Part shown: positions 1 to 64,000 of the stretch, piece after piece
How the letters are laid out: each line of letters starts with the position of its first letter
How positions within the stretch are numbered: the stretch's first letter is position 1
NCBI GenBank assembly: GCA_021782995.1
Contig: JAJXUI010000004.1
Coordinates: forward strand, 1 to 64,000
Source: Pseudomonadota bacterium
Lineage (GTDB): Bacteria > Pseudomonadota > Gammaproteobacteria > Burkholderiales > Gallionellaceae
DNA length: 64,000 nt
Direction: 5' to 3'
Translations under genes and position numbers: made by a program
Notes under the pieces: model-generated
Told to the model about the DNA's origin: nothing
Seen by the model: only the letters and a program-made list of their open reading frames with translations
Database searches by the model: none

Positions 1-1396
1 GGCCCGCGGCAAAGCCTGCACACGCATCTTCATTCAGCGGCTCATACACCTGGCCATTCGGCTCCTGGTTGTAGAGCGGGTCCTGGGTTGGATGGCGGAT
101 CTTCAGCGCATCGTTGATGTTCTTCATCGCCGAAGCTTCAGTGCCGTCCGCATTGGTCACGACAAATTTCGGATCGGCCTTGCCCACCTGTGCCACCAGC
201 GCACCCATCGCGGTGGAAGGCACGGCCTTTTCACCTTTGGCAAAGTCCTGCATGTTGAGTGCGGGCAGCTTGGGAATGCTCAATTCAAATTCGGTCACAA
301 CCGTCTTTACAGCCGGTCCGCCACCGGCGCGGCCGAAGTTGGTGCGCACAATGTTGAATGCCTCGGGTGTCAACGCTCGGCGCTGCAGGCCTTCCACGAT
401 ATGGGCGGCATCCAGGGTATCGGCCGGATACAGGTTGTGCGATTTCGCACCGGTGGTATGCACGCCGGTGCCTTTCAACTGCTTGATGATGAACACGGTC
501 AGCTTGCCACTCATCGCGGATTTGGCAGCATAGTCCACGCCCTGCAATACGGCCTTGGCAAATTCCAGGCGCTTCGCGAAACTGAAGCGTGAGCTGTCAA
601 CATATTCGCCGCTCTGCTTGCTGTCGTCGAAATCCTTGGCATTCACCAGCACCACCTCATCGAAGCCATGACCATACCAGTAGGCAATCATGTCCTCATT
701 GGTGTGCAGCGAAACCATCGAGTGGTGTTCCTGCGAATAGCCGTTCCAGATCAGCACCGGCAGAAAATTGGTGACATCCGGATACGCGGTGTGGAAGTGC
801 ATCATCGAATTCAATACATAAGGCTCGCCCATGCCGCCGTCGCCGATGGTGACGGGGAACAGTTTATCTCGATGCAAGTAAGCACCGGCCATTGCAAAGT
901 GCTGGCCCTGGCCCAAGGGGCCGGCTGGTGCCAGCAGGCCGGGAATCGCGCCGGAGAGATGGCCGAGCAAGCCATGCTTTTCGCGGAAGCGCTGCATCAT
1001 GTCATCCATGTTGTAGATGTTCATGCTTTCCAGCGAGCCATCGAGGAACATCGAAGAGTAGAAGCCTGGCGCGTGGTGGCCAACTTCAGTCACGATATTG
1101 GTGTGGCCCAGCATCATCAGCGCAGCGTGTGCCTCCGCGCTGGAAGCAAAACCGCCGGGGTGACCGGAACCTTTGGAGCCGCACACCTGCAGCGTGACAT
1201 AACGCAACGCGTCGGCACCGAGCAATGTCTGGTAGGCAGCAGCATCATCGGCGGAATTGCTGATCGCGCTCTGGCCTTCGCCGATTACTGGCTTGCTGGC
1301 GTATTTGTCAAAATCAGGCCAGGGGTTGCCAAAGAATTTGATGCCTTGGGTAAAGTCGGAAGTGGCATCCATTTTTTGTGCGGTTGCGGTTTGCAT
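1..1396 (-). CDS. Transketolase-like thiamine-diphosphate enzyme (3' end cut by window edge)
   Basis: The minus strand reads open from an ATG at 1396, with AGGAAA a few bases before it, to the left edge, giving 465 codons. Residues 78-82 read GHPGG and 159-164 read GPLGQG, both transketolase hallmarks. The ThDP/Mg motif starts with GDG at 185-187 and ends with Asn218. By family it should bind ThDP and move or cleave two-carbon ketol units of sugar phosphates. The long acidic N-terminus (FGNPWPDFDKY) and the HHAPG stretch at 107-111 differ from the textbook housekeeping enzyme, so the exact substrate is open. It is divergent from an IclR regulator with paired inverted repeats between them, so local control is likely. 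A phosphoketolase is less likely because its typical N-terminal motifs are absent. Confidence 0.8.
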   Translation of the reverse strand, partial: MQTATAQKMDATSDFTQGIKFFGNPWPDFDKYASKPVIGEGQSAISNSADDAAAYQTLLGADALRYVTLQVCGSKGSGHPGGFASSAEAHAALMMLGHTNIVTEVGHHAPGFYSSMFLDGSLESMNIYNMDDMMQRFREKHGLLGHLSGAIPGLLAPAGPLGQGQHFAMAGAYLHRDKLFPVTIGDGGMGEPYVLNSMMHFHTAYPDVTNFLPVLIWNGYSQEHHSMVSLHTNEDMIAYWYGHGFDEVVLVNAKDFDDSKQSGEYVDSSRFSFAKRLEFAKAVLQGVDYAAKSAMSGKLTVFIIKQLKGTGVHTTGAKSHNLYPADTLDAAHIVEGLQRRALTPEAFNIVRTNFGRAGGGPAVKTVVTEFELSIPKLPALNMQDFAKGEKAVPSTAMGALVAQVGKADPKFVVTNADGTEASAMKNINDALKIRHPTQDPLYNQEPNGQVYEPLNEDACAGFAAG

Positions 1397-1432
1397 GGCT
1401 ATTTCCTCATATCATTAAAATTCGGTGCCCGT

Positions 1433-1468
1433 ATTTCATTCTGTATAATGCATTTCATATTGTGAAAT
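1433..1468. promoter_or_regulatory. Operator-like inverted repeat pair in front of the transketolase-like gene
   Basis: A perfect inverted repeat ATTTCA-TATTG-TGAAAT occupies 1452-1468. A weaker copy, ATTTCA-TTCTG-TATAAT, starts 19 bases earlier at 1433. The centre-to-centre distance is close to two helical turns, as expected for side-by-side dimers. IclR-family proteins commonly bind such short palindromes between themselves and a divergent target, so these are inferred sites for the neighbouring regulator. Confidence 0.55.
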
Positions 1469-1539
1469 ATCAGGGGGCTAAAAAACGGCCAGTTGTGGGT
1501 TGGCCGTATGTTTGACGACACCTTACCAATTGTTTTATT

Positions 1540-1575
1540 ATTTCGCAATACACAATCGATTTCACATTATGAAAT
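1540..1575. promoter_or_regulatory. Second operator-like pair abutting the IclR start codon
   Basis: A perfect repeat ATTTCA-CATTA-TGAAAT lies at 1559-1575, directly touching the ATG at 1576. A degenerate copy (ATTTCG-CAATA-CACAAT) starts exactly 19 bases upstream at 1540. The spacing copies that of the pair at 1433-1468. Binding here would cover the start of the regulator gene, which fits autorepression (inference). Confidence 0.5.
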
Positions 1576-2373
1576 ATGAATACCGTTAATCCAGAAACAA
1601 ATCAAGAAGTCCCGCAAGAAACCTCAGGTTCCTCCATCCAGGTGATAGACCGCCTCGCCCGCCTGCTGGATGTCATCGCCGCCAGCCCCGGCCCGGTGAG
1701 CCTGAAAATCCTCGCCGCCGAAACCGGGCTGCACCCCTCCACCGCGTTCCGCATCTTGGGTGCGCTGGGTACGGTGGGGTATGTCGAGCGCGATGTGAAC
1801 AGCCATTATTCAATTGGCCGCAAGCTCGCGCGCCTGGGCGCCAAGGTGCGCACCGGGGTGGATGTGCGCGAAGAAGCACGCAGTGTGATGGAAAAACTGC
1901 GGGACCAGCTGGGTGAAACCATCAACCTCACCGTGCGCGAAGGCGATGAAGTGATCTATGTCGAGCGCGCCACCTCCAACCGCATGATGCGCGTAGAGCA
2001 GGTGATCGGTAGCCGCGCGCCGCTGCACGTCACCGCGGTGGGCAAGCTCATGCTGGGCGAACTGGGCGATGCCTTTATTCGTGCCTATGCAAAGCGCACC
2101 GGCCTCAAGGCCTATACAAAGTTCACCTATGCAACACAAGATTCATTATTAAAGGCCGTGCATGAAGCCAGCGAGCAAGGTTTTGCATTCGATAATGAAG
2201 AAGCGGAAATCGGTGTGGGCTGCATCGGCGTGCTGATCCGTGATGGCAGCGGCGAAGTGGTTGCGGGGCTTTCAACTTCGGCACCAATCGAAAGGCGCAA
2301 GGATGAATGGGCAGCGATACTGCAAAAGGCGGCGGAGGAAATTTCGGAACGTATGGGGTATAGAGGGGAGTGA
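1576..2373 (+). CDS. IclR-family transcriptional regulator
   Basis: This 265-residue protein has the IclR layout. A winged helix-turn-helix lies at about residues 22-85, with the recognition-helix region LHPSTAFRILGALGTVGYV. An effector domain at about 95-260 has the usual TINLTVREGDEVIYVER and GCIGVLIRDG elements. It should be a cytoplasmic dimer or tetramer responding to a small metabolite. The divergent transketolase-like gene and the paired inverted repeats between them make that gene the obvious target (inference). The ATG at 1576 has no Shine-Dalgarno in front of it, because the preceding bases are the palindrome. A leaderless mRNA or a later start is therefore possible, but the HTH begins only about 20 residues in, so little room exists downstream. 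Confidence 0.9.
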   Translation: MNTVNPETNQEVPQETSGSSIQVIDRLARLLDVIAASPGPVSLKILAAETGLHPSTAFRILGALGTVGYVERDVNSHYSIGRKLARLGAKVRTGVDVREEARSVMEKLRDQLGETINLTVREGDEVIYVERATSNRMMRVEQVIGSRAPLHVTAVGKLMLGELGDAFIRAYAKRTGLKAYTKFTYATQDSLLKAVHEASEQGFAFDNEEAEIGVGCIGVLIRDGSGEVVAGLSTSAPIERRKDEWAAILQKAAEEISERMGYRGE

Positions 2374-2404
2374 AGCTTAATTAATCCAAAATTAATGGAA
2401 TGAT

Positions 2405-3445
2405 ATGACTTTAATTGTCGCAAGAATACTAGATGATAATGTAAGTATTGAGAGTGATACTCTTGCATTTCAAGTTGAAAGTACAAAACAAAACTTACTA
2501 AATATTGCGATAAAGTCAGTAATTGTCACGCCATATATAGCAGTATGTTATGCGGGTGCAATTAAACCTGCACTTGAAGCGATAAAAGCGCTGTTTGCAT
2601 TTGTACAATATGAAAAGCAACTAAAAGACAGACAATTAATTGAGATACTTCTGGAATTTCATTTTAGAGCTTATAAGGAAACTGATTTCATTTTAGTGGT
2701 AAGTGAATGTCCGCAACCTAGAATTTATAAAATTTCACAAGGTGTTTGCCATGATGATATTCAATCTGCATGGATTGGAGATCAAGAAGGGTTTTCATAT
2801 TTCCAGATGTATTGCCATTCTGATTCACATTTATATGAAAATGACGTAAGCAAAATGATTCGTCACAGATTGGCATTCAGAAAAATTGTAGAGCATAGAC
2901 TTTGTTCAACAATTGATGGATTTCCAATATCAGTTCAAACAATGGGAAGTGAAAAAAAATTAAAATATTCATATTCCGGCGGAATTGTCGTGCCAAAGCA
3001 AATCCATTCATATGGAGAGATACCAACTATCAGACTAGAAAGTCTAAATAAAGATGGATATTCATATTCAATTCTTTCATCCGATGAAAATTCGAAATCA
3101 GCTATATGCATATATATTTCACAATTAAAAAAAGCCTTTCTTTACATACCTTCACATTCACTTGAAGTGAAAGAATATGAAAATGTAGAAATACTAAATT
3201 TTGTACAACAAGTTAAAAACGAATTTAATGCTCTGCTTCGTGGTAAACACTTTGATTGTGAAACAAAAGGTATTGTAGAAATAAATTTGGACAACCCCAA
3301 AGATGTTTCATATATACGAGTAACTACTAAAGAGGAGGGGATAACTGATATCCCCGAAAAGGAAATGCTACATGTAGAAACTAGTAGAAAAAATAAAACC
3401 AGAGTAATTTCAAAATTATTGCAAATTCTTAATAAAAAATTTTGA
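2405..3445 (+). CDS. AT-rich hypothetical protein with a proteasome/HslV-like N-terminal region
   Basis: This 346-residue protein has codon use clearly more AT-rich than its neighbours, suggesting recent transfer. After Met1 the chain starts TLIVARILDD and continues IESDT, matching the opening strands of HslV and proteasome beta subunits (TTIVSVRR..VVIAGDG). In mature numbering Thr1 would be the nucleophile, Asp17 is present, and Lys36 lies near the expected Lys33. A YIAVCYAG segment then parallels the HslV KVIAGFAG strand, and WIGDQEGFSYFQ parallels the IGSGGPYA loop. The C-terminal half (about residues 180-346) is not recognised. Inference: an Ntn-hydrolase-fold peptidase or amidase. It has no HslU or ATPase partner nearby and is longer than HslV (about 175). 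A GGAA lies about 5 bases before the ATG. Confidence 0.6.
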   Translation: MTLIVARILDDNVSIESDTLAFQVESTKQNLLNIAIKSVIVTPYIAVCYAGAIKPALEAIKALFAFVQYEKQLKDRQLIEILLEFHFRAYKETDFILVVSECPQPRIYKISQGVCHDDIQSAWIGDQEGFSYFQMYCHSDSHLYENDVSKMIRHRLAFRKIVEHRLCSTIDGFPISVQTMGSEKKLKYSYSGGIVVPKQIHSYGEIPTIRLESLNKDGYSYSILSSDENSKSAICIYISQLKKAFLYIPSHSLEVKEYENVEILNFVQQVKNEFNALLRGKHFDCETKGIVEINLDNPKDVSYIRVTTKEEGITDIPEKEMLHVETSRKNKTRVISKLLQILNKKF

Positions 3446-3460
3446 AGGAAACACAAATAA

Positions 3461-3477
3461 ATGGGGTCGGACTCGAT
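3461..3477. repeat. Dispersed GGGTC-ACTCGA motif, copy 1
   Basis: ATGGGGTCGGACTCGAT just after the AT-rich gene. Related motifs occur at 4041, 5421 and 5711 in the same islet. Such sequences are familiar next to REP-associated transposase (RAYT) debris in proteobacteria. Confidence 0.45.
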
Positions 3478-3482
3478 ACAGA

Positions 3483-3507
3483 CCTCTTAGGAGGTGGTGT
3501 TAAGAGG
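3483..3507. repeat. Inverted repeat in front of the acetyltransferase gene
   Basis: CCTCTTA at 3483-3489 pairs with TAAGAGG at 3501-3507 around an 11-base loop that contains AGGAGG-like bases. It lies 17 bases before the ATG at 3525. It may be a mobile-element end or a leader hairpin; the sequence alone does not decide. Confidence 0.35.
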
Positions 3508-3524
3508 CCACAAGTGAAGAAATT

Positions 3525-4013
3525 ATGGAACGTATCGTCTTAGCCGATTTATCAGATCCTGCTCACAGTGAAGCAGTTGTCTTTCTGCTGAATGAGTATG
3601 CGTCGGGTGAAATGGGTGGCGGCGTGGAGCTGACGGACTTTGTGAAACAGAACCTGGTAGCAGAGTTGCATAAACGTGCAGGCAGCATCCATTCAGTATT
3701 GGCTTTTATCGATAACGAGCCTGCAGGTTTGGCAATTTGTGTGGAAGGGTTTTCCAGCTTTGCCTGTAAGCCTCTGTTGAATGTGCATGATATTGTTGTG
3801 GCATCGAAGTTCAGGGGGCGAGGACTGTCAAAGCGGATATTGGCGAGGATTGAAGCGCTCGCGGTGGAACTGGGCTGCTGCAAGCTGACGCTAGAGGTTC
3901 TGGAAGGCAACAAGGTTGCTCAGAGCGCCTATAAGGCATTTGGTTTTGAAGGTTATGAACTGAATCCCAGGACGGGAAAGGCGCTATTCTGGCAAAAGAA
4001 ATTGGGCAATTAA
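3525..4013 (+). CDS. GNAT-family N-acetyltransferase
   Basis: 162 residues, the usual single-domain GNAT length. Strand beta4 and the acetyl-CoA pyrophosphate loop are visible as VHDIVVASKFRGRGLSKRIL, with the R-G-R-G-L-S loop at 97-102. The C-terminal motif B appears as LEVLEGNKVAQSAYKAFGFE. It transfers an acetyl group from acetyl-CoA to an amine; the substrate cannot be read from sequence. The gene stands alone between mobile-element debris, with weak ribosome-binding signal (GAAG) before the ATG, and belongs to the accessory islet. Confidence 0.85.
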   Translation: MERIVLADLSDPAHSEAVVFLLNEYASGEMGGGVELTDFVKQNLVAELHKRAGSIHSVLAFIDNEPAGLAICVEGFSSFACKPLLNVHDIVVASKFRGRGLSKRILARIEALAVELGCCKLTLEVLEGNKVAQSAYKAFGFEGYELNPRTGKALFWQKKLGN

Positions 4014-4427
4014 TTTGCTGCATTCACAATGGTGTCTGGAATGGGTTCAGTCTCGATTTAAACATGCGTTCAATTTGCTGCTTGAGTCTTGCAGATATCA
4101 ACCTGAAATTTTTTGCATGCAGTATCAAATCGCTCATTTCTGCCAGAACGCGCAGCAATTTCAGTGTGAAAAAAAATTCATATTCAATCAGCCTCATATT
4201 CATTAAATGGAATAATCATTACAGCCTTGATGAAGTGGTGATGGGTCATTGCAGCTGCACCCCTCGCAGAGGGGATGCTTAGGCAGATTGGAGTAGGGTG
4301 TGGAAGAGGTAGGGATGGTAGGATGGTTTGGAGGAAATCAAGTTTTCACTTGAATATCTTCGGGTTCCCTTGTGCACTGAAAGCCAGCCAAGTTGTATTC
4401 CTCTACTAATGACTACAGGAGTCAAAC
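4014..4427. other. Intergenic stretch without a convincing gene
   Basis: Short open frames here lack family features and start signals. Visible structure: a copy of the dispersed motif at 4041, a tight hairpin CCCCTC-GCA-GAGGGG at 4260-4274 with no following T-run, and a purine-rich G/A stretch at about 4290-4345. An AGGAG at about 4417 serves the lipoprotein gene downstream. Confidence 0.5.
4041..4060. repeat. Dispersed GGGTC-ACTCGA motif, copy 2
   Basis: ATGGGTTCAGTCTCGATTTA; shares ATGGG-TC-CTCGA with the copies at 3461 and 5711 and CGATTTAAA with the one at 5421. Confidence 0.4.
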
Positions 4428-4451
4428 ATGAAAACATCCATGAAAACATCC
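4428..4451 (+). repeat. Tandem 12-base repeat containing the start codon
   Basis: ATGAAAACATCC occurs twice in tandem, followed by ATGGAA. Each unit adds an in-frame Met-Lys-Thr-Ser, so slippage would change signal-peptide length and start choice without breaking the frame. Confidence 0.85.
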
Positions 4452-5393
4452 ATGGAAAAACACAAAAGAATTGAGATATTCCTTTCCATTACCGCACGAT
4501 CACGTTATTCCGGATTAATTGCATTAATCGCTGCAGCATTCACCTTTGCTCTTGGTGGTTGTGTTACGACGGGATCTAATCTCACGCAAACAATCTATAC
4601 TCCCCCGGTTGCAGGTATGGGAACCTACCAATGGATGCGCGGAACAATCAACGATGGCTCGAGCGGCCCAATTGCTTCATGCAATCCCCCCACGCCGCCG
4701 GCACCTGCCTTTCCTGCTGAACCCGATCCGGGTGAATTACTCGTGGGTTACCAGGACTGGCGCAATACCGTAACAGATACGAACGGTGCGGTATGCCCAT
4801 CGTCACGCGCGAAGCGGTGGCATGGTTTGGCAGTATTCGACATGAGCGCGGTAGCCGCGGACTTGAGCGGGTCACCTCACAAGCTGTTGACCGCATCGCT
4901 GACTTATAAGATCGGTGCATGGCAAAAAATTCCGCAGTCAGCACAAGACATAGATCTGTGCGTACGCACACTGGAATTTGCCAGGGGATACGAAACACCC
5001 TCTCCATTCGCCATAGTCGAGCTCGATCCACGTGCTGGCAATTTCCCGCAAAGCGCACCTTCCAGTCTGGGCCCGATCAATCTGCCGAATCATGTTCCGT
5101 TTGGTCAAACAACAGTATCAGGACCGGTAACGGTAAATCCTGCGGGACCACAGCCAAGCGTTACAGTTGATGTTACGCTTCTGATCAGTGACTGGGCGCA
5201 GGCTCTCGCACAAGAACCGGCAAACAGTGCCGAACGGGGACGGTTTGGCATTTCCTTTCTGCCGTTTGGTCCGACAATACAACAATTGGGCCTTACCAAT
5301 TCGCCGCCGACACCTGTGCCTGTCAGTCGCTCAACCGCTCGCTGTACCTCAATCCTTAAAGATATGAATCTGAAGGTGACAGTTGGCAGATAA
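4428..5393 (+). CDS. Putative lipoprotein of unknown function
   Basis: This 321-residue protein has a long basic N-terminus and a hydrophobic stretch at about 29-42 ending in the lipobox LGGC, with Cys45 the expected lipidated residue. The mature part is rich in Pro, Ser and Thr, with DWRNTVTDTNGAVC, a Trp-rich patch and a beta-rich C-terminal half containing PSVTVDVTLLISDWAQAL. This is the look of a secreted beta-sandwich domain that binds a surface or glycan, but no family is recognised. Three in-frame ATGs (4428, 4440, 4452) lie in a tandem repeat. The first best fits the AGGAG about 7 bases upstream, though a shorter signal peptide from Met9 would also work. It stands alone in the accessory islet. 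Confidence 0.65.
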   Translation: MKTSMKTSMEKHKRIEIFLSITARSRYSGLIALIAAAFTFALGGCVTTGSNLTQTIYTPPVAGMGTYQWMRGTINDGSSGPIASCNPPTPPAPAFPAEPDPGELLVGYQDWRNTVTDTNGAVCPSSRAKRWHGLAVFDMSAVAADLSGSPHKLLTASLTYKIGAWQKIPQSAQDIDLCVRTLEFARGYETPSPFAIVELDPRAGNFPQSAPSSLGPINLPNHVPFGQTTVSGPVTVNPAGPQPSVTVDVTLLISDWAQALAQEPANSAERGRFGISFLPFGPTIQQLGLTNSPPTPVPVSRSTARCTSILKDMNLKVTVGR

Positions 5394-5420
5394 ACCAAAA
5401 GAATGCTGACCCTGTAATAT

Positions 5421-5440
5421 ATGGTCAGCTTCGATTTAAA
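5421..5440. repeat. Dispersed GGGTC-ACTCGA motif, copy 3 (divergent)
   Basis: ATGGTCAGCTTCGATTTAAA shares its 3' half (TCGATTTAAA) with copy 2 at 4041. Confidence 0.3.
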
Positions 5441-5680
5441 TAGGCAATAGTTTGGACGTATGTAATCCTGCAGAAATGCCAACGAGTTTACTGCATGCCG
5501 GATTCAAATCCGAAAGTCTCCTCCAAGAAGTGCGATCACTTCACGAACAAATTCAGTCAGACTGGATACATTCTCAATATTGATTATTAGTAAATAGCAA
5601 CGCAGGGGTTCCCTGTCATCATCGTGCTAAAATCTGTCATTAACTGAAGTGGGTAGCTTCACATTCTTTCAGGACAAAGC

Positions 5681-5713
5681 ATGCCACGTCGCCCAGGCAT
5701 TCAACTAGCCGGA
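5681..5713 (+). pseudogene. N-terminal scrap of a REP-associated tyrosine transposase (RAYT)
   Basis: The bases encode MPRRPGIQLAG, closely resembling the conserved first residues of Y1/RAYT transposases (typically MPRRPRIQLxGxP). Only about 11 codons remain. The sequence then runs straight into a GGGTCAAACTCGA motif, as if the whole body of the gene had been deleted between its start and its downstream flank. This explains the related motifs scattered nearby. The match is short, so the call is moderate. Confidence 0.45.
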
Positions 5714-5730
5714 ATGGGTCAAACTCGAAT
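5711..5730. repeat. Dispersed GGGTC-ACTCGA motif, copy 4
   Basis: GGAATGGGTCAAACTCGAAT, fused to the transposase scrap that ends at 5713. Confidence 0.45.
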
Positions 5731-5873
5731 GATTAATGAGTCAAGCATCTGCCGTAATCCAGTTAATTGATTTCAAAAGTTTCCTGCAGCGGGAGCGGCA
5801 ATTTCGTATTCCTTCCTCGCTAGTTTCGAAGTGCGTAATTGGATTGCTGGTCCCGAGTTCCCGCAAACTCTTC

Positions 5874-5901
5874 TTGACTCAATTGTCGTTGTACATACAA
5901 T
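5874..5901 (+). promoter_or_regulatory. Promoter and operator of the brnTA locus
   Basis: TTGACT at 5874-5879 and TACAAT at 5896-5901 with a 16-base spacer form a good sigma-70 promoter. The imperfect palindrome TTGTACATACAA at 5889-5900 covers the -10 region. BrnA is known to repress its own promoter, so this is the expected operator position. The promoter has survived although the toxin gene has decayed. Confidence 0.6.
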
Positions 5902-5907
5902 GTAAAT

Positions 5908-6205
5908 ATGATCAAGTTTGAATGGGATAAAGCATAGCTGCCGCCAACTTGTGCAAGCATTGCGTTTCCTTTGAGGAGGCGCAGTCCGTGATTTACGATG
6001 ACTACGCCATCCAGTTGTTTGATGATACCCGTTCCGAAGCTGAAGATCGCTATTGATACTGGGTTTCAGTGATGAAGCAAGATTGCTGATTGTGTGAAAA
6101 TGCGTAAGGGAGCACGGAAATGTGATCCGCATATTCTCAGCCAGGAAAGCCACCAAATCGAGGACAAATATAATTCTGGAGGGCAAAGATGAAAATGGAA
6201 TATGA
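5908..6205 (+). pseudogene. brnT: Decayed BrnT toxin gene
   Basis: The start reads MIKFEWDKA and then hits TAG. After a frame change the BrnT core resumes as AANLCKHCVSFEEAQSVIYD, then DDTRSEAEDRY and a second stop. It continues in other frames as LGFSDEARLLIV and finally VIRIFSARKATKS before a TGA at 6203-6205. BrnT ribonucleases begin with FEWDxxKxxxNxxKHGVSFEEA and end with IRIISARKAT, so the family is clear. At least one nonsense codon and several frameshifts remove function. The residual frame overlaps the brnA start by 17 bases, the normal brnTA arrangement. Confidence 0.8.
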
Positions 6206-6416
6206 CCTGTCAAAAATGCAATCGCGCAAAAACCCGTATGCAGCCAAGCTCAAGAAGTTGGTCACCATGCGTTTGAGCGAGGATGTGATTGCCTATTTCA
6301 AGCAAATGGCTGAAGAGGCCGGGGTCCCCTACCAGAGCCTGATCAACCTGTATTTGCGCGATTGTGTCGCACAACATCGCAAGGTGGATATTTCATGGCA
6401 GACGCAGAACAAATAA
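6189..6416 (+). CDS. brnA: BrnA-type antitoxin (orphan)
   Basis: 75 residues. It opens with MEYDLSKMQSRKNPYAAKLK and continues with a ribbon-helix-helix segment, VTMRLSEDVIAYFKQMAEEAG, then VPYQSLINLYLRDC, all typical of BrnA/CopG-like antitoxins. By family it neutralises BrnT and represses the operon promoter through its RHH domain. The gene is intact, while the toxin before it is broken. An AGGG lies about 7 bases before the ATG. Retention suggests a DNA-binding role or recent loss of the toxin. relA begins 11 bases after its stop. Confidence 0.82.
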   Translation: MKMEYDLSKMQSRKNPYAAKLKKLVTMRLSEDVIAYFKQMAEEAGVPYQSLINLYLRDCVAQHRKVDISWQTQNK

Positions 6417-6427
6417 ACTGATTCACC

Positions 6428-8650
6428 ATGGTTTCAGTTACACAATCCCTATCACCGAATGCCAGCCAGGACGCCAAAGATATCGCGCTCTGGCTGGAGA
6501 GTCTCGCACTGCACTTCAAGCCGGAAGAAATCGCCGAAATCCGCCGCGCGATCGAGTTTGCCGTGCCATTGTATGCAGACGCCACCGAGCTGACCGGGGT
6601 CCCGGTGCTGCAGCATGCGCTGGGAACGGCATCCATCCTGATCGGCATGAATCTGGATCATGAGGCGATGATCGCGGCCATATTGCATGCGCTGCCGGAT
6701 TATCTGGATGCCTGGATGGAGCAGGTGGCCACTGCTTTCAACGCGAATATCGTGGCGCTGGTGCAGGGCATTTCACGCATGGAGCAGATCCAGATTTTCA
6801 GCGACCTGCACAAACAGGAAAAAGCCGACCAGGCGCAGCAGGTGGAAAGCCTGCGCAAGATGCTGCTGGCGATGGTGGATGATATCCGTGTGGTGCTGAT
6901 CAAGCTGGCCGAGCGCACGCAGACCATGCGCATGCTGAAGGGCGCGTCGCCCGAAGACCAGCAGCATATTGCGCGCGAGATACGCGGCATTTTTGCGCCA
7001 CTGGCGAATCGCCTGGGGGTGTGGCAGGTGAAGTGGGAGCTGGAAGATCTTGCGTTGCGCTACCTTGAGCCGGAGCTGTACAAGAAAACCGCCAAGCTGC
7101 TGGATGAGCGGCGGGTGGACCGCGAGCAGTATATCGAGGATGTGAAGGCGCAGTTGAAACTGGAATTGCAGCAGGCCGGCATCACGGCAGAGGTGAGCGG
7201 CCGCTCAAAGCACATCAACAGCATCGTCAACAAGATGAAGCGCAAGAAGGTGGAGTTCAGCGAATTGTATGATGTGCGTGCGGTACGCATTCTGGTGGAC
7301 GATGTGAAGGCGTGCTACACCGCGCTGGGCATCGTGCACAACCTGTGGCAGCCGATCCCCAGCGAATTTGACGACTATATCGCCCATCCCAAGAGCAACG
7401 ACTACCGCTCGCTGCACACTGCGGTGGTGGGCCCGCGAGGGCTGGCGCTGGAGGTGCAGATCCGCACGCATGAAATGCATCAGCATTCCGAACTGGGCGT
7501 GGCGGCGCACTGGCGCTACAAGGAAGGCGGCAAGTCAGACAGCAAATATGAAGAGAAGATTGCCTGGCTGCGGCAGATCCTGGAATGGAAGGAAGATGTC
7601 AGCGATAGTGGTGAAAACGGTGACATGGTGGAGCAGTTCAAGAGCGAATTGTTCCAGGACCAGGTGTATGTGCTGACCCCGCAAGGCAAGGTGATCGACC
7701 TGCCCAAGGGCGCGACACCGGTGGATTTTGCCTACACGCTGCACACCGACCTTGGCCACCGCACGCGCGGCGCCAAGGTGGATGGCAATATCGTGCCGCT
7801 GAACTACCAGCTGCAGAACGGTCAGCGCGTGGAAATCCTCGCGGCTAAGCAGGGCGCGCCCAGCCGCGACTGGATCAACCCGTCGCTGGGTTACCTGCAC
7901 AGCAACCGCGCGCGCGCCAAGGTGAAGCACTGGTTCAAGCACCAGCACCATGATGAAAACGTGGCGCAGGGACGCGCGCAGCTGGACCGTGAATTGCACC
8001 GGCTGGGCGTGGGCGCGGTGAACCAGGAAAAGCTGGCGCAGCGCCTCAACTTCCACAAGCTGGAAGATTTCCTCGCCGCGATCGGCCGCGGCGATGTGAC
8101 TTCGCGGCAGATATTGAATGCGATACAGGAAGAAAGCCCGATCAAAGCCGAGCAGCCTGTCAAGTCACTGGGCAGCAAATCGACGGCTTCACGCACCAGT
8201 GCTAATGGCGTGCTGGTGGAGGGCGTGGATAACCTGATGACGAAGATGGCCAAGTGCTGCAAGCCCGCGCCACCAGACCAGATTGTTGGATATGTCACAC
8301 TCGATCACGGTGTCACCATCCATCGCAAGGATTGCGCGGCAATGCAGCGTGTACCTGAAGATCGCCGCGACAGGGTGCTCAATGCGCAATGGGGCCGCAA
8401 GCAGGATGCCAAGTTCAGTGTGGATATCGAAGTGGTGGCTTACGACAGACAGGGATTGCTGCGCGATGTGATCGAGCTGCTTGCCAAGGAAAAGGTGAAT
8501 GTGACCAAGGTGAACACCTTCAACCGCATCAATCAGGCTTTTATGCAATATACGCTGGATATCCTCGATCTTGAGCAGTTGAGCAAAATCCTCGCGCTGC
8601 TACAGCACCTGCCGAATGTCATCAGTGCTAAACGAAAGGGACAGCGCTAA
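6428..8650 (+). CDS. relA: GTP pyrophosphokinase, (p)ppGpp synthetase RelA
   Basis: 740 residues in the long RSH order. The N-terminal HD-like domain carries HALPDY at 87-92 instead of the HDxxED of active hydrolases, marking a synthetase-only RelA. The synthetase domain contains HPKSNDYRSLHT and VQIRTHEMHQHSELG. The TGS domain starts at VYVLTPQGKVIDLPKGATPVDFAY. A zinc-finger-like region has KCCKPAPPD, and a C-terminal ACT domain begins near FSVDIEVVAYDRQGLL. It makes (p)ppGpp on ribosomes stalled by uncharged tRNA. No clear Shine-Dalgarno precedes the ATG, and the gene follows brnA by 11 bases. It may therefore be translationally coupled to it. Confidence 0.95.
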   Translation: MVSVTQSLSPNASQDAKDIALWLESLALHFKPEEIAEIRRAIEFAVPLYADATELTGVPVLQHALGTASILIGMNLDHEAMIAAILHALPDYLDAWMEQVATAFNANIVALVQGISRMEQIQIFSDLHKQEKADQAQQVESLRKMLLAMVDDIRVVLIKLAERTQTMRMLKGASPEDQQHIAREIRGIFAPLANRLGVWQVKWELEDLALRYLEPELYKKTAKLLDERRVDREQYIEDVKAQLKLELQQAGITAEVSGRSKHINSIVNKMKRKKVEFSELYDVRAVRILVDDVKACYTALGIVHNLWQPIPSEFDDYIAHPKSNDYRSLHTAVVGPRGLALEVQIRTHEMHQHSELGVAAHWRYKEGGKSDSKYEEKIAWLRQILEWKEDVSDSGENGDMVEQFKSELFQDQVYVLTPQGKVIDLPKGATPVDFAYTLHTDLGHRTRGAKVDGNIVPLNYQLQNGQRVEILAAKQGAPSRDWINPSLGYLHSNRARAKVKHWFKHQHHDENVAQGRAQLDRELHRLGVGAVNQEKLAQRLNFHKLEDFLAAIGRGDVTSRQILNAIQEESPIKAEQPVKSLGSKSTASRTSANGVLVEGVDNLMTKMAKCCKPAPPDQIVGYVTLDHGVTIHRKDCAAMQRVPEDRRDRVLNAQWGRKQDAKFSVDIEVVAYDRQGLLRDVIELLAKEKVNVTKVNTFNRINQAFMQYTLDILDLEQLSKILALLQHLPNVISAKRKGQR

Positions 8651-8783
8651 AAGCATAAGGTCATGCTGTCACAGGATACTTATGCAACACTTAAACGGAT
8701 AGCAAAAAGAGGAATACGGGAACATCCTGTCAGCTAAAAACTAACATGCTGAATATATTAATATAAATATCTCGGTCATGCGC

Positions 8784-8810
8784 TAAATTTACTGCAGGAT
8801 TGACCGATAA
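8784..8810 (+). promoter_or_regulatory. Sigma-28 (FliA) type promoter of the chemoreceptor gene
   Basis: TAAA at 8784-8787, 15 bases, then ACCGATAA at 8803-8810. The consensus is TAAA-N15-GCCGATAA, so only one core base differs. The start codon lies 35 bases downstream, preceded by GGGGGA. Confidence 0.65.
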
Positions 8811-8845
8811 TAATTCCATAATGGAACGCATCACCTGGGGGAAAT

Positions 8846-10504
8846 ATGCAGCAACGCATCTGGTCATATCTGATTCACCTTACACCTGCATTTGTCATTT
8901 CCCTGATAATTTCGCTGCTCAGCTCCTGGTTGTTCTCTGAAATTTCCCTGACCGGAATCACCCTGTCGATACTCTCCATTGCTGTCGCCATCATTTCCTT
9001 TTCCACAGCACTGTACCTTACAGTTTTCAGGAATATCCTGCATACGGAAGCATCGCTTGCAAAGCAGGAGTCTGTCGAAAACCTGTTAGGCAGCAATTGG
9101 CTGTTTGCCGGCGTCATCAGGCATTTCAAGGCAGGCACGGAAAAAATCCTGAAAGTAATCGGCCAGTTCAGCAAGACCATAGAAAGCAACTCGGTTTCAC
9201 TGGCGGAAACTTCGAAAGAGGTCAAGGAGCTGGTGGCCAGTATCGATGTGATGACGAGTCATACCTTGGAAATCAAGGCTGCTTCTGCGTCCATCCGCAG
9301 TGCAGCCGAACAGGTAAGAACCTATTCTCAGCAAGCAATGCAGGTTGCCAGCGAAGCACGTAAAGACAGTGCAAATGGGCAGGCGACCATTGCAAAGGTT
9401 GTAATTGATGTGCGGGATATCGCAAACCATACGGTTCAAACCTCCACAAGCATTTCCAACTTGCTCAGCCAGACTGCAAATATCCAGAAGGTTGTCCAGT
9501 CCATCAAGGAAATTGCTGATCAGACCAACTTGCTGGCATTAAATGCGGCGATAGAAGCAGCCCGTGCAGGTGAATCCGGCCGTGGGTTTGCCGTGGTGGC
9601 AGATGAAGTTCGCAAGCTGGCAGAAAAAACTGGCAATGCCACGCAAAACATCACACGCCAGATAACCGACATTCATGCCGAGACGGAAAATGCGGTATCG
9701 GTGATGAAAAATCTCGGTGTACGGGTCAATGCAGGGGTAGACGGAATCGAGCTGGTGGGTGAGCAGCTGGGTTCCATGTTCAGGCATGCAGAAAATCTTG
9801 AAGAAGAAATCGGCGTGATTTCCAGGCAGGCCATGGCAAATCAGGATGAAGTGGAAAAGATTTACCAGTCGATAGAATCCATGAATATCCAGATGCAGGG
9901 TGTTGAGCAGAAAATGGATACGGTATCAGACAAAACCCGGGGTCTGGCTGAAATCGGGGAGGGCTTGCTGGCAGGCATGGTTGAGGCAGAAATCGATTCC
10001 GTCCATACTCGCATATACAGAATGGCAACCGAACTCTCAAGCGCTATGGAGGCGCGGATGCTGCAGGGCATCACTGCCCGGCAGATTACAGAGTCTGATC
10101 TGTATGACAGGAATTATGTACCTTTACCGAACAGCAATCCGCTGAAATATTCCTCGAAGTTTGACAAATTCATGGATCAAATTGCACCAGCACTGCAGGA
10201 ACCGCTGCTGGAAGCCAATCCATTTATCGTCTTCGCCATCGTGCTGGATGATCGCGGATATTGCCCTACTCATAACAGGAAGTATGCCAAACCGCTGACA
10301 GGGAATTATGAAAAGGACCTGCTGAATAACCGCACGAAGCGAATTTTTGACGATCTTGCCGCAAAGCGCAGCGCAGCCAATCGTGATCCATTGCTGATCC
10401 AGACTTATGTGCGCGATACAGGTGAAATTCTGCATGACCTGACAGTGCCGCTCAGGCTGAACAATCGGCACTGGGGGCATGTGAGAATCGGCTACAGGAC
10501 CTGA
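8846..10504 (+). CDS. Methyl-accepting chemotaxis protein with C-terminal sensor-like domain
   Basis: 552 residues. Two hydrophobic segments fill about 12-30 and 36-60, with almost no periplasmic loop. No HAMP domain is obvious. The signalling hairpin tip is clear: [41 protein letters not shown] (about residues 222-262, given here in part by its key elements). After the coiled coil, residues about 390-552 form an extra domain ending [20 protein letters not shown]. This tail resembles cytoplasmic Cache/PAS-like tails of some receptors and probably senses an internal signal. The FliA-type promoter links it to flagellar motility. It stands alone. Confidence 0.88.
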
Positions 10505-10537
10505 ATAAGCAGGATATTCGCTATCAGCCCGATTAAA

Positions 10538-11095
10538 TCAGGGTCGGCAGTTTTCCCTGGCAATGTGCAACCTGGCCAGATGCAATGCAAATCTGAGCGC
10601 AATTGCAAGCAGACTGGCCGGTAACCACACCCATAGCAATTCTGACTGCAGCACTGTCAGGAAGCGTTCTGTCAGCAAATGATCAGTGCCAATTGGCGAA
10701 ACCTTGATCACTTGCTGCGGGAAAAAATAACGAGCGGAACTGAAGGGCCAGAAGAAGGCCACACCCAGCCCGCCAGTCGTCAGCGCATCCAGTACGCCGT
10801 GTGACGCCATGCTGACAAACAGGAAGCTGAAAACTTTACCAGTGCTGCTGTGAAACTGGCGTGCGAAAGCGCTGCCGGAAAGCGCAACCAGCATGGCAAT
10901 CGAAAGCGAATGGCTGATACCGCGATGCCCAAAGTCGCTGGCATAGGCGATATGCAGTTTGAAGGCAATGACATCGAGATCGGGCAGGATGGATAACACG
11001 ATGCCGGCAAGCAGCAAGCGTGGTGGCACGATGTTGCAGCCCAGTCCCAGGCCGACTGCCAGGGGTACGGCCGGATGGGTGAAAATCGTCGGCAT
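10538..11095 (-). CDS. YdjM/DUF457-type membrane-bound metal-dependent hydrolase
   Basis: 185 residues with about four hydrophobic segments. It begins MPTIFTHPAVPLAVGLGLG and contains LPDLDVIAF followed by FGHRGISHSL. These Asp and His residues form the conserved metal site of the family. It is predicted to be an inner-membrane hydrolase; the substrate is unknown. In E. coli the relative YdjM is an SOS gene, but no LexA box was seen here. It lies 6 bases after the PilZ gene on the same strand and is probably the last gene of that unit. Confidence 0.8.
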   Translation of the reverse strand: MPTIFTHPAVPLAVGLGLGCNIVPPRLLLAGIVLSILPDLDVIAFKLHIAYASDFGHRGISHSLSIAMLVALSGSAFARQFHSSTGKVFSFLFVSMASHGVLDALTTGGLGVAFFWPFSSARYFFPQQVIKVSPIGTDHLLTERFLTVLQSELLWVWLPASLLAIALRFALHLARLHIARENCRP

Positions 11096-11101
11096 GAGGG
11101 A

Positions 11102-12052
11102 TCAGCCCTCGGCTTGTTCGTTCATCATGTTCTGGTAAAGCAGGGCGGTGATCACCAGCTGGTCCTGCGGTTCCAGCCGGGTGAACGACAGTCCGTGAAG
11201 GGTATTGTTGTTGCCACCGTCGGCGGAAACTGATGCATTGATGGAACGGATTTCACAATCGATCATCAGCATGTGTTCGGCCTTGTTTACATTGACGCGC
11301 ATTTTCAGGATGAGTTTGCTTCCGATCTCGCCGATTTTTTCCTTCGCGGCGATCAGTGCGCCGCCGGTACTGATGTCGCGGGCAACACAGGCGAAGCCGG
11401 TGTCGTTGGCCACCGAGGCGTGGCAGATGATGTTGGTCTTTGCACGCGAGCTGCTGCGCACCACGAGGCCACGTACTTCCCTCGGCCATGCCAGGTGGAT
11501 GTGCGGAAAGGGGATGTTGGTGACCCGGGTCACCTCGGCAGTAAAGGCATAGGCGCTTTTGCCGCTGAACATGCGCACGACAAAGGATTGCCCTTCTCGG
11601 AACATCATGATACGGCCATCCATCTGCGGTGTGGAAACGATCACGCCCTCGTCTTCAAGATAGCCGATCAGCGTGGTGGCATAGCGGTCGACATTGGTAT
11701 TGGCTTTCAGCTGCAGTTGCAGCGTGTCGCCAATATTGAGCTTGATCTGGGTCAGCGACGTGGCATCTCCGCGTGGCGGGGCGACGGGCTCTGCCTGCTT
11801 CTGGCTGGGCCTGGGTTGTTGCAGGTTAAGAGTGGCATGCTCTTCCGGTTCAGGCTTCCTTGCTTCAAGCTCGGTAGGATAGCGGCACAGCCCGCGCTCC
11901 ATCAGATTGATGATCTGGTCTTCCGATTCCGGAATGAAGCCGATGTCCACCGCCATATCGCCATTGGAAAAATAGACCGGCCATGGCGTCGGCATGCCGA
12001 CACGCATTTCCGTCAGTTTGAGCCGCTTGAGTTTGGGTTCATTCTTGTCCAT
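11102..12052 (-). CDS. PilZ-domain protein (YcgR-like, c-di-GMP binding)
   Basis: 316 residues. After an N-terminal segment (about 1-65, LKLTEMRVGMPTPWPVYF) comes a YcgR-N-like beta domain at about 95-190. The PilZ domain follows, with the c-di-GMP motif parts RSSSR and DISTGGA visible. YcgR relatives brake the flagellar motor or adjust other surface machinery when c-di-GMP is high. Position: just downstream of the PTS genes (54 bases after ptsI) and upstream of the ydjM-type gene on the same strand. Its link with the PTS is contextual only. Confidence 0.82.
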   Translation of the reverse strand: MDKNEPKLKRLKLTEMRVGMPTPWPVYFSNGDMAVDIGFIPESEDQIINLMERGLCRYPTELEARKPEPEEHATLNLQQPRPSQKQAEPVAPPRGDATSLTQIKLNIGDTLQLQLKANTNVDRYATTLIGYLEDEGVIVSTPQMDGRIMMFREGQSFVVRMFSGKSAYAFTAEVTRVTNIPFPHIHLAWPREVRGLVVRSSSRAKTNIICHASVANDTGFACVARDISTGGALIAAKEKIGEIGSKLILKMRVNVNKAEHMLMIDCEIRSINASVSADGGNNNTLHGLSFTRLEPQDQLVITALLYQNMMNEQAEG

Positions 12053-12106
12053 GGCAGGGCTACCTCATGCAGGTCAGGTATTTACAAATTTAGGCATGCG
12101 TTATAT

Positions 12107-13831
12107 TCAGCCATTCAGGCGATCGATCAGTTCGCGTATCTTCATCGGGTCGCTGGCGCGCAGCAGGCGCTGCGTCAGCATGCTGATTTCCGGCAGGTTG
12201 GTGGTGAGCACGCGCTGCTTCACTGCCAGCAGCTGTGCCGGGTGCATGGAAAACTGGCGCAGGCCGAGTCCCAGCAGCAGCCGGGTATAGGCCAGCTCGC
12301 CGGCCATCTCGCCACATACGGAAACCGGCACATTGGCCTTGTTTGCGCCGCCGATCACATGAGCCAGCAGGTTCAGCACGGCAGGATGCAGCGGGTCATA
12401 CAGGTGAGCGACCTCATCATCGGTACGGTCGATCGCCAGCGTGTACTGGATCAGGTCGTTGGTGCCGATGGAGAGGAAGTCCAGCTTCTTGATGAAGGCC
12501 TGCAGTGAAAGCGCGGCAGCGGGAATCTCGATCATGCCGCCGATTTTCACATCAGTGTTGTAAGGGATGCCATCCACATCCAGGCTCATCTTCACCGCGT
12601 TGATGAAATTCAGCGTCTGGTTGATCTCGGCAGTGCCGGACAGCATCGGGATCAGGATCTTGATATTGCCATGTACCGAAGCACGCAACAGCGCGCGCAG
12701 CTGCGTCTTGAACAATTGCGGTTCGGCCAGGCACAGGCGGATTGCGCGCAGGCCCAGCGCCGGGTTGCTGGCCACGCGCTTGGCGCCCGCCGGCTGCTTG
12801 TCGGCGCCAAGGTCAAAGGTGCGGATGGTGACCGGCCTCCCCTCCATGCCTTCTGCCACTTCGCGGTAGGCAAGATATTGCTCTTCTTCGTCGGGCAGCG
12901 TTTCGCGGTTCAGGAACAGGAATTCGCTGCGGAACAGGCCGATGCCGCCGGCGCCGTTTTCGGTGACGTCCGGCAAGTCGGTGGGCAGTTCGATATTGGC
13001 ATGCAGGGCGATATCGGTGCCATCCAGCGTACGCGCACGTGCAGTCTTCAGGCGCTTCAGCTTCTGCCGTTCGAGTTCCAGCTCGCTGTGGCGCAGCGTG
13101 TAATCGGCGAGGATCTGCTTGTCCGGATTGACGATGACGACACCCTGTGCACCATCGACAATCAGCATGTCGTTGTCCTTGATCAGCTCGCGCGCATGAT
13201 GCAGGCCGACCACGCAGGGCTTGTTGAGGCCGCGTGCGACAATCGAGGTATGCGAGGTGGCGCCGCCGAGGTCGGTGAGGATGCCGGCAAACTGCTGCGG
13301 CTTCAGCTGGATCAGGTCGGCCGGGCTGACATCGTGCGCCACCATGATGGGCTGCACATCCTGCCGCACCTCCGGCAGGCCATGTGCGCTATGTCCATTC
13401 ATCGACTTCAGGATGCGCTCGACCACCTGGATCACATCGGTCTTGCGTTCGCGCAGGTAGGCATCGTCGAACGATTCAAACTGCTGCACCAGGTCATCCA
13501 TCTGCACCTTGAGCGCCCATTCCGCATTGCAGCGTTCGCCTTTGATCATGTTGCGGGCGGCATGGCTGATGTGTTCATCCTGCAGGATCATCAGGTGCAG
13601 GTCGATAAAGGCATCGAATTCCGCGGCTGCATATTGCGGTTTGTGCTCATGCAGTGACGCCAGATCATGCCGGGTTTTTTCCAGCGCGGCATCCAGCCGT
13701 GCAACTTCTTCCTTCACCTTTTCCTGTGGCAGGATGTAGTGTGAAACTTCCAGCGAGGCATGCGAGACCAGATGTGCCGGTCCGATCGCGATACCATTTG
13801 AAACCGGCAGGCCGTGTATCGTAAAGCTCAT
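12107..13831 (-). CDS. ptsI: PTS enzyme I, phosphoenolpyruvate-protein phosphotransferase
   Basis: 574 residues from the ATG at 13831, which has AGAGGTG just upstream. An in-frame ATG 54 bases further out adds an unusual leader and is not preferred. The start MSFTIHGLPVSNGIAIG and the phospho-acceptor loop GGATSHTSIVARG (His194) are typical. The C-terminal PEP-binding barrel shows GAGGIGLFRSEFLF and SIGTNDLIQYTLAIDR. It moves phosphate from PEP to HPr in the cytoplasm. It is downstream of ptsH and an EIIA(Man) gene, so the three form a phosphate relay. No sugar permease is present, so regulation rather than transport is likely. Confidence 0.95.
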   Translation of the reverse strand: MSFTIHGLPVSNGIAIGPAHLVSHASLEVSHYILPQEKVKEEVARLDAALEKTRHDLASLHEHKPQYAAAEFDAFIDLHLMILQDEHISHAARNMIKGERCNAEWALKVQMDDLVQQFESFDDAYLRERKTDVIQVVERILKSMNGHSAHGLPEVRQDVQPIMVAHDVSPADLIQLKPQQFAGILTDLGGATSHTSIVARGLNKPCVVGLHHARELIKDNDMLIVDGAQGVVIVNPDKQILADYTLRHSELELERQKLKRLKTARARTLDGTDIALHANIELPTDLPDVTENGAGGIGLFRSEFLFLNRETLPDEEEQYLAYREVAEGMEGRPVTIRTFDLGADKQPAGAKRVASNPALGLRAIRLCLAEPQLFKTQLRALLRASVHGNIKILIPMLSGTAEINQTLNFINAVKMSLDVDGIPYNTDVKIGGMIEIPAAALSLQAFIKKLDFLSIGTNDLIQYTLAIDRTDDEVAHLYDPLHPAVLNLLAHVIGGANKANVPVSVCGEMAGELAYTRLLLGLGLRQFSMHPAQLLAVKQRVLTTNLPEISMLTQRLLRASDPMKIRELIDRLNG

Positions 13832-13924
13832 GTACACCTCTTGATATTTTCCAGTGCAGCCTTGCGGCTGCGTTGCACATGTCATAAATTCGGCAGCGTC
13901 GCTGCAGATTGAAAAGGCGGCGTC

Positions 13925-14194
13925 TTACTCACCCTCGCCAAAGTAATCCTTGATCAGGGCTTGCAGCGCATCCATGGCCGCCTGTTCCTGCTCGCCATCT
14001 GTTTCGATTTCCACTTTACTGCCCTTTGCCGCGGCCAGCATCATCACTCCCATGATGCTTTTCGCATTGATGCGCTTGCCGTTGCGCGACAACCACACCT
14101 CGCAAGGATATTGTGACGCAAGCTGGGTGAGTTTGGCAGAGGCGCGCGCATGCAGGCCGAGCTTGTTAATGATGGTGGCTTCCTGTTTCAACAT
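13925..14194 (-). CDS. ptsH: PTS phosphocarrier protein HPr
   Basis: 89 residues, full HPr length. GLHARAS places the phosphorylated His at residue 15, and KSIMG places Ser at 46, the site used by HPr kinase in organisms that have HprK. It takes phosphate from enzyme I and passes it to EIIA proteins. It lies between the EIIA(Man) gene and ptsI on the same strand, with about 50 and 93 bases of spacing. Presence of Ser46 hints at an hprK elsewhere in the genome. Confidence 0.95.
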   Translation of the reverse strand: MLKQEATIINKLGLHARASAKLTQLASQYPCEVWLSRNGKRINAKSIMGVMMLAAAKGSKVEIETDGEQEQAAMDALQALIKDYFGEGE

Positions 14195-14212
14195 CAGTTC
14201 TTCCCTGGTTTC

Positions 14213-14243
14213 TTATATGTATATGATTATATTTAATTAATTA
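14213..14243. repeat. AT-rich intergenic islet
   Basis: A run of nearly pure A/T (TATATGTATATGATTATATT and onward) between the ends of the EIIA and HPr genes. Similar islets of about 30 bases recur in this window; see 21410, 23831, 44444, 47857 and 61959. Confidence 0.5.
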
Positions 14244-14657
14244 CTACTGGCAGATAGTGCAGGCGCCGCCTTCGCCTTCCAGCGGCACGATGCAATCTTT
14301 CCCGCCCTGCAGCGCACGTTGCAGCCTGTCGGCCAGGGGCAGTGTCGGGCCGCACACCACACGCAGCAGCATCGGCAGGTTCACGCCCGCCACACCTTCC
14401 ACCTTGCCCGGTGCGCACACGCGGCGCGCGATATTGCACGGCGTCGCGCCAAAGATGTCGGTCAGGATCAGCACGCCGTTGCCATCGTTCAGTTCGCTCG
14501 CCAGCTGCCGCAGCTCGGCTTCCTTCCGCTGCGGGTCATCGTCAGCGTGCACCGCCAGACTGCGCAGGTTATCCGGCACCTTGCCAGTAACATGGCGCAC
14601 GCAATCGATCAGGCTGTCGCCGAGACCGTTATGGGTTACCAGAATGATTGCGCTCAT
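14244..14657 (-). CDS. PTS EIIA component, mannose family
   Basis: 137 residues matching a lone EIIA(Man) domain. It starts MSAIILVTHNGLGDSLI, placing the phosphorylated His at residue 9, and has the DIFGATPCNIARR loop. In betaproteobacteria such a lone EIIA receives phosphate from HPr and is thought to signal carbon or energy state rather than carry sugar, because no IIB, IIC or IID is present. It is the first of the three PTS genes on this strand, downstream of apbE. Gene naming in different genomes varies, so no symbol is given. Confidence 0.9.
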   Translation of the reverse strand: MSAIILVTHNGLGDSLIDCVRHVTGKVPDNLRSLAVHADDDPQRKEAELRQLASELNDGNGVLILTDIFGATPCNIARRVCAPGKVEGVAGVNLPMLLRVVCGPTLPLADRLQRALQGGKDCIVPLEGEGGACTICQ

Positions 14658-14710
14658 CGATGCATTGTCCTTGAGTTGTTCAGTTTTCGTTCCGCTTCTG
14701 TCAATAAAGC

Positions 14711-15748
14711 TTATTCAATTTTCAGCACGGGTGTGTGGCCATCGTTGAATTCTAGCCGTTTCTGCATCGCGGCAGTAAGGTGCACGGTGCCGCTGCCATC
14801 GACCAGCATCGCGGCGTCTATGCCTGCGCTGCGCGCTGCCTCGCGCCAGCCAGCGCTGCCGGCGATGAACAAGGGCTTGGAAGCTACATCGGACAGCACG
14901 CCGGCAGATGCACCCTGCGTGATCACGGTGACGGCTTCAACACCTTGAACCGGCTGGCCGCTGCGCGGATCGATCAGGTGGCAATAGCGTTTGCCGCCGA
15001 CCTCAAAGTAACGCTGGTAATCGCCGGAGGTGCCGATGGCTTCGCCATCCTGCAGCGCCAGCATGGCGAGCGGCCCAGGCTGGCGCGGGTGCTGGATGCC
15101 GACACGCCAGGGGCGGTCGCCATGCTTGCCCAGTGCCATGATATTGCCGCCGATGTTGATCAGCGCATTGTGGATGCCCTGCTGTTTGAGGATGCGGGCC
15201 GCGCGGTCCAGCGCATAGCCCTTGGCATAACCGCCGAGGTCGATCTGCACGCTGCGGTTGCGGCTGCGGATCTGGCCGTGGCTGAACTTCAGATCACCCA
15301 GTTGCGGTTTGGCGTTGACCAGCCTTGCGATTGCGTCAGGGTTCGGCAGTACGGCGGCATATTCATCCGCGTGGAATCCCCACAGCTGCACCAGCCCGCC
15401 AATCGCCGGATTGAACAGCCCGCCGGACTGTGCGGAAAGTTTTGCTGCGTCCTGCAGCATATCCGCCAGTTCCGGGCTGGCCTGGAAGGGCTTGCCGGCG
15501 GCCATCGCCGCATTCAGCCGGCTTAGCTCGGAGGGTTTCCATGCATGCAGCATGTCGTGCAGGCGCTGGAATTCCTGCATCACGGCGGCAACACCTGCGC
15601 GCGCGCGGTCTTCCTGCTCACCATAGATGCTGACTTCCACCCGCGTGCCGAACACATAACCTTCTTCCTGGTACAGCGGCGGCTTGCTGCAGCCGGTCAG
15701 TGACTGAGCTGGCAGCAGCAGGGCCGCCAGCATCATGAGGTACTTCAT
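14711..15748 (-). CDS. apbE: FAD:protein FMN transferase ApbE (lipoprotein)
   Basis: 345 residues. The signal peptide ends in LTGC with the lipidated Cys at 20, as expected for the periplasmic ApbE. Family motifs are visible: FGTRVEVSIYG near the start, SGGLFNPAIGGLVQLWGF, VQIDLGGYAKGYALDRAA, NIGGNIMALG and the C-terminal GASAGVLSDVASKPLFIAG. It attaches FMN covalently to Thr/Ser of target flavoproteins such as Rnf/Nqr subunits. Its start overlaps the end of gshA by 4 bases, so the two are co-transcribed. In many relatives gshB occupies this place. Confidence 0.92.
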   Translation of the reverse strand: MKYLMMLAALLLPAQSLTGCSKPPLYQEEGYVFGTRVEVSIYGEQEDRARAGVAAVMQEFQRLHDMLHAWKPSELSRLNAAMAAGKPFQASPELADMLQDAAKLSAQSGGLFNPAIGGLVQLWGFHADEYAAVLPNPDAIARLVNAKPQLGDLKFSHGQIRSRNRSVQIDLGGYAKGYALDRAARILKQQGIHNALINIGGNIMALGKHGDRPWRVGIQHPRQPGPLAMLALQDGEAIGTSGDYQRYFEVGGKRYCHLIDPRSGQPVQGVEAVTVITQGASAGVLSDVASKPLFIAGSAGWREAARSAGIDAAMLVDGSGTVHLTAAMQKRLEFNDGHTPVLKIE

Positions 15749-17016
15749 TTCTGCATGTCTTCCAGCTCGATGGAGGCGGCCAGCAGCGCGAGGCGGGCGA
15801 TCACGCCATAGGAATAGAATCGGTTGGGGACGGCATCCGGCGCGCTGTTTGGGTTGGGCATGCTGCAGGTGGCCTCGAAAGCCAGCGGCACAAAATGCAT
15901 GCCGGGTGCATTGAGGTTTTCATCCACACCGCGGCCGGTGTGCACACGGTAGAAGCCACCCACCACATAATGGTCGACCATGTACACCACTGGCTCAGCC
16001 ACCGCTTCGTTGATGCTTTCGAAGGTATATACGCCTTCCTGCACCAGCACGTTGGAGACGGCGAGGCCTTCCTTCACCACTGCCATCTTGTTGCGCTGCT
16101 TGCGGTTCAGGTCGCGCATTTCTTCGGCGCTCTTCACCGTCATGATGCCCATGCCGTAAGTGCCGGCATCGGCCTTGACGATGACGAACGGCTGCTCACT
16201 GACGCCATATTCGTCATACTTGGCCTGGATCTGTTTCAGTACGCGATCCACTTCGGCGGCGAGGCAGTCTTCTCCTTCGCGTTGCTGGAAATTCACCTGG
16301 TTGCATTTGCCGAAATATGGATTGATCAGCCAGGGATCAATCCCCACCAGTTCGGCAAATTCACTGGCGACTTTGTCATATGCGGCAAAGTGCAGCGACT
16401 TGCGGCGAGTGGTCCAGCCGGCGATCAGCGGCGGGATCACTTCCTGTTCCAGGCCTTTGAGGATGTCGGGCACACCGGCGGAAAGGTCATTGTTCAGCAA
16501 AATCACGCAAGGATTGAAGCCGTGCAGGTGCAAACGGCCTTCCTTGCGTACGATGGGCTCCAGTGTCAGCTTGCCGCCGCTGGGCAGGTCGATGCTGGTG
16601 GGTGCGGTGATCTCCGGCAACAGGCTGCCAATGCGCACGTTCACCCCCGCACTGCGCAGCATGGTGACGATGTTGTTCACGTTTTCCAGGTAATACAGAT
16701 TGCGCGTATGATTTTCCGGGATCAGCAGCACGCCGTGCGCGTCCGGGCAGATCTTCTCGATCGCGCTTTGTGCCGCCAGCACCAGCAGCGGCAGGAAATC
16801 CGGGTTCAGGTTGTTGAAGCCGCCGGGGAACAGGTTTGTGTCCACCGGCGCAAGTTTGAAGCCGCTGTTGCGCAGGTCGACCGAGGCATAGATCGGCACC
16901 TTGTGTTCCTGCCATTTGGCGCGGAACCAGTGTTCGATATCGGGCTGTGCACGCAGAATGTGTTTTTCGAGTTCAAGCAGGGGGCCGATCAGGGCCGTGG
17001 TGAGATGTGGAACCAT
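15745..17016 (-). CDS. gshA: Glutamate-cysteine ligase, proteobacterial GshA type
   Basis: 423 residues. It matches the GshA family found in Thiobacillus, Nitrosomonas and relatives rather than the E. coli family: KVPIYASVDLRNSGFKLAPV, LFPGGFNNLNPDF, PFVIVKADAGTYGMGIMTV and HYVVGGFYRVHTGRG. It joins glutamate and cysteine with ATP, the first step to glutathione. It heads the minus-strand run gshA-apbE-EIIA-ptsH-ptsI. No gshB is seen in the window, so the second step must be encoded elsewhere. Confidence 0.9.
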   Translation of the reverse strand: MVPHLTTALIGPLLELEKHILRAQPDIEHWFRAKWQEHKVPIYASVDLRNSGFKLAPVDTNLFPGGFNNLNPDFLPLLVLAAQSAIEKICPDAHGVLLIPENHTRNLYYLENVNNIVTMLRSAGVNVRIGSLLPEITAPTSIDLPSGGKLTLEPIVRKEGRLHLHGFNPCVILLNNDLSAGVPDILKGLEQEVIPPLIAGWTTRRKSLHFAAYDKVASEFAELVGIDPWLINPYFGKCNQVNFQQREGEDCLAAEVDRVLKQIQAKYDEYGVSEQPFVIVKADAGTYGMGIMTVKSAEEMRDLNRKQRNKMAVVKEGLAVSNVLVQEGVYTFESINEAVAEPVVYMVDHYVVGGFYRVHTGRGVDENLNAPGMHFVPLAFEATCSMPNPNSAPDAVPNRFYSYGVIARLALLAASIELEDMQK

Positions 17017-17114
17017 GATTCGCCATCAGTAAGCAAGGCGTCTATTCTATATGATTGTGGTACTGGCTGATTGCAGCGATGGCCGATTGTGACAAGGAAT
17101 AATGTCAGCGGATT

Positions 17115-17142
17115 TTGCATCTTATGAAATGGCTGATATAAA
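17115..17142 (+). promoter_or_regulatory. Candidate sigma-70 promoter for the thioredoxin-fold gene
   Basis: TTGCAT at 17115-17120 and TATAAA at 17137-17142 with a 16-base spacer, about 55 bases before the ATG at 17199. Confidence 0.45.
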
Positions 17143-17153
17143 GCCTAATGTTC

Positions 17154-17170
17154 AGCCTGGAAGCCAGGCT
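17154..17170 (+). other. Leader hairpin
   Basis: AGCCTGG-AAG-CCAGGCT, a perfect 7-base stem in the leader between the candidate promoter and the start codon at 17199. No T-run follows, so it is not an ordinary terminator. Confidence 0.5.
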
Positions 17171-17198
17171 ATGATGCTGTATCGCGAAAGGATATAAA

Positions 17199-17690
17199 AT
17201 GATTAATAAATTCATGATATTAGTGTTGTCTTTGTTGGTGCTCGGCAGGGCATGGGCGGAAGCGCCGCCGAATTATCCATTTATCGCCTTCGATGAAGGC
17301 CTGAAGCAGGCGAAGGCGCAACATAAACCCATCTTCCTGTATTTCGGGCGCTTTGGCTGTGCATGGTGCGATGAGGTGAACAAGAAGTCGTTTTCCGATG
17401 CGGCATTGCGCGAACGGTATATCAAGGATTTCGTGCTGGTTTACGTGGATGCGGAAAGTGGCAAGAAACTCAGGTTGCCCAGCGGAGAACGCATCACCGA
17501 GGCCAATCTTGGCGTGCGCTACAAGGCGTTCGGCACGCCGATGTTCCTGTACCTGGATGAAGACGGCAAGGAGCTGGCGCGCATCCCCGGCATCCAGAGC
17601 GTACAGGATTTTCAACAATACGACCGTTATGTCAGTGAAGGACATTACAAGACCCAGACCCTGGGGCAATTCCTGAAAGGTGGAAAATGA
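17199..17690 (+). CDS. Secreted thioredoxin-fold protein
   Basis: 163 residues with a signal peptide of about 20 residues ending AWA. The redox site GCAWC gives Cys54 and Cys57 in the DUF255/SoxW-like setting FLYFGRFGCAWCDEVNKKSF. The cis-proline region is GTPMFLYLDEDGKEL. It is expected to reduce or exchange disulfides in the periplasm. Its stop overlaps the start of the next gene by 4 bases, so the two are translationally coupled. The partner is a secreted beta-propeller-like protein, which may be its client (inference). Confidence 0.85.
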   Translation: MINKFMILVLSLLVLGRAWAEAPPNYPFIAFDEGLKQAKAQHKPIFLYFGRFGCAWCDEVNKKSFSDAALRERYIKDFVLVYVDAESGKKLRLPSGERITEANLGVRYKAFGTPMFLYLDEDGKELARIPGIQSVQDFQQYDRYVSEGHYKTQTLGQFLKGGK

Positions 17691-18922
17691 GCAAATTTTT
17701 CGTGACATGGGGACTGCTGCTCAGCATGGGGGCGCAAGCCGCACCCTGGGTATTCGACAAGCCGATTGCAGTCAGCGGTGCAGCGCAAGAAGGCGTTTAT
17801 ACCCACCTGGAAGCCGCTGGCCGCAAGAGCATCGCCGTGTCGGATGGCTGGGTGGCGGTGAGCTGGGAAGACAACCGCGACGGCCTGTCGCGTGCCTATG
17901 TGGCGAAGAAGGCGCCATCAGCTGCCACGTTCGGCAACATCCTGCAGCTCAGTGGCAAGGGCGAAGTCACCGAGCCGGCCATCATCGGCATTGGCGGCGG
18001 CCAGTTTGTCGCGGGCTGGGAAGAAGAGGGACATGTGATGGTGCGCATGATTGCATCGTCCGCCCTTGGCGAGCCCCTGCAAATATCCAGTGCGGAAGCA
18101 GCGCAGCTCAGCCTCGCCACCGATCGTGCAGGCGGCATTATTGCGGTGTGGTCTGAACATGCCGGCAAGTACTGGCAGATCCGCCATGCACGCTTGCAGG
18201 CCGGCAACCGGCTGCGCCTGAAGCTGCTGTCACAAGGCGATGTGGCCACTGCCGAAAAAGGCGACCAGGCCTATCCGGCGGTAGCCGTGCTGGAAGGGGG
18301 GCAGTATGTGGTTGCCGGCTGGGAAGACAGGAGCAAGGGCAATACCCGCATCCTGTACGCGGTGTCGCGCGATGCTGGCAAACAGTTCGGCTCGCCGCAA
18401 GAGCTCAACGAATACAAATGGCGAGGCGAAGGCCATGCCTATGGCAACAATACCGGCACCGGTGCCATGCGTGTGGCACTCGCCGCAATGGGTGAAACGG
18501 GCATGGTTGCGGTATGGGCCGACAAGCGTGATTTCGAATCCGGTTACGATGTCTACGCCGCGCTGGCAGATGCGAAAAACCTGAAGTTCGGCAACAACGA
18601 AAAAGTGCAGGACGAATTCGGCAACAACATCGCGCAGTGGCATCCTGCAATTGCCGCGGACGGCAATGGGCATATCGTCTCGGTATGGGATGACGACCGC
18701 GACGGCACCCCGGACCTGTGGCTGGCATGGCGCAAAGCCGATGGCAGCTGGGCGGAAAACCTCGCGGTGCCCGGCGCATCCGGTGCAGGTGTGCAATCCG
18801 ATCCGGCAATCGTGCTCGACGATGGTGGCAACCTGCATCTGGCCTTCGTGGAGAAAGTCAGCCTGAATTCGCCTTCGCACGTTATTTACGTATCAGGAAA
18901 ACTGCAGGCAGGTTCCAAATAA
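17687..18922 (+). CDS. Secreted beta-propeller-like repeat protein
   Basis: 411 residues with a signal peptide ending GAQA. At least six related blocks recur along the chain, each centred on a Trp followed by acidic residues: WVAVSWEDNRDG, FVAGWEEEG, IIAVWSEHAG, YVVAGWEDRSKG, MVAVWADKRD and IVSVWDDDRDG. This spacing suits a six-bladed sialidase or BNR-like propeller. Catalytic residues of true sialidases were not identified, so binding or scaffolding is as likely as hydrolysis. It overlaps the upstream thioredoxin-fold gene. No Cys pair stands out in the mature chain. Confidence 0.7.
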   Translation: MSKFFVTWGLLLSMGAQAAPWVFDKPIAVSGAAQEGVYTHLEAAGRKSIAVSDGWVAVSWEDNRDGLSRAYVAKKAPSAATFGNILQLSGKGEVTEPAIIGIGGGQFVAGWEEEGHVMVRMIASSALGEPLQISSAEAAQLSLATDRAGGIIAVWSEHAGKYWQIRHARLQAGNRLRLKLLSQGDVATAEKGDQAYPAVAVLEGGQYVVAGWEDRSKGNTRILYAVSRDAGKQFGSPQELNEYKWRGEGHAYGNNTGTGAMRVALAAMGETGMVAVWADKRDFESGYDVYAALADAKNLKFGNNEKVQDEFGNNIAQWHPAIAADGNGHIVSVWDDDRDGTPDLWLAWRKADGSWAENLAVPGASGAGVQSDPAIVLDDGGNLHLAFVEKVSLNSPSHVIYVSGKLQAGSK

Positions 18923-19088
18923 ATATTGACTTGAATTAAATGAGCACGTAAAAATGCAGATGTGAATCCGGCTCGGCAAGTGAAGGGGGCGGAAAGTTTC
19001 TCGGGTGCGGGCAAGGATGATTTTTTTGCATACTGGGTTGTTTGCGGTTTAATAGTATTCTGGCTTAACCAAAAGAGGAGGAAGCAGT

Positions 19089-19541
19089 ATGAAAACCCTG
19101 AATAACATGATCAAATCAATGGCGGTATTGGGCTTGCTGGGTGCATCGGCAGCATTTGCAGCAGAAACACCAACCACGCCTCCACCGGGTGTCACCATCG
19201 TTGATGCGGCAAAAGCGCAGGAGCTGCATGCAAAGGGCGCGATCATGGTGGATGCGCGCATTTCTTCGGAATTTGGCGAGGGTACGATCAAAGGTGCTGT
19301 CAGTGTTCCGTATAATCCTGAAAAAAGTGCGAAGACAGCTGCTTTTGACGCTTCCCAGGACACTTTTGATTTCAGCAAGCTGAAAGACAAGAATGCAAAT
19401 TATGTCGTGTTCTGCAATTCAGGAACCTGCTTCAAGTCGTATAAAGCGGCCACAGTGCTGTCCAGGAACGGATACAAGCATATCTACTGGTATCGCGACG
19501 GTTTCCCCGACTGGAAAGCCAAAGGCTTGCCAACAGAATAA
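19089..19541 (+). CDS. Periplasmic rhodanese-domain protein
   Basis: 150 residues with a signal peptide ending AAFAA at about residue 25. The single rhodanese domain has IMVDARISSEFGEGTIKGAV and the active loop VVFCNSGTCFKSYKAA, with Cys109 the likely sulfur carrier and a second Cys114 in the loop. The domain should move sulfane sulfur or act as a redox relay in the periplasm. It has a strong ribosome-binding site (GAGGAGGAAG) and is followed by a strong terminator. It is a separate unit from the thioredoxin and propeller pair before it. Confidence 0.88.
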   Translation: MKTLNNMIKSMAVLGLLGASAAFAAETPTTPPPGVTIVDAAKAQELHAKGAIMVDARISSEFGEGTIKGAVSVPYNPEKSAKTAAFDASQDTFDFSKLKDKNANYVVFCNSGTCFKSYKAATVLSRNGYKHIYWYRDGFPDWKAKGLPTE

Positions 19542-19561
19542 GCTAAATAGATGAAGTGATG

Positions 19562-19593
19562 AAAAATGCCGGCTCTGATGAGCCGGCATTTTT
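19562..19593. terminator. Intrinsic terminator, probably bidirectional
   Basis: AAATGCCGGCTC-TGAT-GAGCCGGCATTT followed by T-rich bases on the plus strand and preceded by A-rich bases that serve the minus strand. It separates the rhodanese gene from the convergent chemoreceptor gene. Confidence 0.9.
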
Positions 19594-19611
19594 ATTGATA
19601 GATCCTGGGGA

Positions 19612-21246
19612 TTACTTTTTCAGCTTGAACTGGCCAACCAGCGCCTGCAGTTCGGAAGCTGTGTGCGCCATCTTTTCCGTTTCATCGCTAACGCTGTGGA
19701 TGCTGACCGTATTTTGCTCGGTGAGATTGGATATGGCCTCCATGCTGCTGGCAATTTCATCGCTGGCCGAAGATTGTTCGCGTGTGGCAGATTCGATCTG
19801 GTTGGCCAGACGCGTCACCTGAACAGCAGCGGCAATGATCTTGTTCAGCGAAGCGCTGGTGGAGTCGCTGTAGGATACGGATGCTTCCACTTCCTGCTTG
19901 ACCTTGACCATGGATTCCACCGAGGCCGTGGTTTGCTGGTGGATGGATTCCACAATGGAGGTGATATCGGTAGTGCTGGCGGTAGTCCGTTCGGCCAGCT
20001 TGCGCACTTCGTCAGCCACCACGGCAAAGCCGCGCCCCTGTTCGCCGGCGCGCGCCGCTTCGATTGCCGCATTCAGCGCCAGCAGGTTGGTCTGGTCGGC
20101 GATATCCTTGATGGCGTTGGTGATCTCGCTGATTTTCAGCACCGTATGGCTGAGATCGGCAATGATCACTCCGGATGAGCCGACCGACTCGGTGGAGCGC
20201 TTGGCGGCATCCAGGTTCTTCTGCATATTGCTGTGGCCCTGCCCCGCCACTTCTTCGGTCAGTGTCGAGGCGCGCGATACTTCGCTGGCACCGGTGGAGA
20301 TTTCCGATACCGACACGCTCATTTCCTCCATCGCAGCGCTGACCTGCATCACGCGGTCGGATTGGCTGTCGGCGCGTTTGGTTACGCTTTTCAGTTCATT
20401 CGATAGTTTGGATGAAGAGCCGGCCAGCGCATCGGCAGCATTCTTTACGCCGCCTATCATCTGGTTCAGTCTGGCAATGGTTTGATTCACGGAGTTGGCC
20501 ATCGTACCCAGTTCATCTTGCTGGTCGACCCCGGCTTCTATGCTCAGATTGCCAGTCGATACTTCGGCCAGTGCCTGATTGAGGCTTTGTATATTGCGGT
20601 TGATCGTGCTTACCAGCCATAGGGTGGCTGCGCTGAAAATGATCATGCTGCCGATCATCACGGTCAGCAGCAATGCAGTCAGTTTCTTGCCCTGGGAATT
20701 GCTCTTTTCATAGGTGGTTTTAACTGTGGAATCCAGCACGGGGATCAGTTGGGCGAGCGGTTTGAGGATGCCGCGGTTGATGCCGGGCCAGTCTTCCTGC
20801 AAGGGTGCCATCAGCTTGTTTTTGTCTTCGGCAGCATAGATGCCATCCAGCTTGGCGAAGAACATGTCCAGTGATTCCATCTGCTTGCCGATTTTCTCCA
20901 CAAGCTCGGTATTGTCCTTGTCCAGTTGAATGTGCCCCAGTTTGTCCTTGAATGCGCTCCAGGCCTCTGGCACGCGCTTTCGCGCTTCCTGCAGCTGGTC
21001 CTTCGATCCTTTGATCGACATCTGCTCCAGCGGCACGGCAACCATGCGGAAGCGCACTTCCTTCATCAGCGCATCGATTTCCTGCAGCAAAGTCAGCGGT
21101 TGCACATTGGATTCATATACTTCTTCCAGCGCGGTAGAGCCTTTGTTGACCGCGTAAATACCGATTGCCCCCAGACACAGGATGATGAAGACCGCCAGAA
21201 GTGTGCTGCCTATGAGTTTAAGTTTGATGCTGAGTTTGCTGAGCAT
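19612..21246 (-). CDS. Methyl-accepting chemotaxis protein (4HB-HAMP type)
   Basis: 544 residues. TM1 is at about 10-32 and TM2 at about 190-212; between them is an all-helical periplasmic domain of about 155 residues, the four-helix-bundle ligand domain type. A HAMP domain follows (about 213-265), then the signalling hairpin with the tip elements [22 protein letters not shown] and [15 protein letters not shown]. The C-terminus lacks a clear CheR-docking pentapeptide. The start has a strong GGAGGAAA site, and a FliA-type promoter lies upstream. It should sense an external ligand and signal to a flagellar Che system located elsewhere. Confidence 0.93.
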
Positions 21247-21319
21247 GAATTTCCTCCGCTATTGTTTTAGCGTTTATTATGGTGAAGACGTAATTATGGA
21301 GTTGACCGGGCTAAGCTGT

Positions 21320-21346
21320 TTATCGGCATGTTGGTGCAAAAATTGA
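21320..21346 (-). promoter_or_regulatory. Sigma-28 (FliA) type promoter of the second chemoreceptor
   Basis: Read on the minus strand: TCAA, 15 bases, then a perfect GCCGATAA (21327-21320). The start codon is 74 bases downstream of the -10 element. Confidence 0.6.
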
Positions 21347-21409
21347 ATTTGATACCGTTCAAATTAAGGTGATTTTCAGCGCTATTTCTTTGAGGTAGAT
21401 CAATTTTGA

Positions 21410-21446
21410 TTTGTAATATTATGATTTTATTTAATATTATTTAAAT
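21410..21446. repeat. AT-rich intergenic islet
   Basis: TTGTAATATTATGATTTTAT and onward, nearly pure A/T, covering the stop codon of the PPK2 gene at 21437. Confidence 0.45.
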
Positions 21447-22915
21447 GCTTGCTCGATGCGCTGGCACAGGGTTTTCAGGATCTTGATGCGCGCGTAGTTT
21501 TTGTCGTTGGCTTCCACCAGTACCCAGGGGGCAATTTCGGTGCTGGTGCGGTCCACCATGTCGCATACCGCCTGTTCGTAAAGTTCCCATTTCTCGCGGT
21601 TGCGCCAGTCTTCTTCGGTGATCTTGAACTGCTTGAAGCCGATTTGCTCGCGTTCCTTGAAGCGGCGCAGCTGCTCGTCCTTGCTGATGGCGAGCCAGAA
21701 TTTAACGACAAGGATATTGTTGTTGATCAGCTGTTCCTCGAAATCGTTGATCTCGCTGTAGGCGCGCATCCAGTCCTGTTCGGTGCAGAATTTTTCCACG
21801 CGCTCCACCAGCACGCGGCCATACCAGGAGCGGTCGAAAATCGTGACGCCGCCCTTGCCCGGTATGTTGCGCCAGAATCGCCACAGGTAAGGCTGTGCTC
21901 GTTCTTCTTCAGTAGGTGCGGCCACTGGCACGATCTTGTAATGGCGTGCATCCAGCGCGGCAGTGATGCGGCGGATGGCGCCGCCCTTGCCGCCGGCATC
22001 CGAGCCTTCAAACAGCGCGATGACGGAAATTGTTGCAAAGCGGGGATCGCGCGTCAGCAGGTTCAGTTTGCCCTGGTATTTTTCCAGTTCGGTGTCGAAT
22101 TTTCGCTTGCCCAGATTGAGCGTGAGATCGAGCCTGTCGAGCAGGTCCACCTTGTCGATCGATTCGCGTAGCGGGGGCACATCAATGTGCGGTTTTACCG
22201 GCTGCTGGTCCAGCCTGTTCCGCATGGCATCCAGCAGGATCTTGCCCACGGTGAGGCCGCGGTAATTCGGATCGGTGCCTTCGACGACAAACCATGGCGC
22301 TTCGGCGGTGCTGGTTTCACGCAAGGCATGTTCGGATACCTTGCGGAACTTGTCGTAGATTTTGTAGCGTTCCCAGTCGGTATCGGTGACGCGCCAGCGG
22401 GTCTTCGGATCTTTTTCCAGCGCCTTGAGCCGGGCCTTCTGCGCTTCTTTCGACAGGTGGAACCAGAACTTGATGATCAGTGCGCCTTCGTCGGTCAGCA
22501 TCTTTTCGAAGCGGTTGATCTGCTCGAGATTTTCCGTCAGCTGGCTGGATTTGGATTTGCGCAGTACGCGCGAGATGATGGGCTGGGTATACCAGGAGCC
22601 GAAGAAGACGCCGATGCGCCCCCTGGGTGGCAGTGCGCGCCAGAAGCGCCACATTGGCGGGCGCGATATTTCCTCATCAGTTGGCGTGCCCATCGCATGC
22701 ACCTGGATGAAGCGCGGGTCCATCCATTCGTTGAGCAGGTTGACAGTTTCGCCCTTGCCGGCGCCATCCACGCCGCCGACCAGGATGATCACGGGAAACT
22801 TGCCATTTTTCGACAGTTCGAATTGTGCATTGAGCAGGTCAACCCGCAACTTGGGCACTTCGGCGTCATAAACTTTTTTGCTGATCTTGTGGCCAAGTTC
22901 TGCAGACTCGAACAT
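21437..22915 (-). CDS. ppk2: Two-domain polyphosphate kinase 2 (polyphosphate:AMP phosphotransferase type)
   Basis: 492 residues made of two PPK2 domains. The first has the Walker A loop GGVDGAGKGE at 47-56, the second FEGSDAGGKGG near residue 300. Each is followed by its own lid and a W-RFWR-P-G block (MWRFWRALPPRGRIG; LWRFWRNIPGKGG). In this family the two-domain (class II) enzymes use polyphosphate to phosphorylate AMP to ADP, and usually only the C-terminal domain is catalytic. It follows sixA by 10 bases. PPK1 and PPX lie nearby, so the region handles making, using and degrading polyphosphate. Confidence 0.92.
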   Translation of the reverse strand: MFESAELGHKISKKVYDAEVPKLRVDLLNAQFELSKNGKFPVIILVGGVDGAGKGETVNLLNEWMDPRFIQVHAMGTPTDEEISRPPMWRFWRALPPRGRIGVFFGSWYTQPIISRVLRKSKSSQLTENLEQINRFEKMLTDEGALIIKFWFHLSKEAQKARLKALEKDPKTRWRVTDTDWERYKIYDKFRKVSEHALRETSTAEAPWFVVEGTDPNYRGLTVGKILLDAMRNRLDQQPVKPHIDVPPLRESIDKVDLLDRLDLTLNLGKRKFDTELEKYQGKLNLLTRDPRFATISVIALFEGSDAGGKGGAIRRITAALDARHYKIVPVAAPTEEERAQPYLWRFWRNIPGKGGVTIFDRSWYGRVLVERVEKFCTEQDWMRAYSEINDFEEQLINNNILVVKFWLAISKDEQLRRFKEREQIGFKQFKITEEDWRNREKWELYEQAVCDMVDRTSTEIAPWVLVEANDKNYARIKILKTLCQRIEQAFK

Positions 22916-22925
22916 GATGGTTTCC

Positions 22926-23375
22926 TTATAGCAGATCGGGAGTAATGCTCAGGCGCAAGTGGGTTTCATCTTCTGCGCGCGTGCGCCGGGATACCCACCA
23001 TACCGCGCCCTTTTTTACGCTGAAACTGTCATAGCGGTTACACAACAGGCTGCACAGGGTGGCGCCGATGACTGGTTGATGACCGACGATCAGCACATCA
23101 CGCTCAGCATCCGGCCAGCCGGCAGCGGTGAGCATATCTTCCACCGAACAATTCGGCTGGATGGCAGGTTCGGTGATGTAATGCCTGGCCAGTGCGGCGG
23201 CAGTCTGTTGCGCGCGTTTGGCCGGGCTGACCAGGATGCGGATGTCCTTCGGCAGCTTGTCACGCAGGAACGCGGCCATGCGTTCGGCCTGCCTGATGCC
23301 CTTGTCGGTCAGCGGGCGTTCGATATCCGGGTAGCCATCGGCTGCATCCGCGTGCCGCCAAAGAATGAGTTCCAT
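22926..23375 (-). CDS. sixA: Phosphohistidine phosphatase SixA
   Basis: 149 residues. The N-terminal MELILWRHADA is the RHG-type catalytic motif of histidine phosphatases, and the second His appears in LIVGHQPVIG. SixA removes phosphate from protein histidines. Known targets are Hpt domains of ArcB and, in E. coli, the nitrogen PTS. Here the PTS relay and the ChpA Hpt domains are plausible clients (inference). It precedes the PPK2 gene by 10 bases on the same strand. Confidence 0.9.
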   Translation of the reverse strand: MELILWRHADAADGYPDIERPLTDKGIRQAERMAAFLRDKLPKDIRILVSPAKRAQQTAAALARHYITEPAIQPNCSVEDMLTAAGWPDAERDVLIVGHQPVIGATLCSLLCNRYDSFSVKKGAVWWVSRRTRAEDETHLRLSITPDLL

Positions 23376-23455
23376 CGTGAAAGCCCTTTATGACAATGTT
23401 GTACATTGGGCAAACTGTATATACTGATGGCATCCACTTATAGCCGGGAGTGTTC

Positions 23456-23833
23456 ATGTCTACGCGTTCTGCATCAGCCAAAACAGCAGCTGGTAAAAAT
23501 GATAAGGCCAAGCCTGCCTCCGGGGCAACAGCAGCCCCGAAAACCGCTCCCAAAAAAGCAGCCGTAACAAAAAGTCCGGCCAGGAATAAAGCGGCCAAAC
23601 CTGCAAAACCGAAGAAGGTGAAAGTGGTGCGCGACAGTTTTACGATGCCACAGGCGGATTACGCGATGATTGCGGATTTCAAGGAGGTCTTCCTGAAAAA
23701 CGGCATGCATGTGAAAAAGAGCGAAGTGTTGCGCGCCGGACTGCATGCGTTGCAGCAACTCAGCGCTGCGCAGTTGAAGAAAATCTTTGCGGCGCTGGAG
23801 CCGATCAAGACCGGACGTCCGAAAAAGAATTAA
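23456..23833 (+). CDS. Lys/Ala-rich protein with conserved DNA-binding-like C-terminus
   Basis: 125 residues from the ATG at 23456, which has GGGAG 5 bases before it; a GTG two codons earlier is less likely. Residues 1-55 are low-complexity Ala/Lys/Pro like histone H1 or AlgP tails. Residues about 58-125 are ordered: VRDSFTMPQADYAMIADFK, then VKKSEVLRAGLHALQQLS and a closing KTGRPKKN. This C-terminal pattern recurs in betaproteobacterial proteins of unknown function and looks like a ribbon-helix-helix or helix-turn-helix unit. It may shape nucleoid structure or regulate the polyphosphate genes around it (inference). Confidence 0.75.
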   Translation: MSTRSASAKTAAGKNDKAKPASGATAAPKTAPKKAAVTKSPARNKAAKPAKPKKVKVVRDSFTMPQADYAMIADFKEVFLKNGMHVKKSEVLRAGLHALQQLSAAQLKKIFAALEPIKTGRPKKN

Positions 23834-23864
23834 ATAATAATATAATCAACATATTAATAATTAT
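23831..23864. repeat. AT-rich intergenic islet
   Basis: Between two convergent genes. It contains ATAATATAATCAA at 23837-23849, identical over 13 bases to 47870-47882. Confidence 0.5.
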
Positions 23865-23874
23865 CCGGTAGCGA

Positions 23875-25959
23875 TCAGTTGAGCGCTGGCGGCAACGAGC
23901 TCAATTCCTGCAGCAACTGTAGTTGCGCACATTTCGGGCTGCCGCGCTTGGCATCGCTGCGCTTGTAGTGGCCTTCGCCATCCATGATCCATGACTGCTG
24001 GTTGTCCTGCAGATACATCTTCAGGCCTTCGTCCATCACGCGCTTTTTCAGTTTCTTGTCCAGGACCGGGAAACAGACTTCGATGCGGCGGAAGAAGTTG
24101 CGGTCCATCCAGTCTGCGCTGGAGAGGTAGACATCGTTCGCATCGTTATTGAGGAAATGGAAGATGCGCGGGTGCTCGAGGAAGCGTCCGATTACCGAGC
24201 GCACGCTGATGTTTTCCGACAGGCCCTTGACGCCGGGGCGCAATGCACAAACGCCGCGGATGATCAGGTCGATCTGCACGCCGGCCTGTGAAGCTTCATA
24301 CAGGGCGATGATGATTTCCGGCTCCAGCAGCGAGTTCATCTTGGCGGTGATCTGTGCCGGTTTGCCATCCTTTGCATGTTGCGTTTCGCGCTTGATGGCA
24401 TGGATGACCTGGCTGTGCAGCGAGAAAGGGGACTGCCACAGGTGGCGCAACTCCCCGGCCTTGCCGAGACTGGTGAGCTGGGAAAAGACTTCATTCACAT
24501 CCGCGCAGATTTCATCATGCGCGGTGAACAGGCCGAAATCGGTATAGAAACGTGCCGTGCGCGGATGATAATTTCCGGTGCCCAGATGCACATAGCGTTT
24601 CAGTTTGCCGTCTTCGCGCCGCACCACCATCAGCATCTTGGCATGCGTCTTGTGGCCGACCACGCCATACACCACATGCGCCCCGACTTCTTCGAGACGG
24701 CTGGCCCAGTTCAGGTTGGCTTCCTCGTCAAAGCGCGCCAGCAGCTCCACCACTACGGTCACTTCCTTGCCCTTGCGCGCGGCGAGCAGCAGGGCTTCCA
24801 TCAATGCGGAATCCACGCCGGTGCGGTATACCGTCTGCTTGATCGCGACCACATCGGGGTCGGCCGCGGCCTGCTGGATGAAATCGATCACCGGTTTGAA
24901 TGACTGGAACGGGTGATGCAGCAGGATGTCGCTTTTATGCAGGGCCTTGAACATGTCCGAGCCCTTTTTCTGGATCACGTTCGGGATGCCGGGCACAAAC
25001 GGCGGGAATTTCAGGTGGTCACGCTCCACCAGGTCGGGCAGGCCCATCAGGCGCACCAGGTTCACCGGCCCCTCGACTCGGTACAGGTCATCCTGGGTAA
25101 GGTCGAACTGCTGCAGCAGGTAGGCGGCGGTTGCATCGGAACAGTTGTCGGTGATTTCCAGGCGCACCGCATTGCCGAAATGGCGCTGCGGCAACTCACC
25201 CTGCAATTTCGTGCGCAGGTTTTTCACTTCTTCGTCATCGACAAACAGGTTGCTGTTGCGGGTGACGCGGAACTGGTGGCAACTCAGCACCTCCATGCCG
25301 CCGAACAGCTCGCCGACATGTGCATGCAGGATGGAAGAGAGGAACACATAACCGTAGTCGCAGCCGCTGATCTCGCGCGGCAGCAGGATGATGCGCGGCA
25401 GTACACGTGGCGCCTGCACGATGGCACGCGCCGTGCTGCGGCCAAAGGCATCCTTGCCTTGCAGCTCGATGGTGAAATTCAGGCTTTTGTTGAGGATGCG
25501 CGGGAATGGATGTGAGGGATCGAGACCGATCGGCGTCAGCACCGGCTTGACTTCGTTGAAGAAGAAATTGCGTATCCAATCACGCTGTGCTTCATTCCAG
25601 TCGCCGCGGCGTATGAAATGGATGCCCTCGGCTTTCAGCGCGGGAATAACTTCCTCATTGAATACCTGATACTGGCGCGCGATGATCTTGCGCACTTCCT
25701 CAGCTATGCGTTTCAGTAACTGCCGCGCTTCCATGCCGTCCGGCCCTGCAGCGATGCCGGCCAGGTTCTGCTGTTCCTTGAGGCCGGCAACACGGATTTC
25801 AAAAAATTCATCCAGGTTGCTGCTGACGATGCACAGGTATTTCAGGCGCTCCAGCAGCGGGACTTGCTTGTCCTCGGCTTGCGCCAGTACGCGGCGGTTG
25901 AATTCCAGCGCGGAGAGTTCGCGATTGATGAACTGCTGGGTGGGAAATTTCTTGCTCAT
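23875..25959 (-). CDS. ppk1: Polyphosphate kinase 1
   Basis: About 694 residues from the ATG at 25959 (MSKKFPTQQFINRELSALEF), the normal length and start for PPK1, with AGGAA upstream. The frame stays open to an ATG at 26103, adding 48 Pro-rich residues without a ribosome-binding site. Domains N (FINRELSALEFNRRVL), H, C1 and C2 follow in order. Catalytic signs are LLHHPFQSFKPVIDF, the H-A-K-M motif near VVGHKTHAKMLMVV and the phosphohistidine region LGTGNYHPRTARFYTDFGLF. It polymerises the gamma phosphate of ATP into polyphosphate at the membrane. No phosphate-box was recognised upstream. Confidence 0.94.
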   Translation of the reverse strand: MSKKFPTQQFINRELSALEFNRRVLAQAEDKQVPLLERLKYLCIVSSNLDEFFEIRVAGLKEQQNLAGIAAGPDGMEARQLLKRIAEEVRKIIARQYQVFNEEVIPALKAEGIHFIRRGDWNEAQRDWIRNFFFNEVKPVLTPIGLDPSHPFPRILNKSLNFTIELQGKDAFGRSTARAIVQAPRVLPRIILLPREISGCDYGYVFLSSILHAHVGELFGGMEVLSCHQFRVTRNSNLFVDDEEVKNLRTKLQGELPQRHFGNAVRLEITDNCSDATAAYLLQQFDLTQDDLYRVEGPVNLVRLMGLPDLVERDHLKFPPFVPGIPNVIQKKGSDMFKALHKSDILLHHPFQSFKPVIDFIQQAAADPDVVAIKQTVYRTGVDSALMEALLLAARKGKEVTVVVELLARFDEEANLNWASRLEEVGAHVVYGVVGHKTHAKMLMVVRREDGKLKRYVHLGTGNYHPRTARFYTDFGLFTAHDEICADVNEVFSQLTSLGKAGELRHLWQSPFSLHSQVIHAIKRETQHAKDGKPAQITAKMNSLLEPEIIIALYEASQAGVQIDLIIRGVCALRPGVKGLSENISVRSVIGRFLEHPRIFHFLNNDANDVYLSSADWMDRNFFRRIEVCFPVLDKKLKKRVMDEGLKMYLQDNQQSWIMDGEGHYKRSDAKRGSPKCAQLQLLQELSSLPPALN

Positions 25960-26291
25960 TGGCGATGGTTCCTGACCCTGTGGGGTGTGATCTTCTGTCA
26001 TTGTAGCCCGTGGGGTCATTAAATTGAACTTTGCGGCGTTTTCCGGCGTCGAACCGGGGATTTCCGGATGAGTCGCGGGCGCTTCGGGCGGGATCTCTTG
26101 CATGACGGGGGGTGACGGTAATATGGAGAGCCCGGCATCATATTAAGGAAATATGACTGAAATATGACAGGCGGCGGGCGTTGGTAACAGCGGCGCTTGA
26201 AACAAATCGTAACAATTGGCGTATCGAATTTATTTACAATGCGCGGCCATCTTGGCAGATTAACCCACTTTTAACAGGATACCTTTTGAGT

Positions 26292-26798
26292 ATGAACAAA
26301 TCATTTAATATAATCATAATGTTGCTGATATCTGCAATGTTGTGGACAGCGCCTGCGCAAGCGGCAAATCAAGGCGCTTATGCCGGCGTGCAGGTAGGCA
26401 ACGGCTTTACCGTACTCGGTGGTGTGCAGCTGGACAAGATTCTCTCTGCTGAAGTGGATTATTCCAGCTATAACAGCGGTTACGGCTACAGCAATTGCGG
26501 TTTTGCCAATTGCGGCAATTATGTAACGGCTTCGGCACTGGGCTTTTATGTGGCAGGCATCGTGCCGCTGCAACTGCAGGGCGTGAACAACCTGTCGGCA
26601 TATGGCAAGGTCGGTATCGTGCGTACCGCAGTGACAGCCTATAACGGTGGCAACAGCTATTCTGTCAGTACCATCGGCCTCGGTCTGGATGGCGGCCTGC
26701 AGTATGACTTCAACAAGACTTTGGGCTCACGTCTGGGCCTGACCATCAACAACAATTTCACCGATGACATCTACATCGGGGTCATTGCCCGCTTCTGA
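26292..26798 (+). CDS. Small outer-membrane beta-barrel protein
   Basis: 168 residues from MNKSFNIII at 26292, with a signal peptide cleaved after APAQA (residue 24). The mature chain alternates polar and hydrophobic residues, is rich in Gly, Tyr and Asn, and ends in a C-terminal Phe (IGVIARF), the outer-membrane insertion signature. About eight strands fit, as in OmpA-like or OmpW-like small barrels. A two-Cys loop (NCGFANCGN) lies near residue 60. Function unknown. It sits between the divergent ppk1 and ppx genes and has its own candidate terminator. Confidence 0.75.
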   Translation: MNKSFNIIIMLLISAMLWTAPAQAANQGAYAGVQVGNGFTVLGGVQLDKILSAEVDYSSYNSGYGYSNCGFANCGNYVTASALGFYVAGIVPLQLQGVNNLSAYGKVGIVRTAVTAYNGGNSYSVSTIGLGLDGGLQYDFNKTLGSRLGLTINNNFTDDIYIGVIARF

Positions 26799-26866
26799 TC
26801 CCGTTACACCGGCGGCGCAGGCAATCTGGCGCTGCCATCAAACTGTTACACCTCCATGATTGAATG

Positions 26867-26905
26867 CTGTTCTGGCGCAACCGCGCCAAAACAGTATTAT
26901 CTTTT
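26867..26905 (+). terminator. Candidate terminator after the barrel gene
   Basis: CTGTTCTGGCGC-AACC-GCGCCAAAACAG, a 12-base stem with one mismatch, followed by a weak T-rich tail (TATTATCTTTTG). Confidence 0.5.
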
Positions 26906-27014
26906 GAATTGTCGCAGCAGTTGCATTGACGCTCTGGGTGCATTGACGCACTGGACGAAATCGCCGAGCATTACAGGCTTGGAATTCAAATTTCCCTTTT
27001 TTACTGGCAGATTG

Positions 27015-28499
27015 ATGAAAAGTTATTCAACGCTGGCTGCGGTTGATCTGGGTTCGAACAGTTTCAGGTTGCAGGTTGCGCGCGTGGAAGGTGAGCAGAT
27101 CTACCCGCTCGACTCCTTGAAGGAAACTGTCAGGCTGGGCGCAGGGCTGGGTACAAACAAGCGGCTGGACCAGGCCACTTGTGACCGGGCGCTGGCCTGC
27201 CTGCAGCGCTTCGGTGAGCGCCTGCGCGGCCTGCCTGCACATGCAGTCAGGGTGGTTGGCACCAATACTTTCCGGGTTGCAAAAAATGCGCACGAATTCC
27301 TGCCGCAAGCCGAGGCTGCGCTGGGATTTCCGATTGAAATCATCGCCGGACGCGAGGAAGCGCGGCTGATTTACATGGGCGTGTCGCACGGCATGCCGGA
27401 AATGGACGAAAAGCGACTGGTAATCGATATTGGCGGTGGTTCCACCGAGTTTATTGTCGGTAACGGTTATGAGCCCGAGCAGATGGAGAGCTTGTATATG
27501 GGGTGCGTCAGTTACAGCCAGCGCTTCTTCCTCCATGGCAAGATCAGCAAGGGCAGCCTGCGTGAGGCAGAGCTGGCGGCGCGTGCAGAGCTGCAGACGC
27601 TGCAGGCGGATTTTGCTGCCGGTCACTGGCAGCGCGCGGTAGGGTCATCCGGCACGGCCAAGGCACTGGCCGAGATCATGCAGCTCAATGGCCTGAGCGA
27701 AGGGGAGATCACTGCGCAAGGTCTCGACAAATTGCGCGATATCCTGCTGAAGGCGGGTGATGCTGCCAAATTGCAACTGGCCGGCCTGAAACCTGACCGC
27801 ATCCCGGTGTTGCCAGGCGGCTATGCCATCATGGCGGCAATCTTCGATGAGCTGGAGATCGACAGCATGAAGGTGAGTGACAGTGCGTTGCGCGAGGGGG
27901 TGCTGTATGACCTGCTGGGACGATTCCAGAGCCAGGACATGCGCCAGACCACGGTCGCGCAGTTCATGAGTCGCTATCATGTGGATGTGGTGCAGGCGAA
28001 GCGGGTTGAAAAACTGGCAGGGATGCTGTTTCAGCAGATCGTCTCTGACCAGACGGTGGATCAGGAGGTTGCCATGCAAAGGTTGTCGTGGGCTGCACGT
28101 CTGCATGAAATCGGCCTGTCCATTGCACACAGTGGCTACCACAAGCACTCCGCGTATATCCTGGAGTTTGCCGATATGCCGGGATTTTCCAGAAAGGAGC
28201 AGCTGCATCTGTCGCGCCTGGTGCTGGCGCAACGCGGGTCGCTGCTGAAAGCGATGCATTATCTGGTGGATGCTGAAACCGCATTGCAGATAGTGGCGTT
28301 GCGCTTGGCGGTGCTGTTCTTGCGCAGCCGGCTGGATATGCAGATCACCGGCATGTCCTTGGGCATGAAGGGTGCAGACATGCAGTTGTCCATCAGTGCT
28401 GCGTGGCTGAACGACAATCCGCTGACGGAAAAGGCGCTGGAAAAGGAAGCACGGGAATGGAAGGGGATAGGCGTGAAATTGGCTATCCGCCCTGTTTGA
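27015..28499 (+). CDS. ppx: Exopolyphosphatase (Ppx/GppA family)
   Basis: 494 residues from the ATG at 27015; the open frame reaches further upstream, but the family begins here with STLAAVDLGSNSFRLQVAR. The second ASKHA phosphate loop is VIDIGGGSTEFI. A C-terminal HD-like domain holds ARLHEIGLSIAHSGYHKHSAYI. It removes terminal phosphates from polyphosphate and, in this family, may also hydrolyse pppGpp to ppGpp. That would tie it to relA at the left end. The 5' region contains two close TGCATTGACGC copies. It is the natural opponent of PPK1 encoded divergently nearby. Confidence 0.93.
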   Translation: MKSYSTLAAVDLGSNSFRLQVARVEGEQIYPLDSLKETVRLGAGLGTNKRLDQATCDRALACLQRFGERLRGLPAHAVRVVGTNTFRVAKNAHEFLPQAEAALGFPIEIIAGREEARLIYMGVSHGMPEMDEKRLVIDIGGGSTEFIVGNGYEPEQMESLYMGCVSYSQRFFLHGKISKGSLREAELAARAELQTLQADFAAGHWQRAVGSSGTAKALAEIMQLNGLSEGEITAQGLDKLRDILLKAGDAAKLQLAGLKPDRIPVLPGGYAIMAAIFDELEIDSMKVSDSALREGVLYDLLGRFQSQDMRQTTVAQFMSRYHVDVVQAKRVEKLAGMLFQQIVSDQTVDQEVAMQRLSWAARLHEIGLSIAHSGYHKHSAYILEFADMPGFSRKEQLHLSRLVLAQRGSLLKAMHYLVDAETALQIVALRLAVLFLRSRLDMQITGMSLGMKGADMQLSISAAWLNDNPLTEKALEKEAREWKGIGVKLAIRPV

Positions 28500-28783
28500 G
28501 CCAGGATGCCTGCAGAAATATTGATGCAGTCACGCTCCCGGTATCTCTATACTATGGCATGGCTTTCGCGGGGGAGGCGTGCAATAAAATCAGGACAATA
28601 GCCCGTTGCACATGCGATAGGCAAATCATGCAGATAAAATGCTGTCATATTGGCGCAAGCAGTGCTTGCGCTGCGGCAAGCCCCGTCAGGCATGATCCCG
28701 GTAACCGATGCAGAACAGCTTTGAAAGTTAATTCGGTGAGGATCATTGTGCATTAGCAGAAATGACATGGATGGAAAATCAAA
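28500..28783. other. Gap between ppx and the DsbA-family gene, with a hairpin
   Basis: No gene is supported. A perfect stem GCGCAAGC-AGT-GCTTGCGC lies at 28653-28671 without a T-run. The rest shows no recognised site. Confidence 0.45.
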
Positions 28784-29437
28784 ATGACAAAAATACTGAA
28801 AATAGAAATTGCATCAGATGTCTCATGCCCCTGGTGCATCATCGGATATAAGTCGTTATCCAGGGCACTGGACCAGCTGGAGCCGGAGATTTCCGCGATG
28901 ATTTCCTGGAAGCCGTTCGAGCTGAATCCGAATATGCAGGAAAAGGGCCAGTTGCTGAGCGAGCACCTGCATGAAAAATATGGTTCGAAGCCGGATGAGG
29001 TGCGACAAACCGAAGCAATGATCACGGATCGAGGCAAGGCGCTGGGATTCCAGTTCAACTTCACGGACGGACGCCGCATTTACAACACATTCAATGCGCA
29101 CCGGTTGCTATATTGGGCGCGGCAATACAACAAACAGACGGAGTTGAAGCTTGCTTTGTTCAAGCTGTACTTTACAGAAGGCGGCAACCCGAGTGATGCA
29201 GACCAGTTGCTGGCTGTGGTGAAGCAAGTCGGATTGCCGGTCGATGAGGCCGAAAAGGTGCTGAATTTCGAGCAGTATGCGAAGGAAGTGCGCGAGGAAG
29301 AAGCCAGGATCCTGGCGATGGATATCAATTCCGTCCCCACCTTCATGATCAACGACAAATACAAGATTACCGGTGGCCAGCCACCGGAAACCTTTGTTGA
29401 GATCTTGAAAAAAATTGCAGCAGAAACGGAGAGCTGA
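28784..29437 (+). CDS. FrnE-like DsbA-family thiol oxidoreductase
   Basis: 217 residues, no signal peptide, so cytoplasmic. The thioredoxin fold starts at once with CPWC at 15-18. It has the FrnE-type helical insert (NTFNAHRLLYWARQYN) and the cis-proline loop VPTFMINDKYKITGGQP near the end. The family performs thiol-disulfide exchange and has been linked to oxidative stress tolerance. The gene is alone on its strand between ppx and the tautomerase. Confidence 0.9.
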   Translation: MTKILKIEIASDVSCPWCIIGYKSLSRALDQLEPEISAMISWKPFELNPNMQEKGQLLSEHLHEKYGSKPDEVRQTEAMITDRGKALGFQFNFTDGRRIYNTFNAHRLLYWARQYNKQTELKLALFKLYFTEGGNPSDADQLLAVVKQVGLPVDEAEKVLNFEQYAKEVREEEARILAMDINSVPTFMINDKYKITGGQPPETFVEILKKIAAETES

Positions 29438-29485
29438 TCTTTCAGGCGCATTGCCGGATTTTGTTGGCGTGCTGATGTGCCTGTT

Positions 29486-29671
29486 TCATTCCTCATCCAG
29501 CAACTTGCCGGCGATCGCCCAGTTTTCATCCGGCAACTCGTCAAACGCAATGTAGGTATAGGACGCAGGCTTGTGGGCAATGCGCGCCAGCGTATCGGTA
29601 ATTTCCTTTGCGATATCGGCTTTCTGTTCACGGCTCAAACTGCCGGCAATGCGGATGTTGACATAAGGCAT
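29486..29671 (-). CDS. 4-oxalocrotonate tautomerase-family protein
   Basis: 61 residues, the length of the small tautomerases. After Met removal the chain begins with Pro1, the catalytic base (MPYVNIRIAG). The family helix SREQKADIAKEITDTLARI follows. The C-terminus DENWAIAGKLLDEE resembles known members acting on unsaturated keto acids. The role here is unknown. It lies 35 bases downstream of rsmE on the same strand and may share its transcript. Confidence 0.88.
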   Translation of the reverse strand: MPYVNIRIAGSLSREQKADIAKEITDTLARIAHKPASYTYIAFDELPDENWAIAGKLLDEE

Positions 29672-29706
29672 AGATTTCTCCAGAATATGATAATAAAAAC
29701 AAATAA

Positions 29707-30444
29707 TTACAAAAATTCACCCCATAGCGTCTGCAATGCGCTCAAACCGGCTAAAGCCGCAGTTTCGGTGCGCAGGATACGCGGGCCGAGCAGGATGGCG
29801 TTGAAGCCGGCTTGCTTTGCCATCTGGATTTCATCGGGTGCAAGGCCGCCTTCCGGGCCAATCAGCAGCACCACTCTTCCAGCAGGCACGGGTTGCAAGT
29901 GCAATGCGGTGGAACCTTCCGGGTGCAGCACAAATTTGCTGCCGGAAAGTGAGCGCTCCTCTGCCAGCCAGTGGCTTAACTCCCGCAGCGGCTGGACAGC
30001 CATCAACGAATTCCGCCCGCTCTGTTCGCAGGCGGCAATCACCACGCCGCGCCAGTGTTCGCTGCGCTTTTCGGCGCGCTCGGGTGTCAGTTTTGCAACG
30101 CTGTAGCGGGTCTGCACCGGCTGTATTGCGGCGGCACCCAGTTCCACCGCTTTCTGTACGATCCAGTCCATCTTGTCGCTGGAAGTCATCGCTTGTGCCA
30201 GCACGATTTCCAAAGCGGATGCACTGATGCCAGGCACGCTGCCCAATACCTGCACGGTGATATGCTTGCCCTGGGCTGCCTGTATCCGGGCGTCGCATGC
30301 TGCGCCTGCACCGTCAAACAGTTGCACCCTGTCGCCAGCGCGCAGGCGCAGCACGCGCAATGCGTGATGGGCAGCTTCTGCGGGAAGTTCGAATAATCCT
30401 GAGTCTGGCAGGGTGCAGGGGCAGTAAAAACGTGGGGTGGACAT
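29707..30444 (-). CDS. rsmE: 16S rRNA m3U1498 methyltransferase RsmE
   Basis: 245 residues. The N-terminal PUA-like part reads HHALRVLRLRAGDRVQLFDGAG. The C-terminal SPOUT knot shows QTRYSVAKLTPERAEKRSEHW, VLLIGPEGGLAPDEI and LGPRILRTETAALAGLSALQ. It methylates N3 of U1498 in 16S rRNA using S-adenosylmethionine. It stands divergent from the thioredoxin-like gene at 30513, with only 68 bases between them. Confidence 0.95.
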   Translation of the reverse strand: MSTPRFYCPCTLPDSGLFELPAEAAHHALRVLRLRAGDRVQLFDGAGAACDARIQAAQGKHITVQVLGSVPGISASALEIVLAQAMTSSDKMDWIVQKAVELGAAAIQPVQTRYSVAKLTPERAEKRSEHWRGVVIAACEQSGRNSLMAVQPLRELSHWLAEERSLSGSKFVLHPEGSTALHLQPVPAGRVVLLIGPEGGLAPDEIQMAKQAGFNAILLGPRILRTETAALAGLSALQTLWGEFL

Positions 30445-30512
30445 TGCGGGCGCTGATGAGATTGATGGTCGACATGATAATATATCGTTCGAACCAAATT
30501 TAGGAGCATGAG

Positions 30513-31070
30513 ATGGTCAGTCTGCAACCCCCGGTGTGCGATTTTGGATGGAAAGCACGCGATTTCAGCCTGCCCGGCGTGGATGGCAAGCGGTATAACC
30601 TGGAAGCAGCCCGCGGTCCCAACGGCCTGCTGGTGATGTTCATCTGCAACCACTGCCCATATGTGAAATCGATCCGCGAACGCATCGTGCGCGATACGCT
30701 GGAATTGAAGCGGCATGGCATCAACAGCATTGCGATCATGTCCAATGATCCTGCCGAATATGCTGAAGACTCCTTTGAAAACATGAAGGAAGTTGCTGAA
30801 GTCTTCAAATATCCCTTCCCCTATGTATGGGATGAGACGCAGCAGATTGCCAAGGACTATGGTGCAGTATGCACGCCGGATTTTTTCGGGTTCAATGCAA
30901 ATATGGAACTGCAGTATCGCGGCAGACTCGATGCCTCTCGCAAGGAAACGGCTCCCGATGCAACGCGCGACCTGTATGAAGCGATGGTGCAGGTGGCGAA
31001 AACCGGTAAGGGGCCAGCCGAACAGATCCCCAGCATGGGCTGCTCCATCAAATGGAAAAACGAAGGCTGA
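30513..31070 (+). CDS. Thioredoxin-fold peroxiredoxin-like protein
   Basis: 185 residues. AhpC/TSA-type layout: DFSLPGVDGKRYNLEAARG, then the redox motif CNHCPYVKSIRER (Cys45, Cys48), and CTPDFFGFNANMELQYRGRLD. No signal peptide, so cytoplasmic. This family is common in bacteria and cyanobacteria and likely acts as a thiol reductase or peroxidase; a specific substrate is not known. RBS is AGGAG about 6 bases upstream. The inositol-monophosphatase-family gene follows after 50 bases. Confidence 0.85.
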   Translation: MVSLQPPVCDFGWKARDFSLPGVDGKRYNLEAARGPNGLLVMFICNHCPYVKSIRERIVRDTLELKRHGINSIAIMSNDPAEYAEDSFENMKEVAEVFKYPFPYVWDETQQIAKDYGAVCTPDFFGFNANMELQYRGRLDASRKETAPDATRDLYEAMVQVAKTGKGPAEQIPSMGCSIKWKNEG

Positions 31071-31120
31071 TGCAGTAAAGGCTGCGCGGGCTGACCGCTG
31101 AACAGGACGAAGACCGGACT

Positions 31121-31942
31121 ATGGAAAACCGCAACGGGGATAACCATGGCATGAGTGCCATGCTGAAGGCGATTGCTGCGGCAATGAAGCTGGTGGCAGA
31201 AAAGGAAATCCTGCCGCGCTACCTGAAGGTGGCGCACCAGAAAAAAGTGGATGGCAGTCTGTGTACCGAAGCGGATGTCGCGGCACAGGAGGCGCTCGCA
31301 CAGCGCCTGCAGGCCATCCATCAGGCCCCTGTACTGGGGGAGGAGATGACACTGGCACAACAGGAGGCCATCTGGGGTAACGGCAAGCAGGAGCTGTGGT
31401 GCATCGATCCGCTGGATGGCACCTCGAATTTCGTTCACGGCCTGCCCTATTTTGCCGTTTCAGTCGCCCTGATCCGCGACGGCCAGACCGTGCTGGGTGC
31501 AGTGTATGATCCGGTTGCCAAGGAAATTTTTGCCGCAGAGCGTGGTCGCGGCGCCTTCCTCAATGGAGAACGCATGCAGCCGCGCAAGTCCGCGCTGGAC
31601 ATTTCCGGCGCGCTGGCCAATGTGGACCTGAAGCGGCTCGATGGCAAACTTGCTGCAATGCTGGCCAGCAATCCGCCTTATGCATCGCAGCGCAACTTTG
31701 GTGCCAGTACGCTGGACTGGTGCTATACCGCATGTGGCAGGTACGATATGTACCTGCATGGTGGCCAGAAGCTGTGGGATTATGCGGCGGGTTCGCTGAT
31801 CCTGCAGGAGGCGGGCGGGCAGGTATGCTGTCTTGAGCATGACGATTTCAGCCATGCCAATATCTGGCAGCGTTCGGTTGTCGCAGCGCTGGATGGGGAC
31901 ATATTCCATGCCTGGAAAAGCTGGATACGTGCGCATCAGTAA
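31121..31942 (+). CDS. Inositol monophosphatase-family phosphatase
   Basis: 273 residues. Metal-site motifs are present: GEEMT, WCIDPLDGTSNFVHGLPYFAVSVAL (D-P-L-D-G-T) and the C-terminal KLWDYAAGSLILQEAGG. Members dephosphorylate inositol phosphate, histidinol phosphate, fructose bisphosphate or PAP; the substrate cannot be chosen from sequence. Two ATGs are possible, 31121 and 31151, neither with a strong ribosome-binding site; the second gives the more usual N-terminus. It lies between a thioredoxin-like gene and trkA on the same strand. Confidence 0.9.
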   Translation: MENRNGDNHGMSAMLKAIAAAMKLVAEKEILPRYLKVAHQKKVDGSLCTEADVAAQEALAQRLQAIHQAPVLGEEMTLAQQEAIWGNGKQELWCIDPLDGTSNFVHGLPYFAVSVALIRDGQTVLGAVYDPVAKEIFAAERGRGAFLNGERMQPRKSALDISGALANVDLKRLDGKLAAMLASNPPYASQRNFGASTLDWCYTACGRYDMYLHGGQKLWDYAAGSLILQEAGGQVCCLEHDDFSHANIWQRSVVAALDGDIFHAWKSWIRAHQ

Positions 31943-31992
31943 AAACTGGGCATGCAAATGTTTATGATTTTCGGGCAGGAAAGGCGGCACGT

Positions 31993-33366
31993 TTGAACAT
32001 CATCATTCTGGGCGCGGGGCAGGTTGGATCGACCGTCGCTGAAAGCCTGGTCAGCGAGGCAAATGACATCACGGTAGTGGATACCGACGGTGAGAAACTG
32101 CATATGCTGCAGGATCGTCTCGACCTGAGGACGCTGGTGGGCAATGCGTCGCATCCTTCCGTGCTGGAGCAGGCAGGGATCATTGATGCTGACATGCTGC
32201 TCGCGGTGACACAGAGTGATGAAGTGAATATGGTCGCGTGCAAGCTTGCTGCCAGCCTGTATAACACGCCTACCAAAATTGCGCGTATCCGTTCTGCCGA
32301 TTACCTCGCGCATTCCGAAATATTCAGTGCAGAAAATTTCTGTGTGGATTTCTCCATCTGCCCAGAGCAGATTCTTACTGACTATATCCGCAAGCTGATC
32401 GAAGTTCCTGAGGCATTGCAGGTGCTGGAGTTTGCCTCAGGCCTGGTTTCCATGGTGGCTGTCAGGGCCATCGAGGGGGGAACACTGGTTGGCAGGCCGC
32501 TGAGTTTCCTGCAGACGCACCTGCCGCATGTCGATGCCCGTGTGGCGGCAATCTTCCGCCAGGACCGTTCCATCATTCCGCGTGGTGATACTGTCATTGA
32601 GGCTGGCGATGAAGTGTTCTTTCTGGCGGCAACTGAAAATATCCGCACCGTGCTGAGCGAAATGCGCAAGATGGACAAACCTGCAAAGCGGGTGATGATC
32701 ATGGGCGGGGGCAATATCGGCCGGCGCCTCGCGATGTCTCTGGATAAGGAATACCAGGTCAAGATCGTCGACCACAACAAGAAATCGTGCGAGCGGCTCG
32801 CGGGCGAGCTGAAAAACACGCTGGTGCTGCATGGCGACTGCACCGATGAAAATCTGCTGATGTCCGAACACGTGAGTGAGGTGGATGTGTTCTGCGCACT
32901 GACCAATGATGATGAGAACAACATCATGTCATCCCTGCTGGCAAAGAGCGGGGGGGCACGCAAGGTCGTTTCACTGATCAATCGCGGCGCTTATGTTGGG
33001 CTGGTGCAGGGCGGCAAGATCGATATTGCGTTGTCGCCAGCGCATGTCACCATAGGATCGCTGCTTGCCTACGTGCGGCAGGGTGATGTGGCCGCAGTCC
33101 ACTCGCTGCGCCGCGGTGCAGCAGAAGCGCTGGAGCTGGTTGCCCACGGTGACAGGCAATCTTCAAAGGTTGTCGGGCGCAGGATAGATGAAATCGACCT
33201 GCCGGAAGGGGCAACGATAGGCGCCATGGTTCGTAATGGCGTGGTGATCATCGCGCACCATGACCGGCTGATAGAGCCGGAAGATCATGTGATCGTGTTT
33301 GTGATCGACAAGAAGATCATCAAGAAAGTGGAAAAGCTGTTCCAGGTTGGTGTGGGATTCTTCTGA
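31993..33366 (+). CDS. trkA: Trk potassium uptake regulatory subunit TrkA
   Basis: 457 residues starting with TTG at 31993. Two RCK units are seen, each with a nucleotide-binding Rossmann start: IIILGAGQVGSTVAESL at the N-terminus and VMIMGGGNIGRRLAMSL near residue 235. Each is followed by a TrkA_C domain. It is a peripheral membrane protein that binds NAD(H) and ATP and gates TrkH. The stop codon touches the trkH start, so both are translated together. No ATG start preserves the conserved first strand, which is why TTG was chosen. Confidence 0.93.
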   Translation: MNIIILGAGQVGSTVAESLVSEANDITVVDTDGEKLHMLQDRLDLRTLVGNASHPSVLEQAGIIDADMLLAVTQSDEVNMVACKLAASLYNTPTKIARIRSADYLAHSEIFSAENFCVDFSICPEQILTDYIRKLIEVPEALQVLEFASGLVSMVAVRAIEGGTLVGRPLSFLQTHLPHVDARVAAIFRQDRSIIPRGDTVIEAGDEVFFLAATENIRTVLSEMRKMDKPAKRVMIMGGGNIGRRLAMSLDKEYQVKIVDHNKKSCERLAGELKNTLVLHGDCTDENLLMSEHVSEVDVFCALTNDDENNIMSSLLAKSGGARKVVSLINRGAYVGLVQGGKIDIALSPAHVTIGSLLAYVRQGDVAAVHSLRRGAAEALELVAHGDRQSSKVVGRRIDEIDLPEGATIGAMVRNGVVIIAHHDRLIEPEDHVIVFVIDKKIIKKVEKLFQVGVGFF

Positions 33367-34824
33367 ATGAATCGCGCACTGACTGTTATTCATGCGCTGG
33401 GACTCATGCTGGTGCTATTCAGTGCGACCTACATTTTGCCCATGGTGACTTCGCTCATCTATGCGGACAAGACGCTGATCGATTTTGTCTGGGCGATGGT
33501 GATGACGCTGGCTACCGGAATGGTCATGTGGATGCTCACCCGGCGCTATAAATCCGAGCTTTCCATACGTCATGGCTACCTGCTGGTGGTGTTCATGTGG
33601 ACAGCCATTCCGGCGGCCGCTACTTTGCCGCTTTTGCTGGTGCTCCCGAACCTTTCCTTTACCGATGCCTATTTCGAGACCATGTCCGGCCTGACCACTA
33701 CGGGGGCTACGGTCCTGGTTGGGCTTGATGCGCTGCCACCCGCAATCAATCTTTGGCGGCATGAACTGAATTGGCTGGGCGGCATGGGTATCATCGTCCT
33801 GGCGGTGGCTGTATTGCCCTTGCTGGGAATTGGTGGTCGGCAGCTGTACAAGGCCGAAACGCCGGGGCCTATGAAGGACTCGATGCTGACACCACGCATC
33901 ACTGAAACTGCGCGCAATCTGTGGCTGGTCTATTTTGGCATTTCGGTCGCTTGTATCGTTTCCCTGAAGCTGGCCGGCATGGGCTGGTTTGATGCGGTAT
34001 GCCATGCTTTCGCTACGATGGCTCTCGGCGGATTCTCAACCCACGATGCGAGCATCGGCTATTTCAACTCGGTTGCCATCGAACTTGTGCTGATCGTATT
34101 CATGCTGTTGGCCGCCATGAATTTTGCAACCCACTTCATGGTCTTGCGCCAAAAGACGCTCAGGTTGTATCTGATGGACAAGGAAGGCATGGCTACCATA
34201 TTGCTGGTGCTTGCCAGCTGCCTGGGTATCGGGCTCTATCTTTGGTTGCAGGGAACATATGACAGCTTCTGGACTGCATTGCGTCATGCGAGTTTCAATC
34301 TTGTATCGTTGGCAACAGACTGCGGGTTTGCCAGTGTCGATTACAGCAAGTGGCCGATATTCGCGCCACTGTGGATGCTGTTCCTGAGCTGTATCGTGGC
34401 CAGCTCTGGATCGACAGGAGGTGGCATCAAGATGGTGCGCACCATGATTCTGTTCAAGCAGGCGGGACGGGAATTTACCAAGCTGTTGCACCCATCTGTC
34501 ATCAACCCGCTGAAGGTTGGCGGCATGGTCATCCCGAACAACATTGTCTTTACCGTATTGGGATTCATCTTCCTGTATTTCATGAGTGTAGTGACGTTAA
34601 CTTTCACGCTGTTGATCAGCGGCATGGATTTCGTTTCGGGATTTTCGGCAATCATTGCCTGTATTAATAATGCGGGTCCTGGACTGGGGCAGGTAGGTCC
34701 GGCTGGAAACTATCAGGTGCTGACCGATTTCCAGACCTGGGTGTGTACCGTTGCCATGCTGATTGGTCGTCTGGAAATCGTCACCGTGCTGATCATATTT
34801 ACGCGGGGATTCTGGAAGCGGTGA
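33367..34824 (+). CDS. trkH: Trk potassium uptake channel subunit TrkH
   Basis: 485 residues with about ten transmembrane segments. Four selectivity-filter loops are recognisable, including ETMSGLTTTGATVL, FATMALGGFSTHD, ASFNLVSLATDCGFAS and INNAGPGLGQVGPAGNYQ. It carries K+ across the inner membrane, driven by membrane potential or proton motive force, under TrkA control. The ATG follows the trkA stop directly. SGSTGGGIKMVRTM in the loop before the last repeat is a family mark. Confidence 0.95.
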   Translation: MNRALTVIHALGLMLVLFSATYILPMVTSLIYADKTLIDFVWAMVMTLATGMVMWMLTRRYKSELSIRHGYLLVVFMWTAIPAAATLPLLLVLPNLSFTDAYFETMSGLTTTGATVLVGLDALPPAINLWRHELNWLGGMGIIVLAVAVLPLLGIGGRQLYKAETPGPMKDSMLTPRITETARNLWLVYFGISVACIVSLKLAGMGWFDAVCHAFATMALGGFSTHDASIGYFNSVAIELVLIVFMLLAAMNFATHFMVLRQKTLRLYLMDKEGMATILLVLASCLGIGLYLWLQGTYDSFWTALRHASFNLVSLATDCGFASVDYSKWPIFAPLWMLFLSCIVASSGSTGGGIKMVRTMILFKQAGREFTKLLHPSVINPLKVGGMVIPNNIVFTVLGFIFLYFMSVVTLTFTLLISGMDFVSGFSAIIACINNAGPGLGQVGPAGNYQVLTDFQTWVCTVAMLIGRLEIVTVLIIFTRGFWKR

Positions 34825-35100
34825 TCCTGAAGTTTTAGACATTAAATGCGAGCCAGAAGCGTTTATCTATTAATCGGCAAACCAGATTATTAATAAAGGG
34901 CGGAATCCTGGCTTTGCATACTGATTCGACAATTGCAGGTAATATGGCTCGAACAGGCCGTTAATCACTAAAAGTCTTAGCTTTCATCGCTAATACATTG
35001 AACATTAAATGCATTATGGGGTAGGATTGCGACTGTTAGTGGAGAATCGACCCAGACTCAGCAGGTTCTTGTACACAAAGTTACTACGGAAGACACGATA
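34825..35100. other. Gap upstream of the pil chemosensory operon
   Basis: No gene is supported. ACATTAAATGC occurs twice, at about 34839 and 35002. The promoter of the pil operon should lie here, but no confident -10/-35 pair was found. Confidence 0.4.
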
Positions 35101-35499
35101 GTGAGTGAAAGCAATTCTTTGGCGGGCATCAAGGTTGTGTTGATTGATGACAGCAATACGATACGCCGTAGCGGCGAGATCTTCCTGACCCAGGCTGGAT
35201 GTCAGGTCGTGCTGGCTGAGGATGGGTTTGATGGACTTTCCAAGGTGGTTGATCACAAGCCTGATATCATTTTCGTGGATGTCATGATGCCCAAACTGGA
35301 TGGGTACCAGACATGTGCACTGATCAAGAATCACCGTGAATTCAAGGATACGCCTGTCGTCATGCTGACCAGCAAGGACAGCCTTTTTGACCGGGCACGA
35401 GGCAAACTGGTGGGCGCGGACCAGTACCTGACCAAACCATTCAGCAAGAAAAGTTTAACGGATGCTGTGATACAGCATACTCAACACAAAGGAGAATAG
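35101..35499 (+). CDS. pilG: Twitching motility response regulator PilG
   Basis: 132 residues, a lone receiver domain starting with GTG. Acidic pocket VVLIDDSN, phospho-acceptor in DIIFVDVMMPKLDGYQ, and the Lys in YLTKPFSKK are in place. PilG is phosphorylated by the ChpA kinase and promotes type IV pilus extension. It is the first gene of pilG-pilH-pilI-pilJ-chpA and lies 3 bases from pilH. Confidence 0.93.
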   Translation: MSESNSLAGIKVVLIDDSNTIRRSGEIFLTQAGCQVVLAEDGFDGLSKVVDHKPDIIFVDVMMPKLDGYQTCALIKNHREFKDTPVVMLTSKDSLFDRARGKLVGADQYLTKPFSKKSLTDAVIQHTQHKGE

Positions 35500-35502
35500 T
35501 GA

Positions 35503-35865
35503 ATGGCAATCAAGAATATTCTGGTCGTCGATGATTCGGCAACCGAACGTCATATCATCGGCGGCATTCTGACCAAAGGTGGCTATAACGTTACGTTTGC
35601 CGAAGATGGTGAATCGGGTATTGCCAAGGCCAAGTCCGACATGCCTGACCTGATCGTGATGGATGTGGTAATGCCTGGCCTGAATGGTTTCCAGGCGACA
35701 CGTGCAATTACGACAGATGAGGCGACCAAGAACATCCCGGTCATCATCTGCACAACCAAAGGCCAGGAAACCGACAAGATCTGGGGATTGCGTCAGGGCG
35801 CCAAGGATTATGTCACCAAGCCGGTTGATGCAGCGGAACTGTTAAGCAAGATAGCAGCCCTGTAA
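35503..35865 (+). CDS. pilH: Twitching motility response regulator PilH
   Basis: 120-residue single receiver: ILVVDDSATERHIIGGIL, phospho-acceptor in LIVMDVVMPGLNGFQ, and KDYVTKPVDAAELL. In Pseudomonas PilH is the main phosphate sink for ChpA and opposes PilG, favouring pilus retraction or signal shut-off. RBS GGAGAAT lies before the ATG. It sits tightly between pilG and pilI. Confidence 0.93.
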   Translation: MAIKNILVVDDSATERHIIGGILTKGGYNVTFAEDGESGIAKAKSDMPDLIVMDVVMPGLNGFQATRAITTDEATKNIPVIICTTKGQETDKIWGLRQGAKDYVTKPVDAAELLSKIAAL

Positions 35866-35867
35866 TC

Positions 35868-36362
35868 ATGTCCAAGCGATTCAACCTGCGTGAATTCCAG
35901 CAAAACCTGCTGGACCGCATGCAGGGACAGGCAGGGAGCAGCAACCAGGCGGCAGCACTGGGCTTCGTGCTGGGGAAACAGAACTGGCTGGTGGACATGG
36001 CTGACATATCCGAGGTTCTGGCAGTCCCGGACATGACCGATGTGCCTCTGACCAAGAAATGGTTCACTGGCGTGGCCAATGTCCGTGGCAACATTTATGG
36101 CATCAGTGACTTGGGCGCATACATGAATATCGGCCCAGCCACGCGTGATATCCAGTCGCGAATCATGCTGGTCGGTCAGAAATACAATATCAATTGCGGC
36201 TTGCTGGTCTCAAAAGTGCTGGGTCTGCGCAATACAGTAGACTGGCAAAGCGGCGAACAGGGTGGAAGGACTGTGTATCAGGACAACTCTGGCCAGCAAT
36301 GGTACAGGCTTGAACTGAAGCAGCTGTTACAACAACCGGATTTTATTCATATTGGGGTGTAA
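35868..36362 (+). CDS. pilI: CheW-like adaptor PilI
   Basis: 164 residues, a single CheW domain. LGFVLGKQNWLVDMADISEVLAVP opens the fold and VANVRGNIYGISDLGAYMN carries the receptor-binding strand. It links the receptor PilJ to the kinase ChpA at the cell pole. The ATG follows the pilH stop by 2 bases. Confidence 0.92.
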   Translation: MSKRFNLREFQQNLLDRMQGQAGSSNQAAALGFVLGKQNWLVDMADISEVLAVPDMTDVPLTKKWFTGVANVRGNIYGISDLGAYMNIGPATRDIQSRIMLVGQKYNINCGLLVSKVLGLRNTVDWQSGEQGGRTVYQDNSGQQWYRLELKQLLQQPDFIHIGV

Positions 36363-36383
36363 GCCCTTCAATAAGGACGCAAA

Positions 36384-38390
36384 ATGGCATTCAAATTTCC
36401 CAATCCGTTCAAGAAATCAGCCAAGAAGCCGGAAGCGGCCAAGCCAGTCAAAGTCAAAACCGTCAAGTCGACCCCATTGCTGGGGAAATTACCGGTGGGC
36501 AAGCAGTTGCAGCTGCTTAGCGTGGCGCTGCTTGCTTTTCTAGCCGTGGCAGTTGTGGCTGCATACTTTGATAACCGATATGCGGCACAGGGAACACGCT
36601 ATGTTGCGGAATCATCAAAACTGCTGATGCTTTCTCAGCGACTCGCCAAAGATGCGCAACAGGGTTTGCAAGGTAACTTCAGTGCGTTCGAGGGCTTGAG
36701 TCAGGGGCGCCAGACAGTGTCGGAAGTGATGAACTTGCTGGACAAGGGCGATGCAACATTGCCGGCCACCAAAGGCGCCCCGAGGGCGGTTCTGAATGAC
36801 CTGATTCCGCGAATCAAGCAGACGGTTGCCAACGTTGCCATCATGGAAGAAGGGCGTACCGGGCTGTTGACACTGGCGCGTGCGATTACGGTGATTGACT
36901 CGATGGGCAAGGAAATTCGTGACCAGGTGCAGCAGATGCCGAAATCGCCCGACTTGCAGAATTTTGCGCTGTTGATCGAACGTATGGGTAAGGATGCGAC
37001 CTCCATGCTGGCGGAAGTGAGCATGGATCAGGTGTCTGCGCTGGCATTGAATGCACTGGCCGCCGAAGAAGCGCTGAACAAATTGCCAAAATCCGATCCT
37101 GCTGTCAGCGATCTGGCCGAGCTGTTCGAAGGTTATCGCGGTGCGGCGGAGATCATCATTGGTAACTCGCAGAACCTGCTGGGTGCGAAGCGTGCAGGCA
37201 AGGCCATTTTCGATGATAGCGACATCTTCCTGGATCAGGCGCAAAAGCTCACGGATTCCTATGAAAAAGCCTCTTCCAACCGAATCACCAGCTATGTAAT
37301 GGTGATATCCGGAGGTATGGTGCTGGTGCTGCTGGCCTTGCTGGCCAGGGTATACCTGAACGATACAACGCATCGTGCGAAGCAGGCTGAGTCCATCAAT
37401 AATGCCAACCAGCAATCCATTCTGAACCTGATGAACGAACTGTCGGAACTTGCGAACGGTGACCTTACGGTCAAGGCTACGGTGTCGGAAGACATTACCG
37501 GTGCGATTGCTGACTCGGTTAACTTTACGACGGAGGAGTTGCGCAAGCTGGTTATTGCGGTGAGCTCCTCGGCGGAGATGGTGTCGAAGGCGACCAGCGA
37601 AGCGGGCGCAATTACCAAGAAGCTGCTTGTCGCTGCGCAGAAGCAGGCGGAAGAAATCTATCAGGTGGGTGACTCTGTGGAGCTGATGACCACCTCCATC
37701 CGCGAGGTTGACGCCTCGGCGTCACGATCTGCGGATGCTGCGCGCCAGACCTTGTCGGTAACATCGCAGGGTGCAACAGCGGTGCAGAATACGATTGCCG
37801 GTATGGACAGTATCCGCGAGCAGATCCAGGAAACCTCGAAAAGGATTAAGCGACTGGGTGAGTCCTCTCAGGAAATTGGTGAGATCGTGGACCTGATTTC
37901 CGACATTACCGAACAGACCAACGTGCTGGCGCTGAATGCAGCGATTCAGGCGGCGTCTGCTGGCGAAGCAGGCCGCGGCTTCTCGGTGGTTGCGGAAGAG
38001 GTGCAGCGCCTGGCGGAACGTTCGGCGGATGCGACAAAGCAGATCGGTTTGCTGGTGAAGGCAATTCAGAACGATACGCATGACGCGGTGGCGGCGATGG
38101 AAATCACCACCCAGGGTGTGGTAGAGGGTGCCAAGCTGGCAGATACCGCGGGACAGGCGCTGCGTGAAATTGAGCAGAATACTAACGAACTTGCAGGACT
38201 GGTAAGCAGTATTTCGGTGTCGACACAGATGCAGACAGAAATGTCCCGGGAACTTGCCGACCTGACCAAGGAAATTCTGCAGATTACCGAACAGACTACA
38301 GATGGTACACACAGAACAAGTGCATCCGTTGCCCAGGTTGAAAAACTGGCAATGGAGCTCAGCAGCTCGGTATCGGGCTTCAAGGTCTAA
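36384..38390 (+). CDS. pilJ: Type IV pilus chemoreceptor PilJ
   Basis: 668 residues. TM1 is near 48-64 and TM2 near 303-324; the periplasmic part between them is helical and of PilJ type. HAMP follows, then the signalling domain with the PilJ-style tip EQTNVLALNAAIQAASAGEAGRGFSVVAEEVQRLAERS, noted here by its ends EQTNVLALNAAIQAAS and FSVVAEEVQRL. Gln at the place of the usual Glu (AAIQAA) is normal for PilJ. It is proposed to sense surface contact through pilin and to control ChpA. A Lys/Pro-rich stretch of about 30 residues precedes TM1. Confidence 0.93.
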   Translation: MAFKFPNPFKKSAKKPEAAKPVKVKTVKSTPLLGKLPVGKQLQLLSVALLAFLAVAVVAAYFDNRYAAQGTRYVAESSKLLMLSQRLAKDAQQGLQGNFSAFEGLSQGRQTVSEVMNLLDKGDATLPATKGAPRAVLNDLIPRIKQTVANVAIMEEGRTGLLTLARAITVIDSMGKEIRDQVQQMPKSPDLQNFALLIERMGKDATSMLAEVSMDQVSALALNALAAEEALNKLPKSDPAVSDLAELFEGYRGAAEIIIGNSQNLLGAKRAGKAIFDDSDIFLDQAQKLTDSYEKASSNRITSYVMVISGGMVLVLLALLARVYLNDTTHRAKQAESINNANQQSILNLMNELSELANGDLTVKATVSEDITGAIADSVNFTTEELRKLVIAVSSSAEMVSKATSEAGAITKKLLVAAQKQAEEIYQVGDSVELMTTSIREVDASASRSADAARQTLSVTSQGATAVQNTIAGMDSIREQIQETSKRIKRLGESSQEIGEIVDLISDITEQTNVLALNAAIQAASAGEAGRGFSVVAEEVQRLAERSADATKQIGLLVKAIQNDTHDAVAAMEITTQGVVEGAKLADTAGQALREIEQNTNELAGLVSSISVSTQMQTEMSRELADLTKEILQITEQTTDGTHRTSASVAQVEKLAMELSSSVSGFKV

Positions 38391-38408
38391 GGAGTTACGG
38401 GCAAACTC

Positions 38409-41400
38409 ATGTCAGAAAGCAAACAGTTCAATCCGCTTCCCTTGTTGTCGGTAAAACCCGGACTGGAAAGTTCGCTTGCGCAAATCAGCGCGGATCTGGA
38501 GGAATATTTTTCCAGGGGACTGGATGGCATTGAGAACCTGCGTAAGGCACTTGAAGAGCTGCACAGGGCGGTGGGTGTCCTGCGGATGCTTTCCCTTGAA
38601 GGTCTGGCAGTATTCAGCAAGGAATTTGAAACTGTTCTGCAGGAAATGCTGAGCCAGCAGCAGGCACCAACGACTTTGCACCGCGATACCTTGCGCGGTG
38701 CAATGCTGGCACTCACACAGTACCTGGACGCACTGGCAGACGGGGCATCGAATACTGCACTCAGGCTGTTTTATTCCTATCAGGAATTGCACCAGCTGCG
38801 CGGGCTTGAAAGTGCCTTCGAGCTAGACCTGTTTTTCCCTGAGCTGGGCGTCGATCTGCCTGCCGAGGTGATGGCAGTGCCACTTGTGCCGGTGGCACTG
38901 GAAACCGTGAAAAAGGCGCGTGCCCAGTACCAGCGTGCCTTGCTGAAATGGTTGCGCCAGGAAAATCCTCAGCAGTCCCTCGAGGCAATGCGCAAAGCTG
39001 TTCAGGCAGTGATGGCATGCACACCACAGGACCAGCACCGGGCATTCTGGTGGATAGCCACGGGCCTGCTGGATGTGCTGATGCACGACGGTCTGCCGTC
39101 AGAATTGAATGCAAACAAATTGCTTGCGCGCATCGATTTGCAGATGAAATCACTGGCAGAAAACAAGAACCGTGATTCCGAAAATGCAACGACCCGCAAC
39201 ATGCAGTATCTGCTTGCGCGCAGCCATCCCGTCAGTGAGACCGTTGACAAAATCAAGCAGACCTACGAACTGTCTACCTACCTGCCTGAAACGCAGCCAT
39301 TGCCAATTGTCGAATCTTCAAAAATTCTCGAGCAGATGCGTGAGCGCCTGAATGAGGCGCAGGACTACCTGGAGCAATGCACATCCGGAGATACCAGCTG
39401 CACCAGCAATTTCATCCAGAAGCTGGAGGAGCTGCATCAACTTTCCGAGGGCCTTGACCGCAACACCCTGCAGTTCCTGTGCAAGCAGATGCATGCGGCT
39501 GTAACGGAATCTACCCTGGCTGATATTGTGCAGCAGATCAGGATGGAACTGGCGATGGCGATGATGCTCCTGTCCGCAGGTATAGAAAGATACCAGCGCC
39601 TGAATGACCTGTTCCATGACCAGGTGCGGTATATCAACCAGTTCCTGTTCAACGGCATTCCGCTGGAAATGGATGAAGATAACAGTATGGGCAGCCTGTC
39701 TGCCCTGCACTGCAAGGCAGAAGAGCTGGAGGTGATGGTACCGCTGGCCGCCGAAATGAAATCCAACCTGCAACAGGTCGAACTTGCACTGAACCTGTTC
39801 TTCAGTGACAGCAGCAAGCGGGATGAGCTGTCTTCACTGAAAAAACTGTTGTCACAGGTCAATGGCGGCCTGTACGTGCTATCACTTGATACGGCCAGGC
39901 AGTTGATTGCGCCGGTGCTGCAAGCTACAGATCGTTATCTGAACGGGGTTACGCCTTTGCCAGCAGAAATGCATGCCATTGCATCTGCAGTCAGCGCACT
40001 CGAAAATTATGTACACGGCTTGTCACAGGGGCTGAAACCTGACACTAAACTGGTTGAAGAAGTGCTGGCTTCGCTGGCTGCCGGTGTAGATGCTGTTAGC
40101 CAGGATATGGCGGCAGCAGAAGTGGCAGCGCCTGCGGGTATGGCAGTGCGTGAAGGTGGTGAAGATGCCGAATTGCTCGAGGTATTCCTTGAGGAGGCAA
40201 ATGAGGTGCTTGAAACATTGAATGAGCACCTGCAGGTCTGCCAGCGCAATCCGCACAGCCGTGAATCGATGGTCATCATCCGGCGTGGTTTCCATACCCT
40301 GAAAGGCAGTGGCCGCATGGTGGGCCTGACCAATCTTGGCGAAGTGGCATGGGCAGTCGAAAAGGCCCTCAACAAATGGCTGCAAGATGAAAAACCGGCC
40401 ACGCCAGCAGTGCTGGAAATGGTGGGTGATGCCGAAGTGCTGTTCCAGCACTGGGTAGACAAATTGCGCAGTGGCGACAGCGCAGTGATAGATACGACCA
40501 CACTGGTTGCTGCCGCACAGCGAATTGAAAATGGCATCTATGAAGACGTAAAACCGGCAGAATCCGAAGTGGGCAAGGCAGAAGAGCCGCCAGATATCGT
40601 GATCGGTGGCATAACGCTGTCCCCGGTGCTGTTTGCCATCGCAACAGATGAAGCGGCAGCGATCATTGAAACCCTGCAAAAACTGATACTGGATTTGCGC
40701 AAGGAAGCGCAGCCTGTCATCAAGTACGAATTTGTACGTGCAGCCCATACGCTGGCCGGTGTAAACCGTTCAACCGGATTTACCGATATCTCCGATCTTG
40801 CAAGTGCGCTGGAGTCGTGGGTGCAGGAACTGATGGATACCGAAGTGGTACTCGATATCCTGCAAGTCAACTTGCTGGAACAGACCATCAATGCACTCGC
40901 GGATATGGTGAACAGCCTGCGCAACAAGCAGGAGCCCAAGCCGCGCCAGGACCTGATTACTCGCCTGCAGTTAAAAAAAAAGCAACTGAGTAAAGTCGAG
41001 ATTGCTGATCCGGTTCAGGAGCCGCAACTTACCGATGCAATGCAGATTTCTGCAGGGGAATCGGCTGCACCGGTAATGGCTGTCCCAGTTCAGGAAATAC
41101 CCCTTCAGGCATTCGAACCGGAATTTGCGGAAGAAATTGCACTGGAGCCAGAGCATGCGCCTGAATTCTCCATGGAAATGCCATTCAATGCGGCGCCTGG
41201 CCAGGAACAGGTAGAGACACAGGAAACAGCAACAACGGCACATTCAGAAGCGGCAGCGGTACCTGCCGAAGAAGCAGGTGCCTATGCTGACGACATTGCA
41301 CAAACCAGTATTCCTGAACCGCCATCCATGCGTCAGGAAACTCAGCCCGCATTACCAGCATCCCGGCAAGTCGATGTTGACGCGGCAGACCTGATGCCGC

Positions 41401-44399
41401 CGCAAGATTTACCTGCCGATGATATCGATCTCGTTGCATATGTGCAGCGGGTAGCGCAGGAACATGCAAATGAGCCCCTGCAATGGCAATCGCCTGACGA
41501 CAAGTATCACGATAAGCCTGTGCCGGCCTTCGAAAGACCGGTAGAACCTGCAGCTGATGTTTTGTCACTGAATCTGGACGAGATCAATGCCGAACTGAAG
41601 GCAAAAGCGGAAGTCCCGCAAGCTATCCCGGAATTCAATTTCGATTTTGATGAGCTTGCCCGGCCGGAAGAAAATTCGCTGCCTGAAAGTGCAGTGCCGG
41701 GCATGAATTCACCACATCCGTCGTCAGAATATGATTATCTGGCAGGCTTGAGTGGTCTTGAATTGCCCGAGCTGGAGTTAGATGCACCCGAGATTGTCAG
41801 GGATGAAGCGCCAACGTCCAGCTATGCTGCACCGGAAATTAAAGTTGAATCTGCTGCCATGGCCAAGGCTGATGATTTTCTGGCAAATCTGAGTCTGGAG
41901 ATGGCGGCAATCAATGAGCCGCCAGCAATTCAGCAATCGAAGCCAGTTGTGCCGAACAAAGCAGAAGCTACTCCCGTTCAGCGCAAACCTGTCGAGGGGG
42001 CAGAAAACGAGGAATTTGCCAGCCAGTCTGCAGATGGCAAGAAGCGCGTCATTCATGACGATCTGGATGATCAGTTGCTGCCCATCTTCCTGGAAGAAGC
42101 AGATGAGTTGTACCCGCAACTGGCAGAAGAATTGCGAACCTGGCATGACAAGATCAGTGATCCGGCAGAAGGTGCCAAAGTGGCGCGTAAACTGCAACGG
42201 GGTCTGCACACCTTGAAAGGAAGTGCTCGTATGGCAGGTGCAATGCGCCTGGGCGAGCTGACACACAAGGTGGAAGATGTGGTCGATGCTGCCGTCAATA
42301 CCAGTACCTATGACAGTGCTTTGCTGGAGGAACTGGAGGGATTCTTCGATCGCATAGGCAATGCACTGGACATGTTGCGCAGCGGTGAGTCGTTCGAAGA
42401 GGCAGTGCCTGCAACAGCGCCCGTGATGGAGCAGGCACCGCAGGTGGCTGAACCCGAACCCTGGATGCCGGTAATCACGACTGCCGGAAGTCCATTGCCA
42501 GCCGCGCCTGCAGCAGAACGGAAGACTGCCGTGCAGGCGGCACCTGAAGCCTTGGTCGAGTCTGCAGAGGAGCGCAAGGAGTCGGCTGTGCTGCGTGTTC
42601 GGTCAGACATCATTGACGATCTGGTAAATGAAGCCGGTGAGATCAGTGTGGCACGTTCCCGCATCGAAGTGGAACTCAATACCTTCAAGACCGGCTTGAT
42701 GGATTTGACCGGCAGTGTGCAGGGTTTGCGCAAGCTGGTACGTGAAATCGAAATGTATGCCGAAGGCCAGATGCAGGCGCGTGCTGCTGCTTTGGGTGAA
42801 AGCGCGGAAAAATTTGATCCGCTCGAGTTTGACCGCTTTACCCGATTCCAGGAACTGACACGGTTCATGAATGAAAGTGTGCACGACGTGCAGACCGTGC
42901 AGCAGACATTGCTGAAAAACCTGGATGAAACGAGTGCTGCAATGTCGGCCCAGGCAAAACTGAACAGTGTGCTGCAGCAGAGCCTGATGTCGATCCGCAT
43001 GTTGCCATTCTCCAGTATCAGCCAGCGTCTGTATCGCATTGTGCGCCAGACAGGCAAGGAGCTGGGCAAGCGGGCCAACCTTGACCTGTTCGGGACTGAA
43101 ATCGAGATGGATCGGGGTGTGCTGGAGAAAATGACTGCACCGTTTGAGCACCTGTTGCGCAACTCCATGGTGCATGGTCTGGAGAATGCCGATTTGCGCG
43201 AACTGAAAGGCAAGTCGCCGATCGGCACCATTGCCCTGACGTTGCGTCAGGAAGGCAATGAGATGGTGTTCGAGTTCAGGGATGATGGTGCAGGACTGGA
43301 TACCGTCAAGATCCGCAAGAAAGCCATCGAGCAGGGCTTGATCGGTGCGGATGACATTGTCAGTGAAGAAAAAGTCCGGCTGATGATATTTGAGAAAGGC
43401 CTTTCCACTGCCACAGAGCTTTCTGAAGTCGCTGGACGCGGCGTCGGCATGGATGTGGTGCTGAGCGAAATTCAGGGTCTCGGTGGACGTATCGAGGTAT
43501 CTTCGGAACGTGACAAGGGTGTCCGTTTCATGATCTACCTCCCGCTCACCCTCGCCGTGATGAAGGCGCTGATGGTGCGTGCCGGCAATGATACCTATGC
43601 CATCCCATCCGTGATGGTGGAGCAGGTGCAGCAGGTCAAGCCGGATGCGCTGGTCGAGCTGTACCGCAACGGCCATGCCTCATTCCAGGGCAAGCAGTAT
43701 CCCTTGCATTATCTGCCACGCCTGCTGGGGGATGCCGAGCGTACACCTGAAAGCAAACCCTACAATGCCATACTGCTGCTGCGTAGCGGTGAGCAGCGCA
43801 TCGCGCTGCATCTCGATGAACTGCAGGGAAACAAAGAGGTTGTGATCAAGAACCTCGGCGAACAGCTGTCACGTGTGAACGGCATCGCCGGCGCAACGGT
43901 ACAGGCCGATGGTCGCGTCGTGCTGATTCTCAACCCGATTCCGCTGACCCAGCAGATGATCCAGACTGGCAGGATGGCGGCCAGAACTGCTGCCGCTGAG
44001 ACAACGGTAAGGCGCATACCGACCGTGATGATCGTCGATGATTCATTAACCGTGCGCAAGATCACTTCACGACTGCTGAGCCGCGTAGGTTATGAAGTGG
44101 TCACGGCAAAGGATGGTGTGGACGCACTGGAGCAATTGGTTGACGTGATGCCGGATGTGATGCTGCTGGATGTGGAGATGCCACGCATGGACGGTTTCGA
44201 ACTGACCAAGCAATTGCGTCGGGACCCGAAAACCGAACATCTGCCGATCATCATGATTACGTCGCGCACAGCAGACAAGCATCGTACCTATGCGCTGGAA
44301 ATGGGCGTGAATGAATATCTGGGCAAGCCTTACCAGGATGAAGAGTTGCTGCAGCACCTCGCCCGGTTCGCGCCGCTGGTCGAAGCGGCCACGACCTGA
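38409..44399 (+). CDS. chpA: Hybrid chemosensory histidine kinase ChpA (PilL)
   Basis: 1996 residues. Clear Hpt domains have His629 (HTLKGSGRM), His780 (HTLAGVNRS) and His1267 (HTLKGSARM). The N-terminal 550 residues contain degenerate Hpt-like helices without the His motif. A long acidic, Ala/Pro/Glu-rich linker fills about 860-1200. Then come the dimerisation region, the HATPase N-box around His1581 (HLLRNSMVHGLEN), the G-box GRGVGMDVV, a CheW-like domain, and a receiver with Asp1921 (MLLDVEMPRMDGFE). It autophosphorylates and feeds PilG and PilH. Pseudomonas ChpA is longer with more phosphotransfer domains. No pilK or chpB is adjacent. Confidence 0.94.
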   Translation: MSESKQFNPLPLLSVKPGLESSLAQISADLEEYFSRGLDGIENLRKALEELHRAVGVLRMLSLEGLAVFSKEFETVLQEMLSQQQAPTTLHRDTLRGAMLALTQYLDALADGASNTALRLFYSYQELHQLRGLESAFELDLFFPELGVDLPAEVMAVPLVPVALETVKKARAQYQRALLKWLRQENPQQSLEAMRKAVQAVMACTPQDQHRAFWWIATGLLDVLMHDGLPSELNANKLLARIDLQMKSLAENKNRDSENATTRNMQYLLARSHPVSETVDKIKQTYELSTYLPETQPLPIVESSKILEQMRERLNEAQDYLEQCTSGDTSCTSNFIQKLEELHQLSEGLDRNTLQFLCKQMHAAVTESTLADIVQQIRMELAMAMMLLSAGIERYQRLNDLFHDQVRYINQFLFNGIPLEMDEDNSMGSLSALHCKAEELEVMVPLAAEMKSNLQQVELALNLFFSDSSKRDELSSLKKLLSQVNGGLYVLSLDTARQLIAPVLQATDRYLNGVTPLPAEMHAIASAVSALENYVHGLSQGLKPDTKLVEEVLASLAAGVDAVSQDMAAAEVAAPAGMAVREGGEDAELLEVFLEEANEVLETLNEHLQVCQRNPHSRESMVIIRRGFHTLKGSGRMVGLTNLGEVAWAVEKALNKWLQDEKPATPAVLEMVGDAEVLFQHWVDKLRSGDSAVIDTTTLVAAAQRIENGIYEDVKPAESEVGKAEEPPDIVIGGITLSPVLFAIATDEAAAIIETLQKLILDLRKEAQPVIKYEFVRAAHTLAGVNRSTGFTDISDLASALESWVQELMDTEVVLDILQVNLLEQTINALADMVNSLRNKQEPKPRQDLITRLQLKKKQLSKVEIADPVQEPQLTDAMQISAGESAAPVMAVPVQEIPLQAFEPEFAEEIALEPEHAPEFSMEMPFNAAPGQEQVETQETATTAHSEAAAVPAEEAGAYADDIAQTSIPEPPSMRQETQPALPASRQVDVDAADLMPPQDLPADDIDLVAYVQRVAQEHANEPLQWQSPDDKYHDKPVPAFERPVEPAADVLSLNLDEINAELKAKAEVPQAIPEFNFDFDELARPEENSLPESAVPGMNSPHPSSEYDYLAGLSGLELPELELDAPEIVRDEAPTSSYAAPEIKVESAAMAKADDFLANLSLEMAAINEPPAIQQSKPVVPNKAEATPVQRKPVEGAENEEFASQSADGKKRVIHDDLDDQLLPIFLEEADELYPQLAEELRTWHDKISDPAEGAKVARKLQRGLHTLKGSARMAGAMRLGELTHKVEDVVDAAVNTSTYDSALLEELEGFFDRIGNALDMLRSGESFEEAVPATAPVMEQAPQVAEPEPWMPVITTAGSPLPAAPAAERKTAVQAAPEALVESAEERKESAVLRVRSDIIDDLVNEAGEISVARSRIEVELNTFKTGLMDLTGSVQGLRKLVREIEMYAEGQMQARAAALGESAEKFDPLEFDRFTRFQELTRFMNESVHDVQTVQQTLLKNLDETSAAMSAQAKLNSVLQQSLMSIRMLPFSSISQRLYRIVRQTGKELGKRANLDLFGTEIEMDRGVLEKMTAPFEHLLRNSMVHGLENADLRELKGKSPIGTIALTLRQEGNEMVFEFRDDGAGLDTVKIRKKAIEQGLIGADDIVSEEKVRLMIFEKGLSTATELSEVAGRGVGMDVVLSEIQGLGGRIEVSSERDKGVRFMIYLPLTLAVMKALMVRAGNDTYAIPSVMVEQVQQVKPDALVELYRNGHASFQGKQYPLHYLPRLLGDAERTPESKPYNAILLLRSGEQRIALHLDELQGNKEVVIKNLGEQLSRVNGIAGATVQADGRVVLILNPIPLTQQMIQTGRMAARTAAAETTVRRIPTVMIVDDSLTVRKITSRLLSRVGYEVVTAKDGVDALEQLVDVMPDVMLLDVEMPRMDGFELTKQLRRDPKTEHLPIIMITSRTADKHRTYALEMGVNEYLGKPYQDEELLQHLARFAPLVEAATT

Positions 44400-44443
44400 T
44401 GCAGGCGCATCACAGGTGAAGCCGGGCTGCAAGCAAGAAACCT

Positions 44444-44480
44444 TGTATAATATATTGATTTAATTATATTATTTACAATA
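44444..44480. repeat. AT-rich intergenic islet
   Basis: TTGTATAATATATTGATTTA and onward, between chpA and algH; part of the recurrent AT-rich family. Confidence 0.45.
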
Positions 44481-44555
44481 CTCTGCGCGGGCAGGGAAAG
44501 CCTGCGCTATCATCCTGTTAGTGAAACATCCGCTACAGCAGGCTACAATAGCGGC

Positions 44556-45116
44556 ATGTCTCAAATCGATCTCAGCCACCACTTCCTCATCGCCATGCCC
44601 GGCATGACCGACCCGGTATTCGCCAAATCCCTGACCTATGTTTGTGAGCACAACGACCAGGGGGCATTGGGTATTGTCGTCAACCGGCCGATCACTCTGT
44701 CGCTGGGCGAGCTTTACCAGCAAATCAACATTCCGCTGGACAGGCGGGAAATCGAAAATGAATCCGTCCTGTTTGGCGGCCCGGTGCAGACGGATCGCGG
44801 ATTTGTGCTGCACGAACCCGCTGGCGAATGGCATTCCACGCTGGTGGTAAAAGACAAGATCGGCATGACCACTTCCAAGGACGTGCTTGAAGCCATCGGT
44901 CAGGGGCAAGGGCCGCAGCACTTTCTTGTGACACTAGGATATTCCGGATGGTCGCAAGGCCAGCTTGAACATGAAATGTCGCAGAATGCCTGGCTCAGCG
45001 TTCCGGCGAATGACCACATCCTGTTCGAACTGTCCGCAGAAGAGCGACTGTCTGCAGCCATGGCACTGCTGGGTGTGGATTACGCCACGCTATCAGCTGA
45101 TACCGGGCATGCCTGA
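44556..45116 (+). CDS. algH: UPF0301/AlgH family protein
   Basis: 186 residues with the family start SHHFLIAMPGMTDPVFAKSL, the strand GALGIVVNRP and the block VLFGGPVQTDRGFVLH. The exact activity is not known; in Pseudomonas algH was linked to alginate regulation. It is the first of a run algH-ruvX-pyrB-pyrC', with ruvX 9 bases downstream, an order common in proteobacteria. Confidence 0.92.
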   Translation: MSQIDLSHHFLIAMPGMTDPVFAKSLTYVCEHNDQGALGIVVNRPITLSLGELYQQINIPLDRREIENESVLFGGPVQTDRGFVLHEPAGEWHSTLVVKDKIGMTTSKDVLEAIGQGQGPQHFLVTLGYSGWSQGQLEHEMSQNAWLSVPANDHILFELSAEERLSAAMALLGVDYATLSADTGHA

Positions 45117-45125
45117 TTCTCCAAA

Positions 45126-45605
45126 GTGAATGGACTCCTTGCAGATAACCCGCCCACACCTTCAGGCAAATTGCCGGAAGGCGGTTTTCTTGCCTTCGAT
45201 TTCGGCATGAAACGCATCGGGGTGGCAACGGGCAACTCGGTTTCGTGCACCACGCAACCCTTGATCACCCTGCATGATGAACAGAATGAACAGCGTTTTG
45301 CCGCAATCGCAAAGTTGCTGGCGGAATGGCAGCCGGTTGCGCTGGTGGTCGGTTTGCCATGCAATGACGATGGCACGCCGCACGAAATGACGCGCCTGTC
45401 GCGAAAATTTGCCAACCGGCTGAAGGGCCGCTTCAACCTGCCGGTGCTGCTGGTGGATGAACGCTACACCTCGGCTGCGGCCAGTTCACACCTGAATGAG
45501 ATGGGGGTGCGCGGCATGAAACAGAAAGAATTGATAGACCAGGTTGCAGCGCAACATATTCTGCAAGCCTATTTTGATGAACCGGGAATGGCACATTACG
45601 CATGA
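45126..45605 (+). CDS. ruvX: Holliday junction resolvase-like protein RuvX (YqgF)
   Basis: 159 residues starting with GTG at 45126. RNase H-like fold with [16 protein letters not shown] (first catalytic Asp), [15 protein letters not shown], and [17 protein letters not shown] (Glu). A C-terminal [15 protein letters not shown] is typical. It is reported to act on Holliday junctions or in 16S rRNA 5'-end maturation. Its stop overlaps the pyrB start by 4 bases, so the genes are coupled. Confidence 0.92.
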
Positions 45606-46552
45606 ACAATCCGCAACTGAACAAAAACGGCGAACTGCAGCACCTGCTTTCCACCGAAGGACTGCCGGCCCGCATCCTGTATGCCATCCTGGACCGCGCC
45701 GCCACATTCCTCGATGCAGGCGGCCACGATGAGGTGCGCAAGGTACCGCTGCTGCATGGCAAGTCGATCTTCAACATCTTCTTCGAAAACAGCACGCGCA
45801 CGCGCACGACGTTTGAAATCGCCGCCAAGCGCCTGTCGGCCGATGTGGTCAACCTCAACATCGGCTCATCTTCCACCAGCAAGGGCGAGACCTTGCTGGA
45901 TACGGTGGATAACCTGTGTGCAATGCATGCGGACATGTTTGTCGTGCGCCATGCGCAAAGCGGCGCGGCGCACCTGATCGCGAAACATGTCGCACCCGAG
46001 ATCCATGTGATCAATGCCGGTGACGGCCGTCATGCGCATCCGACGCAAGGCCTGCTCGATATGTTCACCATCCGTCACTACAAGAAGGAATTTCATAACC
46101 TGCGCGTGGCAATCGTCGGCGACATCCTGCATTCGCGCGTGGCACGCTCGCAGATCAATGCATTGACCACGCTGGGCGTACCCGAGCTGCGTGTGATCGC
46201 CCCCAAAACCTTGCTGCCCAGCCATGTCGACAAGCTGGGCGTGCGCGTGTACCACAATATGGAGCAGGGCCTGAAGGATGTCGATGTGGTGATGATGCTG
46301 CGATTGCAGAATGAACGCATGCAGGGCGCAGCGTTACCTTCGGCACAGGAGTATTTCAAATACTACGGCCTGACGCCCGAAAAGCTGGCACTGGCGAAAA
46401 GTGATGCAATCGTGATGCACCCAGGCCCGATGAACCGCGGCATCGAAATCGACTCCGCAGTGGCGGACGGGGCGCAATCCGTGATCCTGCCGCAAGTGAC
46501 ATTCGGCATCGCAGTGCGCATGGCGGTGATGGCAACGCTGGCAGGCGTATAA
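45602..46552 (+). CDS. pyrB: Aspartate carbamoyltransferase catalytic subunit
   Basis: 316 residues. The carbamoyl phosphate loop STRTRT is at 64-69, followed by [12 protein letters not shown] and a C-terminal [12 protein letters not shown]. It condenses aspartate with carbamoyl phosphate in pyrimidine synthesis. The next gene encodes a dihydroorotase-like protein without catalytic His residues, so this is the class whose enzyme is a PyrB-PyrC' complex. No pyrI and no pyrR are present here. Confidence 0.95.
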
Positions 46553-46580
46553 CAAATCTGGAAGCGGGAACAGCAACAGT

Positions 46581-47858
46581 ATGAACATACTTATCAAGAA
46601 TGGCCGGCTGGTCGATCCGAAAAACCACATCGATGACACACGCGACATTTACATTGCGGCAGGCAAGATCATCGCAACGTCACAGGCGCCAGCGGGATTC
46701 GCCGCTGACCAGGTGATTGATGCCAGCGGACTGGTGGTGGTGCCCGGCCTGATCGACCTCGCTGCGAGGCTGCGTGAGCCGGGTTATGAATACAGGGCGA
46801 CACTGGAATCGGAAATGGCCGCAGCGGTGGCTGGCGGCATTACTTCACTCTCCTGTCCACCCGATACCGACCCGCCGCTGGATGAGCCCGGCCTGGTGGA
46901 AATGCTGAAGCATCGCGCGCGTGCCTTGTGTCAGGCGCATGTGTATCCGGTAGGTGCTTTGACCTATGGCCTGAAGGGTGCGGAATTGACCGAAATGGCC
47001 GAGCTGGCTGATGCCGGCTGCATGGCCTACAGTCATGCCGACGCACCGCTGGTAGACACCCGGGTGATGATGCGCGCGATGCAATATGCCGCAACTTTCG
47101 ATTTCAGTGTGTGGCTGCGGCCGCAGGACAGTTTTCTGGCAAGGAACGGCGTGGCGCATGATGGCGAAGTGGCGACCCGCCTGGGCTTGCCGGCGATCCC
47201 GGTGTGTGCGGAAACGATAGCACTGTCCACCATGCTGCAGCTTGCGCGTGAAACCGGGGTCAGGTTGCATATCTGCCGCATCTCAAGTGCTGCCGGTGTG
47301 GACATGGTGCGCGAAGCAAAGAAAGAAGGTTTGCCATTGACCTGCGATGTGTCGATGAACCATGTGCACCTGTCTGAAATGGATATCGGTTTTTTCGATT
47401 CGCATTGCCACCTGGTGCCGCCATTGCGCAACCAGCGCGACCGTGATGCCTTGCGTGCCGGGCTGCAGGAAGGCGTGATCGATGCCATCGTCTCCAACCA
47501 TTCGCCGGTGGACGATGACGCCAAGCAGATGCCGTTTGCAGAAGCCGAAGCTGGGGCGACCGGTCTGGAATTGTTGTTGCCGCTGGTGTTGAAATGGGCG
47601 CATGAGAGCAAATATTCACTGTCAGATGCGATAACCCGCGTCACCGTCAATCCGGCAAGGATCCTGAACATTGATGCCGGTCATCTCAGTATTGGCGCTG
47701 CAGCGGATATTTGCATCTTCGATCCCGAGCAGCACTGGAAAGTGGAGCCGGCCGCATTGAAGAGCCAGGGCAAGAATACCCCGTTCCTCGGCATGCAGAT
47801 GCTGGGCAAGGTGCGCTATACCCTGGTGCAAGGCAGTCTGGTGTACCAGGCTGCATAA
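46581..47858 (+). CDS. pyrC: Dihydroorotase-like PyrC' (probably non-catalytic partner of PyrB)
   Basis: 425 residues with the amidohydrolase barrel. Where active dihydroorotases have D-x-H-x-H-x-R, this protein reads D59-L-A61-A-R63-L-R65 before EPG. Both metal-binding His are missing. Later metal positions also look altered (SNHSPVDDD rather than the usual DHAPH). In Pseudomonas such PyrC' proteins do not act as dihydroorotase but are required to assemble active aspartate carbamoyltransferase. It follows pyrB by 28 bases, supporting that role. A functional dihydroorotase must then be encoded elsewhere. Confidence 0.9.
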   Translation: MNILIKNGRLVDPKNHIDDTRDIYIAAGKIIATSQAPAGFAADQVIDASGLVVVPGLIDLAARLREPGYEYRATLESEMAAAVAGGITSLSCPPDTDPPLDEPGLVEMLKHRARALCQAHVYPVGALTYGLKGAELTEMAELADAGCMAYSHADAPLVDTRVMMRAMQYAATFDFSVWLRPQDSFLARNGVAHDGEVATRLGLPAIPVCAETIALSTMLQLARETGVRLHICRISSAAGVDMVREAKKEGLPLTCDVSMNHVHLSEMDIGFFDSHCHLVPPLRNQRDRDALRAGLQEGVIDAIVSNHSPVDDDAKQMPFAEAEAGATGLELLLPLVLKWAHESKYSLSDAITRVTVNPARILNIDAGHLSIGAAADICIFDPEQHWKVEPAALKSQGKNTPFLGMQMLGKVRYTLVQGSLVYQAA

Positions 47859-47890
47859 TTTTAAAAATGATAATATAATCAATTGGTTAA
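47857..47890. repeat. AT-rich islet in the prlC leader
   Basis: Holds ATAATATAATCAA at 47870-47882, shared exactly with 23837-23849. It fills the space where a ribosome-binding site for prlC would be expected. Confidence 0.5.
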
Positions 47891-47893
47891 AAA

Positions 47894-49966
47894 ATGAACG
47901 ACCTGTCATTCAAAGATAATCCGCTACTGGACTTCCGCGGCTTGCCAAGATTTACCGATATCCGTGCCGAGCACGTCACTCCGGCCGTAGACCATTTGCT
48001 GCAACATAACCAGGCCGTGGTGGAAAAATTGCTGGCCGACACCAGCAAACCCACCTGGGACAATTTCGTACTGCCGCTGGATGAGGCAAGCGAACAGATG
48101 TCGCGTGCCTGGGGCCAGGTCGGCCATCTCAATGCGGTGATGAACAGCCCGGAACTGCGTGAGGTGTACAACGCGAACCTGCCGAAAATCACGCAGTTCT
48201 ATGCCGAGCTGGGACAGAACCTTGCGCTGTATGAAAAATACAAGGCGCTGCGGGCCAGCAGCGAGTTTGCAACATTGAGCGAAGCGCGCCAGAAAATCAT
48301 CGAGAATGAATTGCGCGACTTCCGCCTGAGCGGTGCCGAACTGTCGGAAGACAAAAAGGCCCGTTTCCTGCAGATCCAGGAAGCACTGTCTGCAACCTGC
48401 TCGCGTTTTTCCGACAACCTGCTCGATGCGACCAACGATTTCACCATGCTGGTGGAAGATCGTAACGAATTGCAAGGCATGCCGGAAGACGAACTGCAGG
48501 CGGCGGCCGAGGCAGCAAAAGCCGCAGGGAAAAGCGGATGGCTGTTCACATTGAAAGCACCCTCCTATATCCCGCTGATGCAGTATGCGGAAAACCGGGC
48601 ATTGCGCGAAAAGATGTACATTGCCTACAGCCAGCGCGCCAGCGAATTCGGCAAGGCGGAGTGGGACAATTCGCCGCTGATGATGCAGATCCTGACATTG
48701 CGCGCGGAAGAGGCCAGCCTGCTGGGCTACGACAGCTATGCTGAATTGTCGCTCGCCAGCAAGATGGCGAATACACCGGCACAGATCCTGCAATTCCTGC
48801 GTGAACTGGCACAACATGCGCGGCCACTGGCGGAAAAGGATCTGGCTGAATTGCGCCAATATGCCAGGACGGAACTGGGCATAGATGAAATGCAATCCTG
48901 GGACTTGATGTTTGCGAGTGAAAAATTGCGGGAACAGCGTTATGCATTTTCCGAGCAGGAAGTGAAACAGTATTTCCCCGAAGATGCAGTCATCAACGGC
49001 ATGTTCAGCGTGGTCACCAAGATATATGGCCTGACATTCCAGCCTGCCGTAGCACCGGTATGGCATGATAGCGTACGTTTTTTCGATGTGCTGGATGAAC
49101 AGGGAGGGATGATCGGCCAGTTCTACATGGACCTGTACGCGCGCAGCAGCAAGCGCGGCGGTGCATGGATGGATGATGCGATCACCCGCCGCCGCATCCG
49201 TCCGGTACAGCATGCGCCGCTCGATATCCAGACCCCGGTGGCATACCTGAACTGCAATTTTGCCGCGCCAGTCGGCGGCAAACCCGCGCTGTTCACCCAT
49301 GATGAGGTCATCACGCTGTTCCACGAGTTCGGCCATGGCCTGCACCATTTGCTGACTGAAATGGAAGACCGCGGCGTTTCCGGCATCAGCGGTGTGGAAT
49401 GGGATGCGGTTGAGCTGCCCAGCCAGTTCATGGAAAATTTCTGCTGGGAATGGGATGTACTGCAGGGCATGACGCGCCATGTGGATAACGGCAAGACACT
49501 GCCACGGGCGCTGTTCGACAAGATGCTGGCGGCAAAGAATTTCCAGATCGGCATGCAGACATTGCGGCAGATCGAGTTTTCCATTTTCGACATGCGACTG
49601 CATAGTGATTTCGATGCGCAGGGCGGAAACAGCATCTTGCAACTGCTGGATGAAGTGCGCAAAGAAGTGGCAGTATTCATTCCACCGGCATACAACCGAT
49701 TTGCCAACAGTTTCTCGCATATCTTCGATGGTGGCTATGCCGCAGGGTACTACAGCTATAAATGGGCAGAAGTGCTATCCGCCGATGCTTACAGCCTGTT
49801 CGAGGAGCATGGTGTGCTCAGCCGTGAAATCGGCAACTGTTTCAGGAAGGAAGTGCTGGCGAAAGGCGGCAGCCGCGAAGCCATGCAGTCCTTTGTTGCA
49901 TTCCGCGGTCGCGAGCCGAAGATCGATGCGTTGTTGCGGCATAACGGGCTGACCGCAGCCCATTGA
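47894..49966 (+). CDS. prlC: Oligopeptidase A (M3 family zinc peptidase)
   Basis: 690 residues, full length. The zinc site HEFGHG is at 477-482 and the third ligand lies in the following GISGVEWDAVELPSQFMENF. C-terminal YAAGYYSYKWAEVLSADAYS is typical of M3A enzymes. It degrades short peptides such as released signal peptides in the cytoplasm. The leader is AT-rich and has no evident Shine-Dalgarno. A DUF4124-glutaredoxin gene follows after 13 bases. Confidence 0.95.
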   Translation: MNDLSFKDNPLLDFRGLPRFTDIRAEHVTPAVDHLLQHNQAVVEKLLADTSKPTWDNFVLPLDEASEQMSRAWGQVGHLNAVMNSPELREVYNANLPKITQFYAELGQNLALYEKYKALRASSEFATLSEARQKIIENELRDFRLSGAELSEDKKARFLQIQEALSATCSRFSDNLLDATNDFTMLVEDRNELQGMPEDELQAAAEAAKAAGKSGWLFTLKAPSYIPLMQYAENRALREKMYIAYSQRASEFGKAEWDNSPLMMQILTLRAEEASLLGYDSYAELSLASKMANTPAQILQFLRELAQHARPLAEKDLAELRQYARTELGIDEMQSWDLMFASEKLREQRYAFSEQEVKQYFPEDAVINGMFSVVTKIYGLTFQPAVAPVWHDSVRFFDVLDEQGGMIGQFYMDLYARSSKRGGAWMDDAITRRRIRPVQHAPLDIQTPVAYLNCNFAAPVGGKPALFTHDEVITLFHEFGHGLHHLLTEMEDRGVSGISGVEWDAVELPSQFMENFCWEWDVLQGMTRHVDNGKTLPRALFDKMLAAKNFQIGMQTLRQIEFSIFDMRLHSDFDAQGGNSILQLLDEVRKEVAVFIPPAYNRFANSFSHIFDGGYAAGYYSYKWAEVLSADAYSLFEEHGVLSREIGNCFRKEVLAKGGSREAMQSFVAFRGREPKIDALLRHNGLTAAH

Positions 49967-49979
49967 TAACGAGGCAATC

Positions 49980-50558
49980 ATGAAATATTTTCTGACATGT
50001 TTTCTTGCGCTGTTCATTTCCAGTGCAGCAGACGCGGCAACCCTGTATCGCTGGGTGGACAAGGAGGGCAAGGTACATTATGGCGACAGGCCAGCAAGCG
50101 ATGCGGTGAAGGCGGAGCGAAGAAAGATTTCCAGTGAGGAAGCGGGCGATGAAGAGGACCTCCCCTACAGCGTACGCAAGGCGAAAGAAGATTTCCCGGT
50201 GACGCTATATTTTTCCGCAAATTGCCAGGATCTTTGCAATCAGGCAACAACCTACCTGACCAAGCGTGGTATACCCTACACAGAAAAAAACATTGCCAGC
50301 AAACAGGAAGCAGATGAGTTGAAGCGGCAGGAAGGCATTGCAGGCATTCCTTCCCTTAAAATAGGAAATACAGTCCTGAACGGCTTTGCTGAAGTTCAGT
50401 GGGGAAATGAGCTGGATCTGGCGGGCTATCCGAAGACTGCGCCTTACGGAATGCGCTTGAAGAAGAAAGAATCGCAACAGGCAGCGCCCGTGCAACCAGA
50501 AGACAGCACGGCCACAGAAAACCAGCAGCCCGCAGCATCTGCAGAAAATCCGCAATGA
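49980..50558 (+). CDS. Secreted DUF4124-glutaredoxin-like protein
   Basis: 192 residues. Signal peptide to about residue 20 (ending ADA), then a DUF4124 segment (TLYRWVDKEGKVHYGDRP), then a glutaredoxin-like fold at about 78-150 (VTLYFSANCQDLCNQATTYL, with Cys separated by Q-D-L). The IPSLKIGNTVLNGF strand has the cis-proline. A Gln/Ala-rich tail ends the protein. Such proteins are presumed periplasmic thiol factors; no specific role is known. It overlaps the next gene (xth) by 4 bases and shares the transcript with prlC. Confidence 0.82.
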   Translation: MKYFLTCFLALFISSAADAATLYRWVDKEGKVHYGDRPASDAVKAERRKISSEEAGDEEDLPYSVRKAKEDFPVTLYFSANCQDLCNQATTYLTKRGIPYTEKNIASKQEADELKRQEGIAGIPSLKIGNTVLNGFAEVQWGNELDLAGYPKTAPYGMRLKKKESQQAAPVQPEDSTATENQQPAASAENPQ

Positions 50559-51313
50559 AAATCGTCACCTGGAATGTAAATTCGCTCAAGGTCAGGTTAG
50601 GCCACGTGCAGGACTGGCTGGCACAGAACCAGCCGGATGTATTATGCCTGCAGGAAACCAAAACCGAAGATGCCAATTTTCCGCTTGAAGAAATCAACCA
50701 GACGGGTTATCAGGTCGTATTCAGCGGGCAGAAAACCTATAACGGTGTCGCAATCCTCAGCAAGTCTCCCGCAGCCGAGGTGCAATACGGCATTCCCGGG
50801 TTTGCCGATGAGCAGAAGCGTGTGCTTGCTGCAACGATAGCAGGGATACGCATCATCTGTGTCTATATTCCGAATGGCGAAAGCACGGACTCGGACAAAT
50901 ACCAGTACAAGCTGGGTTGGCTACAGGCGTTGCATGACTGGCTGAAAGCGGAAATGCAACGCCATCCAAAGCTGGCCTTGCTGGGGGATTACAACATTGC
51001 ACCGGAAGACCGGGATGTGCATGACCCGGAGGCCTGGGCCGGCAAGGTGCTGTGCAGCGATCCTGAACGTCAGGCATTCCGCAACCTGCTGCAGCTGGGT
51101 TTGCGCGATGCATTCCGCCTGTTCGAGCAACCGGAAAAAATGTACAGCTGGTGGGATTACCGCATGATGGGATTCCGCCGCAATCATGGCATGCGCATCG
51201 ATCACATCCTGATCAGCGATGCATTGCAATGTACTGCCTGCAATATCGACAAGGCGCCGCGCAAAATGGAAAGGCCTTCCGACCATACGCCGGTATGGGC
51301 AGAGGTCAACTGA
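50555..51313 (+). CDS. xthA: Exodeoxyribonuclease III
   Basis: 252 residues of the AP-endonuclease family: ITWN-like start VTWNVNSLKVRL, metal Glu in CLQETKTED, GDYNIAPEDRDVHDP, and the closing SDHTPVWAEV with catalytic Asp-His. It cuts DNA at abasic sites and trims 3' ends in base excision repair. The start overlaps the preceding gene by 4 bases. Confidence 0.93.
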   Translation: MKIVTWNVNSLKVRLGHVQDWLAQNQPDVLCLQETKTEDANFPLEEINQTGYQVVFSGQKTYNGVAILSKSPAAEVQYGIPGFADEQKRVLAATIAGIRIICVYIPNGESTDSDKYQYKLGWLQALHDWLKAEMQRHPKLALLGDYNIAPEDRDVHDPEAWAGKVLCSDPERQAFRNLLQLGLRDAFRLFEQPEKMYSWWDYRMMGFRRNHGMRIDHILISDALQCTACNIDKAPRKMERPSDHTPVWAEVN

Positions 51314-51361
51314 TAAAACACCCTCAGTCTGATTGGAATCGTTGCGAGCAAAGGAAAATCA

Positions 51362-51431
51362 GGCTCAAGCGGAGCCCAGACGCCGGAGCGTATGTGGAAA
51401 TACATGAGGATGGCGCGCAGCGCATGCGCCA
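51362..51431. ncRNA. Candidate structured element between convergent genes
   Basis: Three nested short stems follow each other: GGCTC/GAGCC at 51362-51376, GTAT/ATAC at 51390-51403, and TGGCGC/GCGCCA at 51411-51431. Motifs such as GGAGCGTA and ACATGAGG recall stem-loop repeats seen in betaproteobacterial intergenic regions. It may be an RNA structure or a small dispersed repeat; there is no T-run that would make a plain terminator. Confidence 0.3.
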
Positions 51432-51464
51432 AGGTTTCCCAGCGCAGTAGAGTGTAACGGACTG

Positions 51465-52826
51465 CTAGAAGCGGAGGCCGAGCTGGAATGCGCCCGCCAG
51501 CTCATGCTCATTGCCTGAGAGGGAGACATCGGCATGCAGGCCAAACGGCGAGAAGCCTATCCCGGCTGAAACGACATTGCGTGAACTGTCCACCAGATCT
51601 ACCCGCCAGCCTGCGCGCAACTGGCCGAAATAGCGAGCACTCAGTTCACCGCCCATCGAGATGTACTGGGTATAGTTTTCAAAACCTGCAGGATCATTTC
51701 GATACAAATCCATATCCATCGCCACGGATGACCATGAGTTGGTATAGGAAATGCCGGCGCGGGTTTGCGGAACCAGTCGCAGCGATTCACCAGTGGATAC
51801 CGGTGTCAGTCCAGGTGCCGGGGCGCGCTTGAAATACAGGAAATATGGAATCACATTTTTCACGACCAGTCCGGCCCGCCAGCCGTCACGGAAATTTTTT
51901 ACGGTACCGACATCGAGATTGAGCAGGCTGTACTGCGCCATATAGTCAGAGGAATTGAAACTCGAAAGCCCGGGGGAATTGATGCCGACAGGGATGTCGT
52001 ACAGCTTCGCATTGATGATCTTCGGCGTAATGCCGAAGGCGATACGGTTGCGCCGGGTAATCATGAATTCGCGCGAGAGGGCAAAGCCTGCTTCTCCCAG
52101 CACCACCCCGCGGGAGACGACAGTGGACTGCAAGGAATTCTGGTCGAATGCCGGCGTGCCGCAAGCCTGAATGGCAGCAGCAGCGGCTACCGGGTCAGGA
52201 TTCGCAGCGGCATTGCTGATGCAGGTCGCCTGAGTCGAAAGGTTTGAAATCAGCGTAGCGTCCTTGTACTGGAACACGGCACCACTGGACATCGTGCCAT
52301 TGGCAAAAAAAGCCAGCCCATAATTGCGGTTGGGAAAGCCGATCACGGTGGATACCCCGGCATCGAATGCCAGCGGCTTGTTGTTCAGCGTATCCAGTTT
52401 GGCAGAAAGCGTATTGAGATCGGTCGCCACGATACCCGCATTGGTTCCTACCACGGCAATATTGCCCGAGGTGGGCGTGGTGGTGGCAGTGGTAATGGCA
52501 GTATTCAGGTTGCTGACCGATGTGGTCAGGGTGTCGACATAATTACCATTCTGAAAATTGTTGATGCTGCCGATCAGGTCTTTCTGGTCAGCAACACGAA
52601 AGCCGATGGTAGGAATCGTGATGGAAAAGTCATCGGCATAGCGGGTAACCGATAGCAGTGCAGGATTGAACAGGGGTGCGGCAGCCGCATCTGCAATTGC
52701 CACACCCGCGCCACCCATCGCCATCGAGCGTGGATCGAGAAAGCTGAACGGCAGGGCGCCAGCCTGCTGGCTTGTCGCCAGCAGCAGGCATGTCAAACCA
52801 AGGCTGCGCTGTAGTCGTCTGTTCAT
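51465..52826 (-). CDS. TraF_2-type outer-membrane protein, paralogue 1
   Basis: 453 residues with a signal peptide of about 24 residues. The mature start PFSFLDPRSMAMGGAGVAIA followed by APLFNPALLS is the signature of the TraF_2 (conjugal transfer TraF-like) group, which shares its opening with FadL-type barrels. The rest alternates beta strands and ends in Phe (LGLRF), fitting a barrel. The family name does not prove a role in conjugation; no tra genes are near. It is a tandem paralogue of the gene at 53002, to which it is similar along the full length. Confidence 0.78.
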   Translation of the reverse strand: MNRRLQRSLGLTCLLLATSQQAGALPFSFLDPRSMAMGGAGVAIADAAAAPLFNPALLSVTRYADDFSITIPTIGFRVADQKDLIGSINNFQNGNYVDTLTTSVSNLNTAITTATTTPTSGNIAVVGTNAGIVATDLNTLSAKLDTLNNKPLAFDAGVSTVIGFPNRNYGLAFFANGTMSSGAVFQYKDATLISNLSTQATCISNAAANPDPVAAAAAIQACGTPAFDQNSLQSTVVSRGVVLGEAGFALSREFMITRRNRIAFGITPKIINAKLYDIPVGINSPGLSSFNSSDYMAQYSLLNLDVGTVKNFRDGWRAGLVVKNVIPYFLYFKRAPAPGLTPVSTGESLRLVPQTRAGISYTNSWSSVAMDMDLYRNDPAGFENYTQYISMGGELSARYFGQLRAGWRVDLVDSSRNVVSAGIGFSPFGLHADVSLSGNEHELAGAFQLGLRF

Positions 52827-52924
52827 GTATGGTGTGTGATGTCAAACAGGGGCATCTGTTCATTTATCGGCAGATGCCGGTAAAACTTTAGTGAAAATAT
52901 AATATTTAAATCAATACGTTACAA

Positions 52925-52963
52925 ATAAAATAAAAAACCCCTGCGTTGAAGCACAGGGGTTCC
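52925..52963 (-). terminator. Intrinsic terminator after the second TraF_2 gene
   Basis: Read on the minus strand: AACCCCTG stem pairing with CAGGGGTT around a 10-base loop, then TTTTTTATTTTATTT. It follows the gene that ends at 53002. Confidence 0.88.
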
Positions 52964-53001
52964 GATTACCTGCAAACGCAGGCAGATTTGACGGGCAGCG
53001 C

Positions 53002-54330
53002 TTAGAAGTGCATGCCGAGCTGGAACGAGCCACCCACTTCATCACTATTGCCAGCCACGGCGACATCGGCATGCACCACGCCCATGATGGCAAAGCCCAA
53101 GCCGGCAGAGGCGATGTTGCGAGCGCTATCTACCAGGTTCATGCGGTAGCCGGCGCGCAGCTGCAGCCAGCCCCATGCGTCCAGCTCGCCACCCAGCGCC
53201 AGATATTGAGAGGCTTGTTCAAAACCAGCCGGGTCATTTTTGGTCAGATCCAGATCCACACCCACGGTAGACCAGCTGGTGCTGTGTGATACACCAAAGC
53301 GTGCCTGTGGTTTCAACTGCAGCTGGGAACCTGTGGCAACAGGGGTGGTACCAGGTGTGGTAGCACGCTTGAAATCCAGTGTTTGCGGAATCACGTTCTT
53401 GATCACAATGCCGGTACGCCAGCCGGTGTCATCGTAAGCCTTTGCGGCACCGATATCGAAGTTGGCAAAGCTGTACTCGGCCAGATAATCAGCCCCTGTG
53501 ACATTGTTCTGGTTGGTGTCGCTGGCCTTGAGCTGCACGTCATACAGCTGGGCCTTGACGACTTTGGGCGTAATCGCCAGTGCCATCTTGCTGTCGGCAA
53601 TCTCGAATTCGTGCGACATCGCAACACCCATTTCTCCCAGTGCTACACCCTGGAAGTGCACACCGGATTTCAGGTCGGTGGTGCTGGTGTTTTTAAGCGC
53701 GGTACATGCAGTGCTGTTCAGGTTATTGTTACCGATGTCTGTACTGCATGTAGAAGCATTCGAAGTCCAGGTATTCAATGTACTTGCATCTTCGTAATTG
53801 AAAACACCACCCATCGTCACCTGGGCATTTGCATAAAAGGACAGGCCAAGTGATTTGCCGGGTATGCTGGCAATGGCTGCAGCACCACCATCAACCGCGA
53901 TGGGGCGCCCGCTCAGTGTTGTAAACTGGCTGGACAGACTGCTGATATCTGAAGAAATTCTGGATGCTGCGGTGGAAGCGGCACTTTGATTATTGGTGTT
54001 GATCGCGTTATTAAGATCGGTAATGTGCGTATTCAGTGTGCCGATGGTATCGGTAGACTGGAAAGTATCCAGTGCATCACGCAACTTGGTCGGGTCGGAG
54101 AGCTGAACGCCTACGGTCGGCAGGATCAGGGAGAAATCATCTTCCGGCTTGCTCACGGAAAGCAGCGCCGGGTTGAACAGCGGCGCTGCATCAGGCGAGC
54201 CGACTGCTACACCGACGCCGCCCATCGCCATCGAGCGCGTCTCGAAGCTGGCAAATGGAATGGCACTGGCCATCCCGGAAGCGGCAAACAAAGCACTGGC
54301 GAGCGCCAGTCTGGAATAACGGTATTTCAT
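53002..54330 (-). CDS. TraF_2-type outer-membrane protein, paralogue 2
   Basis: 442 residues from the ATG at 54330, which has GGGAGAAATC in front; the open frame extends 31 codons further but without a start signal. Signal peptide ends ASA; the mature start IPFASFETRSMAMGGVGVAV and LFNPALLS match the neighbour at 51465. The C-terminus LGMHF fits outer-membrane insertion. A Ser/Thr/Asn-rich stretch at about 100-160 and a Cys-containing loop (STCSTDIGNNN) distinguish it. It has its own terminator, and the paralogue downstream is separated by about 175 bases, so the two need not be one transcript. Confidence 0.78.
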   Translation of the reverse strand: MKYRYSRLALASALFAASGMASAIPFASFETRSMAMGGVGVAVGSPDAAPLFNPALLSVSKPEDDFSLILPTVGVQLSDPTKLRDALDTFQSTDTIGTLNTHITDLNNAINTNNQSAASTAASRISSDISSLSSQFTTLSGRPIAVDGGAAAIASIPGKSLGLSFYANAQVTMGGVFNYEDASTLNTWTSNASTCSTDIGNNNLNSTACTALKNTSTTDLKSGVHFQGVALGEMGVAMSHEFEIADSKMALAITPKVVKAQLYDVQLKASDTNQNNVTGADYLAEYSFANFDIGAAKAYDDTGWRTGIVIKNVIPQTLDFKRATTPGTTPVATGSQLQLKPQARFGVSHSTSWSTVGVDLDLTKNDPAGFEQASQYLALGGELDAWGWLQLRAGYRMNLVDSARNIASAGLGFAIMGVVHADVAVAGNSDEVGGSFQLGMHF

Positions 54331-54585
54331 GATTTCTCCCTTGAAGATAATAGAGTTGATGCCAAAGCTACATTTTAGATGTGTACATAGAATGCATACA
54401 GCCGACTTTTGGGTCAATTGCAACCCGATGGACGGCTGAAGCAGTGATACTGATATGTTTGAGATGTATATGTAGATTGTCAGTTGTTGAAGTATTGCAC
54501 GGAAGTGAATTTATTAATTATTCCGGCACCACATTCGTACTGCGATAACTACATAACATGATGAGTATTATATGATATTCTGGAA

Positions 54586-55989
54586 TCAATCTTTTCCTGC
54601 ATCGAGTCCAAGCTCCTGGATTTTTCGTGTCAGGGTATTGCGCCCCATGCCCAGCAGATTAGCGGCTTCAATGCGGCGTCCGCCAGTGTGTTCAAGCGCC
54701 TGGTTGATCAGGGTGCTTTCAAACTGCTGGCTCAGCGTATCAAGTATGTTGTGATCACCGCGTTGCAATGCGAGCGCTACCTGCTGTTTCAGCACACTGC
54801 GCCAGTCACCCGCAGTCATCACTGGCTGCAGGGTGCTGACTTCGCGCCACTCCGGCGGCAGGTCTGCAATCTCGATCTGCTGTGTCGGTGTCATCACGGT
54901 CAGCCAGTGGCACAGATTTTCCAGCTGCCGCACATTACCGGGTATGTCTTGCGCAGAAAGATAATTCAGTGCGGCTTCACTGATGGTTTTGGGGGTGACA
55001 TTGAGTTCCTTCGCACTCTTCTGCAGGAAGTGCTTGGCCAGCAGCGGTATGTCTTCGCGCCGTTCACGCAACGGTGGCAAGCGCAAGCGGATCACATTCA
55101 GGCGATGGAACAGGTCTTCGCGGAACAGTCCCTGCTTTACCCGGTCTTCAAGATTCTGGTGCGTCGCAGCAATGATGCGCACATTGGCCTTGATCGGTTG
55201 ATGCCCGCCCACACGGTAGTAATTGCCATCTGACAGCACCCGCAACAAGCGGGTCTGCAATTCCGGTGGCATGTCGCCGATCTCATCGAGAAACAGGGTG
55301 CCGCCTTCCGCCTGTTCGAAGCGGCCGCGACGCGTGGTCTGTGCGCCGGTAAAGGCGCCACGCTCATGGCCGAACAGCTCGGATTCCAGCAAGTCCTTCG
55401 GTATCGCTGCGGTATTGATCGCGATAAAGGGCTGGTCTGCACGCGGGCTATGGCGATGCAGTGCATGCGCGACCAGTTCCTTGCCGGAGCCAGATTCACC
55501 CGTGATCAAAACCGTCGCGTTGGATTGTGCAAGCCTGCCGATTGCGCGAAACACTTCCTGCATCGCGGGTGCCTGGCCGAGAATGTCGGGTGAAATCGAG
55601 GCTTCCTCTGCTGGCGTATGCGAGCGTTGGCTCTGTGTCAATGCCCGGCGTACAAGGTCTACAGCGTGGTCGATATCAAACGGCTTGGGCAGGTATTCGA
55701 ACGCGCCGCCCTGGAAGGAAGCCACAGCGCTTTCCAGGTCGGAATAGGCTGTCATGATGATGACAGGCAGATAGGGGAGCTTGTCATGCAGCAGCTGCAG
55801 CAGATCCAGCCCGGAACGACCTGGCATGCGGATATCGCTGATCACGATCTGTGGTGAATCATGCTTCAGGTCATCCATTGCCTCTTCCGCGGAAGAGAAG
55901 CTCTTGAAATCGATACCTTCACGTTCCAGCGCCTTTTCCAGCACCCAGCGTATCGATCGGTCATCATCAATAATCCAGACAGGTTTCAT
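54586..55989 (-). CDS. ntrC: Nitrogen regulation response regulator NtrC
   Basis: 467 residues in three parts: receiver with Asp52 (VISDIRMPGRSG), AAA+ sigma-54 activator with Walker A GESGSGKE, GAFTGA contact loop and arginine-finger region, and a Fis-type HTH at the C-terminus (RRIEAANLLGMGRNTLTRKI). Phosphorylated by NtrB under low nitrogen, it drives sigma-54 promoters such as glnA nearby. It lies 35 bases downstream of ntrB on the same strand. Confidence 0.96.
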   Translation of the reverse strand: MKPVWIIDDDRSIRWVLEKALEREGIDFKSFSSAEEAMDDLKHDSPQIVISDIRMPGRSGLDLLQLLHDKLPYLPVIIMTAYSDLESAVASFQGGAFEYLPKPFDIDHAVDLVRRALTQSQRSHTPAEEASISPDILGQAPAMQEVFRAIGRLAQSNATVLITGESGSGKELVAHALHRHSPRADQPFIAINTAAIPKDLLESELFGHERGAFTGAQTTRRGRFEQAEGGTLFLDEIGDMPPELQTRLLRVLSDGNYYRVGGHQPIKANVRIIAATHQNLEDRVKQGLFREDLFHRLNVIRLRLPPLRERREDIPLLAKHFLQKSAKELNVTPKTISEAALNYLSAQDIPGNVRQLENLCHWLTVMTPTQQIEIADLPPEWREVSTLQPVMTAGDWRSVLKQQVALALQRGDHNILDTLSQQFESTLINQALEHTGGRRIEAANLLGMGRNTLTRKIQELGLDAGKD

Positions 55990-56024
55990 GTGTTTTATCC
56001 ATCAATCAAAAGTAAATTTCGCAT

Positions 56025-57077
56025 TTATGCTTCAAGAAAAGGCAGGCTCACGGTGAAGCAGGTTCGGCCGGGCTCGCTCTCAAATTCGATCGTGCCCTGG
56101 TGCTGGTTGATGAAATCCTGTGCCAGGGTCAGTCCAAGCCCATGGCCGTCTGGCCTGCCGGAAACCAACGGATAAAAAATCTTGTCCTTGAGGTGGACAG
56201 GTATGCCAGGGCCATCATCTATCACCTGAACCACAACCGAAAGCGGAAAGCGTCGCTTCATCAGGGTGAGCTGGCGAGCAACGCGGGTGCGCAGGGTAAT
56301 GTGCCCCTTCCCTTGCATGGCCTGGGCGGCATTGCGCACCAGATTCAGGAAAACCTGGATCAATTGCTCCTTGTCACCGGTCAGTTCAGGCAGGCTCAGG
56401 TCATAATCGCGCTGAATGCGCAGTCCGCTGGAAATTTCTGCCAGCACCACACTGCGAACGCGCTCCAGCACTTCATGGATATTGAGTGCACTGAAATGGG
56501 GCGTATGCTGAGGCGTCAGCAATTTCTCCATCAGGGTGCGCAGCCGGTCTGCTTCCTGGATGATCACTTGGGTATATTCACGCAAGGCCGGGATATCCAG
56601 TTCGTGTTCCAGCAGTTGCGCAGCACCCCGTATGCCACCCAGCGGATTCTTGATTTCATGTGCCAGATTGCGCAACAGCAGCCGGTTTGCCTGGGTCTGG
56701 TCCAGCATCTGCTCCTCGCGCGCCAGCTTCAATGGGCGATCCATGGTGTGGAATTCCAGCAGCAAGGCCACGGAATTACCCTGCAAAGGCGTAGCAGCCA
56801 GACTCAGGTGATATTTTGCGCTACTGCCATGCGTGCCCAGCATCAGGTCATGCGTGATGTGGCAGGCATTTTCCTCCAGCGCCATCCTGATGGTATTGAA
56901 TAGCTGCTCGGTATGCGTAAATGCGTGCTGTAGCGGGTGATTCAGCAGATTATTCTGGCTGAGGGCAAACAGGGTTTCTGCTGCAGGGTTGAGGTAAACG
57001 ATGCGTGATTCGCCATCCAGCAGAACAATGGCAGTATGCAGTGAATCAAGGTTTGGAAATGTCAAATGGTTGGGCAT
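56025..57077 (-). CDS. ntrB: Nitrogen regulation sensor kinase NtrB
   Basis: 350 residues, cytoplasmic. PAS domain at about 8-115, then His140 in LAHEIKNPLGGIRGAA, the N-box NLVRNAAQAM and a GHGLGLTLAQ G-box. It phosphorylates or dephosphorylates NtrC depending on PII state. No transmembrane segment is present, as usual. It is upstream of ntrC on the same strand. Confidence 0.96.
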   Translation of the reverse strand: MPNHLTFPNLDSLHTAIVLLDGESRIVYLNPAAETLFALSQNNLLNHPLQHAFTHTEQLFNTIRMALEENACHITHDLMLGTHGSSAKYHLSLAATPLQGNSVALLLEFHTMDRPLKLAREEQMLDQTQANRLLLRNLAHEIKNPLGGIRGAAQLLEHELDIPALREYTQVIIQEADRLRTLMEKLLTPQHTPHFSALNIHEVLERVRSVVLAEISSGLRIQRDYDLSLPELTGDKEQLIQVFLNLVRNAAQAMQGKGHITLRTRVARQLTLMKRRFPLSVVVQVIDDGPGIPVHLKDKIFYPLVSGRPDGHGLGLTLAQDFINQHQGTIEFESEPGRTCFTVSLPFLEA

Positions 57078-57138
57078 GTGCTTTATTAAGCAGAAACTAT
57101 GCCAGATTTATATTGATTGTTCTGCCGCCATTGCTCCG

Positions 57139-57618
57139 TTATTTCAGGCTGGAAATCTCGGTTTCCAGCGCCTTGATGTTCTGTTCGTGTATCGAGACAT
57201 CGTTCTGAGCGCCCTTGAGCTTGTCTGCATATTCGGCAGATCCGCGGAAGGGAATGCCATCTTTGCCAACCACGGGAACAGGATTGTCCTCGAGATCTTT
57301 CATGCTGGCCTTTGCGCTTTCCAGCAGCTTCTGCTCGGAGCTCAGTTCATCCTGCAGAATGATGCGGCGGGTTTCATCGCGACGTTTCTGGGTTTCCCGG
57401 TCCACTCTCGGGAAGTTTTCAGGAGTAGATGACCGGTTGCCCTCTTTGCCGTTGCCATTGATGACCTGCAAGGGTTTCAGGTGAATTTTCTTGCCGCCCT
57501 TGAGCGGCTCGCTGGAATAGGTGACGTGACCATCCTTGTCGACGCGCTTGTAGATTTCGGCTTGTGCCTGGAAAGCGAGGAACAGCCCGAATATGACAAA
57601 TAGACCAGATAATTTCAT
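57139..57618 (-). CDS. DUF4124 domain protein
   Basis: 159 residues from the ATG at 57618 (AGGC upstream); an in-frame ATG 12 codons earlier lacks a site. Signal peptide ends AQA, then a DUF4124 segment EIYKRVDKDGHVTYSSEP, then a charged coiled-coil-like part with QKRRDETRRIILQDELSSEQ and a C-terminal ALETEISSL. A role at the envelope is likely but unknown. It lies between glnA and ntrB, a place where such small genes are often found in betaproteobacteria. Confidence 0.82.
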   Translation of the reverse strand: MKLSGLFVIFGLFLAFQAQAEIYKRVDKDGHVTYSSEPLKGGKKIHLKPLQVINGNGKEGNRSSTPENFPRVDRETQKRRDETRRIILQDELSSEQKLLESAKASMKDLEDNPVPVVGKDGIPFRGSAEYADKLKGAQNDVSIHEQNIKALETEISSLK

Positions 57619-57683
57619 GTAGTTGCCTGTAGACAGGCTTGCAGTATAGGTCATGCACCGTTATGTGACAAATCAGGCAGCAG

Positions 57684-57718
57684 ATAAAAAAAGAACGGGG
57701 CCTTGCGGCCCCGTTCTG
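57684..57718 (-). terminator. Terminator of glnA
   Basis: GAACGGGGCC-TTGC-GGCCCCGTTC stem, followed on the minus strand by seven T. It lies 35 bases after the glnA stop. Confidence 0.93.
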
Positions 57719-57752
57719 TGTTGCTACCTGAAAGTCCTTCAGATACTACACA

Positions 57753-59168
57753 TTAGATCGAGTAGTACATGTCGAATTCAACTGGATGTGTTGTCATGCG
57801 GATGCGATTCACTTCCTGCATCTTCAGGTCGATGTAGGCATCGATGAAGTCATTGGAGAATACGCCACCACGTGTCAGGAACTCGCGGTCCTTGTCCAGT
57901 GCTGCCAATGCTTCGTCCAGGGATGCGCAAACTGTCGGGATCTTTGCATCTTCTTCTGGTGGCAGGTCATACAGGTTCTTGTCTGCCGGGTCGCCTGGGT
58001 GAATCTTGTTCTGTACGCCGTCCAGACCGGCCATCATCAGCGCAGCGAACGCCATGTATGGATTGGCTGTCGGATCGGGGAAGCGAGTCTCGATACGACG
58101 GGCTTTTTCGCCGGCAACGTGAGGAATGCGGATCGAAGCGGAGCGGTTCTTCGCAGAGTAAGCCACTTTCACTGGAGCTTCATAGTGAGGAACCAGGCGC
58201 TTGTAGGAGTTGGTGCCTGGGTTGGTGATCGCGTTCAGCGCTTTCACGTGCTTCACGATACCGCCGATGTAGTACAGCGCGAACTCGGACAGGCCTGCAT
58301 AGCCATTACCTGCGAACAGGTTCTTGCCGTCTTTCCAGATGGACTGGTGTACATGCATGCCGGATCCGTTGTCGCCAACGATAGGCTTGGGCATGAAGGT
58401 CGCTGTCTTGCCGTACTGGTGGGCCACGTTGTGCACGATGTACTTCAGGGTCTGTGTCCAGTCTGCGCGCTTGACCAGTGTGTTGAATACAGTGCCGATT
58501 TCGCACTGGCCGGCTGTAGCAACTTCGTGGTGATGCACTTCAACAGGGATGCCAACCTGTTCGAGGGCCAGACACATTGCAGAGCGGATGTCATGCAGTG
58601 AATCCACCGGAGGCACGGGGAAGTAGCCACCTTTTACTGATGGACGATGGCCGGTGTTGCCACCTTCGAATTTTTCATTGGATGCCCATGCTGCTTCTTC
58701 GGAATTGATTTTCACGGAGCAACCGGACATGTCGATATGCCAGTTAACGGAGTCGAAGATGAAGAATTCTGGCTCAGGACCGAAGTAGGCTGTGTCGCCC
58801 AGGCCGGTGGACTTCAGGTAGGCTTCAGCGCGCTTGGCGATGGAGCGTGGGTCGCGGTCGTAGCCCTTGCCATCGGTTGGCTCGATGACGTCGCATGTCA
58901 TTACCAGTGTGGCTTCGTCCATGAAAGGGTCAACATAGGCAGATGCTGCATCTGGCAGCAACAGCATGTCTGAAGCCTGAATGCCTTTCCAGCCTGCGAT
59001 GGAAGAGCCGTCAAAAGCATGGCCGTCAGAGAATTTGTCTTCGCCGAAGTATTTGGCCGGTACGGAAACGTGCTGTTCCTTGCCGCGAGTGTCGGTGAAA
59101 CGCAGGTCAACGAATTTGACCTCGCCGCCCTTGATGTATTTGCTTGCTTCAGCAGCAGACTTGAACAT
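57753..59168 (-). CDS. glnA: Glutamine synthetase, type I
   Basis: 471 residues, dodecameric GSI length. Visible: [40 protein letters not shown]-like metal site, and the adenylylation Tyr in NLYDLPPEE. It joins ammonia and glutamate with ATP. The start has AGGAGAGGAAG in front. Upstream are a sigma-54 promoter and two NtrC-like sites, and ntrB-ntrC lie downstream, so nitrogen limitation controls it. The Tyr also allows control by adenylylation. Confidence 0.97.
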
Positions 59169-59230
59169 TCTTCCTCTCCTAAAGATAAATTAAAGTAATA
59201 AAAATCCGAAATGACCGGGTAATCTGTATC

Positions 59231-59246
59231 AGCACGATTCGTGCCA
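59231..59246 (-). promoter_or_regulatory. Sigma-54 promoter of glnA
   Basis: On the minus strand TGGCACGAATCGTGCT. The consensus TGGCACG-N4-TTGCW differs at one base, and GG and GC are the required 12 positions apart. The predicted transcript starts about 50 bases before the ATG at 59168. Confidence 0.85.
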
Positions 59247-59308
59247 GGCTTCTAATTGTCTGAAGCGCGCATTCTGCCATACCGTAAGGGGGAATGCTCA
59301 AAATTGTG

Positions 59309-59356
59309 CGCCCCGAACTGGTGCCGTTCAATAAGTGTGCGCACTACTTTGGTGCA
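59309..59356. promoter_or_regulatory. Two NtrC-like enhancer sites upstream of glnA
   Basis: CGCACTACTTTGGTGCA at 59340-59356 matches the NtrC consensus TGCAC-N-TGGTGCA in all but the first arm base. A weaker site CGCCCCGAACTGGTGCC lies at 59309-59325. They are 31 bases apart, about three helical turns, and 60-125 bases upstream of the sigma-54 promoter. The stronger site overlaps the end of the CDF gene at 59344. Confidence 0.75.
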
Positions 59357-60558
59357 TCTGTAAACAGGAATTTGATATGGCGGAAATAAGGGTCGTTTTC
59401 CGTGAAGGTTTTTGAAATATCGAATAATTTCAGAAGATTATCTTTGTCCTGGCAGTAAGTGGTATTCAAGTACACTTCGGCATCAATTTTTCCATCCAGA
59501 TAATGCAGCACGCACTGGTTGTAGGATTGTGTCGTTACCCCGAGTCCCTTGCACAGGTGCTCCAGCAGGAACTGGCGGGATGGCAGATGGATGTTCGGTT
59601 TGGCCAGTGCATCGTCTTCGGGGTCGATATGCACCATTACATCCAGCACATGATGGTTGTTCAGCACGGCAAGGCGTGCAGTTTCAGCGATGTAGTGTCC
59701 TTCCGAAACGCTGATTTTAGGATCAACAATGATGTGCGCATCCACCAGCGCATTGTCTGCCATCTTGCGCGTGCGCAATTCGTGCAGGCTGCGCACGCCG
59801 GGTGTGGAGAGCAGCGTATTGCGGATCGACTCGACCTCTGCTTCATCCAGCCCGGTATCCACCAGCTCGGACAGCGCTTCCAGTGCGAACTTCGCGCCCA
59901 TATGCGCAATCATGCCACCCACGACTGCGGCAGCCACCAGATCGAGGAAGGTATAACCCAGCAGATTGCCGCCAATACCCACCATCACCACCAGTGACGA
60001 TGCGGCATCGGAGCGCGCATGCCAGGCATTGGCCACCAGCATCTGCGAGCGCACACGTTGTGCCACTGCCAGCATGTAGCGGAACATGCCTTCCTTTGCC
60101 GCCAGTGCCACCAGTGCAATCCAGAAGGTGATCGGGTGCACGGCCTGCACATTTTCCGGATGTTGCAACCGCAGTCCGGCCGACACCAGCAAGATTACTC
60201 CGACTGCTGCCAGCGAAACGCCGAGGATCATCGAGGCGGCGGTTTCGATGCGCGCATGGCCGTAGGGATGATTGGCATCGGCATGGCGGTTGCCATGGCG
60301 ATTCGCGAACAACACCAGAATGTCCGCCAGCAGGTCGGAAAGCGAATGCATGCCGTCTGCCATCAGCGATTGCGAACGGCCAAAATAACCGGCCAGCACC
60401 TGCAACAGCGTCAACATCAGGTTAACGCCGATGCTGACCCAGGTGCTTTTTTGCGCGGCGGCAAAGCGCTCCGGGTGAGCAGGCTCAAACACGGATTTAT
60501 GGTCATGGCCATGTGTATGCCGATGGGAATGCGAGTGTGAGTGAGAATGTTTAGCCAT
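59344..60558 (-). CDS. Cation diffusion facilitator (CDF) metal exporter
   Basis: 404 residues. A His-rich metal tail opens the protein (residues 4-20, H-S and H-T repeats). Then six transmembrane segments with MADGMHSLSDLLADI (metal ligands His and Asp) and a second metal-site helix with HARSDAASSLVVMVG. The C-terminal cytoplasmic domain has the usual dimer fold, extended by about 90 residues compared with short family members. It exports Zn or another divalent metal by proton antiport; the exact ion is not decided. It is monocistronic. Confidence 0.9.
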   Translation of the reverse strand: MAKHSHSHSHSHRHTHGHDHKSVFEPAHPERFAAAQKSTWVSIGVNLMLTLLQVLAGYFGRSQSLMADGMHSLSDLLADILVLFANRHGNRHADANHPYGHARIETAASMILGVSLAAVGVILLVSAGLRLQHPENVQAVHPITFWIALVALAAKEGMFRYMLAVAQRVRSQMLVANAWHARSDAASSLVVMVGIGGNLLGYTFLDLVAAAVVGGMIAHMGAKFALEALSELVDTGLDEAEVESIRNTLLSTPGVRSLHELRTRKMADNALVDAHIIVDPKISVSEGHYIAETARLAVLNNHHVLDVMVHIDPEDDALAKPNIHLPSRQFLLEHLCKGLGVTTQSYNQCVLHYLDGKIDAEVYLNTTYCQDKDNLLKLFDISKTFTENDPYFRHIKFLFTDAPK

Positions 60559-60673
60559 GAGACTTGCCAGTGAGAGTTATGCCACGCAGAATAGCATCGA
60601 TCATGCAATTTTATAACCATAGGCAGGAGAATGGAAATTTGCAGCAGACCTGAGTAAACAAGGAGACGAGACA

Positions 60674-61126
60674 ATGGGCAAAATCACCGAAATTCTGAAT
60701 GCAGCACAAAATCGCGCAAAAGAACTCAACCTGCCATATGAAGGGGCGATGTTGCCTGCAGAGGCCTATGAAATCTGGCGCAATGCGCCGGGCGCGAAAC
60801 TGGTGGATGTGCGCAGTCGTGCCGAACTGGATTTTGTAGGGCGCATACCGGGTGCAGTGGAAATCGAATATCAGTCCTGGCCCGGCATGAAGGTCAATCC
60901 GCATTTCATGAACGCGATGCAGCAACAGGTGGACAAGGAATCGCTGGTAATGTTCATCTGCCGCACGGGCGGCCGTTCAGGCATGGCCGCACAGCTTGCC
61001 ATGCAGTCTGGATATCTCGATTGCTACAACGTGCTGCAAGGGTTTGAAGGCGATGCCACGCCAGACAAACAGCGCGGCAAGATCAATGGCTGGAAAGCAC
61101 TAGGTTTGCCGTGGGAACAAATGTAA
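60674..61126 (+). CDS. Rhodanese-domain protein
   Basis: 150 residues without signal peptide. One rhodanese domain with KLVDVRSRAELDFVGRIPGA and the active loop ICRTGGRSG, Cys96 the sulfur carrier, in a six-residue loop as in sulfurtransferases. The N-terminus (about 1-30) resembles a lead helix found in some bacterial single-domain rhodaneses. It transfers sulfane sulfur in the cytoplasm. RBS AGGAGA lies before the ATG. It is convergent with uppP, with 7 bases between the stops. Confidence 0.9.
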   Translation: MGKITEILNAAQNRAKELNLPYEGAMLPAEAYEIWRNAPGAKLVDVRSRAELDFVGRIPGAVEIEYQSWPGMKVNPHFMNAMQQQVDKESLVMFICRTGGRSGMAAQLAMQSGYLDCYNVLQGFEGDATPDKQRGKINGWKALGLPWEQM

Positions 61127-61133
61127 TCGGTGA

Positions 61134-61958
61134 TCAACCCACTGACCACTGCACCAGACCGCCGTAATAGGTGCCCAGCACCAGCAGGCCGAAGGCTATG
61201 CGATACCACGCAAAGATCGTGAAATCATGCGTGCTGATATAGCGCAGCAGCCAGCGCACGCAGAAGAATGCAGAAATGAATGAGGCTGCGAAACCCACTC
61301 CCCACATGCCAAGGTCATTCATACTGAGCAGTGCGCGTTCCTTGTAGAGCTCATACACAGTTGCCCCAATCAGCGTCGGCATCGCGAGGAAGAAGGTGAA
61401 TTCAGTCGCCGCTTTTCTATTCAGCCCGAAGAACAACCCGCCGATGATGGTTGCACCCGAGCGTGAAGTGCCCGGTATCAACGCAAGTGCTTGCGCAAAG
61501 CCTACCTTCAGTGCGTCCTTCCAGTTCAGATCATCCGCCGTTTCCACCGTCACCACATGCTTGCGCTTTTCCGCCCACAGAATGAACAGCGCGCCGATGA
61601 TGGAAGTGGTCGCCACGGTGATCGGATTGAACAATGCCGCCTTGATGTGCTTGCCAAATAGAAGCCCGATAATGGCCAGCGGCAGGAAGGCGATGAATAT
61701 GTTCAGCGCAAAACCCCTTGCCGAATCCTTTGTGGGCAGGTCATGCACCACCTGGAAAATCTTCGCGCGGTATTCCCACATCACCGCAAGGATCGCCGCA
61801 GACTGAATCACAATTTCAAACAGCTTGCCGCGTTCATCGTTGAAATTCAGCAGGCTGCCGGTCACAATCAAATGCCCTGTGCTGGAAATCGGCAAAAATT
61901 CAGTCAAACCTTCCACGATGCCGAGTATCGCGGCCTTGATCAGTAGCAAAATGTCCAT
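61134..61958 (-). CDS. uppP: Undecaprenyl-diphosphatase UppP (BacA)
   Basis: 274 residues with about eight transmembrane segments. Catalytic motifs [15 protein letters not shown] and [13 protein letters not shown] are clear. It removes one phosphate from undecaprenyl diphosphate to recycle the lipid carrier for peptidoglycan and gives bacitracin tolerance. Its leader overlaps an AT-rich islet just before the ATG. Confidence 0.96.
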
Positions 61959-61990
61959 TTATATATATTTGATTAAATTAAATTATTTTT
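61959..61990. repeat. AT-rich intergenic islet before uppP
   Basis: TTATATATATTTGATTAAAT and onward, from the uppP start to the end of the DUF1289 gene. Confidence 0.45.
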
Positions 61991-62182
61991 CATGCGGGCG
62001 CGCAGCTCTGCAATGCGGCGATTGACAGCAATCCGCTCCTCATCCGTCATCCCCGGCCACAGTGTCACCTCTTCAAAGGTACGCAAACAACTGCGGCATA
62101 CATCGTCGCCCAGCGCAGTGGTGCAATGCCCTACACATGGACAAACAGCGGTGATTTCAGTTTCATTGAGACAGATTGCCAT
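61973..62182 (-). CDS. DUF1289 small cysteine-rich protein
   Basis: 69 residues from the ATG at 62182; 11 further codons upstream are not supported. It has the DUF1289 pattern: CPCVGHC, then CRSCLRTFEEVTLWPGMTDEER. The four or five Cys suggest a zinc or iron-sulfur site. Function unknown. TATAAT lies 6 bases before the ATG and no Shine-Dalgarno is seen, so the mRNA may be leaderless. The gene ends in the AT-rich islet before uppP. Confidence 0.85.
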   Translation of the reverse strand: MAICLNETEITAVCPCVGHCTTALGDDVCRSCLRTFEEVTLWPGMTDEERIAVNRRIAELRARMKNNLI

Positions 62183-62246
62183 GCGCGAATTATAGCGGCT
62201 ACTGTCCTGAAGCACAGTTAGCCAGCCATATTTTTACAACTGAGGG

Positions 62247-62546
62247 TTAAGGTTTGGTTACATTCTCCAGTTGACTGAGCCATGCAAGTGCCTCTTCACG
62301 TGCATTGCCGCACATTTCAGCTGAAGGTTGCAGGCTGCCGCAAAATGCCGGACGTTCTGGCTTGCCAAACACTTTGCAGCGCAATTGCTCATCCAGCTGC
62401 ACGCAGGGCACACCTGCCGGCTTGCCGTTGGGCATGCCGGGTAGCGGAGAGGTGATTGAGGGGGAAATGCAGCAGGCGGCGCAGTGGGAGCGGCAGATCA
62501 GGTTATTGTCGTCCAATTTCTTCCAGCAATTCACTAATTTGTCCAT
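62247..62546 (-). CDS. YkgJ-family cysteine cluster protein
   Basis: 99 residues. Cys pattern [13 protein letters not shown] then [28 protein letters not shown] fits the YkgJ zinc- or iron-binding family, of unknown function. The ATG at 62546 overlaps the hepT end by 44 bases. A TTG at 62516, preceded by GGAAG, would give the more usual N-terminus close to the cluster. It lies on the same strand as hepT and may be read from its transcript. Confidence 0.85.
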
Positions 62547-62871
62547 GAAGCTGGTTCAAATTGGAATGAATGGTTTTCCATACAATTTCCAGATCAACCT
62601 TGAAATATCCGTGCGCAAGGGCATTGCGCATTTCATACGCGGAGTTGAGCGGGAGCCACTCGTTATGCAATGCGAATTCGGAATGATATTTCTGGATATT
62701 GCGCGATGCTTCTCCAATAACCTCAAAATTCCGGATTACAGCATCCTGAGTTTTACGGTCACTCAGGAATCCGACTTCATCAAGGTCATCAACATATTCA
62801 TGAATACGTTCGATAGCTTCCTTGATATGAGAAAGGTAATCAATCAAACGAAGTACATCGGACTTGCTCAT
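62503..62871 (-). CDS. hepT: HepT-like toxin (DUF86, HEPN RNase)
   Basis: 122 residues, all-helical. The HEPN ribonuclease motif R-N-x3-H-x-Y is present as RNALAHGYF (Arg82, Asn83, His87, Tyr89). In characterised HepT/MntA pairs the antitoxin adds AMP units to the Tyr of this motif and blocks the RNase. The start overlaps the mntA end by 4 bases (ATGA), the usual order of this pair. Confidence 0.88.
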
Positions 62872-63158
62872 ACTGGCAAGGCTTCCTTTAAAACCCTGTC
62901 TCGGAATTTGTCAGGCAAAGCGTTTGGTGTGAGCACATCGACTGAAATGCCCAATAGCTTTTTCAGCTCATACTGAATGGCGCCGATATCAAATAAAGTA
63001 GTTTCGCTTGTGGGTTCGACCAGCAAATCCAGGTCGCTTTCTTCCGTGTCCTCGCCGTGCAGCACAGAGCCAAACACGCGTACATTGCGCACGCGATGCT
63101 TCAGCGCGATTTCGCGAATCGCGTCACGGTGGGCTTGCAAGGCTTCGGAGGGGCGCAT
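62868..63158 (-). CDS. mntA: MntA-like nucleotidyltransferase antitoxin
   Basis: 96 residues, minimal nucleotidyltransferase. The GS-x10-DxD motif is complete: GSVLHGEDTEESDLD, with Gly30-Ser31 and Asp42, Asp44. It should transfer AMP from ATP to the HepT toxin. The overlapping hepT gene makes a toxin-antitoxin operon. An HNH nuclease gene stands divergent at 63324, so a small defence region may begin here. Confidence 0.88.
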   Translation of the reverse strand: MRPSEALQAHRDAIREIALKHRVRNVRVFGSVLHGEDTEESDLDLLVEPTSETTLFDIGAIQYELKKLLGISVDVLTPNALPDKFRDRVLKEALPV

Positions 63159-63323
63159 GGAGGTAAAGGTTATTGATAGTCTGAGGGATTATAGCTTGAG
63201 CACATAGATCAGCGTAAGGGGGCTCAGTGCGCTATCTACGGCCATAAATATCCGTGAAAATGCTTCGTGGCCAGGATAAACTGTAACGGAATAAAATTAT
63301 TGCCAATATTCGTGGAGGGCGTT

Positions 63324-64000
63324 GTGGCTGCCAATCGCTGGACGAAAGAACAACTTAAGCTCGTTTTTCATCTTTATTGCCAACTGCCGTTTGGAAAGTT
63401 GCACAGCCGAAATTCGGAAATCATTGAGCTAGCAAAGTTGATCGGGCGTACACCTAGTGCGGTTGCTATGAAGCTCGTAAATTTCGCGAGCCTTGACCCT
63501 GCAATTACAGAATCTGGGCGTAAAGGATTAGAAGGTGCATCAAAACTTGATCGGGAAATTTGGGATGAATTCCATGCTGATTGGGAAAAGCTTGCGGTAG
63601 AAAGTGAATTACTGCGACGTAGCCTCGATGCAAATGCGCTCATTGCTGACGAAGCTGACGAGCAATTGATTTCAGAAGATTTCACTGGAGAAACTCGCAA
63701 GGTAGTTACCGAACAACGCATCAAGCAAACATTCTTCCGTCGCGCCGTCTTGAGCAGCTATCGCGGGCGCTGCTGCATGTCTGGATTATCCGAGCCGCGC
63801 TTGTTGATCGCTAGCCACATCGTGCCATGGAGCAAAGACAAGGCTAATCGGCTCAATCCAAGCAATGGTCTTTGTCTATCAGCAATTCACGACCGTGCAT
63901 TTGATAAGGGGCTAATAACGATTGCCGCCGATATGAGGATCGTTGTCTCAGAGGAATTAAAACGGACTAAAGAAGCGTTTGTAGTCGAGGTCTTCGTGCC
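63324..64000 (+). CDS. HNH endonuclease-like protein (3' end cut by window edge)
   Basis: A GTG at 63324 with GGAGGG 4-6 bases before it opens a frame that runs to the right edge (225 codons). Residues 1-60 form a helical domain (RWTKEQLKLVFHLYCQLPFG..SAVAMKLVNFASLDP). The HNH_2-type nuclease core follows with CMSGL, LLIASHIVPWSKDKANRLNPSNG, and the closing AIHDRAFDKGL. This architecture is typical of small modification-dependent or defence-linked HNH nucleases. It is divergent from mntA, with about 165 bases between. The AT content is higher than that of housekeeping genes nearby. Confidence 0.82.
   Translation, partial: MAANRWTKEQLKLVFHLYCQLPFGKLHSRNSEIIELAKLIGRTPSAVAMKLVNFASLDPAITESGRKGLEGASKLDREIWDEFHADWEKLAVESELLRRSLDANALIADEADEQLISEDFTGETRKVVTEQRIKQTFFRRAVLSSYRGRCCMSGLSEPRLLIASHIVPWSKDKANRLNPSNGLCLSAIHDRAFDKGLITIAADMRIVVSEELKRTKEAFVVEVFV

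Follow-up and report, generated by a model that had tools for sequence, protein, structure and literature searches.

The gene at positions 2405 to 3445 on the forward strand of the window (i.e., the whole 64,000-nucleotide stretch of DNA analyzed here) encodes a protein of 346 amino acids (aa) that is most likely an ATP-independent N-terminal-threonine hydrolase carrying a C-terminal extension. Our computations support its proteasome fold, its conserved catalytic residues, its obligatory Met-Thr start and its foreign nucleotide composition. Taken as a whole, we consider it probable that the product is a cytosolic, stand-alone proteasome-like N-terminal nucleophile (Ntn) hydrolase that uses Thr2 as its nucleophile, possesses a C-terminal extension, acts independently of an ATPase, and was acquired horizontally from a Bacteroidota-like source.

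Only the ATG at 2405 is usable as a start codon, since the closest in-frame stop lies at 2393-2395 and no ATG, GTG or TTG occurs between that stop and ATG 2405; thus, the 346-aa product begins Met-Thr (N terminus, MTLIVARILDDNVSIESD) and a propeptide is impossible. More specifically, Thr2 (codon 2408-2410), the proposed N-terminal nucleophile once Met is removed, is followed by Asp18 (2456-2458; proteasome Asp17), Lys37 (2513-2515; proteasome Lys33, offset by a 3-residue insertion) and Gly51 (2555-2557; proteasome Gly47, of the oxyanion hole), all encoded on the forward strand. Numbered from Thr2 as in the mature protein, the latter three are residues 17, 36 and 50, i.e., Lys and Gly are each shifted 3 positions later than in the proteasome and the spacing between them is unchanged (14). 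These positions agree with the original prediction for this gene, which had noted Thr right after Met, Asp at mature position 17 and Lys near 33-36. As a chance check, we counted how many of the 852 frames that begin with ATG and span 60 aa or more in the window fit the spacing M[TS]-x15-D-x(10,24)-K-x13-G, and found 2 (the 346-aa ORF and one unrelated frame), so that the motif alone is weak and it is the homologues and the fold that carry the case.

The query was unmatched in Pfam, NCBIfam and PADLOC. Its sole match among PDB sequences (E 0.77) was at chance level, as was the only one obtained with a family profile (E 1.1). Likewise, nothing below E 0.037 was found for it in PHROGs, in which family members gave isolated weak matches (best 0.0061), each in 1 of 15 members. 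None of these 15 members matched PF00227 at E≤1, and one relative (L070) scored below threshold (E 0.017; 15.2 bits versus a cut-off of 22.4). When genomes of the family (158), the class (369) and the phylum (398) were searched with the single protein, they returned the gene itself and one further match (L002), which overlaps an ORF that reads as ApbE-like in translation and which we rejected as a chance match. Scans of viral and genome collections with eight-residue peptides from the query alone gave no relative (86 genome pattern matches), MTLIVAR-like and AWIGD-like DNA patterns were not found in viral contigs, and tblastn of 50,697 phage and 72,556 plasmid records produced no match for the query or for its Algoriphagus relative, L063. 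The family, with members in, e.g., Flavobacterium, Algoriphagus, Halomonas and Methylobacter, is unrecognized by Pfam and NCBIfam, and among the open-licence papers listed, titles and abstract openings pointed to no other work on it.

Relatives were sought with a degenerate DNA pattern encoding the T/D/K/G active-site spacing, in a loose and a strict version. The strict version identified 18 loci in genome contigs, of which 12 belong to Bacteroidota and 6 to Pseudomonadota according to record titles (the latter being Halomonas, Roseateles, Methylobacter, Nitrospirillum and two 'Proteobacteria bacterium' MAGs), together with a single viral locus, L047. All 18 genomic loci matched the query by phmmer, the best being L052 (Aurantibacter; 103.7 bits) and L063 (Algoriphagus; 100.2 bits) and the lowest score, 13.5 bits, belonging to a 61-aa frame; L047, searched as part of the same 19-sequence file, gave no match. 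In L049 and L058, the shortest frames at 61 aa and 84 aa, respectively, the similarity lies mostly inside the pattern region. The loose version gave 26 matches in viral contigs, several of them proteasome-like phage proteins, and none of the 26 was similar to the query by phmmer (best E 0.5), indicating that the similarity of the relatives was not created by the pattern alone.

Profile searches, in which the active-site pattern was not used, covered genomes related to that of the window, with Bacteroidota genomes lying outside the sample. The family was present in 4 of 274 genomes of the class sample and 3 of 398 of the phylum sample (own genome included in both), in 1/3, 2/119 and 1/1 genomes of the families of genomes G346, G870 and G249, respectively, and in 1 of 253 genomes of the order, namely the window's own. 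The family is therefore rare within the genomes sampled. Broken or partial copies of the gene were seen in other genomes (L068, L073 and L049) and may reflect turnover of a dispensable gene.

To count active-site residues, we aligned 19 rows, comprising the window protein, 14 pattern loci and 4 profile-found relatives (L069, L070, L072 and L080); L068 and L073 were left aside, as their profile matches cover interior parts only and contain stops. Thr or Ser at position 2, Asp at the position of Asp18 and Lys at that of Lys37 were each present in 19/19 rows, and Gly at the position of Gly51 in 17/19, a conservation that is partly by construction because 14 of the relatives were selected by the T/D/K/G pattern. 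The profile-found relatives keep Ser, Ser, Thr and Thr, respectively, plus Asp and Lys at the expected spacing (4/4), and have Gly at the Gly47 position in two cases and Asn in the other two (L072 and L080); the latter pair is close and comes from one family, so that the four amount to about three independent lineages. L069 and L070 begin Met-Ser, and L072 (TTG) and L080 (GTG) begin Met-Thr. Overall, the query and 15 of the 19 relatives checked (a set without L049, L055 and L058) can start only at Met-[Thr/Ser], with upstream starts possible in L050, L063, L064 and L065. Non-conservation of Thr/Asp/Lys among homologues had been proposed as grounds for abandoning the idea; instead, T/S, D and K are kept, also in all four relatives found without the pattern.

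Outside the selection pattern, the family hallmark is WIG within the segment WIGDQEGF (residues 123-130; 2771-2794, forward strand), with W in 17/18, I/L in 18/18 and G in 18/18 of the rows covering the site. This segment is what had been described as an IGxxxGF loop: the WIG part is near-invariant, but D126, G129 and F130 vary, chiefly in rows other than Bacteroidota. In proteasomes, the active site is completed by the auxiliary residues Ser129, Asp166 and Ser169. We found that the IGSG of a phage proteasome-like protein aligns with WIG[D/variable] of the family, and that most rows have xx[IV]GG or a similar sequence in the segment preceding the last core strand, the proteasome aspartate being absent. 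On this reading of the alignment, the auxiliary residues are not evidently conserved in the family; if the reading is right, retention of the triad without them would leave room for a chemistry narrower than that of the proteasome.

Structure prediction with AF2 from the single sequence gave an unusable model (pLDDT 31). From a 15-row alignment, all rows of which fit the active-site pattern (L049, 61 aa; L050, 194 aa; and L055 and L058, both cut short, were excluded), the mean pLDDT was 74 and the pTM 0.74. The proteasome-fold domain (residues 1-190; 2405-2974, forward strand) was predicted with ten-residue-block pLDDT values of 82-97, including all of residues 31-140, except for blocks 21-30 and 141-150 (56 each). 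A linker (residues 191-220; block pLDDT 33-48) connects it to a C-terminal β-rich extension (approximately residues 221-293; 3065-3283, forward strand), which consists of strands and one helix, is aligned across the family, and has block pLDDT values of 81-88 over residues 221-280. The remaining tail (residues 294-346; 3284-3442, forward strand) corresponds to gaps in most relatives, and its pLDDT is <50 for residues 297-346.

Searching this model against the PDB with Foldseek yielded 1226 chains at E≤1e-3 (best E 3.6e-9), and the best 50 of the 1226 were all proteasome chains. When the 1000 best chains were realigned with VIA-align 2, Z scores reached 19.1 (rmsd 3.0 over 176 aligned residues; Thermoplasma proteasome, 6bdf_1), and all 50 rows listed were proteasome entries, some titled yCP. 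In many rows, the aligned range of the model ran from residue 2 to approximately 195, and model residue 2 formed the first aligned pair with chain residue 1 (e.g., 6bdf_1 and 1pma_1); judged from their spacing, Asp18, Lys37 and Gly51 should likewise coincide spatially with their proteasome counterparts. A viral structure library contained 20 similar structures at E≤1e-3, some named proteasome beta or HslV. Thus, where the original prediction had staked itself on the fold being of the Ntn type, AF2, Foldseek and VIA-align 2 all give a proteasome fold, and the predicted core is of the alpha-beta-beta-alpha type.

To relate the family to recognized proteasome-like proteins by profile, we used as reference a group of nine phage proteins found with the loose pattern, seven of which were scanned and all matched PHROG 1040 ('peptidase HslV family') at E values of 1e-6 to 7e-23. 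With hhalign, the family matched this group at a probability of 95.9% (score 60.7, columns 1-127), whereas none of 39 column shuffles scored above 14.5 and the reversed control scored 12.7; in an initial run with fewer sequences, the match was 95.0% and spanned columns 1-178. The phage group in turn matched HslV (96.4%), BPH (98.7%) and Anbu (40.1%). Compared directly, the family was negative against HslV (2.1%) and Anbu (2.4%) and weak against BPH (29.6%), and with the 15-row profile all three gave 0.1%. A second viral group fitting the loose pattern (L039 and three more) matched the family at 35.2%, and a decoy group at 1.1%. The suggestion of a proteasome/HslV-like Ntn hydrolase is accordingly upheld as to the proteasome fold, but HslV is not the nearest relative, and the link runs via phage proteins. 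In the window's own genome, which is 85% complete, a PF00227 search missed the 346-aa protein and showed no HslV-type match; two other proteins exceeded the cut-off, on contigs C73 and C51, and the former (L015) is BPH-like by motif.

Fuchs, Alva and Lupas (2021) described 22 new prokaryotic proteasome-like classes with a common core (PMC8665760). These classes share the catalytic residues T1/S1, D17 and K33 and the oxyanion-hole G47, and have no informative genomic context or AAA+ partner (PMC8665760). Our family fits this description and, compared by class descriptions only, may be one of the 22. The PHROG 1040 phage proteins, to which it is linked by the 95.9% profile match, share with it the Met-Thr start, D17, K33, G47 and an IG motif before helix H3, but they are 165-190 aa long and lack the C-terminal extension; they probably correspond to the PPH class, as we infer. 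PPH is reported to lack helix H2 (PMC8665760), which is present in the query model. The bacterial classes RPC, DAH, DPH, GPH and PMI resemble the family in being proteasome-like without known AAA+ partners (PMC8665760), and RPC and DAH also carry C-terminal domains (PMC8665760). RPC and DPH are, however, reported to be exclusive to Proteobacteria (PMC8665760), whereas the query family also occurs in Bacteroidota. As far as the class table of that paper is readable, its entries for the classes credited with C-terminal domains do not match this Bacteroidota occurrence, and DGH is named among such classes yet absent from the class table (PMC8665760).

Three specific assignments were rejected on the model. 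RPC lacks H2, and in PMI-6 two helices are inserted between S3 and S4 (PMC8665760); in the query model, helices 53-69 and 75-88 are both present, and strands 38-42 and 45-50 are linked by a two-residue turn. The third, connectase, is a monomeric proteasome-like ligase lacking H1-H2 and having a helical insertion between S3 and S4 (PMC8665760), and the query model has H1 and H2 and no such insertion. Relative to the 20S proteasome beta subunit, the query shares the predicted fold (Z up to 19.1), the T1/D17/K33/G47 set in register and the pairing of Thr2 with residue 1, but the identity is 11-16% over the aligned part (among the matches listed), and the query has a C-terminal extension, no possible propeptide and no partner ATPase recognized nearby. 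Gly51 occupies the Gly47 position, and the PHROG-1040-like proteins provide a profile relation to a recognized member. HslV (ClpQ) is similar in fold class and in its catalytic Thr/Asp/Lys, but has ~175 aa compared with 346 aa and a C-terminal extension in the query. The 346-aa protein thus has neither the compact ~175-aa subunit size of HslV nor an HslU recognized nearby, and, also in view of the 2.1% profile match, we rejected HslV identity. HslU was not recognized by eye in the ORF translations of 1-30 kb, four neighbors being also Pfam-scanned, and the observation that no ATPase lies nearby holds for the same translations, in which none was recognized.

Methionine aminopeptidase can remove Met that precedes Thr or Ser. 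In the mechanism that we favor, methionine aminopeptidase would strip Met1, with no propeptide involved, and the side chain of the freed Thr2 would attack an amide bond. Lys37 and Asp18 would tune the Thr2 nucleophile, the loop at Gly51 would form the oxyanion hole, and the active site would lie within the proteasome-fold domain (residues 1-190). The C-terminal extension (approximately 221-293) probably governs how substrates gain access or which partners are chosen. The enzyme would need no dedicated ATPase, and its substrates would be peptides, unfolded proteins or specific proteins. Catalysis itself, the peptide-bond substrate, the cytosolic location, the role of the extension and the donor of the gene are what we infer within this proposal.

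Of the competing explanations, a proteasome fold with non-proteolytic chemistry, whether that of a connectase-like ligase or transpeptidase acting on specific protein sites or that of a small-molecule amidase, is unlikely but carries some weight. Connectase shows that a monomeric proteasome-like protein can be a ligase (PMC8665760), the auxiliary protease residues seem, from our sequence reading, to be lost, and a C-terminal extension has been added. One of 15 members matches the connectase family PF09894 at chance level (E 0.16). In contrast, connectase lacks H1-H2, and both are present here (53-69 and 75-88).

That the protein is a phage-borne or anti-phage defense effector carried on islands, a reading raised by the original prediction, is a distinctly less probable explanation. 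For 15 relatives, we read the surrounding ORFs of at least 90 aa by eye, as had been recommended for homologues of the gene, and found no recurrent partner, which argues against a role in defense. Sixteen neighbor genes of relatives were submitted to PADLOC, and because the first 6 had been picked for looking interesting, no defense enrichment is claimed. Clear matches were obtained for three genes of locus L060 and one of L059. In L060 (Flavobacterium pectinovorum), positions 56-3727 hold a Septu-like candidate defense set (PDC-M62A/PDC-M62B; AAA and HNH genes), which ends 328 bp upstream of the family member, and the L059 member adjoins a candidate defense gene (PDC-S13). These two relatives are all that favors a defense role, and the query itself is unmatched by PADLOC. 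An island or phage setting is favored by the resolvase beside the Roseateles member (L054), by the foreign composition of the window copy and by the similar fold among phage proteins, but tblastn of the phage and plasmid records came back blank for both the query and L063. Phage origin of the window copy was rejected, given that the window has no tRNA and no phage gene was recognized nearby by eye.

Several other neighbors of relatives were recorded. A helicase beside L056 gave strong matches to GajB and DRT helicase models (1.9e-108) but reads as a housekeeping UvrD/Rep helicase; PADLOC matches at a second L056 gene (4.7e-6) and at L061 (1.3e-4) were discounted as weak. L053 adjoins a NERD-domain protein. 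At 4136-4624 of the Roseateles locus (L054), a small ORF with a hydrophobic N-terminal stretch, unmatched in Pfam and PADLOC, shares its last 4 bases with the beginning of the family member, and its product is a possible membrane-anchored partner. A fusion of a PP2C phosphatase and a protein kinase (L064, 1493-3205) adjoins the Nitrospirillum member.

Less probable still is that the protein is related in structure but catalytically silent, much like proteasome alpha subunits. The auxiliary residues and sometimes Gly47 vary, the window copy is divergent, foreign in composition and long-branched in the tree, and other genomes contain broken or partial copies. However, T/S, D and K are retained in 19/19 rows, four of which were not pattern-selected, and T/S can only be residue 2 in 15 of the 19 relatives checked. 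Alpha subunits, for their part, carry N-terminal extensions instead (PMC8665760). An accidental resemblance to Ntn hydrolases is hardly credible: used without its relatives, the sequence yields no significant database match and no usable model (pLDDT 31), but the fold match (Z of 19, 176 residues), a profile link that far exceeds the shuffles, and conserved residues in register contradict this explanation.

Returning to the stand-alone hydrolase that we prefer, it is a tentative thought, and one we doubt more than we believe, that the family forms a subfamily beyond the 22 classes of 2021, defined by the Thr/Ser-Asp-Lys triad, WIG and the C-terminal β-rich extension, and acting as a non-ring, ATP-independent, substrate-specific protease or ligase that spreads as a single accessory gene between Bacteroidota and Pseudomonadota. 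Proteasome-like proteins range from unspecific shredders through to the highly specific ligase connectase, which is reported to serve now as a laboratory tool (PMC10154401). With a single gene, an intact triad, an apparently simplified auxiliary site, its own C-terminal extension and no recognized ATPase partner, the present protein is directly expressible and testable. Its family would reveal the extent to which evolution has redeployed the proteasome fold beyond ring proteases, and is now a named sequence set (e.g., from Flavobacterium, Algoriphagus, Halomonas and Methylobacter) beyond Pfam and NCBIfam.

Regarding its origin, the GC content of the 346-aa gene is 31.2% (18.7% at third positions), compared with 54.2% for the window, and ranks lowest in a mechanically chosen set of 48 ORFs that do not overlap and are each 150 aa or longer, the next being 48.1%. 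Its upstream neighbor on the same strand, an IclR-type regulator (1576-2373; Pfam IclR_C, 7e-41; 58.4% GC), is native, is shared by 4 of 5 genomes in the genus (counting the window's own), and is divergent from a gene that reads in translation as pyruvate-dehydrogenase- or transketolase-like. Congeners L075 and L076 keep this pair, with other genes directly after IclR (by reading of translations, a FAD-linked-oxidase-like ORF and a GlcG-like ORF, respectively), and in congener L077 the pair is not retained. The 346-aa gene itself was not found in any of the four congeners by single-protein search. In a tree built from the first 300 residues of the query, with L055 and L050 included, the query fell on the Bacteroidota side of a split with moderate support (83/88), on a long branch. 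Horizontal acquisition from a Bacteroidota-like, AT-rich source is likely, and in the proposed scheme the window copy would have been gained in this manner, most likely from such a donor; the view of the gene as a transferred AT-rich one is supported by its GC content and by the comparison with congeners. Its supposed position among mobile debris found no such backing, in that the window has no tRNA and the four Pfam-scanned neighbor ORFs include no transposase or integrase.

Rfam at gathering score found no family in positions 1-12000. Promoter-like sites fell short of the mean for shuffles, and terminator-like sites were close to it. Downstream of the gene, a short sequence has 3 further three-mismatch matches in the window (at least 4 matches in 3 of 100 shuffles), making it a marginal candidate for a mobile-element trace. 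Imperfect repeats around CTCGAT at 3463-3477, 4043-4067 and 5425-5445 flank a GNAT gene and also occur after a 321-aa ORF; the copies at 4047 and 5425 are 81% alike over 21 nt. The repeats are marginal relative to shuffles and may be remnants of inserted units. At 6189-6416, the window contains an antitoxin gene of the BrnA/CopG type (Pfam BrnA_antitoxin, 3.3e-10).
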